A stretch of DNA of 64,000 nucleotides from assembly GCA_947650365.1 (NCBI GenBank), contig CANTAL010000022.1, positions 1,632,831-1,696,830 on the forward strand, in the 5' to 3' direction. Shown here in pieces: positions 1 through 64,000 of the stretch. Every line of letters starts with the position of its first letter. Positions within the stretch are counted from its first letter, which is position 1. The stretch comes from Chamaelirium japonicum (Eukaryota; Streptophyta; Magnoliopsida; Liliales; Melanthiaceae). Below the pieces are notes generated by a model. That model had not been told where the DNA came from, did not search any database, and saw only the letters and a list, made by a program, of their open reading frames with translations. Both the position numbers and the translations under genes were made by a program.

Positions 1-883
1 TAGATGTGCTACGCAAAGAAAAGAACAATATTGGATAGTGGATAGTGCTTGAGGCCATTGGGATAAGATCAACATGCTTCCATGTGTTGTAGCCATGAAC
101 TAAGGGCTTATACTTCCTATTTGTGGAACTATTAATGGCAAATTCTACTGTGGGTAGTATTGGATCCCAATTATTATTGTGTTTGTTACGAAGAGTCCGG
201 TGCGAGATCTGTGAGTGCTGCTGAAGGTCGAGGCCGGAACGTGGCCGGCGCGGAGAACGGCGGGTGCAGAGTGGGTCAGCATGAGCTCGAGGCCGGCGCG
301 GAGAACGGCGGGCGAAGACGAGGGGGATCCGACTCCCCCCCGCGGGCTTCTTCACGCGCACGATGAGGGGAGCCCGGAGGTGCAGAGCCGGGCGCGGCGT
401 AGGGCCGGGATCTGGCCCCCCGTGCTGCTATGCCGGAGACAGGGACGGCGTCGGATCGCACGCAGGGGAGGAGGTCGACCGGATCTGCCTTCCCCCCCCC
501 CCCCCCCCCCCCCCCGGGCCGCGGCGGCACTGGATCGCAAGTGCGGCGTCCGGATCTGCGGTGGAGAGCTAGCAGAGGCGACGGTCGGTCGGCACGGCAG
601 GGCGTGCAGTAGGGGAGGCCGTCCGGCGAGCGTCAAACGGGGGCGCAGGACTGGCGCAGGGATCGAGCGAAGTCGGCGAGCACGAGGGCAAGGCCGGCGG
701 GTGCGATACGACGGGCTGCGGAGGGAAGGAGGCACACTGGTGATAGGGCCGTCGTGGAGGGGTGGCCGCCCGGTGGGACAGGTCGTGAGGCAGGGCTCAC
801 CGGGCTCGCACCTGGCGCGGTGAGGGAGAAGGTCGCACAGGTGAGGGCTGTGCTACGGGCTCGGTAGATCAGAGAGTTGGTTC
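1..883. other. GC-rich low-complexity stretch, no gene supported
   Basis: From about 190 the sequence becomes strongly GC-rich with repeated phrases such as gccggcgcggagaacggcgg (twice, near 245 and 290). There is a run of 24 C at 492-515. Several long frames are open on both strands, as expected from composition alone, and none shows a recognisable domain. It directly abuts an LTR-like block, so it may be internal sequence of a retroelement. No gene is called. Confidence 0.5.
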
Positions 884-1052
884 TGTTACTATATTACGAA
901 GAGAGAGGAAGAGAATAGATTTGGGGAGAAAAACTCCTTGTATTATCTCATCAATCTCATTGTTGTTACATAAGACTACCTCTCTTTATATAGAGAGAGA
1001 ACACACACCATTACATTACCACAACCGAGGTGGGACTAATAGCATACTAACA
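884..1052 (-). repeat. LTR-like block (minus orientation)
   Basis: Read on the minus strand the block starts TGTTAGTATGC, carries 'agtcccacctcgg' near its start, has a TATA-like 'ctatataaagaga' in the middle and ends TAACA. This layout matches the mini LTR elements further right, which also begin TGTTA..AGTCCCACATCGG. No matching target-site duplication is visible, so the element is either truncated or one end of a larger fossil. Confidence 0.5.
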
Positions 1053-1389
1053 CACTACATCTAATAGTGTTCACCTACTAAACATCTCAGTAACTTACCC
1101 AGGCTTCGGTTGACCACTTTTGTCTGACCATTTTTTTTGGGTGGTAGTTTGTGGAGAACTTGAGTTTTGTGCCCATAAGGCGCCGAAGTCTCCTCCAAAA
1201 GTAACTGACAAATTTAACATCTCTGTCATAAATTATGGTTTTAGGCAACCCATGGAGCCTAACGACCTCATCAAAGGTCCTTACAACTTTAGAGGCATCA
1301 AGATGTTTTGGAATAGGGTCAAAAGTGTCATTTTCAAAAACCTGTCGACTACAACAAGGATGGAGTCATGCTTGTTGCGAGTCTTGGGT

Positions 1390-2390
1390 AGCCCTAACAC
1401 AAAGTCCATGTTGATCTCCTGCCAATGACGATCAGGAACGAGAAGAGGGGTGTATAGGCCCGTGTTTTGTTTGTAGCGACAAGTCGACTCAGAGCATCGA
1501 CTACCTTCTTATCAACTCCCACTTTGTGTTTAAGTACAAATGTGTATTCCTGAAGAAATGACACCAATTTTCTATGGCGTGCGCTCAATCTCATTGGGAG
1601 CTTAGGTACCTTAGTGCCTTGTGGTAAGAGTAAAGAATAAACTCCCGAGGTAGCATATAACAACGCAAGTATCATAATGCTTGAACTACTGTATAAAATT
1701 CCTTGTCATAGGTAGAGTATTTTCTTTTGACATTGTTCAACTTTTCACTGAACTATGCCACCTAATGTCGTTCCTGACTAAGGACTCCACCTATGCCTAT
1801 TCCAGAAGCATCATATGTCACTTCAAACACCTTAGAAAAATCCGGAAGACGCATGAGAGGTGCTTCCGTCATTTTTGTCTTGATCTCTATGAATGCACTT
1901 GAGTCTTCTTGATCTATTGAAATTCACCTTTATAGATACAATCCGTGACTAGTGCAATAACCGTGCTAAAGTTCTTGATGAACCGCTTATGGAAGGTGGC
2001 TAAGCCATGGAAACATTGCACCTCAAAAAGAGTGGTAGGTTCGGGCCATTCAAAAATAGCTTGGAACCTTTGTCTGTCAACACGCTTTCAGAGGATACGA
2101 CGAACCCCAGAAAAATGTCACGATCAATCATGAATGAAAACTTTTTGAAGTTGGCATACATGCTCTCTTTCCTTAAGACATCATAGGCCTATCGAAGGTA
2201 CTCCAGGTGTTGTTCCTTGTTTCTTTATAGATTAGAATGTCATCAAAGTAGATGACAAGGAACTTTCCCACAAAGGGCCTAAGCACTTGAGTCATGACAC
2301 ACATGAATGTGCTCGGTGCAATTTTAACCTAAATCTTCTCGGGTAAATCGTTCTGAAGTACATACTTCTAAGTAGATTAGGGTTTAAGTC
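1390..2390 (-). mobile_element. Ty3/gypsy pol fossil (RT to RNase H)
   Basis: The minus strand encodes a Ty3/gypsy reverse transcriptase signature ([12 protein letters not shown]-like, near 2230-2275). Further on it encodes the RNase H end with RHRKLVSFLQEYTFVLKHK and VDALSRL, near 1460-1570. The copy is degraded with several breaks. No LTRs could be assigned, so its full extent and age are unclear; it looks old. Confidence 0.8.
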
Positions 2391-3133
2391 GACACCAAGT
2401 AGAATTCCTAATTGCCACAGAGGATTTCAACAAGATATTATTCGAGGTTCAACATATTTGATTCAAGGGCATATCTCATGTATCTTTTAAGAAATAAGAA
2501 CTCATCAAATTGACAACGTGCAAGTTAAAGAAATAATTCTACGGCTAGTACGATGTATAGGACATGTTGAAATAGTTGATCAAGAAAAGAAATCACTTCC
2601 CTTTAATGCAGGTTGGGATCCAGGGGACTAGATTGGAAGTTCTTGGAGTAGTCATCGCTAGAACGGAATAGATATGGATTTCTAGACATCGTTGAATCCT
2701 TTTGAAGCATTCACAAAGGAATCGGTAGTCAACCCGATGCGTGGAAGGGATGCGGAGGAATCCTCCTTGATTCAAATCCAATCCAGATTTAGCGGAATCA
2801 TGGAAAGGGATACAAAAGGGGAGAGAGAGGGTGGGGGTGGGGGAAGATTTTAAATCCACCAGATTTAGAGAAATCCTGCTCAATTCACATCCAATCCAGG
2901 AAAACCAAATTTCATTTCATAATTCATTGTCTTCATCTAAAAGAGTACCATGCCTTATATAGATGGCCAGTTTACATCTATAATGAACCACAACTGACAT
3001 GGGACTAAGATATACAAAGAACATGACTTAAACACTAAGCTAAAATATAGGCCTAGAAATCATTCCGAAAATAGCAAATAAATACTAATAAAGGCAAATA
3101 AGAGTTGAGCATGCATGTTATTTTTGATGCCCT
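2391..3133. other. No gene seen; unassigned repeat debris
   Basis: AT-rich text with short open frames only. A purine-rich patch (gagagagggtgggggtggggga) lies near 2820-2845. No domains, splice-linked frames or clear repeat ends were found. Confidence 0.4.
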
Positions 3134-3460
3134 AAGGGTGTGTTTGGTTGCCGGTAAAACAAGGGAAAGGAAAATAAATACTAATTTTCCTACAAAATTG
3201 GGTCGTTGACGGAAAAGTGTGGTCCCCACAAGAAAAAAATTTCTCGTAGAAACCAGTTTTCTTCAAAAAGGCCACAAAAATTTTCCTACCAAAAGCACAA
3301 AAAAATACGAGAAAGGAAAAGAAAAGGAAAAGACTTCTTTTCTAGACAACCAATATGTAGCAAGAAAATTCATTTTTCTTTTCCTTTCCTTTCTTTTTCT
3401 TTCATTTTCGATGAATTCTTTCGTGCAAAAACTTCCCCAGCAACCGAACACACCAAAAGG
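3134..3460. mobile_element. MITE with inverted ends (ggtgtgttYggttgcYgg)
   Basis: The left end reads aagggtgtgtttggttgccgg and the right end, reverse-complemented, reads ttttggtgtgttcggttgctgg, so about 18 terminal bases pair. The interior is also partly self-complementary (gaaaagg..., ...ccttttc). Ends of this kind are typical of plant MITEs. The target duplication is ambiguous, so the superfamily is left open. Confidence 0.65.
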
Positions 3461-5339
3461 GACATTTGGCTAGGAGATCCGATCGTTAGGTGATTTTGAA
3501 GACCTACAACCGAGCTATGAATAGCTCTAATACCACTTGATGGTTTTTACGCCCTAAGATTCCCTAAAGAGGGACTAAAACAACTCAAACAAACAAGCGA
3601 AAGCACTCAAAGAGAAAAACTACCAAACACCCTTATGCTCACACTAAAACCGAAATCACCTTTCTCAAAATCTCTTGGAATCAGACAAAATGCGCAATGA
3701 AAATTTTAACAATCAGATCTAATCTACGTGTGTGATGCAAATGTTGTGTGATGGGGTAGAAACATGCAAGGCTCTATTAAAAGCATTCAAAAAAGTGCAC
3801 ATAGAGGTTTTTTAGGTGGAAAACCACAAAATGGTAAAAAACCACCCCTAGCAAGCTCAGATGCAAACCACTCCACTACAAGCAAAAGGGTTGCAAGAAA
3901 AAGTTAAAGAGTTATCCTTGAAGACCTAACCCATTCTCACTGTGGTCTTTAGACAGTGTAATTTCTCGTTATCCTACTCCCTGTTGATTCTTCTTGCTTC
4001 TTTGTATTTCTGTTATCATCCATGGCTTCTTTTCTCACTACTATCTTATTTCAAACTAAGTAATTGATCGAAGGTAAGACGCTTCTCCCACGAAGATCGA
4101 TTTGTCTCATCTTCTAACCTTTGTTTTCTAGTCCACCATCTTCCTCGCCACAACTTCATCTACTATCAAGGAGGTTTTACCAAGGAATATGGCATCATTC
4201 GGGCATATTCCAAAGCCTATCGACATCATCCACGGGCTATTTAAAGGGCGGTATTGATTTCCTATCTTTCCCATCTTATTTTCCTCGCAGCGGTCTCTTG
4301 GTTCTGCAAGCCAGTTTGCCCGGGCGAATTTCCTATGCAGCGCGCCGCTTCCTCTCCTTCGCCGCTCCGCCTTCCATCGTTCCTTCACGTACAAACCTTG
4401 GGGATGTTATGTGGCCTGTTTGGAGCCACATCTTCAACACTATGTATAGTCTATTTTTGTATATGAGCCTCACATGAGGACATATATATTTTTTTATATA
4501 ATGGCCTATTGGCCCTAATGTGAGGAGGGATCATTCTCTTGCAAACCCTAGCCTGCATATCTTATCACGGATGGATCTCATACAGAAGAAATCAATCCAG
4601 TAACTGCAAGGAGGATGGGAAGTAAGTCCACGAGGACCACAACAATATCTTGAAAACCTACTTTTTTAGTCCAAGCCCGATCCATTCAGCCAATACTTGA
4701 CCCGGGTTGGCCAAACCGATCCGACTTGTTCGGATTCATCCCACGGATTAGAATCCGATCCTGCAGAAGCAGAATCTGATCCACATATGAGATCTGACCT
4801 ATAGGGGCAACATCTTACCCACAAATCAGTTTGGACCCACATGACAACCTGCAGACAAGTTGCTCTTCTATACTGTCTGCAATATTCGGTTTGATTTGCC
4901 TGTTCTGATTCTTTCTTTGATTTGGTTCTGAGTAGTTTGTTTACCCTACTTCTTCTGGGATCAAATGCCCTTTTCGTGTTCTGTTTGTTTGATTGCTTCT
5001 ATGATTTGAAACCTCTTTCTGAAGGATTGCTTTTTTTCTTCTCGGAACTGTACCTTTTTAGGATCTGACTTGTGTGGTATCATCCGATCTGGACTTGTGG
5101 TGTCGTGTTTGTGGTCAGATATCGAGTTTGTTACTTCTTATCTCATCCACCGGTCAAGTTCTGAAGTGCTCTACTGGCCAATTGTCATTAATTTCGGGAC
5201 CATCGAATCCCTCCTGCATTTGTCCCTCGTTAATGGACATATTAGTGGTGCACTAGCCTCTGTCTTCTTGTCGATGTCTCGTTTATATTCTATTGCTGCA
5301 TCAATATTTGGCACTACTTAAGAAATTGTTCATGGAGAG
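3461..5339. other. No gene supported; possible LTR-element remnant
   Basis: At 3519-3532 the plus strand reads agctctaataccac, resembling the complement of a methionine-tRNA primer-binding site (TGGTATCAGAGC with one change), so a minus-strand LTR element may start near 3540. The rest, including 4120-4480 and 4680-5330, has open frames without recognisable domains. No MATE exon was found here although the gene to the right needs one. Confidence 0.4.
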
Positions 5340-5636
5340 TGTTAGATATCCTCGCACCTCAAAACCCGGGTTATAAGGGGAGGTTCATACGCGGAGCACA
5401 CGTGGCAAGGATCCTCTCACGTGGAGCACGCGTGGCAAGGCACAATCGGTGGGGAGCACCCGGAGTGGGAGTAGGAGACGGGCCAGCTCTGATGCCATGT
5501 TAGGAGATGACGGCTAGGGTTTGGAGAGAATGGAATGATCCTATTGAGGGACTAATGGTCAATATATATGTACATCAATAGCACATGAACCCGACCCGAC
5601 TATACATAAAACCCGATCCATCTCTATACATTAACA
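5340..5636 (-). mobile_element. Mini LTR element with unlike ends, TSD GAGAG
   Basis: A 297 bp TRIM-sized element on the minus strand, flanked by GAGAG at 5335-5339 and 5637-5641. Its 5' LTR (5498-5636, 139 bp, TGTTAATG...CTCCTAACA) is of the 'gggtcgggtt' type, the same type as the right LTR at 20601-20729. It is followed by a primer-binding site (complement at 5486-5497) and a short internal region shared with 19913-20036. The other end (5340 to about 5388) is the terminal part of a different LTR type, the one at 19802-19912. It has no coding capacity; it is a non-autonomous fossil. Confidence 0.8.
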
Positions 5637-5641
5637 GAGAG

Positions 5642-6127
5642 TATTGATTCATTGACAGGATCATCATCAAGCTCATGGTGACTCTTGATGCTCCCACCAT
5701 GAGTTTGAGGATGAGTGAGAATTACGAGATTTTTTGTGTGGGTATTTTTTGAATTTAAGTCATGTATGTGTGAGTAATATTATGCTTACGCATGTGAGTG
5801 TTGTTCTACGTGCTGTGTCTGAGTAGTAATTGTAGTAGTTTACACTTTACACATGCATCTATATAAAGGGGTAATCCAAGGGTTTCTGATACACAAAAAT
5901 TATATAAAATTGAAAGGGCATGTTGATCCTGCAAATTTAGTGATTCATTTTCATAATAGGGTATGTTCAGTTGAAAATTACTAGGAAAAAGGAGAATTTT
6001 TTTATAGTCATAATGTTTCACTAATAATGGAATTTAAAATAAAAAAAATTGCTGTCATGTTTCAACCCTTCTTGTTTGATTTTATATAACACTATCTAAC
6101 TCAAATTGTTTTTTTGTGACAATTCAG
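5642..6127 (+). other. Intron sequence 5' of the MATE exons
   Basis: AT-rich sequence without exons. It ends in a plausible acceptor (attcag, 6122-6127) for the first recognisable MATE exon. The expected preceding exon, which in this family encodes the stretch ending in 'KDTKTPLYAT', was not found here or anywhere to the left. Confidence 0.5.
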
Positions 6128-8503
6128 TGGCTGGAGATGCAACCAACATAATTTTAGATCCGATTTTTATGTTTGTTTTCCATTTAGGTGTCAGTGGTGC
6201 AGCTATTGCACACGTTATCTCTCAGTAAGTGCTACCTAATTTCTCACTCAAATACTTATATAGCCTATACACATTATTACTCTTGGTTATGAGAAATGAA
6301 GGGATACTTTGTTGCTTTTTTTATTCACATTTCAATTTCCTTTTTGTTGATTGTTGTTCTAACACAGCTAAGTATTTTGTAGATACCTGATTGCGTTAAT
6401 TCTGTTGTGGAGATTATTGCGAAAAGTTGACGTGTTACCTCCTAGTATGAAAGATCTGCAGTTCAGCCATTTCCTGAAAAATGGTAATTGTTCTCTACTT
6501 GCATCAGTATTGAGTGCACATCACTAATTTCTCCAAATCGCTATCCTGTGTTGTTCATGAGTACTTTGGCAATGTGTGCTCTTTTGAAGACATACATGTT
6601 CACGGAATGAAATAGATGTTTTCATCCCACCAGGGGATAGGGGAGTTGGCAAAGCAACTGATGCTTGGGTGAGGAGGTTGTGGGTTCGATTCCTCCCCCC
6701 CTCGAGTTACCCAGGAGTGCGTAGGGAAATTTCCGTGTGGGTCAGTGTGCATTCCTGGAGGGATTAGTCCTATCCCGAAGTGGCAATTGCCCGAAAAGTT
6801 TCAGGACACCTACTGATGTAAAAAAAAAAGGGGTCAATTTGACTTTCCCCCCTTTGTTAATAGGTCAAGTAGACTTACCCCCCTAAAAAAAAAAAAAAAG
6901 TCTATATGGTATTTTGAGATACCCCCTATTCTGTCTAATTATCATATAGAAATTTTGGGGGGTTTAAGTCAAAGTTGGGGACAACTCTAATTGAAATCAT
7001 GTTAGGGGGGTAAGTCAAATTGACCCAAAAAAAAAAGTTGTCATCAGTCATTGCATGCACACAATCCACATTATCCCTTGCACTACTGAAGACAATGTAT
7101 AAAGATAATGCATCCTTGTTATGGGATAGTAATTTTTAGATAAAATATTCTTATGGTTCAAACTAATAGGTGATAATTTATTTTTTCTGGGACAGGTCTT
7201 GTCATTGTCCTTCTGAGTCGATTTCCCACAAAGTTCACTTATTTTTTTAGCACTCTTATTATATTAGGCCAGACTGATGCACTTACCTTTTGTGCCCTCA
7301 AACTTCAACATTGCCCATTTCTGTCAGTCGAGCTGCATTCGTTTGACTCAGTGTATGGTTTCAGGTTTTCTATTACTTGCGAGGGTGATAGCTGTAACAT
7401 TCTGTGTGACACTGGCTGCATCATTGGCTGCACGGCAGGGATCAGTTCCCATGGCTGCATTCCAGATCTGCTTGCAGGTTTGGTTAGCGACATCTCTTCT
7501 TGCCGATGGATTGGCTGTTGCTGGACAGGTTAGGAAACCGTTGTCATCTTCTTCTCGTTCATCGTAATGGCAGGCTTAGCAATGGAATAAGTTTAGAAAG
7601 ACGGCCAAGCTAGTTCCGGAGTCCCTGCAGAAAATTTCCTCTGAACCACTAGGTTGGAGGCAGTGATGTAGGATCTGGAACAGCTGCTGCCAATTAGCTG
7701 GATAAGACTTGCTGTTTACAGTAATGATCAATGCTACAATAGTTCAGTTGGTGGAGGACTTGGTTAATTTTATTGTCAAATATTATGTTGACAAATAGTC
7801 CCACATCGGTGAGAGAGGCACCCATCACCTGCTTAATATAACCCCTGTGGACCTCCCCTTACAACCCGGGTTTTGGGGCGTGAGGATATCTAACATACTA
7901 TATGTGATAAGTTAAGGTTTAGCGAATACTGATTTACATCATTAGTTTCGCATATGATCTTACAAAGTAAAGGATTGAAAACTTGAGTTGTAGCAACTTA
8001 TTGTGTTAGAAATCATACACCCTGGACTACTGAAAATGGATTAGTCATTTAGTGATAACGTTAACCTCCAGAGTTGCTACGTGTGAAATACCATAATCAC
8101 CTCAAAAGGTGATTTATGGTGTATCCTTATGTTCGGGGATTAGACGATTTTCAGCCTACCTGAATCCTTCTGCAACAAGGCAGTCAAAGATCTCCTTTTT
8201 ATTGTGCATGTGTTGGACAATTTATGCTCAGCAATTTTGCTCTAATTGGATTCAGCGACATAGCTTTTTTATCATAGTTCTGGGATCTAACAATTTCTGG
8301 ACTAATTCCCATAAGCACTGTTGAGCGGTTGGTCCCACATCAGTAATGGGAGCGGAGAACATTGTCTTCATATACCGCTGTGCTCTCCTCGCTCCAAGCG
8401 GTCAACCTTTTGGAGCACTCGGGTGTTGTCACATGGTATCAGAGTTGGACCTGCTCTGGGAGCGTCGCTCAGTTGTGCCTTGCCACTCGTGCCTCGCATG
8501 GGT

Positions 8504-8540
<37 letters not shown>

Positions 8541-11114
8541 ATCCCACCGGAATAGTCCCACATCGGTAAGGAGAGCGGAGTGGCCTTTGTTAATATATCT
8601 GCTGTGCTCTCCTTCCTTCATGAGGTCGACCTTTTAGAGCACTCGGCTGTTGTCACAAGCACTTCAGACGATTGTCCATCAGACAATAGGAATGCTTCTT
8701 GTCTTTTTATTATCAAGTATCCCCTGTCATAAGACTAATAATGAGACACTTCAGCTAATCTCAGACTTCTATTTTGTGACAACACCCGGAGTGTTCCAAA
8801 AGGCCGACCTTATTAAGGGAGGCGAGCACATTGGGTATATGAAGCGGCTCAATCCCGCTCCCCTTGCCGACGTGCGACTATTACCGGTGGGCGGTGGAAT
8901 ATCTCAACACCCCCCCCCCCCCCCCCCCCCCCTCCCCCACGTGTGGCAAGGCACAATTGGGAGAACTAGGGAACGGGCCGAGCTCTGATACCATGTTAGG
9001 AAACCATGTCACCCAAAAGCATAAGCTGTTAGGGAATGGGCCAACAATGTATATCGAGCTAACATATCTCTTGGAATGTTTGCAGGCAATACTTGCAAGT
9101 GCTTTTGCCAAAAGGGATCATGCCAGGGCAACGGCTGCCGCATCCCGCGTGCTACAGGTATCTCCCAACCAACAGAGGTCAACCTCTTGTCAATGTGAAC
9201 CTTTCTGCGGTTCTGAACTTCAGTTACTTGCAACCTGTTTGGTGCACTTACACTATGTTTCTGCAGTTGGGTATGCTTCTAGGATTGGTCCTATGTGCCA
9301 TACTTGGGATCGGGTTGCAGTTTGTATCGAGAATATTCACCAAGGATGCCAATGTGCTACAGCTCATTCATATAGGAATCCCGGTATTTCAATAACCTCA
9401 TTTTGTAGAAAAATAAAAACATGGTTCAAGTGGTTGGTACAATTGCCATAAATATAGTCGGGGTCCTCTCGGTGTACTTATGGGACCAAAATTTTGAAAT
9501 TCTGAATTTTCAGAAATCATGCATAATATAATTGGCGCTATTCTGTTATTGAGAAAAATTATCCAGTCGTAAATATTTTTTTGACATTTTGATTTTTTTA
9601 CACAGTTTGTGGCGCTTACTCAACCGATTAATGCTTTGGCCTTCGTTTTTGATGGCATCAACTTTGGTGCCTCAGATTTTGCATATTCTGCATATTCCAT
9701 GGCAAGTAAAACACTCTTGATTTTGAAATTGTGACATTTGTTTTCTCTCTTTCTCTCCATGTATCACATGAACTTCTTATGATACTTCCTCATATTCAGA
9801 TCATGGTGGCTATAATCAGCATTTTGTGCTTGCTTGTCCTCTCGAGTGCTCATGGATTCATTGGAATCTGGGTAGCTTTGACAATCTATATGAGTCTACG
9901 AATGCTCGCAGGTTTCTGGAGGTATAATTTCCTATTTTAATTAATGGAATGCCCTTACATGGTTACTTATTCATATCAACTGATATCTCAACAGCAAAGT
10001 TTACCTGCTACTGGAGGCAACTGTGTGAAATTAAATTCTACTAAGTTTCAGTTATTGGTCATCATTCAAGATTCTAATGAGTAATGTCTTTGTGGATGGA
10101 TTAGTTGGTTCATCCACAGTCACATAACGACCCGTTATGAAAACCCCAAATTAAGTGATTTCTTTCCTTCCTAATCCGTCTGGATTGTTCAATTTATGAT
10201 GCCAGAGTATAAAGTCATGTGCGAGAGGACTGGATGGTCCCTCGATATATTCAGGAAAAAAAACATCATCCAGTTATGTAATGAATAGCACGAACAAGAA
10301 AATTAATGGGGGACTTAATGGACGGCCCCTGAAAACAGATCAGTTTTTGCTGAAGGACAACCAACCGAACCTAAACCCTGTGGGTGAAAATACCCCTCAC
10401 TGCACTTTAAATTTTTAAATCATGCCACTCATTTCTAAAACTAAACAGAACCTAAACCCGAACCGTAGACCTAGAAATTCTTAACCTAACCCTAAACCCT
10501 AAGATCTATAGGCCATGGGATAAAGGGTAGACCTAGAAATCCTGCACCTAACCCCTCCACTCCTCGTGGCATCTCGTCTGCGGCGGTGGCAAGCACCTGC
10601 AACTCGGGGCCAACTCGAACCCTGCCGCTGCCGTCCGGTCCGCTACTCGTATCTACCTCCGCCACTGCTACTCACTGGAGAAATGAGAGAAAGGGAGCCC
10701 AATCAGTGATGGCATTTTAGTCTTTTGGCAACCCTTTTCACCAAACAAATCTGTTAACTAGGGACTTTAGGCAAAACGAATCTCCTACCCATCCTTTTCA
10801 CCCCATCGATCTGTTGTTAGGACCTTAGACACATTAACCCCAAATTAATCATAGTAAACTCATGGTGTTTAGAGGTCCAAAATGTGATTATATATTTGTA
10901 AGAACTTTAGAATAAAGGCTGGAAATATGACGTAAGGAAATAGAAAACTTTAGGATATCAAATATAGAATTTATAGTCCAACACTCCATTGGATTAAGAG
11001 ATTACTGTAGTGAACATTTTCGAATATTTGTGATGGAGCATCCTAAAAGTGTGCTATATGTGCAGGATAGGGACAGGAAGGGGGCCATGGATTTTCCTCC
11101 AGAGTCCATCATGA
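6128..11114 (+). CDS. DTX42: MATE transporter, DTX42/43 (FRD3-like), C-terminal half
   Basis: A multi-antimicrobial-extrusion (MATE) carrier of the DETOXIFICATION 42/43 group, plant plasma-membrane proteins that export citrate for aluminium tolerance or iron transport. Eight exons read in one frame: 6128-6224, 6383-6483, 7365-7528, 9086-9157, 9267-9383, 9606-9701, 9800-9921 and 11066-11114 (stop TGA 11112-11114). They give about 271 residues, roughly half of the usual ~515-530. Family motifs seen: GDATNIILDPIF, GVSGAAIAHVISQY, RVIAVTFCVTLAASLAARQG, LLADGLAVAGQ, RATAAASRVLQ, QPINALAFVFDGINFGASDF and GFIGIWVALTIYMSLR. Introns are GT-AG except after 9701, where the donor is GCAAGT. The N-terminal half is not in the window: either a preceding intron exceeds 6.1 kb or the copy is 5'-truncated. 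All exon frames are open, which favours a live gene. The exact paralogue (42 or 43) is inferred. Confidence 0.85.
6626..6829 (+). mobile_element. tRNA-derived SINE
   Basis: Contains an A-box-like 'gttggcaaagcaactgatg' and a B box 'gtgggttcgattcc' at tRNA spacing, followed by a non-tRNA body and an A-rich tail. A second copy, on the minus strand, lies at 27985-28256 and shares the head, the 'ggagggattagtc' segment and the tail. It sits in a MATE intron (between exons 2 and 3 of those seen). Confidence 0.75.
6830..7026. mobile_element. Short MITE with ~23 bp perfect inverted ends
   Basis: The left end ggggtcaatttgactttcccccct pairs with the right end aggggggtaagtcaaattgaccc. It is about 197 bp, AT-rich inside, and lies between two A runs directly after the SINE tail. 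The A-rich flanks hide the target duplication. It is intronic in the MATE gene. Confidence 0.75.
7786..7895 (+). mobile_element. Solo mini-LTR (type A), near-TSD TATTA/TACTA
   Basis: A 110 bp block starting TGTTGACAAATAGTCCCACATCGG and ending GATATCTAACA. It is closely similar along its length to the left LTR of the element at 19802. The five bases before (tatta, 7781-7785) and after (tacta, 7896-7900) differ at one position, as expected of an aged solo LTR left by LTR-LTR recombination. It lies in the MATE intron 7529-9085. Confidence 0.75.
8319..8657 (+). mobile_element. TRIM-like mini LTR element, TSD AGCAC
   Basis: 339 bp, flanked by AGCAC at 8314-8318 and 8658-8662. The left LTR is 8319-8433 (TGTTGAGCGG...GTTGTCACA). 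A primer-binding site tggtatcagag follows at 8434. A short internal region ends in a polypurine tract swollen to 34 consecutive G (8504-8537). The right LTR runs from about 8543 to 8657 (...GCTGTTGTCACA). The two LTRs are clearly related but diverged by eye by roughly a fifth. There is no coding capacity. It is intronic in the MATE gene. Confidence 0.85.
8775..9064 (-). mobile_element. Mini LTR element with unlike LTRs, near-TSD TATTT/TATCT
   Basis: On the minus strand: a short 5' LTR (8994-9064, ending ...GGTTTCCTAACA), a primer-binding site (complement gctctgatacca, 8982-8993), a short internal region, a polypurine tract expanded to 23 bases (8910-8932), and a 3' LTR (8775-8909, TGTTGAGAT...GTTGTCACA). 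The two LTRs are not alike: the 3' one belongs to the family at 8319, the 5' one does not. Flanks tattt (8770-8774) and tatct (9065-9069) match at 4 of 5. It lies 21 bp upstream of a MATE exon. Confidence 0.7.
10310..10842 (-). repeat. Dispersed repeat 'R' (copy 1)
   Basis: Shares 'ctataggccatggga', the flanking AACCCTAA-rich text and both ends with copies at 18725-19190 and 29286-29810 (opposite orientation). One end reads ggggttaatgtgtctaaggtcctaacaacagatc on the minus strand; the other reads ggacttaatggacggcccctgaaaacagatcag. The shared inner motif 'ccctgaaaacagatcag' at both ends suggests a non-autonomous DNA transposon. It lies in the last MATE intron. Confidence 0.6.
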
Positions 11115-12322
11115 TTTTCCGAAGTATCTTTTCCTCTGGCCAAATGCCGAGCGTATAATTCTCTCCTATCTCTGTGATTAAAGGTACGGTGTGCCAAGTG
11201 TAGATACGTCTTTCACATTATCAACGAGAATCGCCTTGCTTAGGTTAATTGTATAGACAAACACACACACACGTGCATTTTTCATGAGTACTAGAAACTT
11301 CAATTGCATGTTTTGAAGTAGCCTTGGTTGGTCGAACAGGGGAATCAAAGAGCAATACCTTTATATTTCGGTCAAAGGTGCTACTGCTGTACATGCCATT
11401 GTTGATATACAGGACGTAGATTGACAGCCAAAACAACATGGTGCAATACTGCTTGAAACAAGTGGCAGAAATTTGTGCTGAACATAGCCTTTCCTCCAAA
11501 GTTTATCTTTACATATTGATTATATGGTTGGTGCATGGAAAAGTTTTCTTTTAAGTTTTTTTGGTTATTTGGTTGTGCCTTCTTTACTTTTTAACCTTTT
11601 TTTTTGTGTATAAAAGTAACTCTCTCTCTCTCTCTCTAAAAACATGAGGGACAACTATGGATATTAAAAAATTATTGTCATGGAAAAGATAGAAACACCC
11701 ATAATGTTTGCCCGTCTGATTCTTTAAGTTGGGGTAATACCGGGTATTGATTTCATAAGGGCTTATATTTCTAGGGTAAATTAGTGATCGGTCCCTATAA
11801 CAAGATCTGTTTAAGGTTAAGGACGACTAATGCTTGATGTTAGCATAAAGTCCCTCTGGACCATTCCATACTGTTGACGGAATGATACTTTCAATCCAAC
11901 TGCTCTTTTCCTTTATCCAGGCGCCTAATGTGAAGTCAGACTTGCCCGTGCCCTTATTGCAAATCGGAACTTGTTATAGGGACTGATCACTAAGTCCCCC
12001 ACTTACGATTATTGTGAATTATGATTTCAATATTGAAGTGTAAGTTTTAATAATCTTCTCTGTGGATTTCAAGTAGTCAGTCTTCTTGGTAGTGGACTGC
12101 AACTGTATAATCCCCTGCTTCCTTTTCTCCTCAATTTATGCCATCCTTCCATTATGTATGGCCCATCACATGATTACCATGTCAATGGCTTTGTATTATT
12201 AATGAGGAGATGCGCGCATGCCGTCGATAAGGATTCTGCGTAATGATGCATCACATCGTCCTCTTTTGCCCTCTCTTCTCTCTCTAAAGATTGTGTTATG
12301 GGGCTGCCTGTTCGCACCTATG
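11115..12322 (+). other. MATE 3' flank, no further gene seen
   Basis: Probable 3' UTR followed by AT-rich intergenic sequence. A short (CT)n run occurs at 11622-11637 and a (CA)n run near 11262-11272. The frames present are short and without recognised domains. Confidence 0.5.
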
Positions 12323-12330
12323 GAATTAGT

Positions 12331-12886
12331 TAGGGGTGCAACTCGGGTCGGGTTGGTTCGGGTTTCAGCCAACCTGGAACCGAACTGAGCTGGTTCGGTT
12401 CTACCATATTGAAACCTGACCAATCCGACTTGGGTATAGACCCAAACCAACCCAACCCACACTAAGGTCGGGTTGGTTCGGGTCGGTTCTCAGGTTGGGA
12501 GTTGATCTGAAAAAATAATAGTTATCAGTTATTTACTAGCAAACTAAAGGTCCATGTTGGGTTTTGGCTTTAGCCACCCGTTGAGTTCTCTTGTTAGTTG
12601 GGTCAATGTTAGCAAACAAATAACATTTACTCGGGTGCTAGTGTGATGGAGCCCAATAGTCCATACCCGTGACATATATATATATGTGGATTAATATATA
12701 TGAGTTCGGTTCTCGGGTTGGGTCGGGTCTACCCGGAGCCCTAACCCGGAACCGACCCGTATTTAGTCGGGTCCACAAAACTTGGAATCGAACCAACCAA
12801 TTTAGTCAAAATAACCAAACCAACCCGGCCCATTTAGGTCAGGTTGGCTCGGTTCTCGGTTTTACCCGACCCAAATTGCACATGTA
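12331..12886. mobile_element. hAT-type MITE, 8 bp TSD GAATTAGT
   Basis: The ends taggggtgcaactcgggtcgggt and (reverse-complemented right end) tacatgtgcaatttgggtcgggt pair. The element is flanked by GAATTAGT at 12323-12330 and 12887-12894. The interior repeats the motif cgggt(t)gg many times. It is 556 bp with no transposase. Confidence 0.9.
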
Positions 12887-12894
12887 GAATTAGT

Positions 12895-13870
12895 GATAGC
12901 ACCTGAATCTGTCTTGGACCCCAACCCATTTCAGCATTCTAGTCTTGACACCCTAAAAAACCCTCAAAATGCCCCCATTCTCTTCTACGACCTGTCACTG
13001 TCCATGTTCGACCCTTCACCTCCGTGGCCATCTCCACCCATCTAGTCCCACCTCTCTGCCCCCTCTGTCGCCCTCCTTCCTCCTCCTTCTCCTTCCCCAC
13101 GTCGGAGCCCTAAGCCAGTGGCCTCCTTTCTCTCCTCCTTCCTCCCCTTTCTTCATACTTCATCTTTCCCGCGTCGGAATCCTAAGCCACTGGCCCTCCT
13201 TCTTCTTCCTCCATCTTTTCGCCTGAACCCTAAGCCCTAAGCTGTTGGTTGGCCTTAGTTGCTGCCCACCAACATTGTGTTGGTGGCTGCCCGCCGAAGT
13301 GGGCATGGTGGAGCTGCTGGTTTCATACCCCCCCCCCCCCCCCTCCCTCATTCTTGTCTTTCTTCTTATTTCTACCTACAAACGTGTCAGTTGCTCCCGA
13401 CCGATATGGTTTTTGATTGTTCCTAACCGATATGGTGTACCACACCGTGTCGGATCCCAACTGACATGAACCACACCATGTCGGACAGGAGCAACCAATA
13501 ACATATCGGTCAGGAACGCCAACACGATGTACATATCAATATGCCTATATGCTACGAGTGCTAGTAACTTGGGTGCAAATAGCAACATCCTTCGACAACC
13601 GCTGAAATCCAATTATTTGTTTTGGTTTAGGGTGCCAACAATTTTTTGTGCAATTCCAGATGAACAATGGCATCTCTGCACCATATTCCATCCCATCACA
13701 TCACGCGGGGAAAAACTTGGGATGGGGGAGGCCCTACCTCGTAACGCCGTGGCCCATGGGGATGCCCGTCACCTGGCGCCATACGAAGTGATGCTATTTG
13801 AACATACTGCGGGACAACAACATTGACAACCCGCGGTGGTGTGGGGACATGGGCCAGTGCTTGGCGGCCC
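12895..13870. other. Pyrimidine-rich and repeat-related stretch, no gene
   Basis: 12960-13220 is C/T-rich with spurious long frames, and a run of 17 C lies at 13328-13344. 13740-13860 contains a diverged inverted copy of the start of the tandem unit that follows (gctatttgaacatactgc against gcagtatgttcaaatagc), making a head-to-head palindrome-like junction. No gene is supported. Confidence 0.5.
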
Positions 13871-16800
13871 CTGGCACGAATCCCAATGCACTAAGCGCCT
13901 CACACCACTAGTTGTCGGTGATGATGTCCTGCAGTATGTTCAAATAGCAGTACTTGGTGCCTAACCGTTGCCTTGTGAGAGGTCACCAGGATGCTCAGCG
14001 TGGTACGACGTGATTGGATGGCCCCATGTTACTACTCCGTAAGACCTCCCCATCGAAGTTGCTAGCACGGCGACAGCCTACAGACAACAACGATGGAGGA
14101 TTGACAATCATCGTGCTCACCTATGAGAAAGAATTCTACCAAAGAAAAAAAAGAGGGACTTAGTGTTAGCTTCATAACGAAGGAATCAATTCGAGATATG
14201 TCCTCCTGTGTATTGTGATAGCTCCCTCCGGAAATCCTGTCAAACCAAATAGAAAAAAAAATGATAATAATACTCTACCGAAGTTTATTGAATTTACATT
14301 TCTTATCATCAATTGAACACGAACCATTTTTTGAAAAAAAAACAATTGAAGTCATTCTATATTATCGATTTAAAATCACAAAATAATTTATTTATTTGAT
14401 ATTTTTATCAAAAAAAAAATTTGTCAACCGATCAAATATGTACTTTTTTTACATAATTATTACTCTTTATGTGCAAGATAGAATCAACTTGGTTTCGCGT
14501 AGTTAACAACATTTTTTATCACAATAAAAAATTATATTATGACCAGATGAGCAAAAATACCGCTACAATCAATCTTAAATTAAGAAATTTATCATATCAA
14601 ATTATTCCTCTTTACTAACGGATTGTTACTTTTTACCAATTGTTATTTTTTACTATAATTGTTATACTTTATATGTAGGTCTAAAATTGTTATTTAAAAA
14701 ATTATGTTATTACATGTGCGCAGCAGAAGGAGCTCACATTAGCCAAAACTAACAGATTGTTTTTCTTTACCAATTGTTACTCTTGTACTACAATTGTTAC
14801 AATTTATTTGTAGGGCTAAAATTGTCATTTTTTTTTTAATTACATGTGTGTGGCAGAAGGAGCACGTGTTAGTCAAAGTCCAACAACAGGGGCTTAACGT
14901 TAAACTCAAACTTTAAATACCCTTAACATTAAACGAAAACCTTTTTAAGGAGCTAACGTTAGTAACCCCCAAAAAATGGGTTATTAGTCTAAGTCCTCTC
15001 TAACTAACCCTCTAGTTTGATAAACCCCTTTAATTGTTTCGTAGTCCATTAAGTCCCCCCCCCCACCCACCTGGCACGAATCTCGATGCACTGAGCGCTA
15101 CTCTGCACCTCACACCACTGGCTGTCCGTGACAATGTCCTGCAGTATGTTCAAATAGTAGTACTCGGTGCTTGACCATTGCCTTGTGGGGGGTCACCACG
15201 ATGCTTAGCGTGGCACGACGTGATTGGATGTCCCCATGTTACTATATGGTAAGACCTCCCCATCGAAGTTGCTCTCACGGTGGCAACCTACAGTCAACAA
15301 CCATGGAAGATTGCCAATCATCACGTGCTCACCTATGAGAAAGAATTCTACAAAAAAAAAGAAGAGGAACTTAGTGGTAGCTTCATGACGAAGGAATCGA
15401 TTTGAGATAAGCCCCATGTGTATTGTGATAGCTCCCTCTCGAAATCCTGCCAAACCAAATAGAAAAAAAATTTGATAATAATACCCGGTCGAAGTTTATT
15501 AAATTTACATTTCTTATCATCAATTGAACACGAACCATTTTTTGCACAAAAACCAATTGAAATCATCGTAGATTATATTTAAAATGACAAAATAATTTAT
15601 TTATTTTATATTTTCATCAAAAAAAAATTGTTAACAGACCAAATACGTGCTTTTTTACATAATTGTTATTCTTTATGTGCGAGATAGAATCGATCTGCTT
15701 GGTTTCACATAGTTAATTGCATTTTTTATCACAATAAAAAATCATATTATGACCAAATGAGCAGAAATACCGCTACAATCAATCTTCAAATAAGAAATTT
15801 TATCGTATCAAATTGTTACTCTTTGCTAATGGATTGTTACTCTTTACCCATTATTACTTTTTGGGATGATTGTTACACTTTATACATAGAGCTAAAATTG
15901 TCATTTAAAAAATTACGTTATTACATGTGCGCGGCAGAAGAAGCTAGAGTTAGCCAAAATTGACAAATTGTTTCTCTTCAGTAATTGTTACTCTTTTACT
16001 ACAATTTTTACAATTTATCTGTTGGGGTAAAATTACCATTTAAATTGTTTTGTTATTATATGTGCATGGCAGAAGGAGATCGCGTTAGTCAAAGTCCAAC
16101 AATAGGGGCTTAACGTTAAGTTCAAACTTTACATACCCTTAACATTAAACGAAAACATTTTTAAGGAGCTAACATTAATAACCCCAAAAAAGATGGGTTA
16201 TTAGTCTAAGGCCTCTCTAACTAACCCTGTAGTTTGATAAACCCCTTTAATTGTTTCGTAGTCCATTAACTGTCTCCCCCCAGCCCCCCCCCCCGACACG
16301 AATCCTGATGCACTGAGTGTTGGTCTACGCCTCACACCACAGGTTGTCCGTGACAATGTCCTGCAATATGTTCAAATAGCAGTACTCGATGCCTAACCCG
16401 GCCTTGTGGGGGGGTCACCACAATGCTCAGCATGGTACGATGTAATTGGATGTCCCCACGTTACTACACGGTGGCAACCTATAGTCAACAACCATGGAAG
16501 AATGCCAATCATCACGTGCTCACCTATGAGAAAAAATTCTACCAAATAAAAGAAGAGGGACTTAGTGGTAGCTTCATGACGAAGGAATCAATTCGAGATA
16601 AGCCCTTCTGTGTATTGTGATAGCTCCTTCCCGAAATCCTGCCCAACCAAATAGAAAAAATAATAATAATAACCGGCCGAAATTTATTAAATTTATATTT
16701 TTTTTTCATCAATTGAGCACGAACCATTTTTTGTGCAAAAAACAATTAAAATCATTCTAGATTATCAATTTAAAACCACAAAATAATTTATTTATTTTAT

Positions 16801-18657
16801 ATTTTCATCAAAAAAAATTATCAACCGACCAAATATGTACTCTTTTTTTTACATAATTGTTACTTTTATGTGCAAGATAGAATCAGCTAGGTTTCGCATA
16901 GTTAATTGCATTTTTCGTCACAATAACAAATCATATTATTACCAGATTAGTAGAAATACCACTACAATCAATCTTCAACTAAGAAATTTTATCATATCAA
17001 ATTGTTACTCTTTGATAACGGATTGTTACTCTTTATCCATTGTTACTTTTTGCAATGATAGTTACACTTTACATGTAGGGCTAAAATTGTTATTTAAAAA
17101 ATTACGTTATTACATGTGCGCGACGGAAGGAGCTTGCGTTAGCCAAAACTAACAGATTGTTTCAATTCTCTGTATCAATTGTTACTCTTTTACTACAATT
17201 GTTATAATTTATCTGTAGGGGTAAAATTGTCATTTAATTTTTTTTGTTATTATATGTGCGTGGCAGAAGGAGCTCGAGTTAGTCAAAGTCCAACAACATG
17301 GGCTTAACGTTAAGCTCAAACTTTACATACCCTTAACATTAAACGAAAACCTTTTTAAGGAGCCAACGTTAATAACCCCCCAAAAAAAAGGGTTATTAGT
17401 CTAAGGCCTCTCAAACTAACCCTGTAGTTTGATAAACCCCTTTAATTGTTTCATAGTCTATTAAGTCCCCCACCCCCCCCCCCATGGCACAAATCCCGAT
17501 GCACTAAGTGTTGGTCTGCGTCTCACACCACTGGTTGTCCATGACGATGTTCTGCAGTATGTTCAAATAGCAGTACTCAGTGCCGGACCGTTGCCTTGTG
17601 GGGAATCACAACGATGCTCAGCGTGACACGATGTGATTGGATTTCCCCATATTACTACACGGAAAGGCCTCCCCATCGAAGTTGCTCTCACGGCGGCAAC
17701 CTACAGTCAACAACTATGGTAGAATTCTTTGGGAGAAAGAATTCTACCAAAGAAAAAAAGAGGGACTTAGTGGTAGCTTCATGACGAAGGAATCAATTCG
17801 AGATAAGCCCTCATGTGTATTGCGATAGCTCCCTCCCGAAATCCTGCCAAACCAAATATAAAAAAAAAATTGATAAGAATACCCGGCCAAAGCTTATTAA
17901 ATTTATATTTCTTATCATCAATTGAACACGAACCATTTTTTGCGCAAAAAAGAATTAAAATCATTCTAGATTATCGATTTAAAACCACAAAATAATTTAT
18001 TTATTTTATATTTTCATAAAAAGAAATGTCAATCGACCAAATATGTACTTTTTTTACATAATTGTTACTCTTTATGTTCGAGATAGAATCAAGTTGGTTT
18101 CGCATAGTTAATTGTGATTTTTGTCACAAAAAAATCTTATTATGACCAAATGAGCAGAAATACCGCTATAAGCAATCTACAATTAAAATAATTTATCATA
18201 TTAAATTATTACTCTTTGCTAACGGATTGTTACTTTTTGCGATGATTGGTACACCTTATATGTACGGCTAAAATTGTCATTTAAATTATTATGTTATTAG
18301 ATGTGCATGGCAGATGGAGCTCGTGTTAGCTAAAGCTAACAGATTGTTTCTCTTTACCAATTGTTACTCTTTTACTACAATTGTTACAATTTATCTATAG
18401 GAGTAAAATTACCATTTAAAATTTTTTGTTATTACCTGTGCGTGGCAGAAGGAGCTCATGTTAGTCAAATTCCATTAACAGGGGCTTAACATTAGGGTCA
18501 AACTTTACATACCCTTAACATTAAACGGAAACATTTTAAAGGAGCTAACGTTAATAACCCCCAAAAAAATGGGTTATTAGTCTAAGGCCTCTCTCATGAT
18601 AAACCCCTTTAATTGTTTCGTAGTCCATTAAGTCTCCCCCCCCCCACCCCCCCTCAC
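13871..18657 (+). repeat. Tandem array, four ~1.2 kb units
   Basis: Units begin with (ct)ggcacgaatcccgatgca at about 13871, 15071, 16293 and 17484, and each ends in 'tttaattgtttcgtagtcc' followed by a C-rich run. Unit lengths are about 1200, 1222, 1191 and 1170 bp. All units share an AT-rich centre with repeated 'attgttactctttac' phrases. Units differ by many small changes and indels, so the array is not recent. No unit has an open frame above about 110 codons and no domain was recognised. A truncated copy in inverse orientation lies at 25579-26217, so the unit also exists as a dispersed element. Confidence 0.9.
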
Positions 18658-18724
18658 TCTTTTTTTTTAAAAAAGTTCATTTTGCCCCTCTAACTACCCC
18701 TGTAGAGCCCGATGTATATATATA

Positions 18725-19190
18725 TTTTTGGGTAATATGTCTAAGGTTCCTGACAACAGATCAGTGGGGAGAAAAGGATGGGTAACAGACTGGTTTAGCC
18801 TAAGGTTTCTGAGAACATTTCGGTTTCGGTGAAAAGAGCTACCAAATGTCCAAAACGCACTCGCCTTGTCCTCCCTTTTCTCCAAGTTTTTCCAGAGCAG
18901 CGGTGGAGAAGGCGGGCATGAGCGGCAACTAACTCGAGGTGCAGGGTAGTGGAGGCGAGCAACGGAGACGAGAAGGAACAGGTTTAGGTTCGGTCTAAGT
19001 CTAGGTCTAGTTCTAGGGTTCATCCCATGGCCTATAGGTCTTAGGGGTTTGATTTAGGTTTAGTTTTAGAATGGAGTGACATGAAACCTAAATTCAAAAT
19101 GCAGTGAGGGGTGTTTCATCGATAATTTGACTGCCCTTTTAGCTAAATCTGATATGTTTTCAGGGACCTCTCACTAAGTCGCCCCCCCCC
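18725..19190 (+). repeat. Dispersed repeat 'R' (copy 2)
   Basis: Starts gggtaatatgtctaaggttcctgacaacagatcag, carries 'gggttcatcccatggcctatagg', and ends gttttcagggacctctcactaagtc before a C run at 19183-19193. Same family as 10310-10842 and 29286-29810. Confidence 0.6.
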
Positions 19191-19801
19191 CCCTTTTTTT
19201 TTTCATGCATTGTATAGTGAAATCCCCAATAGGAGATTCAAAACATTGTAGCAATAATGTTTTGGAGAATAAATTCGGTTGCTACAGTGAAATAATTTAT
19301 ATTCCATATACACCCGAATTTATATTCCATTATCCTGAATTGATATCATAAATTGTTCAATTAACTGGAGTTTAATCCCAAAATCTTTAGGCTAACTTAT
19401 CTGTTGGGAATTCTACACATTACACATTTGATAGCAATCAGGCCTAATGAAAGGGCTTGGGAACATATAGGTATTATCTATAGATATATGCAATATGGTA
19501 AAGAGAGAAGGAGAATTGATAGATAATTATCTTTGTTAAGAGTTAATCACTGAGGCTCGTGTTGGACACGATGTCCTGAAAACAATATCGTCGTCGTTAC
19601 GGTGCTCCTGGCCCCCTACGACTTGTTCCCCAGGGTTCAATGGCTGGATCAATCTCTCTTAAGCACTAAGAGAGATCGTGGAACTCTTTGGTACTCCAAC
19701 TGGATCGGAATAGGATAGCTTTCTATTCTCCACTTGGATCACTCTCACAGATAGATCAAAGAGGAGACCAAGGGTCGGTGAGATGGGTTCTCTTGAGTAC
19801 C
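19191..19801. other. No gene seen
   Basis: AT-rich sequence, then about 19500-19800 with no recognisable coding frame. The last five bases (gtacc) form the left target duplication of the next element. Confidence 0.45.
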
Positions 19802-20729
19802 TGTTAACGGATAGTCCCACATCGGTAAGGGAGGCACCCATCACCCGCTTAATATACCCCCTGTGGACCTCCCCTTACAAGCCGGTTTTGTGAGGTGCGA
19901 GGGTTTCTAACATGGTATCAGAGCTAGCCCGTCTCCTGCTCCTGCTCCTGCTCCGGGTGCTCCCCACCGATCGTGCCTTGCCATGCGTGCTCCGCATGGG
20001 AGGATCCTTGCCACGCGTGCTCCGCGTGAGGGGGAGTGTTAACGGATAGTCCCACATCGGTAAGGGAGGCACCCATCACCCGTTCACTTCTGTTTCCCTC
20101 CACCTCTCCGTTGGTACTGCGCGCCTACTCAGATGCAGATTGGGCAGGAGATGCAGACACTCGTCGATCTACTACAGGATACTGTGTGTTTCTGGGTGAC
20201 TCACTGATTTCATGGCGCAGCAAGAAGCAGGAGTCTGTTGCTCGCTCCAGCACCGAAGCCGAATACAGGGCTATGGCTTCCACCACCGCCGAGATTGTCT
20301 GGCTTCGACGTCTTCTGCTTGACTTGGGAGTGGTGATATCCGGACCGACCCCTCTTTTCTGTGACAACCGGAGTGCTATTCAGATTGCTAGCAATCCGGT
20401 CTTCCATGAGCGAACAAAGCATATTGAAGTTGACTGCCATTATGTTCGCCAGGCGTTTATCGATCACATCATCTCCCTGCCTTTCATTCCCTCATCGGAG
20501 CAGACTGCTGATTTTCTGACAAAGCCACTGACGACTGCTCGCTTCAGACATTTTCTAGGCAAACTCTCGGTTCATGATCCACCGTGAGTTTGAGGGGGAG
20601 TGTTAATGTAAATATAATGGGTCGGGTTTACTGTATAGTCGGGTCGGGTTTACTGTACATATATTGGGCTTGAGTCCCTCAATGGAATCATACCGTTCCT
20701 CTCCAAACCCTAGCCGTCGTCTCCTAACA
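19802..20729 (+). mobile_element. Hybrid LTR element: TRIM-like left, Ty1/copia right, TSD GTACC
   Basis: The 928 bp composite is flanked by GTACC at 19797-19801 and 20730-20734. Parts in order: type A LTR 19802-19912 (111 bp); primer-binding site tggtatcagagc 19913-19924; short internal region; polypurine tract 20026-20036; the first ~46 bp of another type A LTR (20037-20082); a Ty1/copia RNase H fragment ending at 20587 (DADWAGDADTRRSTTGYC, SKKQESVARSSTEAEYRAM, TADFLTKPL); a second polypurine tract 20592-20600; and a type B LTR 20601-20729 (129 bp). The terminal LTRs are different types. It is a non-autonomous fossil; the RNase H piece is open over its length but is only a fragment. Confidence 0.85.
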
Positions 20730-20734
20730 GTACC

Positions 20735-21158
20735 AAAACGCAAACTCAAATAAGATATATCAAGCCTTGAGAGCCATGCTTAAACTCAAGAGCTCACCGA
20801 AGAGGAGTCAGAACTTAAGAGCTGAATTCAAGTCAAACCTCAAGAGCCGAGCTCAAGCTTCTGTTGCAAACTTAAGCACCTCAAGAGCCGAACTCAAGTT
20901 TTGGATGAGACATCACCTTTGATGTACTCGAGCATAGAAAAACTTCAACTTTGGCACCGCAGGGGAAGCTCGGACCTGGGTGCGGCGGAGCTCGGGCTTG
21001 ACGGAGGAGGTCTCTAACGTGAGAAGCAAAGCCCAAGGTTGTCAGAGATGATCCGGGTCGTGAGGACCAATGGCCAAGCTCTCCCAGTTTCGAGGATGAA
21101 TGACGATAGATCACACTTTTTTTTCTCCTCAAATCCTCTTTATATAGTCTGGGACTAC
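20735..21158. other. No gene seen
   Basis: Short unique-looking stretch with repeated 'ctcaagagccgagctcaag' phrases (20770-20900). No domains were recognised. Confidence 0.4.
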
Positions 21159-21716
21159 TAGGGATGGCAATTATCCGGATTTACCAGGTTACCCGACCCG
21201 ATTGGGATGCTCAAAAATGGATTTGGAACGGGTTTGGGATTTGAATTTAAAACCCGGTCGGGTTTGGGACGGGTTCGGGTTTTACTCCAACCCGTCCCGA
21301 CCCGACCCGGGTATATAACCGATCACATATTCATACATCTTAAATATTCTTTGCTATGTTGGTTCTCAAGATCATATAATAAGTTGACTTGCTTATAATT
21401 GTGTGACCGTAATATAGTAAGAACATTTGTTCTGTACTTTTCTTTATGTAGAGCTGCGATTAGGTGGGCCAACGAAGCTACATATGCAGTTTTTTATGAA
21501 GCAGATCCGACCTGACTCGATTGACCCGACCCACAATGTATAAATAGGGCGAGACAGGACAGGCACGGGTTTTTCAATACTAATTGGGACGGGTTTGAAA
21601 ATTATCCTTAAAACCCGACACGGGTTTGGAACAGATATGGAACGGGATAAAATATAATGGATCGGTTTTGGGATAGGACCGACCGGTCCCAAACTCGACC
21701 CTTTGCCATACCCATC
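21159..21716. mobile_element. hAT-type MITE (tagggatggcaa ends)
   Basis: The left end tagggatggcaattatccgg pairs with the right end tttgccatacccatc. Flanks 'tgggac' occur on both sides (a degenerate target duplication). The interior is dense in cgggt/acccg motifs, as in the element at 12331. Confidence 0.75.
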
Positions 21717-21967
21717 TGGGACCCATCTCCACCCTATCTGAAATCATCTTTTCCACCTCTCTCAAGTAGTAACAGACCTCTTGAATGCTTCTGATAGTAT
21801 TCTCAAACGTTAGAAAATTCTGAGCTGTAATGCTCACAGCACTTAACAACAGTAAAGGCACTAGTGTTAAAGACATCATGGGGTAGGTTTTGGGACTATA
21901 AAATCAATTTAAAACTTTCTATTCACACCTCAATTTAATAAAGCATATATTTTTTATTAAAATATAA

Positions 21968-22457
21968 GGTTTTTTACAAATAAATCTCTGCCATCGTAAC
22001 TATTTACATATAAACCGCTCTAAGTCAATAAACCCAATAAATCATCCAATATTTACACATCGATCCCTACAGTTAGTTGGCATCCAATATGAAGAAATAT
22101 TTCTAAAATATTACTTCATTTGATTATTATTTCATTAATCTAAAAAAATAATAATCGATTTATCCATGGACCATAGTTTTAATTACTTAAATCGATCTAT
22201 CTGTATTAAACATGGACTTAACCCAAAATAAATGCAATCATAACCCGAATCTAACTTGGACCTAATCCAAAGAATTCTACCATTAGGCAAAATATTATGG
22301 ATGAAATCGAAAATATTCTCTCGTTTTGGATGTCAACTAGTTGCAGTGGTCAATATGTAATGTTTGAATAAATTAAGAGGCTTATAAGTAAATATCACTT
22401 TAATAAGGGTTTATGTGTAAATAGAGAATATTGTAGGGGTTGATTTGTAAAAAATCC
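21968..22457. mobile_element. Tourist/PIF-Harbinger-type MITE, TSD TAA
   Basis: The ends ggttttttacaaataaatc and (reverse-complemented right end) ggattttttacaaatcaacc pair, and TAA flanks at 21965-21967 and 22458-22460. It is 490 bp and noncoding. The 3-bp TAA duplication is characteristic of PIF/Harbinger elements. It is inserted next to a fragment of repeat 'R' (gttagggaccttaggcacattgaccc, 22478-22513). Confidence 0.75.
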
Positions 22458-22588
22458 TAAGTCCTTTAGGCTAGTCGCATCTCCTGTTAGGGACCTTAGG
22501 CACATTGACCCAAAAAGAAAGCTAGTACAACAATCACAGACATTACAGTTGACATTAAATTACATAGAGGTTGCGGTGTCGGTCACCA

Positions 22589-22843
22589 TATGTTTTCAAA
22601 ATCGGACCAGAAAGCAAACCGAAAAGCTATCCTGTTCGGTCCAAAACTGTTCAAACCGTTGGTTCAACCGTTTGAACCGCATGAAAATAGATTTTCTTAA
22701 ATAGATATTTACTAAATCCTTGATGAAAAGTTTGATTCCTGGGTCGACAAACAAACCGGTTTATTCAAAGACCGAACCGAAACAAGTTCTGGTTCCGGTC
22801 CAAACCGGTCGAACCGCCCAGTCCGGTCCGGTTTTCAAAACAC
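22589..22843. mobile_element. hAT-type MITE (gttttcaaaaccggaccgg ends), old copy
   Basis: Same family as the intact copy at 59763-60022, sharing the interior 'ttcaaccgtttgaaccg' and 'aaaccggtttattcaaagaccgaacc'. The flanks share only tcacca, so the target duplication has decayed. Confidence 0.8.
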
Positions 22844-23080
22844 TCACCAAGCTGTGGATTTAACGATCACCACGTCGCAGTTCGAGCCGGAACAGCCTAA
22901 AAAGCACCAGTGGGTCTTGGTCAACCGCTTTCAGACGCCTCTAGAAGTTGAACGGCAGGTGCCACACAAAAGCCTGGAAGCCACACGATAAGAAGGCACG
23001 GCATGTATAAGCGTGTCCAAGACTCACACCCGTCAACAGAAGAAAGGAGGAGCAAGAGAAGTTCTTTCTTTTTGGTACAA

Positions 23081-23121
23081 ATCAAGAGAGAGAGAGGAGA
23101 GGGAGAGAGAGAGAGAGAGGG
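23081..23121. repeat. GA-rich microsatellite in 5' leader
   Basis: A purine (AG)n-type run just upstream of the small-protein start. GA/CT tracts of this kind are frequent in plant 5' leaders. Confidence 0.6.
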
Positions 23122-23166
23122 GGTTTGTGTGGGTGCAGCTGTTGCTGGCGGTGGCGTTCTCGGGGG

Positions 23167-23364
23167 ATGTTGCAGCTGTTGCTGGCGGTGGCGTTCTCGG
23201 CGGCGCCACTGACGCTCTACGTGCCGCCGGTGCGGAGCCTGAACCTGTTCGTGGAGACGGTGGAGGATTTCGTGCGGCAGACCGCCGCGCACGTGCTCCT
23301 CGCGCTTCCCCGCGTCCGCCTCGGCCTCCGGCGCATCGTCACCTCCCTGTTCCGGATGCGATGA
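23167..23364 (+). CDS. Conserved plant small protein, 65 aa
   Basis: An uninterrupted 65-codon frame from ATG 23167 to TGA 23362-23364. The product starts MLQLLLAVAFSAAPLTLYVP, continues PVRSLNLFVETVEDFVRQ, and ends in an Arg-rich tail (PRVRLGLRRIVTSLFRMR). I recognise this pattern (hydrophobic N-terminus, LYVPP.RSLNLFVET.ED, basic C-terminus) as a short uncharacterised protein conserved in many flowering plants; no function is known to me. The N-terminal ~20 residues look like a membrane anchor or signal segment. GC content is high, unlike the surroundings, as for a real GC-rich coding exon. The start was chosen because it is the first in-frame ATG. A segment of about 30 bp (gcagctgttgctggcggtggcgttctcgg) just upstream duplicates the first codons. 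Confidence 0.8.
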   Translation: MLQLLLAVAFSAAPLTLYVPPVRSLNLFVETVEDFVRQTAAHVLLALPRVRLGLRRIVTSLFRMR

Positions 23365-24210
23365 GGCCTCCGGCGGGGGACCGATTGGTGGAGGTGATCG
23401 TCGTCCCTCCTCCTTCAAATCTTGTACGCAAACCCTGTTGATATCTGGGGATTTTCTTTCCTTTTCTGTTCTTAGTTTTCGGATATATACATAAATGTAT
23501 TAGATGCAGAGTTTTCGGATAAATATACATAATTTCGTCGGATTTGTATAGGTGGGGATGATGTTTTCTTCAAAAGATGAGATTTTTGATGCGTGGTTAT
23601 TCCTCTGTCTCCAGATCCCATCAAAGGAATCCATGATGACCAAAGGATCAAAGAATTTCTTTTTCTCAATAAAAAAGCCACCCCCTTTCCTGCAAATCAA
23701 GGTTGAACCTCTAAAACATGTTTTACGCAAAATAATTCCTGTTCTTAAGGGGGGAAAAGAGAATAAAAGCTCAACCAAAATGGTTTTTTTTTTTTTTTTT
23801 CTTGATTCCTGCACTACTCTACAGTGATTTTGATTTCATTGTAGCAGCTACAGTGATTACAGTGGCTTTGTCGGGCATGTTAGTATACCCACCTAACTCC
23901 ATAGGATAGGACACAGGTCTAATCTCAAATCTCACCAAAGTGTACCCAGCACATTTAGTATACCCACCTACTCCATCCTCTGAAGATATTCAACTCAAGT
24001 CTATGCTGTATATAGGAACTCAACTCTGCTATAGATAGCAACTAACAACAGAAAGTGATAAATATGAGCATATTCAAATCTGCTATAGATAACAACTACT
24101 GAGGATTTATGTGAATCTCTCCTTCTAAAAACTGCTCTCAGCAAAATGATAATGGATTTTGATGTGCTTTGTGCGCGCATGAAACAAAGGCTTCAGTCAT
24201 ATATACAATG
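23365..24210. other. 3' flank of the small gene, nothing further seen
   Basis: Probable 3' UTR, then AT-rich sequence with a T run at 23784-23801. The phrase tgtagcagctacagtgat (23838-23860) recurs at 58310-58450. Confidence 0.4.
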
Positions 24211-24213
24211 CTC

Positions 24214-25310
24214 TTATATTGTCACAAAATAATATAGGAGGTCGAGGAAGTCAAACGCCCGTATCTCGGAGTAAGTGAGTGATCCAAGTAATTTCTGCCG
24301 TTGTTGTGGCCATATATCTGTATTCGGCTTCAGCACTTGAGCGAGCACTGTAGACTTTTTTATGGAAGCCCAAGGCATACAATTTGAACCCAAGTACACA
24401 CAATATCCTGTAGTAGAGCGACGTGTGTTAGGAGATCCAGCCAAATCCGCATCGGAGAGGGCATACAAGCCCAAAGAAGAACGAGATAGAAATCAAATCC
24501 CATAACCCATTGTTCCTTGTAAGTATCGTAGCATACGCGTGGCGGTTTGAAAATGAGTACCGGTTGGCATATACATGAACTGGCACGCCAGGTTAAGATT
24601 GCGAGATATATTAGGTCTTGGGTTTAGATATTTCAGAGCACCAACAATACTACGAAAGTTTGTGGCATCAACCAAAGGATGATTGTCGGTAAACAGATTA
24701 TGCTTCTGAGCCAAGGGAGTGCCAATGGGTTTAGATTGAAGCATAGAGGTTCGAAAAAAGATATCACGTGCATATTTAGTTTGAGAGAGGAATATACCAT
24801 CATTGAAGGGAATAACCTCTATACATAGAAAGAAATGCAACAAGCCAAGATCTTCATAGCAGACTATAGAAGTAGAATAGTCCCTTCAAAACACTGAAGA
24901 ACAAATAAGGAGGAATCTGCCTTGCTACAGAAAAATCCAATGTGAAGTAAATAGAGGCTAAATCTATCAAACCAAGCTCGTGGAGCTTGTCTAAGCTCAT
25001 AATTTGCTTTGTTGAGATGACAAACAGATTGAGGGCTTTGAAGGTCAAAAAATCCAGGTGGTTGCTCCATATAAATAATTTCTTTGAGCAAACCATAAAG
25101 AAATTCATTTTTAACATCAAGCGGTCGAATGGATGATCTACGAACAGTAGCAAGAGATAACAAAAGACGAATAGTTGTAGGTTTGATAGCAGGACTAAAG
25201 GTTTCATCAAAGTCTATTCCGGCTTGTGGATTGTAACCCATAGCAACTAACCTTGATCTGAAGTATTCAATTGAGCTAGCAGATTTGATCTTAGTCTTAG
25301 AAACCTAACG
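24214..25310 (-). mobile_element. Ty1/copia pol fossil (RT to RNase H)
   Basis: Minus-strand reverse transcriptase (GIDFDETFSPAIKPTTIR, LDVKNEFLYG, IYMEQPPGF near 24864-25241), then the connecting region with KPIGTPLAQKHNLF (24493-24843), then RNase H (ALSDADLAGSPNTRRSTTGYC, 24350-24474). The fragment is broken in several places. No LTR pair was found, so its age cannot be estimated from LTRs. Confidence 0.9.
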
Positions 25311-25578
25311 AGAACCAACGACATTCATTTTTTGTCGATTCGGGACAAGATCCCAAAGTGTGATTCTGCTTAAAAGCAACCGATTCTGCTTTCATGGCAC
25401 TCACCCAGTGTTGACTCTGTAGAGCTGTTTTAATACTCTTTGGTCCTCCGGATCAAGTGGATGCAAAGCAGCTAGGGTATGTTGAGCTTTTGAGGCAAGT
25501 TATTTTTGGGTTGTTTCCATTTATTACTTGTGGCTTTAACTGTACTTTGGGTATCTATCTTTGATACCAGGTTATTTT

Positions 25579-26217
25579 AAAGGGGTTATTAACATTAGTT
25601 CCTTAAAAAGGTTTCGGTTTAACGTAAAGGGTATGTAAAGTTTGAACTTAACATTAAGCCCATGTGGATGGACTTTGGCTAGCACGAGCATCTTCTCCCG
25701 CGCACTTGTAATAACAAAAATTTTTAAATGGCAAATTTACCTTTACATATAAAGTGTAACAATCGCATCAAAAGAGTAACAATTTGATATGGTAAAATGC
25801 CTTAATTGTAAATTAATTGTAGTGGTATTTCTGCTCATTTGGTCACAGTGTGATTTATTTTGTGACAAAAAAATGTATTTAACTATGCGAAGCCAAGCTT
25901 ATTCTATCTCGCACATAAAGGGCAACAATTCGGTACAAAAGAGTTTACTATTTGGTTGGTTGACATAATAATTTTTTTTTTTATGAAAATATATAGAAAA
26001 AAACAATATTTTGTGGTTATAAACCGATGATAATTGTTTTTCGTGCAAGAAATGGTTCGTGTTCAATTAATGGAGGGAAATATAAATTTAATAAACTTTG
26101 GCTGGACATTATTGTCCTTTTATTTCTATTTGGTTCGGCGGAATTTCAGGAGGGGCCTATTGCAATATGGGACTTTTAGGAGGAGTTATTTCAAGTAGAG
26201 AGGTATCACCAAGCCCC
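25579..26217 (-). repeat. Inverted, truncated copy of the 1.2 kb array unit
   Basis: Reads as the reverse complement of the last ~640 bp of the units at 13871-18657: ggggttattaacattagtt at its left edge, tttggttcggcggaatttcaggagg near its right. It lacks the 'ggcacgaatcccgatgca' head. This shows that the unit moved or was copied outside the array. Confidence 0.8.
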
Positions 26218-27255
26218 CCTATTTTAAATCCTAATCTACAGGTTGGAATATGCTAAACCCCCTCCCATATTGGGAAGCCAATTCCACTATGCATTAGTCA
26301 GTTGGTTGAGCGAAGTGTCCATATCTAAATTTGTGTTTTGGATCGACAAAGGTTTTCTTTAGACAAGGAAAGGCCTCAATATGAAGAAGGCCCTACCACA
26401 ACCTTTACAAATCGAAGCTCAGACTTCCCACATGATGAGTCGTCGTCACATGCCGGCGAAGCAGTACAAACCACCACAGGTGGGGGGAAGCGCCGCTAGC
26501 GTCAACCATACAAATCTTAAAAAAAAAAAAATAGATCGCACTATGGTGAAGACGGACGATGCCACACCTGGCGAGAAGCCCCTATACAGAGGGAAGAAAA
26601 CATAACAACCAAACTCAAAAAAACAAAACCAATAACCTGGCAACCACCGCCTTCTCTAGCCGGCCAGCTAACAAGGAGGAGCCGCCACTTGGCCACTGAA
26701 CTACCGTCGCAATCCGCCAGGAGCCGCTCACTAGTCAAAGGAGGTTACTGGACATCCACCGACGGAGAAAACCTCGATGCTAGGGCCAGATCCGATCATC
26801 CATCTGCCCCCGACAAGAGAACCGACCTCGACGCCGAGCGATGGCTGCCAACGAGTAGAGAGAGAGAGCTGTGCGACTCCGGCACAACGTGCACAAAACG
26901 TTGACCGCCGGAGGAAGTCCCTATGTACACAGGGATGGAAGGAGAGCCAGATCCCACCCCTCAAACACCGCAAAACCAAGTCTCAGCCTTCCCGTAGCCG
27001 CCAGCGATGGCCGAGGAGGCCAAGATCCCGAGTGACAAAACCCTAACCCTAGGGGGAAAAGGGGGAAATAGTCGCTGGCGCTTCGAGCCCCTAATTCTTC
27101 CTTGTGGAATTTTAAATGCTGAGTTAGTCGACAGAAACTTTTGGATCAGAACTTAAAGGACCACATTAGTTTTGTTTGGAGACTTTTGGATGGAACTTTA
27201 GCGGAATTTTCCCGAAAACTTTCAAGTCCCCATACACGCTATTTCTTTGGAAAAA
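26218..27255. other. Unassigned, possibly LINE-related (minus)
   Basis: Moderately GC-rich between about 26380 and 27060. On the minus strand it opens with 'ccctagggttttgtcactcggg', like a leader sequence, but no reverse transcriptase or other domain could be recognised. It may be the 5' part of a retroposon. Confidence 0.3.
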
Positions 27256-27352
27256 AAGGACATCTGGTTAAAGCGACGTCTATAAGTGCCATTGCATAAG
27301 AGAGGCCATGGTTCGAAGCCTACCAACTCTAGGAGCGCAGATTTTTTTTTTT
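27256..27352 (+). mobile_element. Possible tRNA-related SINE fragment
   Basis: An A-box-like 'tggttaaagcgacg' and B-box-like 'ggttcgaagcct' at tRNA-like spacing are followed by a T run. No cloverleaf could be drawn, so a functional tRNA is unlikely. Confidence 0.3.
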
Positions 27353-27442
27353 TCCTTTACAAAGGCCGAGCCTTGTTTCTACGCACAAGCGCACCACCCT
27401 TTTTATACACCACACATGTAAACTCACACATTTCAAATTTCC

Positions 27443-27784
27443 ACTTTTTTTTTTTGCAATTAACCAAGGGGGTTCTATTCATGGCGTCCCAAACCCAAAA
27501 ATAAAATCAATACAGGCCTGATCATCTTGATTAAAACCCACAGAGGAAGACTCTTTCTCGATTACAGACTAATAACAATCCGAAGAAACCAAATCAGTGA
27601 TGATATCCAGTAAGACAATAAGATTATAATCCTGTCTCAGCTCCAATGTAAGAGCCGCAATCTGGTGAGCAACCTGGTTAGCATCACCTGCCTCCGCCTC
27701 TCTTCGGCAACGACTGCCTTCGTCTACCACCACCTGTTGCCTCCAGCATGTATTTTCGTTATTGGCTAGGCTACAAGGACTCAC
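27443..27784 (-). mobile_element. 3' end of an L1-type LINE
   Basis: On the minus strand a short frame contains RREAEAGDANQVAHQIA, the C-terminal RNase H motif of plant L1 LINEs (typically 'R..N..AH.LA'). It is followed by a stop, a 3' UTR and a poly-A stretch (T run at 27443-27453 on the plus strand). It is 5'-truncated, as LINEs often are. Confidence 0.65.
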
Positions 27785-27984
27785 TGCAACGCCCCCTCAT
27801 TACACAAAGATCAAATGAATTCTACCGCTTTCAGAATCAACAATGAGGAACTTGGGGATATTGATGAGAAGGTAAGAACTAAAACAGAAAAAAAACAACT
27901 AAGAATGTTTTGGTAATTGCATCACCTCCTCCAAATGTACCTTTGTCGCCCTCGTCGCAGCAATAATCAACTCGAGCCATTTTT

Positions 27985-28256
27985 TTTTCTGTTTTTTTGA
28001 GATCGGCGGGTGTCACAAAACCTTTCAGGCAATGGTCCACATCAAGCTCTGACTAATCCCTCCGGAAGTGAAGCCGGACCCACTTGGTAATTTCCACTTC
28101 AAGCTCGGACTCATCCCTCCGGAAGTGAAGCCAGACCCACTAGGCAATTCCCGCTTTCACTCCTGGATAAATTGAGAGAGGACGAGTTGAACCCACAACC
28201 TCCTCACTAAAGTATCAATTGCTTTGCCAACTCTACTATCCCCCGGTGGGTGTGCA
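27985..28256 (-). mobile_element. tRNA-derived SINE, TSD AGCCATTTTT, internal 57 bp duplication
   Basis: Same family as 6626-6829: minus-strand head gagttggcaaagcaattgat, then B-box region 'gtgggttcaactcg', and the same body. Flanking AGCCATTTTT at 27975-27984 and 28257-28266 is a good target duplication. The body contains a 57 bp segment twice in tandem (about 28042-28155, phrase ccctccggaagtgaagcc). Confidence 0.8.
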
Positions 28257-28331
28257 AGCCATTTTTACTACTCCATAAACTAGAGAAGAAATGGAGCTCA
28301 ACATTCAACTTGTTTTGCAAGTGGTTTCACA

Positions 28332-28855
28332 TAGGAGTGTGCAGAATCCAAACCAAACCGTGATTTTGAACTGTTTCGATATACTCAATGGATCGGATTG
28401 GATTGAGTGTTTTAAAAACAAACATGATTGGATCGGTTGACGGATTTGAAAATGTAAAAGCAACCTAAACCGAACCAAACCGAACCGATATATGTATATA
28501 CATATAATATTTTATTATATATTTCGTGTGCCCTTGTATGCCCTTACTACCAACAACCTTTGCAATACTATAGAATGACTCAAAATAAGTTAAACATCTT
28601 ATTTAGGCCTAATGATTTGACAACGGTTATTATTTATAAAGTTGAAGCTGGGTCCTAATACAAGGTGAAAAATGTTCAATAAATATAGGCCAAAGCCCAA
28701 ACCGACCATCCAATCCAATCTAAACCGACTTTATTTGGATTGGATTCCAAACTCAGTTCGGTTTGGATCGGATTGAAAATCCTCAAAACAAACCAAAGTT
28801 GGATCGATTTGGGTTTTGCCTAAATAGGTTGGTGTCCAACCGATGCACTTCCCTA
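28332..28855. mobile_element. hAT-type MITE, 8 bp TSD GTTTCACA
   Basis: The ends taggagtgtgcagaatcc and (reverse-complemented) tagggaagtgcatcggttgg pair, with GTTTCACA at 28324-28331 and 28856-28863. It is 524 bp. The interior repeats aaccaaaccg/cggtttgg-type motifs. Confidence 0.9.
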
Positions 28856-29285
28856 GTTTCACATGCTTGTATTCCGATCGATGGACCGATCTCTTGTCCT
28901 GGATGTCCCACGTGGATATTAGGCATTTCCATCCGTCCGATGGTGTCACTTGCCACACACAATCAAGTGGATCATGATGAACGGACATGATTTTTTTACG
29001 TCGCAGCTTGGATGGTAGATTGGATGGCCACATAATACTTTCTATGGGGGATTGCCGATTGCATCATAGAAAGTTCCATTTATAATTTCACCAGAAAATG
29101 TGGTATATTGCATTCAACAAATTGTAGAATTTCTCTCTCCCGTAGGACGTCATCGCTGTGGTCACCACCGCCATTGACCACTAGCTATCCGCCACCAATC
29201 GCTGAAAACTTTTAATTTTTTTAATTAAAAAAATATTTTTAATATTATTAAATTTTATATACATACTAAAAATTTAGGGGTAATG

Positions 29286-29810
29286 TGTGAGCTCTCTCCG
29301 AAAACAGATTATTTTGGTGAACAGGACATGCGTAAGATCTTATTAACCTAACGTCCTTGATTTTTTTTAGGAGTCCGAAAATGGCTTCACTGCTCTCCTT
29401 TCATTTCTCTTTAATGCGAGCAGAGGTGGTGGCGGTGATGGCGACGACAACAGGTGCGGCCTCGAGTTGCAACTGGCGGCAATGGCGAGCAACGGAGACG
29501 AGAATGAACGGAGAATGGAGGGCTTGGTTAGGTTTAGGATTCCGAGGTCTAGGGTTCATCCCATGGCCTATAGATCTTAGGTTTAGGTTCGTTTCGACGG
29601 CGATGAGTAGATCCGACAGCAATTAGTAACAGAGGCGAGAAGCTCCGGCAACGGAGTTTGGTTTGGTTAGGTTAACGAGACCGATCGTATTCAAGTGAAA
29701 ATTAAAAATGTCGTGGAGGGCATTTTTGTCCATTGCATTTGTTTGTTCTTTAGGCTAAATCGATCTCTTGTCAAAGACGGTTCATTGAGCCCTTCAAAAA
29801 TTTACTCTAA
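29286..29810 (+). repeat. Dispersed repeat 'R' (copy 3)
   Basis: Contains 'gcgagcaacggagacgagaa' and 'gggttcatcccatggcctatag' exactly as in the copy at 18725. The outer ends are more diverged. A frame is open across part of it but runs through the repeat's noncoding motifs, so it is not called a gene. Confidence 0.55.
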
Positions 29811-30640
29811 AATGAAGAAGTAATAACTATATATTCTACACGTATATATCCTGTAGAGATAGAATTGGGCTAATGGATGAAACAACACAATACCACTTGC
29901 CGCCGCACCTGCTATCCGTACCTTGAGTTAAAAATAATATTATGTATATAAAATATTAAGTGTATTTTTCTTCTTTCTGAGGGCACTTAATTTTAAATGG
30001 AACCAGATTATACAAGAGGGCTAATCACAATTTATTTCCATCAATCTCCCTCTTTGCACACATGCATTAATATGAGTGTACGGCCGCAAGCCCTATCTAA
30101 CGCGAATGACTTAAAAAAGTTGCCTCGAACCTCAGAATCATCGTGATTCAGGGTCCAACCACCAACACATGTCCCCACCCGTTTGATCAACCGGCCCTTA
30201 TGATGGGAGCCCCCTGGGATTCACCCGGTGACCTGTAGATCTCAACAATCCAGAACTGTCCATAAGGACGGGAATAATAGGTGTCGATGGCTAGACCCCA
30301 AACCACGGTGATACCGTGGTTTGGGACGACTAAGTTAAGGGCTTTATATCTAATGACTATATACTAGAACGGAAGTCTCCTACCCCGATGTTGCTCGTGG
30401 CACCCCTTCTCGTCAGAACGAAGAAAAAAAAAACATGAGTATTATAATGCCTCACTCTGGGTAATGTCGTTTGTGTTTAGCACATGGTTAGTAGCTAGCA
30501 TATATAATACATCGATTTTTACATTGGTTTAATTTTTACTTTCAACCAAACAAAAGTTTAATAGGAGGATTACAGAGAAGAAGTATAGATTTGAGAGGGG
30601 TGTGCCTATTCACACTACTCATAACACTAAGAGCACCACA
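29811..30640. other. No gene seen; perfect 9 bp hairpin at 30301-30323
   Basis: AT-rich text followed by a more complex block (30080-30420). The sequence aaccacggtgataccgtggtt can fold on itself. No domains or repeat borders were identified. Confidence 0.35.
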
Positions 30641-30649
30641 ATTTTTAAG

Positions 30650-31230
30650 GACAACTTGTGTTTATGAGGGCACCCCCTTTCAGAAGATAGACCACACCCT
30701 TCTCATCTCTCTTCCTCCCCCTATGTCTGTGCAAGTCATCGCTCATCGCCACCATTGTCAGACCCGTACAGATCACCTTCTATACGTCGTTGCTGGTCCC
30801 ATCCAACCCTCCGCCACCGCCGTCGCCCCTTCCTCTTCTTCCCCCGTCCTTGTCCACCTTCCTCCTATACGTGGGCATTTCAGATCAGGCCCTCTACTGT
30901 GCATTCGGCCATCAGAGGCCAGGTGCATCTACAAGCCATTTGGCCATCGTTGAGCACTCAGGTTTTGATGGTGTAATAGCTATAGACACATTCGGCCTCT
31001 AATGGTTGAATGCCCAGTAAAGGGACTTGGCCTGAAATGACCTAGTGTAGGAGAAAGAAGGAGGAGGAAGGATGACGAGGAGGCGGTGGATTTCATGGGG
31101 CCAGCTGTGCTGGATGCAAGCAACATAGACCGACAACACTTTGCACAAGGATGGGTGACACCCTTCATGGAACGGATAGGGGTGGCGGTGGACCTCAATT
31201 GCTCTCATCCACTTACCCAACCTTATACCC
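30650..31230. repeat. Imperfect long inverted repeat
   Basis: The left arm (about 30780-30960, ccgccaccgccgtc...tacgtgggcatttcagatcaggcc) and the right arm (about 30985-31200, ggcctgaaatgacctagtgtaggag...gaggcggtgg) are imperfectly reverse-complementary and surround a short spacer. This is the shape of a foldback MITE. Target duplications were not identified. Confidence 0.5.
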
Positions 31231-31279
31231 TATCTACAGTCCTTCCCCATCTCATACCCCACTGGCCTCCCATCCTTCT

Positions 31280-31760
31280 TTCCATTGCCGGAGTCACCAC
31301 TGCCTGTCCTCCTCCTCCTCCTCCTTCCACATCGTTAGATCCGATGTCGCCTCCTCTTCCCCTCATCCTCCTCCTCTTCCTTTCCCATCACTTCTGGCAT
31401 CATAGTCATCTTCCACTTTCCCCAATGGAGGTGATGGGGAAGAAGGATGAAGAGGAGGAGGTGACATTGGCTCAGGTGATGGGGAAGGAGGATGAGGAGG
31501 GAAGGGGAGGTGACGATGGATTCAGCGAGGAGGAGAGGAGGCAATGGTGGCTTTCGACGATAGGGATGGAAAGGAGGAGGGGAAAGGGAGGTGATAAATA
31601 CTTGGTGATGGAGGAAGAGGAGGGAAGGAAAGGCAACGATGACTCCGACGAGGAGGAGGAGAGAAAGGAATGGCGGCTAGGAGGGGGGAAGGGGAGGGAG
31701 GAGGAGGGAAGTAGGTGGGGTATGAAAGAGGAAAAGCAAGTGAGATATGTAGGAGAGGAA
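31280..31760. other. Pyrimidine/purine-rich low-complexity block
   Basis: CT-rich to about 31430, then GA-rich to about 31740. The long frames on both strands here are made of Glu/Gly/Arg or Ser/Pro runs and are not considered genes. Confidence 0.6.
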
Positions 31761-31983
31761 TTTATCATTAACAAAAAAAATTGATAAGCTCGTCACTTTT
31801 GGAGTGTGAATAAAATTTTCCCTTCCATAAAAAAAAATCGTCAAATATATCTCCCACTGATGGTTCAATGCACATCCACCAAAATCTGTGCCCAATTGTA
31901 GCACGGTACGTTCAGATTCAATGGACCTTCTTGTTTCAGAAAAACTAATCTCTCCATTCATTAGCACATAATATATAAACAAA

Positions 31984-32615
31984 TGTTAGAATGGATAGAT
32001 ATGAGATAAATCTCTATCTTCTGAATATAAGCATCCATATCCGGTGGGCATCCATATCTAGTGCCACCGTTCCCTCTTGGATAACCACTATTATTAATAG
32101 TTGCCTCATTAAACCTTTGATGGAAAAATCCTATGGAAAAAATTCTATCAAAGAAAAAAGAGTACAATCTCAGTTCTTTAGGAACTATGGTGCATGAGTG
32201 CGCATAATACTGCCTTGTTAAAATCTTTGATGAAAAAACTCTATGGAAAAAATTCTATCAAAGGAAAAAGAGTACACCACGCATAATCTTCATCTTCAGG
32301 ATGCCCTCCCCCTAATAATTATTTTACAGTCATTATTACACATTTTTCCTTGATTGTATCAATTTGTTTGATAATTGAGTCGTCGTAGTCCAATGTTAAC
32401 ACTATTTTTTAGATAGTTGATTTTGGCAAAGCTTTGGTGAAGAGATCCGCAAAATTATCACTGTACTAGATTTATTTGACTTCAATCTTTCGTTTTTTTT
32501 GAATTTCGTGGGTGTAGAAAAACTTTGGTGAGATGTGCATGGTTTGGTCTCTCTTGATGAAGCCAGTTTGAATTTGAGCAATACATGTATTATTGTTTTC
32601 ATGAATAATTGTCAA
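31984..32615 (-). mobile_element. Ty1/copia fossil, 3' part with LTR
   Basis: Minus strand: the RNase H end with FADLFTKALPKSTI (about 32410-32450), a polypurine tract (complement ctccccctaat, 32306-32316) and an LTR at 31984-32298 (315 bp). The element is continued by the reverse transcriptase fragment at 42636-43420, the two parts being separated by the LINE insertion. It is degraded, with several breaks. Confidence 0.8.
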
Positions 32616-33199
32616 CTCTTTGGTAAATTTTTTTTTTTTTAATCCTTTTATGTGAATGAGGGGGGGGGGTTCAGCCTAGACCCCTACTAGTTTATTAAAA
32701 AAGAATTTACAATAAGTGCCTAAGAGACAACAAACAACCAAAAAGAACCTCCACTAGCGCAGGTCCAACACAATCAATCGTTAATCTCTAGAAATAAGAA
32801 AACAAAACTAAAAATTATCATAAGTCGATCAAGACTTAGACCTTTCCAACTCACAAATATCAGCTAGAAAAGACTTAGTACCCTCTACGTCACGTAGAAG
32901 CGAGAAGCCAATGGACGATGCTAATTCGAGAAGAGTGCTATTCTCCAACAAATTGATAGGCAGGCTCAGCTCCTCATTGCCAAGGGTCAACACCTAACCC
33001 CTAAGATTTTGGAGCAGAGGATCCGATTTGTCCTAGGCTTGACTCAGCTGTCGTGTACTCCTCCAGATAAGCTTCGTCTTCGGTCTATCGACTTCGCTAT
33101 AGGAAACCAGCTACTTTGAACCCACGACAACCACATTATCCCCATCACTAGCCTCTACTCGCACCTCAACATCCACACAAGCCACACCTTCAGCATCCC

Positions 33200-33652
33200 T
33201 AGGGGTGTAAAAAAAGCCCATCAGCTCGAATCCAGCCCGAAAGTCAACAGCCCGAACCCGGTCCGGCCCAGTGAACGACCCAGCCTGAACATACCATGGG
33301 TCGGGCTCGTGCCACCACCTTGAGCCCGCAGCTTGGCCCCGAAGCCCGACCCAAAAGGAAGCCCCAAAGCCCTGCCCAATAGCCCAATATAATTACTGTG
33401 TAGTTATTATATACATATAGACGGGATCCATTAAACATGAAGAAAAATGGTACAGTGTTTATGGCTTCTCTAAACCTTTTAGAGGTTGAACCTTCAAACC
33501 CCATTTTTAGTCCAAACCCGGTCTGGTCCTAAATTCCAAATATTTGTATATCGGGGGCCGGGCCGCCCGACAGGCCCATCCGGGCTTGATATCTCTAGGC
33601 CCGACCCGACCCGGTCCAAAGGATTTTAGGCCCGGCCCATTTTACACCCCTA
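33200..33652. mobile_element. hAT MITE, perfect 13 bp ends, TSD AGCATCCC
   Basis: The terminal 13 bases TAGGGGTGTAAAA and TTTTACACCCCTA are perfect inverted repeats. The 8 bp AGCATCCC flanks at 33192-33199 and 33653-33660. It is 453 bp, rich in cccgacc/gggctcg motifs, with no transposase. Right-end fragments of the same family occur at 61930-61976 and 62890-62950 (cattttacacccctaa). Confidence 0.95.
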
Positions 33653-33753
33653 AGCATCCCTATCAACGGCCTCACACTCTGCATTATAAACACCCGCTAG
33701 AATTACAACATCAGCAATACCAGCATCATCCTTCCTCTCTGAGCTGAAGACCT

Positions 33754-34357
33754 TGTGGGGGGAATTTCCGAGCCGCCTTGATCGAGAATCCCACCCCACA
33801 GCCTTGATTGAATTGGATTGTTTGTAGAGTTAGAGAGATGGGAGAATAGATAGAGAGAGTAAAGAGCGATGACACAAGGATTGGTGACGGAGTTCGGCCT
33901 TACGACCTACGTCTCCGGGCGAGAGGTGCCACCTGATCTTCACTATAATTTGAATATAAAGGGTTGAGCGTTCTCTCGACAGGCCGAGAGAAGCTTCGTA
34001 CAGTGGGGTTGCACGGAGCAACTAGAAGAGAACAAGGTGGGGAGAATAGAGGGCTCTGGGATCATCTCTTCCTCTGATCGAATGACCAACCCCTTTCCTG
34101 GATGCCTTGGGGGTCCTTTTATAGCGTAGGTACGTGCCCGATATGGCAGTGATGACGTGGCGCTGATGACGTGGCACTGGTTCTGGGCCTCCTTGCTGGG
34201 CCCTTATTGGGCCGTTGTTCGGGCCCAATAAGGGGTAGGGCTTGATCTGCGAGCCTCGTAGAGTGGGCCCATGTGAGCCCAGGCGGGCTTACCCATTTGG
34301 GCCGTTGCGCGGGCCCATGCTGCTCTGATCTGGTCCGGTACAATTTTTGCACCCACA
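33754..34357 (-). repeat. 3' LTR of the TR-GAG element
   Basis: 604 bp, TGTGGGGGG...CACCCACA on the plus strand. A TATA-like ctataaaagg (plus strand ccttttatag, 34116-34125) sits mid-LTR in the element's sense direction, as expected for the LTR promoter. Confidence 0.93.
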
Positions 34358-34559
34358 GTTACCCCCTCCCAGTCGGGTCAGGACACCCTGGGTCGGCTGG
34401 GATTCCAAGGTGCAAACGCTTTAGGATCCTGGCGCGGTTGGCGAGGGTTGTCGGTGCCGCGGTTCGTATTAGCAGAGCCTTCTTCCGCCGATGCCGAGAC
34501 CCTTTTTGGCGCGAGCCAAAAAGTCTCGGTTTTGCGAGGGGATGTTTCTGAAAAAACAG

Positions 34560-34832
34560 TACGTTTTCCGACCGAGTGGATACCGAGAGGGTACCGAGTG
34601 CATACCGAGTGGGTACCGAGAGCATACCGAGTGGTTACCGAGACCCTTTTGGTGCAAGCCAAAAAGTCTCGGTTTTGCATGGGGGTGTTTCCGAAAAGGC
34701 AGTGCGTTTTTCGACCGAGTGGATACCGAGAGGGTACCGAGTGCATACCGAGTGGGTACCGAGAGCATACCGAGTGGTTACCGAGAGGGTACCGAGAGCA
34801 TACCGAGTGGTTACCGAGAGGGTACCGAGACC
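34560..34832. repeat. Short tandem repeats (taccgagNg) inside the TR-GAG element
   Basis: About 25 degenerate copies of a 10-11 bp word (gtaccgagag, ataccgagtg, ttaccgagag), interrupted by a ~110 bp higher-order duplication. The frames through this block encode repeating GYRE/PSGY words and are not genes. Confidence 0.85.
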
Positions 34833-35117
34833 CGTTTGGTGAGGGAATATCTTTTCTCTTTATTCCTTCTTTGGCTTTGACTCGGATGAGAGCAAACGTC
34901 GCTCTCTCTCTCCCTTTCCTTTCTCTCTCTCTCTTTCCATTCTCTGCTTTCCATTCACGTGCGTACCCTGCTCTCTCTTTCCTTTCTTTCTTTTTTTTTT
35001 TTTTCATTCACGTGAGAGAGTCATCTCTCTCTCTCTTTCCTTTTCTTTGTATTCCATTCACGTGAGAGCATGAGAGCAGCGCATCTCTCTCTCTCTTTCT
35101 CTCCCGGGCGGCGAAAG

Positions 35118-35739
35118 ATGTCGGTGAACATTCAACAGCTCACGGAGTCGACCTTCAGCGTCACGCTCGACGGCGACGCGATCTTCACCACCGTGACGTC
35201 CTCAGGCGCTGAAGTCGAGGACTGGCTCAACGAGACCCTCCACATCCACCGCCGCCGCCTCTCTAGCCTCGTCGTCAGCCTCGACGTCGAGTGGCGCCCC
35301 AGCTACAGCCCTTCCCAGAACCCCGTCGCCGTTCCTCCAGCTCTGCGTCGGCCGCCGCTGCCTCGTCTTCCAACTCCCCTACGCTGACTACCTCCCTGCC
35401 CCGCTCTCCGACTTTGTATCCGACGAGCGCTTCACGTTCGTGGGCGTCGGGATCGACGAGGACGCCGAGAAGATCCTGGACGAGCAGGGCCTGAGCGTGG
35501 TCAACACGGTGGACCTGCGGGGTTTGGCCGCGGAGAGGATGGGCCGGCAGGAGCTGAAGCAGACGGGCCTCGCGGGGCTGGCGGTGGAGGTGATGGGGGT
35601 CCGCGTGGAGAAGCCGAGGAGGGTGACCATGAGCCGATGGGACAACGTCTGTCTGAACTGGGATCAGGTGCGCTACGCTTGCGTCGATGCTTTCCTCTCC
35701 TTCGAGATCGGGAGGAGGCTCTTCAATGGCGAGTTCTGA
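35118..35739 (+). pseudogene. Captured host gene: DEDDy 3'-5' exonuclease (WRN-exo-like), broken
   Basis: Lies inside the TR-GAG element, antisense to it. The N-terminal frame from ATG 35118 carries the exonuclease I motif SLVVSLDVEWRP (D.E). The C-terminal frame, ending at 35739, carries FTFVGVGIDEDAEKILDEQG, LAGLAVEVMG and the exonuclease III region WDQVRYACVDAFLSFEIGR (Y..D). These fit plant single-exon exonucleases of the Werner-like RNase-D superfamily, about 200-230 residues. It is nearly full length but the reading frame is broken about once. Because the family is intronless in plants, lack of introns does not show how it was captured. The parent gene should exist elsewhere in the genome. 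Confidence 0.85.
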
Positions 35740-35861
35740 AATTGAGGCAATTTGGATGTTTGTGTGTGAAATGTGAAGCAATGCTGGTTTGAATGGTAAT
35801 TAAGCGTTTCTTCTTCTGAAATTGTGATTTCTTCATGATTTCTCTTTACTGCTTCATTCTC

Positions 35862-36114
35862 AACCTCTCTTCTTCTTGCTCTTCTTGTCCGCGGACTTCT
35901 TGAGCCGCTCCTCGAGCTCAGCGGGCTTGCCCCGGGCGGCACGGTCGCCAAAGCTCCGGGGGTCGATCTTGCCCCCGAGGGACTCCGGCTCGCCGGTGGG
36001 CTCGTGGGTATCGCGGGGGCGGGAGTCGGTGGTGAGGACGAGGCTGGAGTTGGCGCGGTACTCGTACTGCTTGAATCACGCATGGGCCTCCGCGCCGCCG
36101 CCCAGATGGGCCAT
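35862..36114 (-). pseudogene. BRR2: Captured host gene piece: N-terminus of BRR2 (U5 snRNP helicase)
   Basis: Lies inside the TR-GAG element, in the element's sense direction. From a minus-strand ATG at 36112-36114 the sequence encodes MAHLGGGAEAHA, then KQYEYRANSSLVLTTDSRPR, DTHEPTGEPES and KIDPRSFGDRAARGKPAELE, then Lys-rich KKS repeats. This is the very N-terminus (about 80 residues) of the DExH-box spliceosomal helicase BRR2 (plant DExH12), a protein of over 2,000 residues. Only this first part is present and it is broken about once, so it is a gene fragment. It sits about 120 bp from the exonuclease piece, on the opposite strand, and the two have different parents. Confidence 0.85.
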
Positions 36115-36365
36115 GGCTCACGATTCTGGTCCACGACGGCCGGCACGTCGACGACCTCTCCCCCTCGGGGGCTAGGGGTCGGTACGTCGCCAGTGTCGCG
36201 GAGGACGTGAAGATGCGGGGGAAGGCTTTGCCCTGAGTGAGGAGCTTTGCGAGCCAAGTTGAGGGTATGAAAGAGTCCTTCATTGTTGTGGCGAGCGGGA
36301 TTGCGAGTTAGCTAGTGATGAGTTGATCTCTGGTTGTCTGTCCGATCGTCCCAGGGGAAGGCTTC

Positions 36366-36800
36366 AAACTCTTTCGGCCACCATGTCCTTTCGTGCGAGT
36401 GTCAGATCGATGCACATAAGGTTCCATCATGCTGGCACCAAAAAGCAGTCTGTGCGGTCGTGAGGTATCGGGCTCGTTGATGTGTTGCTTTTCCAATGTC
36501 TTCTTTGGAGAAAAAGGCCTCAATACCTCTCGACAGCCATAACTTTTCGTATGTGCGTCGGATCAACGCGTATAAGGTGCCGTTGTGTCGGCGCTGAAAA
36601 ACTAGTTAAAGTGGACTTAAAGCGTCGGGCACCTTTGCGTGTAATATTTCCAATGCATGTATTCGGAGAAAAAGACTTTGAAAACTTTCGACAGCCATAA
36701 CTTTTCATGTATGCGTCGGATGAATGCGTATAAGGTGCCGTTGTGTAGGCGCTGAAAAAAACGGTCAAAGTGGACGTGAAACATCATATACCTTGACGAG
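36366..36800. repeat. ~165 bp tandem repeat, three copies, in the TR-GAG element
   Basis: The phrase tcgacagccataacttttc...gtgcgtcggat...cgtataaggtgccgttgtgt recurs with about 165 bp spacing (36532, 36697), with a more diverged copy near 36366. Confidence 0.75.
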
Positions 36801-37144
36801 TAACTTTTCTGGTATTCACCTTTATAGAGAGATGACTCTTAAGAACGCGCCGGCCAGGTTTTAGGCTAGCGTCTTAAAGATGTCTCGGCACGCTGTAACT
36901 CATCCGCTTTGTCCGACACCCAACTGCACCTAGTTACTGTGTTCACTAGGGACTGCAGTCGGGCCCCAGTGATGACGCGATGGTTACCGCGTGCTCACCC
37001 CTTATGAGAAAGGGGATATTTATTTATTTTTTTTTTGTGTGAAGTTTGTACAAACAAATCAATAGGGTTGGATGAGATGCTATCCAACCGACCCAATGGA
37101 AGATTACTCTTCGTCCCTGAATAATCATTGTGTGTGGATGACAC

Positions 37145-37805
37145 CGAGCACCCCCCCTCTCGGTTTTCTGACGAAACCGAGGGGTGGGCTGTTGTTGATG
37201 TCGAACACCCACCCTCTCGGTTTTCTGACGAAACCGAGAGGTGGACTATTGTCGATGCCGAACACCCCGACCCTCTTGGTTTTTTTTTTTTTTTGATGAA
37301 ACCGAGAGGTGGACTGTTGTTAGTGCCGACACCCCCTCCCCACTCGGTTTTTGTGCGAAACCAAGGGGGGGCTGCTTGTTGATGCCGACACCCACCCCCT
37401 CTCGGTTTTCTGACGAAACCGAGGGGTGTGCTGCTGATGTGCTGTCCCCCCTCCCCATTCGATTTTTGTGCGAGACCGAGGGGGGGCTACTTGCTGATGC
37501 CGACACACACCCCCTCTCGATTTTCTGACGAAACCGAGGGGTGTGCTGCTGATGTGCCGTCACCCCCTCCCCACTCGGTTTTTATGCGAAACCGAGGGGG
37601 GGCTACTTGTTGATGTTGACACACACCCCCTCTCGGTTTTCTAACGAAACCGAGGGGTGTGCTGCTGATGGTGTGTCGTCACCCCTTTCCCACTCGGTTT
37701 TCTAACGAAACCGAGGGGTGTGCTGCTGATGGTGTGTCGTCACCCCTTCCCCACTCGGTTTTTGTGCGAAACCGAGGGGGGGCTGCTTGTTGATGCCGAC
37801 ACCCC
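37145..37805. repeat. Tandem repeats of ctcggttttctgacgaaaccgag, in the TR-GAG element
   Basis: About twelve copies of a ~50-60 bp unit, each containing a self-complementary core ctcggtttt...gaaaccgag and alternating two variants ('ggtgtgctgctgatg' and 'ggggctgcttgttgatg'). Each unit can form a small stem. Long frames here are composition artefacts. Confidence 0.85.
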
Positions 37806-38299
37806 ATTATTGGGGCTGCTAGAAAAGGCCAAAAAGTGTCGGTATTGAAAATAGTGTATTTTTCGAATTTCAGCCCCATTTGAAACCGACACTTTTTCGG
37901 TGAAACATTGGTGCGCGGGGATGTCGGCGAGGGACAATGCTATATTCGAGGGGGTTTCTTAGAGATAATCTGCTAGGATGACGCCGCATGATGGCCAGCC
38001 GGTCTTCACCCAATGTATTACCGCACCTGGTTACTGTATTCACCAGGTACTACGGTCACGTGAGGGTGTTGACTTGGCCAGGATCAAGGAAGCACAATTT
38101 TATCCCGTGTTACCCACCGTCGACTGCACCAGTGTGGAGACACGTACTGACAGAGTCAGACCAACCACCCCCTGACCGGTTTGGAACCGTTAGTCGTCGA
38201 AAAAAGGTGATGGCCAGTGACAATCTGATGCTTGGACCTAGGTGACAAGACTAAGCTTGGACTTTTGATCGAATGCCAATACGTCGGCGACGACGTCTC

Positions 38300-39650
38300 G
38301 GACTTTGTCTTCGAATGCCAAGGGCTGGGCCTTGGGCTTGTAGAGTGCTAAGGCGTTGGTCGCCTCGAACTTTGTCTTCAAGTGCCAAGGGCTGGGCCTT
38401 GGGCTTGTAGAGTGCCGAGGCATTGGTAACCTCGGACTTTGTCTTCGAGTGCCAAGGATGCCTCCTTGAACTTGGTGCATGTCAAAGCGGCGACATCTGC
38501 CTTGGACTTATTCTTATTGCCTCGGATAAATATAGTTGATAGTTTAGCTTGACCTGGATTGTCAGGAGCATTTTTATCTGACTTTTGCCTTGAAAGGGCG
38601 TAGCCGAATTGCCTTCGAGTTTCCGACTTGAATGGGCGGAATCGTAGGTCTTTGGTTGACCTGGGTTACCAGGAGCTTTTTTATCAGACTTTCGCCTTGA
38701 AAGGGCGTAGCCGAATTGCCTTCGAACTTCCGACTTGAATGGGCGGAATCGAAGGTCTTTGGTTGACCTGGGTTTCCAGGAGCATTTTTATCGGACTTTT
38801 GCCTTGAAAGGGCACAGCCGAATTGCCTTCGAGCTTCCAACTTGAATGGGCGGAATCGAAGGTCTTTGGTTGACCTGGGTTGCCAGGAGCCTTTTTATCG
38901 GACTTTAGCCTCGAGAGGGCGTAGCCGAATTGCCTTCGAGCTTCCGACTTGAATGGGCGGAATCGAAGGTCTTTGGTTGACCTGGGTTGCCAGGAGCCTT
39001 TTTATCGGACTTTAGCCTCGAGAGGGCGTAGCCGAATTGCCTTCGAGCTTCCGACTTGAATGGGCGAAATCGAAGGTCTTTGGTTGACCTGGGTTGCCAG
39101 GAGCCTTTTATCGGACTTTAGCCTCGAGAGGGCATAGCCGGATTGCCTTCGAGCTTCCAACTTGAATGGGTGGAATTGAAGGTCTTTGGTTGACCTGGGT
39201 TGCCAGGAGCCTCTTTATCGGACTTTAGCCTTGAGAGGGCGTAGCCGAATTGCCTTCGAGCTTCCGACTTGAATGGGCGGAATCGAAGGTCTTTGGTTGA
39301 CCTGGGTTGCCAGGAGCCTTTTTATCGGACTTTAGCCTCGAGAGGGCGTAGCCGAATTGCCCTCGAGCTTCCGACTTGAACGGGCAGAATCGAAGGTCTT
39401 TGGTTGACCTGGATTGCCAGGAGCCTTTTATCGGACTTTAGCCTCGAGAGGGCGTAGCCGAATTGCCTTCGAGCTTCCGACTTGAATGGGCGGAATCAAA
39501 GGTCTTTGGTTGACCTGGGTTGCCAGGAGCCTTTTTATCAGACTTTTGCCTTGAAAGGGCGTAGCCGAATTGCCTTCGAGCTTCCGACTTGTATGGGTGG
39601 AATCGAAGGTCTTTGGTTGACCTGGGTTGCCAGGAGCCTTTTGTTTTATG
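38300..39650. repeat. 107 bp tandem repeat, about 10 copies, in the TR-GAG element
   Basis: The phrase ggtctttggttgacctgggt recurs at about 38647, 38754, 38861, 38968 and onward to 39610, with 105-107 bp spacing. Before it (38290-38480) lies a ~77 bp repeat with 'gccaagggctgggccttgg'. Copies are about 90-97% alike by eye, so the array is recent. Confidence 0.9.
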
Positions 39651-39823
39651 CCTTAACATGGTAGAATCGAACTTCGGGAGATTTGATTTTGAGAAAAAAG
39701 AGATACTTTATTGATACAACAAAGTAGCGGTTACACTTTTTCAGAAGTTGCCCAACGGACGTTACGATTATGCATCCATGTATTACATTGACTTTTTTTT
39801 TTTATGCACTGCTGCAGCCTCTC

Positions 39824-41661
39824 CTACTCTCGACCTGGTTCCTTATTAGCGAGATAGCCATCGAGCCACCCTTCTTGGATCAGGTCTTCGATGTGATGAT
39901 TTAGCTTCCGACATGTAGAGGTTGGGTGGCCATGGCTGCGATGAAACTCACAGTAGGCTGTCGTATCTCCCGCCTGGTCGGAATTTGGAGGGAGAGACTG
40001 TGGCCACTTGCAAAAGGGCTCGTTCTGTAAGTAGGCGAAGATGTCTTCAATGGAGGTGTTCAGCTCAGTGAACACCCTTTGCTCCCTTGGAGTTCGCCTC
40101 TTTTCTGCTGGAGGGGCTTTCGGATCTTCATTGTACCTTTTGGCCTGGGCCTTTTGGTCGGACGCAGCATGGGCAGACTTTTTGTAGCGTGCTTCATTAG
40201 GAGCTTCATCATCTTTCTTATGTCGGGAGTCACGATACTCGCGGGGCTCGCGTAGTCTTTTGGCCTGCTGATTGTCTTCCACCTCTATCTCCCGCTGTAC
40301 GCGCTTGAACATTGCCTCTAAGGTACTGGGAGGGTATCGGATGAAGTCGGTGTAGACGTGGAGCTCTGGCCGGATAGCATTCTGGAATGCCAGCATGATG
40401 GCCTCCTCATTCTGGGACCGACCGATGAGCTCAGAGTGCTCATTACGAAACCTCATCGTGAAGCTCCTTAGAGACTCATCGGAGCCCATCTTCAGCCGGT
40501 AGAGTGTATCCAGCTTCTTTTCCGGCTTTAAGTTTAGCCGATAATGGTCCATGAAAAGTTCAGCCAACTCTTTGAATGTGGCCACCGTACCGGTAGGCCG
40601 CGTGTGGTACCAGTCGAGGGCAGGTCCCTCGAGACTTCCCGCGAATATACGACAAAGGATATGATTCTCATATTCATGCGGCGTCAGGGCCTGCTTGTAG
40701 GTTAGGATATGGAGAGCAGGGTCTCCCTGGATGCAGTTGAACTTTGGTAGGTTCGGTGTCGCCAGCCCATAGGAAATGGTGTTGCAAGAACCTTGGGATG
40801 CAGTGGCCCCACCGAGGTGATTAGTTGCCTACGGTCTTGATGGCGGCGTCCCACGTTGGCAGTATGCCTTAGTCGATTGAGCAGCTCGCGAGCATCTGTT
40901 GCTTTCGTGTGCGAAGGGATAGAACATCCAGTGGACCCTATTGACTGAGGAGATCCTTCTCGGCGATAGCTTAGCGCACCGTCGACGTTGAGGCGATCCC
41001 ACACCGTTTGCCTTGGTGCTTGTGTGGATACTTGACGCCTCTCGATACGCGGCACATATGGTTCTTCAAGATGATGACTCGCAGCTGGGTGAGTCTTCAG
41101 TGGGCCTTCAGTCGCAGCGGGAGAGTTGAGGATCATAACCCCCGCCCTCTCAGCTGCTTTCTTCAAGGAGTCTCTCTCTTGTTCGAGGGCCGCATTCTTC
41201 TTGATGAGATTTAACAGCTGGAAGTCAGCAGCCGAGATCTCATATGTAGCCTGAGGCTCGTTCCCTTGAATAGCAGGTTCTTTGCCAGACCGACGCCTCG
41301 GGGATGATGGGTCTCGCCGATCGCTGTGCCCTTCTGGAAGGCTACCTTGCGGCCCCAGTCGTTCCCGAACATTTCTTCGGTTGGTTGCAACCGAGACTTC
41401 TTGTTCTTCTTCGATCAGCATATCGTTAGTTCGTTTAGCACCCGCCTTTGGTGGGTTGGTACTGGCCTTCACCATCGAGCGTGTTGATGTCGGCGTGATG
41501 AAGGCGTTGAGGTTGACTTGGAGGAGGACTTGTGGCTCGTCACCACAAGTTGAATAGGAGTCGGTAGAGGTGTGGGTAAGACCTCTAACGATATCCCACA
41601 GACGGCGCCAAAGATTGTGGGGGGAATTTCCGAGCCGCCTTGATCGAGAATCCCACCCCAC
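39824..41661 (-). CDS. gag region of the TR-GAG element
   Basis: Two minus-strand frames, 40702-41661 and 39824-40585. The second has the Retrotrans_gag fold: FKELAELFMDHYRLNLKP, KKLDTLYRLKMGSDESLRSF, RPELHVYTDFIRYPPSTLEA, and near the end YCEFHRSHGHPTSTCRKL followed by IEDLIQEGWLDGYL, all typical of Ty3/gypsy gag of plants. The N-terminal frame is Gln/Arg/Pro-rich with LIKKNAALEQERDSLKKAA, a probable coiled coil. It is a structural capsid protein for element particles. The region is interrupted about once. No protease, RT or integrase follows. Confidence 0.85.
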
Positions 41662-42219
41662 AGCCTTGATTGAATTGGATTGTTTGTAGAGTTAGAGAGA
41701 TGGGAGAATAGATAGAGAGAGTAAAGAGCGATGACACAAGGATTGGTGACGGAGTTCGGCCTTACGACCTACGTCTCCGGGCGAGAGGTGCCACCTGATC
41801 TTCACTATAATTTGAATATAAAGGGTTGAGCGTTCTCTCGACAGGCCGAGAGAAGCTTCGTACAGTGGGGTTGCACGGAGCAACTATAAGAGAACAAGGT
41901 GGGGAGAATAGAGGGCTCTGGGATCCTCTCTTCCTCTGATCGAATGACCAACCCCTTTCCTGGATGCCTTGGGGGTCCTTTTATAGCGTAGGTACGTGCC
42001 CGATATGACAGTGATGACGTGGCGCTGATGACGTGGCACTGGTTCTGGGCCTCCTTGCTGGGCCCTTATTGGGCCGTTGTTCGGGCCCAATAAGGGGTAG
42101 GGCTTGATCTGCGAGCCTCGTAGAGTGGGCCCATGTGAGCCCAGGCGGGCTTACCCATTTGGGCCGTTGCGCGGGCCCATGCTGCTCTGATCTGGTCCGG
42201 TACAATTTTTGCACCCACA
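41616..42219 (-). repeat. 5' LTR of the TR-GAG element
   Basis: 604 bp, same length as the 3' LTR and differing from it at three positions by eye. It is preceded (plus strand) by the complement of the primer-binding site at 41595-41612 and followed by the GACCT duplication at 42220-42224. Confidence 0.93.
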
Positions 42220-42635
42220 GACCTCTCCACCAGGAGAACGGCTTCTACCACATGACCCCCATCACATGTCTCTCTTTGCACCACAATATTAGCACAAGCC
42301 AAATCTTTGGAATCTCTGTCAGCAGCATGACACTCTTCAATATCATCTCCCACTCTCTTTTAAGCAGCATTACACTCTACATCTATAGCACCATTGTGTC
42401 AACATCAGTATCACCAGCTGTCATATCACCAACATCAACATCACCAACTATCACAGGACCATCACCAGTAGCACCATCATCAGCTACAACAATAGCAGCC
42501 TCAACATTAGCATCACCAGCATCAGCATTAGTATCAGTTTCATTAGCATCATCCACAACATTGGCCTTAGCATTATCAGCACCCACTATAATTATCACAT
42601 CAACAGCAACATCATCAACATTAGCTCTTTGGTAA

Positions 42636-44230
42636 CTGGCTTTAAATTGCAACTGTTTCTAATATGATATACAAGTGACCTCAGCCATATGTATTCTCTA
42701 CTTACTTCATGCAATGTTAATATCTCAGCATGGTTGGATGATGTGGCCACAAGTGTCTGTTTGATCGATCTCCAAGATAACTGTATTGTTACTCAAAAAC
42801 ACACACCCTATTTGTGATTAACTCTTGTGGGGGTCAGAGTGAAAATATGAATATGCATAATCAATCAAGTGAGGAGTATCACAAATATAAAATAATCCCA
42901 TATCAGTGGTTTCACGTAGATATCTAATATTTGTATTATTATATTCCAATGTCTAAGAGTAGATTCTGAACTATATCTAGCCAATAGATTAACGAAAAAA
43001 GATATATATGGTCTAGTATATTGAGCTAAATATAATAATGCATCATTAACACTTAAATAAGGTTTATCAAAAACAATGATATTTTTATATTCCTCTTTAT
43101 GCCTAAATGGATCTTTATTAACATCAAGAGATCTAATTATCATAGGAGTTCTCAGTGGGTGAAATTTATCCATATTAAACTTTTTAACATATTTTCAGTA
43201 TATAAAGATTGATCCACTAAATTCCTACTAGAACTACGCTCGATCTGCATGCCAAGACAAAACTTTATATTAGTAAGTTCTTTTATTTCAAACTCCATTT
43301 TTAAATACTCAGAAGTTTTATTGAGCTCTTCAAGAGTCCCAAACAAGTTTATGTCATCCACATATACTGTAATTATTGTAAATCCAATTTTAGATTCTTT
43401 ATGAAAGCGCATGGGTATATGAGATCATTCCTATAATCTTCCATAGACAAGTATCCATTAAGGAGATTGTATCACATTCTCCCGGATTGCTTAAGGTCAT
43501 AAAATACTCATCTTAAATTCATTGAGTGCGCACTCTTTGATGTTGCATCAGATAACTTGAATCATTTTGAAAATTTTATATAAATATATGCATCTAGGTT
43601 CCAATATAGGTATACTGTTACATCATCTATTAGTCTCATTTCTAGCTTTAAAAAAACTGTGAGACTAATAAGATATCTAAATATAACTATATCTATAAAA
43701 GAGAATATGTCTCTTCATAATCTATCATGGGTTTCTGCATAAATCCCTAGGCTACAAATATTTTCTTATATCTAATAATTTTATTCTTTTTATTTCTCTT
43801 CCTTACAAACACTCATTTGAAACCTATAGGGTTTATGTTTTTTATGTTTGTTCTATAGGTTCAAATACTCCATGCTTTTGAGATATTCAAGTTCAACTTG
43901 AATAATCTCTCTATTTTGGCCAATCAGTTCTATGTTGACATTCATATAATTAATTTGAATGCAAATATATCATTAATGACTATTTCTTTTCGGTCATAAA
44001 TTTCACCCCTCATATGGAATATTGAGCTTTTATTATTTGGTACCAATATCATTTTCATAATCTCTGCAGAGACCTGTTCATGAGTTTGACGAAAATTTGA
44101 TATTTGAAAAATCTTTTCTTCTAAAATAATATGGTCAATAATTTCTTTCTGCGTATTATGACCAGGTCTTTCTCAGAAGGTCACCTATTCTAGTGCTACT
44201 CTCACCCGAGCATGCTTAACTACGGAGTTC
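42636..44230 (-). mobile_element. Ty1/copia fossil, RT part (continues 31984-32615)
   Basis: Minus-strand reverse transcriptase with TIITVYVDDINLFGT, KMEFEIKELTNIKFCLGMQI and NLVDQSLYTENMLK (43152-43412), then the connector with PYLSVNDALLYLAQYTRPYI (42865-43173). Upstream (to about 44200) lies further, more degraded copia-like sequence. It is broken in several places. The 5' LTR was not found. Confidence 0.85.
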
Positions 44231-44952
44231 TTATGGAATCTGTAGCGGTGCACGGTTTTAAAATGTATCTTCTATGTTTGAGAGGAAAAATTATATAAGT
44301 AGCTCATGATCTCCTTCTCTCCAAACAATATGGGGCTAACTCGTGGCTTTGGATACCTCATATCACCTTATCCATCTTTACATCACAGTTTCAGGAGTCT
44401 TGGCTATTGGCTATTGGATCTTGGTCGTCACAATGATGGTTACTTCACCTGAAAAGAATTGTTGTATATGTTCACCGTTGCACATGCTGAATGTGCCCTC
44501 GTCGAGTGTGTCCTGCCGTCGAAGGCGACATCTGCAACGCCGATAGGTAGTGGTGTTCTCACCTTGCCTCACTGATTGGTTCTTGAAAGAACAGCACTTG
44601 ACAACTATCTCTATGTCGCTAGACCCAACATACGAGGAAGTTCGGTGGTCGATAGTATTGCCACCCCTGTCGAAAGTGTTTTTCATCCGAATGTGGATGC
44701 CGCGATCAAAAATGGATGGATTCACTGAATATGCACTGAATATAAGCCTTGTAGAACGAATTTTGACGCATCCATCGAAGATAGACGCCACCGTCGAATG
44801 TGTTTGGCCACCGCATTTAGATCTGGTGGGCGGCATATCTGGTGCCACTTTTTCAGAACTCCCCTTCATTTCTCGTGTTCGTGCATTTTGGTTCGACCGC
44901 CTCTTTCTCAGTCCTTGAATCTCTCTCTCTCTCTATCTCTCTCCCGAAAGCC
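44231..44952 (+). promoter_or_regulatory. Upstream region and 5' leader of adenylosuccinate synthetase
   Basis: About 700 bp between the copia fossil and the start codon. A CT-rich run (ctctctctctctctatctctctccc, 44922-44945) ends 7 bp before the ATG, typical of plant leaders. No TATA box was identified with confidence. Confidence 0.45.
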
Positions 44953-57249
<12,297 letters not shown>

Positions 57250-57975
57250 AAAACCTGAGCTCGCGGGTGAGAACCTCACTGTCCTAATTTGAACATTGCG
57301 TTGCTTGCATTTGATGTAACAACAGGTAGCCCTCAGATTGTATGAATTTTACCTTGTTTGTTTTATGATACTGATTGGCGGTTCGGTCATTTGTGCCTCG
57401 GTTTCGATAGGAGACTTGAGGGGAAAAAAACATGAGCATCATACCATTTGCTGGGTTAAGATAGTGGGATTTCCCTTCGGCTTGCCTGCGTAGTTTCCCC
57501 TCTTCACATTGGACGGCTTTTCCATGTGAAACCTTGTGTTTCTTGATTAGCCTACCTTGTGTTTGTTGAATTGCTTACATTAATGTTGATTTAACTTGAT
57601 TGGCGTGGTGATTACATTTGTTTAATCTTGTTTGGGAGGGTGTTTGTGTGATGCTCATTCTCATCTTCTTGCAGGAGCTGAGGAAGTGAAGGCAATGCAG
57701 TCCTCTTGGATTTGCACCACATTTATGAAAATAGGCTAAGTTACGTACTAGCTCATCGATCGATCTCTGATTTCCTTCATCCTCGAGCCTTCATAAACCC
57801 CTCTTAGGATTTGCAAGTGGTCCCTTTCACCTTTTCTTATGCTATGTAAGTCTTTCCTAATTGATACTGTGGAGTGAACTTTCCCTCAAGGCTGTTGTGC
57901 CTTGCTTGCATGTGTGAAACTTGGCCTTGCCGGTGATGTCATGTTCACTGGATTATGAAATTAATAAATAGCAGC
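57250..57975 (+). other. 3' UTR region of adenylosuccinate synthetase
   Basis: Follows the stop codon. A candidate poly-A signal aataaa lies at 57961-57966 (attaataaatagc). An acceptor-like tcttgcag at 57667-57674 leaves open that the 3' UTR is spliced. Confidence 0.4.
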
Positions 57976-58289
57976 TTCTGCCTCCCTCGTTTCGATCTTC
58001 GGACCTTTTTGTGCCTTGCTCTAGGCTAGCTAGTGCCCTGTCCTTTGATCGCTTGGCCGGTCCAGCAAAAAAACAGAAGGAAGTGTTCATTCATGTAGTT
58101 GCAAGGGTAATTAAGACGAAAACAACATGGCTTTTTTTTTTAGGGGCCAATATTTTTCTCTAAGTTTATGATCACATTTCAACATATTAATTACGACTCT
58201 TTTGGTTATGATCATGGTTAAGTTATCGAATTTATCAAATTGTCATTGTCTATATAACTTCACCCGATCCCTATGAAACATACAGTTTC

Positions 58290-58460
58290 GAGACATAGTG
58301 TGGGACCACTATAGCTGCTACAGTGATTTCACTGTAGCAGCTATAGTGAAATCATTGTAAGCTATAGTGATTCCGTCTTGGCTGCTAAAAAACATGTTGC
58401 TACAGTGAAATCACCGTAGCAATAGTTCTTGCACTGTAGCAGCTATAGTGAAATCGCTCG
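58290..58460. repeat. Clustered 'gctacagtgaaatcac' palindromic motif
   Basis: The words tagcagctatagtgaaatca and tgctacagtgaaatcacc repeat in both orientations five or six times. The same motif occurs singly near 19280 and 23845. Function is unknown. Confidence 0.5.
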
Positions 58461-58869
58461 GTAAAAATCGAACCTCGAGCACCATCTTGAGGGGCTTGAA
58501 GGAGTAAAAATGGATTGGCATCGGTGCGACACCGATTCTCCAACACCTACATGCTCTCTCCACCACATCGGCCCACATCTCAATCACGGTGGGCCTCAAT
58601 AGGGATTACAAAATATTTTCAAAATTCTTTTTACAGATCGAAGGAGCATAAGACCACCCACACACTACATTCATCACTCATGGACGGGTTGAAAGGAGGG
58701 AAGGAATTGATAAGGCAAAGGGTAGGTGAGCCATCAGCTCTAACAATGGGGTTTCATGATGATTCCATTGCAGAAAACTTAGTGCCAAACTGGCAAATGC
58801 ATCCAAATGAATTGGATCACAAATTAAGTATTCATTCATTCATGTCGTGGTAATTGGGGTAATTAAAAC

Positions 58870-59706
58870 AAGGGTTATTTTGACTTTGCCCCCTAAATTT
58901 TGCCTTGAATTAGACTTTACCCCCCTATATTTTCATTAATTAGACTTTACCCCCCAAAACTAACTGTTCTGTCAACTCACCCCCCAAAACTTTATTTCTT
59001 TTCCGTCAGCTTACCCTTTCTCTTAGCCCATCTCCAATGGGCTCCGAACGAGGATCACCTCCTAAGACCGTGGAGCCCATTTTATGTTGCCACCTCTTTG
59101 GAGACCTCCTAGTTGAGAGGTTCAGCTCCAACGGCCTCCAAACTGGATATCCGAGCCATTTTGTACCAAACACCTTATCTATTTATAATATATCCAAACC
59201 CTCCAATTTTACACCAAACCCCTCCTAACTTAATTTTATTTGCAAAAATAGTGGGAGAGTGAAGAATGGTGTGTAGAAGGGGGTGTTTGTAGATTTTTTA
59301 AAAAAAATTGGCATTTTTTAGAATTTTTTGCATGTATTATTGTATATATAAAAAATTATTTATAAAAATGAGGGGGTTTTTTGTAAAAAAAAATTTATTT
59401 AATTTATTCGGAGGCTCCGAAGGACCTCTGTTGTATGTGGAGCCGTTCAGAGGTCCTGTGCACCCGTGGCTTACGTGGCGTGCCATGTAGGTCTTCAGAG
59501 CTCTCGTCCGAGCCGGTTGGAGCGGCCTTTGATAGATCGGAGGGCTACGTCCTCCTTCAGAGCTCCCCTTGGAGCCCGTTGGAGATGCTCTTAGATGGTG
59601 AGCTGACGGAACAGTTAGTTTTGTGGGGTAAAGTATAATTAATGAAATATGGGAGGTAAAATCTAATTCACGGCAAAATTTGGGGGGCAAAGTCAAAATA
59701 ACCCTT
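58870..59706. mobile_element. Long-TIR MITE, host of a nested MITE
   Basis: Arms of about 110 bp: aagggttattttgactttgccccctaaattttgcc... at the left, and its close complement ending ...aaaataaccctt at the right. The flank aaaac occurs at 58865-58869 and 59707-59711 (short and A-rich, so weak). The centre is split by the PIF-type element 59026-59590; without it the host would be about 270 bp. Confidence 0.8.
59026..59590. mobile_element. Nested Tourist/PIF-type MITE, TSD TTA
   Basis: The ends gcccatctccaatgggctcc and (reverse-complemented) gagcatctccaacgggctcc pair. TTA flanks at 59023-59025 and 59591-59593. It is 565 bp, inserted into the centre of the long-TIR MITE and therefore younger than it. 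Confidence 0.85.
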
Positions 59707-59762
59707 AAAACAACAACATTGTAGATAGAGAATTATTACCAAAACATCATTGTTGATGAGAC

Positions 59763-60022
59763 CAGTGTTTTCATAACCGAACCGGAAGACGAACCGCAAA
59801 TGCATCCGGTTCGGTCCAAATCGGTTCAAACCGGTGGTTCAACCGTTTGAACCGTATAAAAATATGTTTTTTTATATAGATATCTACTAAATTCTTCAAT
59901 GGGAAGGTTTGATTCCTAGGTTAACATACAAACCGGTTTATTCAAAGACCGAACCAAAACGTGTTCCAATTCCGGTCCAAACCGGTTGAACCGCCCGGTC
60001 CGGTCCGGTTTTCAAAACACTG
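59763..60022. mobile_element. hAT MITE, TSD GATGAGAC
   Basis: The ends cagtgttttcataaccgaaccgg and (reverse-complemented) cagtgttttgaaaaccggaccgg pair, with GATGAGAC at 59755-59762 and 60023-60030. It is 260 bp and the interior is dense in accggtt motifs. Same family as 22589-22843. It inserted about 80 bp beyond the 3' end of the unknown gene to the right. Confidence 0.95.
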
Positions 60023-60107
60023 GATGAGACCCACACTTAATATTCTAACAGAAACACAAAAACCCACCCACCCACCAAAATTCACACCCACGCACCCACC
60101 CACCCAT

Positions 60108-61087
60108 CTACGAACCATACCAGGGGGAACCAGGCCTGGAGTGAAAATGGTACCTAGGGGGTGCCGCATAGTGCTTCTTCCAAAAAGATGTATTTACAAA
60201 CTTGACGACTTTGTCATTAACAATCAAAGTGCACCAACCATAACCCTCATCGTTCCGAAACCGAGTCATCCATGCAACAAAGTCGCCCTGAAAATAAATG
60301 TCAATAGCTTTTCTATTGCTACAGACGAGGCCCCCAAGCTTACCACCAGGTCGGTCTATTCCAGTAGAAACACCATAGTCCTTGCACTCAATCTGCCCGG
60401 TGGTAAATTGCTGTTCATCGGGAAACGCTCTCCCCGGAAAATAAAAGATCTCGACCGGGATGTCGTCTGTCAAGGCATAATCCTTGCCAGCAGCCTCTTT
60501 CGTAAGATGAGCGATCTCGTCTCGCAGTTCCTTCTTTCCGCCTTCGCTGCCGTCTGCAGCGGCCTCATCGTACTTGGCTTTGAGATCGTCGTACTGATTT
60601 TTAAGCTCGCCATTCTCCTTTTTGAGATCGGCGATCTCGTCGCGAAGTCTCTTCTCTTCTTCCTCTTGGCCGCCACCAACCTTGTTCTGCTCCAGATCAA
60701 GGGCTACCCACGACTTGTCGATTTTCAAGCTAGGACCGCCATATTCATTCCAAGGAAAATAATCAAAAACCCGAAGACAGTCTATTACTATCTGGGCCGG
60801 AGGAGGAGAACGAAGGTCACAAAAACCCTACCTAAGCAGTTGACATACAAATCCCGTTACTTTAGGAAATCAATGAGCTTCTGATAAAGAGCACCCTCCA
60901 CACGAGACCCATCATCGAACTTCAACTCATCCGATGGACCCTTGACTTTACCCAGGCTCTTGAGCGTAGTTATTTTCATGTTAGTATTTGCGTCGACAAC
61001 CTCATAAACCCTGAGGCTACTACCTACTCTATCTTTCCCTTGGTTGTATCTCACATGAACAAACAGATTAGGATCGGTGAACCTCAT
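60108..61087 (-). CDS. Unrecognised protein with coiled coil, probably two exons
   Basis: I do not recognise the family. A first frame starts at ATG 61085-61087 and runs 76 codons (MRFTDPNLFVHVRYNQGKDR, SLRVYEVVDANTN, FDDGSRVEGALYQKLIDFL). A second frame (about 60728 down to a TAG at 60108-60110) has a charged coiled coil (EEEEKRLRDEIADLKKENGE, ELKNQYDDLKAKYDEAA), then a globular part with DIPVEIFYFPGRAFPDEQQF, GGLVCSNRKAIDIYFQGDFV and WCTLIVNDKVVKFVNTSFW. A small intron between them is inferred: donor a|gtaacg near 60858 with an acceptor at cccag (60811-60815) or cctag (60732-60736); neither is certain. The conserved-looking globular part and regular codon use argue for a real gene; the product would be about 280-310 residues, probably soluble. 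Confidence 0.55.
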
Positions 61088-61287
61088 GATTGATGATCTT
61101 AATTACAATCACTAATTAAACACGACTACGATTGATCGGGATGATCGATGAGAAACCTGTGCGTATCTTCTGTTGTCGAGGACGAGGATGATGATGAGGA
61201 TGCAGACGACGGTCAATCGATTGATCAGTTGGGTTTGATAGATCTTCATATGCAACAAAGGGATTTGTACTTAAAGAGCAATATGAG

Positions 61288-61421
61288 ATGCTACCAAATG
61301 GACATTGAATGACACCTATTTTTCTTTCAGTAAAATATAGACAAAGACTTCTGCAGCCCTTGTTTTGAATTTAGCTTACATGATTGAATGCGAAAGATAG
61401 ATCCAACCACCCTTGTCACAT

Positions 61422-61512
<91 letters not shown>

Positions 61513-62304
61513 ACCAACAATGACATAGAGTCATTCGATCTTTTGTTTCTTCTTCTTTATCGTTATATAAACAAAGACTTCCCGATCTTACTTTTTTATT
61601 TAAAAAACCCCTTCTTAATTGGAGGGAGGGTTAGGCAACCCCGACCTATCTATTAAATTTCAAAAAAATTACTAGAAATGGTAAAAATCACCACCACCAC
61701 CATACGAAACCCCAAATAACAATACTAACACAGAGCAACACTGAAAAAGGCCCATGAGTCTCAAGACTTAGAAACTCTCGACTTTTCTAAATCCCGCATA
61801 TGAGTGAGAGAAGGCTTTGTGCCCTCCACCTCATTCGGCATCTAATCCAATAGAAGATGCTATATTGAGGATGGTGTCATCCTAGAACATATTGATTGGG
61901 CTACTCCGAGCTTAACATATGTAGGTCCGACCTGGCCAGGCCCGAGATTATAGGCTTGGCCCATTTTACACCCCTAACCGTAAGGAACCCCAAATAATTA
62001 TACTAAATAGAGCAATATAGAGAAGGCCCTGAGTCTCAAGCCTTAGAAACTCTCGACTTTTCTAAATCCCGTATATGAGCGAGATAAGGCTTTGTGCCCT
62101 ACACCTCATTCGGCATATTGAATCCGATAGAAGATGCTACATTGAGGATGGTGTCATCTTGAACCCGATAGAAGATGCTACCAAATGGACATTGAATGAC
62201 ACCTATTTTTTTTAGTAGAATATAAACAAAGACTTCTGCATGTCCTTGTTTTGAATTTAACTTACAGGAATGAATGTGATAGCTAGATAGATCGAATCAC
62301 CCTT

Positions 62305-62354
<50 letters not shown>

Positions 62355-62960
62355 ATCAACAATGACATCAGACTCATTCGATCTTTTGTTTCTTTCTTCT
62401 TTGTCGATGTATAAATAAAGACTTCCAGACCTTACTTTTTAAAAAAAAACTCTTTCTTGATTGTAGGGAGGATTAGGCAGCCCCAACCTAGCCTATCTAT
62501 TAAATTTCAAAAAAAATTATAAGTAATAGTGAAAAATCACCACCACCACCATACGAAACCCCAAATAACAATATTAAACACCAAAAAAATTAGAAGTAAT
62601 GGTTTTGTTTCCTTTGCCTTTGGCATTTTTTTAATAAATCTATTTATCATTCAAAAAATAAAATAAAATAACAATACTAAACAAAGCAATACTGAGAAAG
62701 GCTCCTAAGTCTCAAAATTTAGAAACTCTCGACTTTTCTAAATCCTGCATATAAGCGAGAGAAGGCTTTGTGCCCTCCACCTCATTCGGCATCTTGAATA
62801 TGATAGAAGATGTTATATTAATGATGGTGTCTTCCTACAACATATTGATTGGGCTACTCTGGGCTTAGCATATATAGGCCCGACCTGGCCAGGCTAGAGG
62901 TATTATAGGCCCGGCTTGACCCGGCCCGGCCCGGCCCGTTTTACACCCCTAACCATAAGG
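61288..62960. repeat. Tandem duplication, 887 bp period, LINE-tail related
   Basis: gatgctaccaaatggacattgaatgacacc occurs at 61287 and 62174. Both copies continue through a GA microsatellite, 'atgacatc.gactcattcgatcttttgtttct' and 'ctcgacttttctaaatcccg'. A third partial copy of the latter part lies at 61978-62160. The phrase 'gaaggctttgtgccctccacctcattcggcat', read on the minus strand, resembles the 3' part of the LINE-type element at 32627-33199, suggesting repeated LINE-tail insertions. Right ends of the hAT family at 33200 occur at 61930-61976 and 62890-62950. Confidence 0.75.
61423..61511. repeat. (CA)n(GA)n microsatellite
   Basis: About 16 bp of CA repeat followed by about 70 bp of GA repeat. 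The second duplicated copy has GA only, at 62309-62353. Confidence 0.95.
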
Positions 62961-64000
62961 AACCCCAAATAACAATCTATATAACAAGGGACTGCGGTTT
63001 TGTACTGACTAGACAAAACGGAACCGTTGACAAGGACAAACTGATTAGACAAAAAAAATTACCTCTTTTTCCCCATATCTCTCTCTCTCTTCACGATCTC
63101 TTTCTCTCTCTCCGCATCTCTCTCTCTCTCTCTCCCCGGCTCTCTCTCCCACCGGTTTTGAATGAGCACAGTTTTGAATGAGCAGAACATAGAAGCAACA
63201 GGAAATGGAAATCTTAAACCAATTACCGACGGCTACCACCCGATCACTGCCGGAGTCCCCGCGACCCGGAATTGGGTTCGGGTGCTGCCCCTCCTTGAAG
63301 GCCGGGACCCGCCCGAGGGCGCAGGAGAAGAAGCACCTCACCGAGAAGAAGAAGAAGCACTGTGACGATGACATGCTCCAACAAGGGGAGGTCTCGGAAG
63401 GAGGCGAGCAGGGGGGAGAACCCATTTTTCGGAGAGGGTATCGGATCGTGAAGAGCGGGTTTTGGGATAAGATCTCAGGCTGGTATTACAGGATCCTGAT
63501 TCGGGCATCTCACGATCTGGGCTGTTGGGTTCGAGGGTCAAGAAGCAGGAAGGGCAACAGGTTGCAGGGGAGAGGAGTGATTGGGTTCTGACGCTAGAGG
63601 AGCAGATGACACATTGCAGATGGGAACAAAAGAGTTTCTCTCTCTATCAAGAAATATGGCAATTTGGGGAAGGAGGTAGCAGAAAAAAAATCCAGAAACC
63701 AAGAAAAAAAATCCAAGCTTTACCGGCCTTGAATGATGTGCGAGCTGGTGGAGATTGCAGAGGTGGTTTTGCATTAGTTTTTAGAGAGAAAAAGAAGGAA
63801 ATATGAGATAGGAAGAAACCTGGACTTGCATGGCTTTGCATGGATATGGGATAGTGTGATGAGGTTTTAAATGTGATAATAAAAGAAAAATTATCTAGAG
63901 GAGAGGTACTTGGGTGTTGTACCGCATTAGCAACTTGATGAAATAGAGCTGATGGGGAAGGATGCACGGCAGTCTACAATCTCTATTTCTTCAATACGAA
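62961..64000. other. Unassigned; possible start of a further gene
   Basis: A CT-rich run (63074-63150) is followed by a GC-rich block (63230-63600) with open frames on both strands, none with a recognised domain. The pattern resembles a plant leader plus first exon, but nothing confirms it. A/G-rich text follows to the end. Confidence 0.3.

Follow-up and report, generated by a model that had tools for sequence, protein, structure and literature searches.

A young gag-only LTR retrotransposon carrying pieces of two host genes, very probably from a gene-capturing family

The element and its two host gene pieces

The window, by which we mean the whole analyzed stretch of 64,000 nucleotides, contains a gag-only LTR retrotransposon of 8,466 bp at positions 33754-42219, with its sense on the minus strand (Table 1). 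Its paired LTRs (TG..CA) differed by 3 substitutions over 604 bp with 0 gaps and were accompanied by a 5-bp TSD, a PBS and a PPT. The preliminary description had already recorded a gag-only element with 604-bp LTRs, 3 differences and the TSD GACCT; this was confirmed, and the PBS and PPT were found in addition. The gag was identified in a Pfam search (PF03732, E=2.7e-8 at 39824-40828(-)), and by this gag the family is predicted to be of the Ty3/gypsy type. Pfam searches of six frames of 36312-39823 and of seven further frames detected no pol domain; each gave a single row below threshold, DUF267 (E=0.014) in the former and ADAMTS_CR_3 (E=0.17) in the latter. The domain content, without RT, RNase H or IN, is thus that of a TR-GAG element (GAG or GAG+AP only). 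Queries with gag and with one LTR 30-mer against IMG/VR returned no relatives.

Table 1. Positions of the element's features in the window
Feature	Position	Strand	Basis
TSD GACCT, left	33749..33753	.	sequence read
3′ LTR, 604 bp	33754..34357	-	LTR pair comparison
Polypurine tract (PPT-like) GGGAGGGGGTAA, adjoins 3′ LTR inside	34359..34370	-	minus-strand read
143-bp and 11/22/33-bp tandem repeats, ACCGAG type, family backbone	34494..34830	.	also in other copies
Pyrimidine-rich stretch, left edge of cargo slot	34880..35083	.
Captured WEX-type DEDDy 3′-5′ exonuclease gene, antisense to element	35084..35877	+	donor L036, 98.1% over 794 bp; Pfam/PDB
10-bp microhomology TCTTCTTCTT, WEX/BRR2 junction	35868..35877	.	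overlap of two donor alignments; in both donors
Captured BRR2 exon-1 piece, 17 nt upstream of ATG and 247 nt coding, sense to element	35868..36131	-	donor L018 4857-5120, 97.3% over 264 bp
68-bp segment, common to BRR2-only copies, unmatched in WEX-only copies	36132..36199	.
Backbone, right edge of cargo slot	36200..36347	.	common to WEX-only copies, partly O-methyltransferase copy
~156-bp repeats, family backbone	36348..36809	.
58/115-bp tandem repeats	37144..37810	.
67-bp and 107-bp tandem repeats	38294..39642	.
gag, two overlapping frames (39824-40828 and 40705-41613), broken in window copy	39824..41613	-
Primer-binding site (PBS-like) TGGCGCCGTCTGTGGG, just inside right LTR	41595..41610	-	minus-strand read
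5′ LTR, 604 bp	41616..42219	-	LTR pair comparison
TSD GACCT, right	42220..42224	.	sequence read

The WEX capture comprises an ORF (35118-35739(+)), 34 bp upstream of it and 138 bp beyond its stop. The ORF is interrupted by one frameshift in the window. Read with X at the break, it matched PF01612 (E=3.9e-16) and the WRN exonuclease in the PDB (E=2.6e-17); the downstream piece alone gave E=2.3e-10 in Pfam, and the first piece alone gave no match in Pfam or the PDB. The catalytic acidic and Tyr positions aligned with those of WRN. The BRR2 N-terminus, 36114-35862(-), matched human U5-200K in the PDB (E=3e-9) and no Pfam model, and it contains one in-frame stop in the window copy. A long BRR2 5′ UTR before the captured ATG was ruled out, because the donor match ends 17 nt before the ATG and the sequence from 36200 on is backbone.

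The exonuclease had been described as antisense and BRR2 as sense, and these orientations were correct. The gap of ~120 bp proposed between the two genes is, however, WEX 3′ flank, and the host pieces overlap by 10 bp. The cargo had also been placed between the tandem repeats and the PPT. Its position near the 3′ LTR stands, but tandem repeats flank it on both sides, including 34494-34830 between the cargo and the PPT.

Donor genes, related copies and other genes in the slot

The preliminary description's reading of two unrelated host genes inside one gag-only element was correct. Both parent loci were found in the same 1.52-Gb genome at 97-98% identity to the cargo. The WEX donor (L036, C6:85159627-85160385) has an intact 206-aa ORF, and the 9.9 kb read there contained nothing else of the element that was ≥60 bp long. 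At the BRR2 donor (L018), the BRR2 frame runs on far past the end of the cargo. The donors of WEX, BRR2 and, for another copy, an O-methyltransferase (L043) all lie outside the element, as in a gene-capturing (Bs1-like) LTR element.

WEX and BRR2 occur together at nine places, the window and L028-L035, the eight others representing seven separate insertions. WEX without BRR2 was found at nine places (L009-L017) and in a remnant (L022), and a longer BRR2 piece without WEX at three places (L019-L021). A cargo private to this copy and brought by a secondary insertion, which would have spoken against the preliminary description, was looked for: the cargo is also nested in elements of this type at eight other places, and the stretches scanned showed no secondary insertion flanked by a TSD. 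The insertions had LTR ages of ~0.13-0.84 My, slightly high where a few flank bases were included in the dated LTR pair, and six of eight had TSDs. All 40 LTR matches scored in the genome showed 96-100% identity. Separately, an LTR pair 13.9 kb apart was noted at C4:21984745-21998643.

Three sites differing from the donor are common to all 12 element copies of BRR2, and an A at WEX position 300 is common to all 18 copies that hold this position, L022 being without it. These common sites would fit a single capture of each gene; they could instead reflect an older donor allele. Of 18 copies, only L033 agrees with the donor at WEX position 431, the other 17 differing from it, and a 12-bp deletion is common to L035 and the WEX-only copies. 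Both patterns make recombination between copies likely, and the order of events is one that we infer. Among the nine WEX+BRR2 copies, the frame is 206 aa as in the donor in L032 and L033 and is open for 202 aa in L034; the frameshift of the window copy is common to L028-L031, and L035 stops after 6 codons. The ATG is gone in all WEX-only copies, as are the last 19 bp, except in the remnant L022, which is without even more. A ~313-bp segment of the WEX-only copies had no Pfam match and is shared in part with the O-methyltransferase copy, indicating that this part is backbone.

Seven other copies were picked by LTR only, being those with LTRs nearest to the window's, and in four of this small sample the slot was occupied by host genes other than WEX and BRR2: ribosomal S2; a subtilase with an NF-X1-like gene; an O-methyltransferase; and FAR1. 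The slots of the other three held no clear gene. Pieces of two donors were present in two of the four gene-holding slots, and the cargo was sense to the element in all four. Counted as sequence matches whatever their surroundings, these whole cargos recur at 12, 11, 3 and 3 places, and two of the 11 places lie ~950 bp from a listed LTR. The O-methyltransferase cargo starts 34 nt after the TATATC box of its donor, near the likely transcription start. A segment at L037:1262-1498, which we took to be 'KH-domain-like', had no Pfam match.

Entry and fate of the cargo

These results argue strongly that the window element is a young member of a gag-encoding LTR family, present in high copy number and apparently non-autonomous, that has repeatedly captured pieces of host genes in a single slot, located between the tandem-repeat region and the 3′ LTR, and has spread them. 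In such a history, the BRR2 piece would have been captured first, its longer version surviving in three copies. WEX DNA would then have been attached, inverted, at TCTTCTTCTT, so that 264 bp of BRR2 remained. The WEX/BRR2 chimera would next have transposed, and BRR2 would have been lost in a later lineage. As to mechanism, host RNA may have been packaged together with the element's own, and microhomology may have guided strand switching while it was reverse transcribed; the reverse transcriptase and integrase would presumably have acted in trans. No captured piece spanning a donor intron was seen, the donor and donor-like matches being continuous and without introns, and no poly(A) trace was present at the WEX end. 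An mRNA origin accounts less easily for the antisense WEX, as simple first-strand copying of mRNA does not give an antisense insert.

The cargo could also have entered as DNA, if double-strand-break repair, a gene-carrying DNA transposon or a Helitron placed WEX and BRR2 in a progenitor that then transposed. In favor of this, WEX is antisense and meets BRR2 at a microhomology of 10 bp, a junction of the end-joining kind; two papers describe transduced genes as usually being sense; and a 14-bp perfect inverted repeat, reached in 0 of 200 shuffles, lies around the cargo (35017-35030 / 36826-36839). On the other hand, this repeat lies in CT-rich DNA without a TSD, and the stretches scanned contained no TIR pair with TSD and no Helitron-like 3′ end. 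Different genes occupy the same slot, all four sense to the element, and the donor matches are continuous, whereas introns and intergenic DNA would be expected among random fragments of the genome. We regard DNA-level entry as possible, if on the doubtful side. A nested Pack-MULE or TIR transposon was rejected, the stretches scanned showing only the one 14-bp inverted repeat and no TSD.

Selection on the cargo and on gag was compared. In the WEX+BRR2 copies, 28 of 45 WEX changes were nonsynonymous (one of them a stop) against 28.1 expected, and in the WEX-only copies 29 of 49 against 31.3 expected, in a test of modest power. Across copies, gag showed 72 nonsynonymous changes against 99.9 expected. 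The WEX cargo changes as if unselected, its ORF showing no purifying selection, and the 3′ frame of gag is conserved by selection. The neutral WEX and conserved gag thus indicate passive cargo in a gag-conserving family.

The cargo might act mainly as a source of small RNAs, if the donor genes are silenced or modulated by element transcripts antisense to the WEX mRNA. The element transcript would contain 794 bp antisense at 98.1% identity to the donor, and maize elements with captured sequence are described in the excerpted text of PMC13317346 as siRNA reservoirs against donor genes. However, the neutral change of the WEX cargo reveals no selected role, and such a function appears unlikely.

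That the exonuclease is a working accessory gene, an antisense aORF retained as helpful to the element, is very hard to credit. It would agree with the aligned catalytic acidic and Tyr positions, the open frames in three of nine WEX+BRR2 copies (L032, L033, L034), the DEDDy ORFs of bdelloid rotifer LTR elements (PMC5408684, excerpt) and the antisense ORFs usual in the Retand lineage (PMC11963269, excerpt), but the substitution pattern is neutral in both WEX copy groups while gag is selected, and the shared frameshift, the early stop of L035 and the WEX-only copies without ATG also speak against it. A single chance double capture without wider meaning, for which LTR gene capture documented in maize, rice and sorghum (excerpted sources) and the three of seven slots without a clear gene could be cited, is contradicted by the slot sample, with other genes in four of seven slots and two donors in two of those four, and is hardly tenable.

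Relation to known gene-carrying elements

In plants, DNA transposons (Pack-MULEs, Helitrons, CACTA) receive most of the credit for gene shuffling, and the captures described for LTR elements are mostly of one gene piece each, sense to the element. Gene capture by LTR elements is already known; what is new here is one LTR family whose slot is recurrently refilled, with one gene antisense. Bs1 of maize, presumably a low-copy element with one cargo set, differs from the window family, which has many copies, several alternative cargo sets in one slot and one gene antisense. In both, a single LTR element carries partial sequences, rather than full ORFs, from several host genes (PMC13317346, excerpt). 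In maize B73, gene fragments in intact LTR elements amounted to 425 elements, at least 189 captures and 81 families (PMC2774510, excerpt). Under its conditions, that survey states that no single element combined fragments from two or more standard nuclear genes, whereas the window element shows two donors directly. With TR-GAG elements as defined for Inpactor (PMC6022998, excerpt), the element shares a GAG domain only, LTRs, TSD, PBS and PPT; it differs in its host cargo and in its length of 8,466 bp, above the third-quartile TR-GAG length of 8,054 bp in PlantLTRdb (PMC10025401, excerpt).

Retand/Tat Ty3/gypsy elements, in the excerpted texts of PMC11963269 and PMC7264820, resemble the window element in the long region with tandem arrays before the 3′ LTR and in the presence of antisense coding sequence. 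Their antisense sequence is there mostly TRP28 without a known host counterpart, whereas that of the window is a host gene 98% identical to its donor. In the frames searched in the window copy (six of 36312-39823 and seven others), neither an antisense TRP28 (PF04195) ORF nor RT was found. We lean, with some reserve, towards a 'Pack-LTR' interpretation, a high-copy gag-only lineage whose variable 3′ region is a standing capture slot. Pieces of many host genes would have been shuffled there, frequently two to an element and in both orientations, and the antisense captures would illustrate how antisense extra ORFs can begin in Retand-type elements. This interpretation would give a concrete route from host genes to antisense extra ORFs, the origin of which is left open in the excerpted text of PMC7264820 and PMC11963269. 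Moreover, a recent LTR family with datable copies, known donors, a base-resolved junction and a refilled slot makes the capture mechanism and the effects on donors directly testable.

In bdelloid rotifer LTR elements (PMC5408684, excerpt), a DEDDy gene also lies between the coding region and the 3′ LTR. The ORF3s there resemble each other more than cellular genes, whereas the gene in the window was copied recently from a plant gene and changes neutrally. Serial host-gene capture and multi-donor chimeras are shared with Pack-MULEs, Helitrons and wheat CACTA elements (PMC4290129, excerpt), which are DNA transposons, in contrast to the window element with its LTRs, TSD, PBS, PPT and gag. A putative 3′-5′ exonuclease gene is reported in ten CACTA copies in the same excerpt.

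The two captured genes and their donors

The DNA of 35118-36114 was searched against the window's own genome (1,518,659,071 bases in 3253 contigs), giving 27 match rows. The preliminary description had taken this stretch for pieces of two host genes carried by the element, and a parent locus was found for each. In the WEX donor, L036 on contig C6, the ORF of 206 aa is intact, and the 9.9 kb read there showed no further part of the element that reached 60 bp. At the BRR2 donor, L018 on C4, the reading frame extends far past the captured part. A more distant WEX relative was seen at L023 (72%). The acidic positions and Tyr of the captured exonuclease align with WRN, and we take these to be its motifs. 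The two donor alignments overlap by 10 bp, TCTTCTTCTT, so the join sits within sequence common to both donors. A join of this kind suggests that microhomology guided either strand switching or end joining. In wheat, a putative 3'-5' exonuclease gene was captured too, by CACTA elements (PMC4290129).

The element is a complete LTR retrotransposon. Its LTRs differ by 3 substitutions per 604 bp, which would place the insertion at about 0.19 My if the grass rate, 1.3e-8 substitutions per site and year, is assumed. Its gag (PF03732, E=2.7e-8) is split over two overlapping frames, and no pol domain was found in the six frames of 36312-39823 or in seven other frames. Tandem arrays flank the cargo on both sides within the element interior, and a 14-bp perfect inverted repeat encloses it. 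This length was reached in 0 of 200 dinucleotide shuffles; the surrounding sequence is CT-rich, and no TSD is present at the repeat. Three TTCACGTG motifs, the only plus-strand occurrences within the 64-kb window, lie in an approximately 50-bp repeat directly upstream of the WEX start. Between BRR2 and the backbone (element sequence common to family copies) lie 68 GC-rich bp, possibly a further captured piece.

Positions of the element, its cargo, neighbouring features and related loci (window coordinates unless a contig or locus is named)
Feature	Location	Strand or sense	Evidence
LTR retrotransposon	33754-42219	minus	two 604-bp LTRs, TSD GACCT, PBS, PPT
WEX-type DEDDy exonuclease ORF	35118-35739	plus	PF01612 E=3.9e-16, WRN exonuclease E=2.6e-17 (X placed at frame break in both)
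BRR2/U5-200K N-terminus	36114-35862	minus	E=3e-9
Match to L036	35084-35877		98.1% identity
Match to L018	36131-35868		97.3% identity
Inverted repeat AGAGTCATCTCTCT	35017-35030 / 36826-36839
TTCACGTG motifs	34954, 35007, 35057	plus
GC-rich stretch	36132-36199
Adenylosuccinate synthetase frames	44821-45417, 55768-56526
Tandem array	13868-18653		units ~1.2 kb, 82-84% alike
Diverged relatives of array units	25574-26167	inverted
Ribosomal protein S2 (uS5)	L037 slot	sense	PDB E=2.7e-67, Pfam E=5.1e-17
Piece beside S2, presumably KH-domain	L037 slot	sense
Subtilase	L040 slot	sense	PF00082 E=6.8e-18
NF-X1-like zinc finger	L040 slot	sense	E=1.9e-4, 21.8 bits vs cutoff 22.7
O-methyltransferase	L041 slot	sense	PF08100 E=1.4e-18, PF00891 E=8.3e-9
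FAR1	L042 slot	sense	PF03101 E=2e-7
Donor-like, methyltransferase	C6 pair		partial cargo only; one member read (L043)
Donor-like, subtilase	C1		partial cargo only; search match
Donor-like, NF-X1	C10		partial cargo only; search match
Donor-like, FAR1	C8 pair		partial cargo only; search match
Donor-like, S2	C34, C5, C1		partial cargo only; search match
Donor-like, piece beside S2	C11		partial cargo only, order swapped; search match
LTR pair	C4:21984745-21998643		spacing 13.9 kb

Copies of the cargo and selection

The same cargo was found in other element copies, WEX and BRR2 occurring jointly at nine places (the window and L028-L035). L029 and L030, on small contigs C120 and C86, have the same flanks and the same TSD, TAATC, and look like a single insertion seen on two contigs, probably haplotigs or a duplicated assembly stretch; taking them as one gives eight insertions, window included. 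A perfect 5-bp TSD was found in six of these eight; L032 has none, and one LTR of L033 was cut by the fetched stretch. LTR distances were 0.0033-0.0217 (0.13-0.84 My at the same rate), that of L033 being based on 309 aligned bases only; part of these distances are slight overestimates, as they take in some bases of flank. WEX occurs without BRR2 at nine places (L009-L017), L022 being a deleted remnant, and BRR2 without WEX at three (L019-L021), where the piece spans 730 bp of the donor, with an internal gap in L019.

All 12 element copies of BRR2 have three common differences from the donor, and all 18 WEX copies holding position 300 differ from the donor there, as would be seen if each gene had been captured once, or if the donor allele was an older one. 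A 12-bp deletion in L035, a WEX+BRR2 copy, is also present in all WEX-only copies, suggesting either descent of the WEX-only lineage from elements with WEX+BRR2 or recombination between copies. In L009-L017 the WEX ATG has become ATA and the ORF lacks its final 19 bp, yet the lineage has spread to nine places.

To obtain an expectation for the distinct substitutions that separate WEX copies from the donor, the same changes were randomly placed in matching base contexts. Nonsynonymous changes were 28 of 45 in WEX+BRR2 copies (expected 28.1), 29 of 49 in WEX-only copies plus L022 (31.3), and 52 of 85 in all copies pooled (54.3). CpG sites hold 48 of the 85, as expected of methylated DNA. For the 3' gag frame, six other copies were compared with the window copy in coarser contexts (CpG kept apart, CHG not); 72 of 143 changes were nonsynonymous against 99.9 expected, a value as low in 0 of 2000 simulations. 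WEX is thus near expectation and gag below it, indicating that gag is conserved and that WEX, within the limits of the sample, is not. The 206-aa WEX frame persists in L032 and L033, and L034 has an open frame of 202 aa. A WEX frameshift is common to the window copy and L028-L031; after it the frame is open in L028-L031 and stopped in the window copy.

Other host genes in the slot and the mode of capture

An LTR search of the same genome gave 40 scored matches, all of 96-100% identity, from 3467 first-look candidates, a figure that is not a copy number. Nine LTR pairs besides the window's were formed from the 40, and seven were read at the slot, the cargo site between the tandem repeats and the 3' LTR. 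The stretches read measured 2.1-2.2 kb in L037-L042 and 1.1 kb in L044. Host genes were present in four of the seven, always sense to the element; no clear gene was found in L038, L039 and L044, the frames of L038 and L044 being judged by eye. By DNA search matches, query copies included, the whole cargo recurs at at least 12 places for S2, at least 11 for the methyltransferase, and at least three each for subtilase+NF-X1 and FAR1. Two of the 11 methyltransferase places lie about 950 bp from a listed LTR match (C11:22636541 and C4:75203956).

L043 matches the methyltransferase cargo at 93.2%, and its frame runs on beyond the cargo. In this one case a TATATC box of the donor lies 34 nt upstream of where the cargo begins, which puts the beginning near a likely transcription start. 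Such a start is expected if reverse transcriptase would reach the mRNA 5' end and then switch back. No match to donors or donor-like places crossed an intron. That WEX lies antisense speaks in favour of switching on the second strand, of an antisense transcript or of DNA repair. Capture by RNA-level switching has, in our judgement, about an even chance of being correct.

A review and a later survey describe transduced genes as usually sense, and neither settles where antisense extra ORFs come from (PMC7264820, PMC11963269). Captured genes in LTR elements number 672 in rice and 1343 in sorghum (PMC3726574). A maize survey lists gene fragments in 425 LTR elements, none of which, under the conditions of that survey, combined two or more standard nuclear genes (PMC2774510), whereas Bs1 carries three genes (PMC13317346). 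A search of largely open-access literature gave no account of a single LTR family in which one slot is refilled again and again.

The widely spaced LTR pair on C4 is possibly an autonomous relative or a nested insertion. Within the window, an adenylosuccinate synthetase gene appears as two frames about 10 kb apart, the nearer about 2.6 kb from the element. PDB 1dj2 and 1dj3, which we take to be Arabidopsis and wheat, are about equally close to them.
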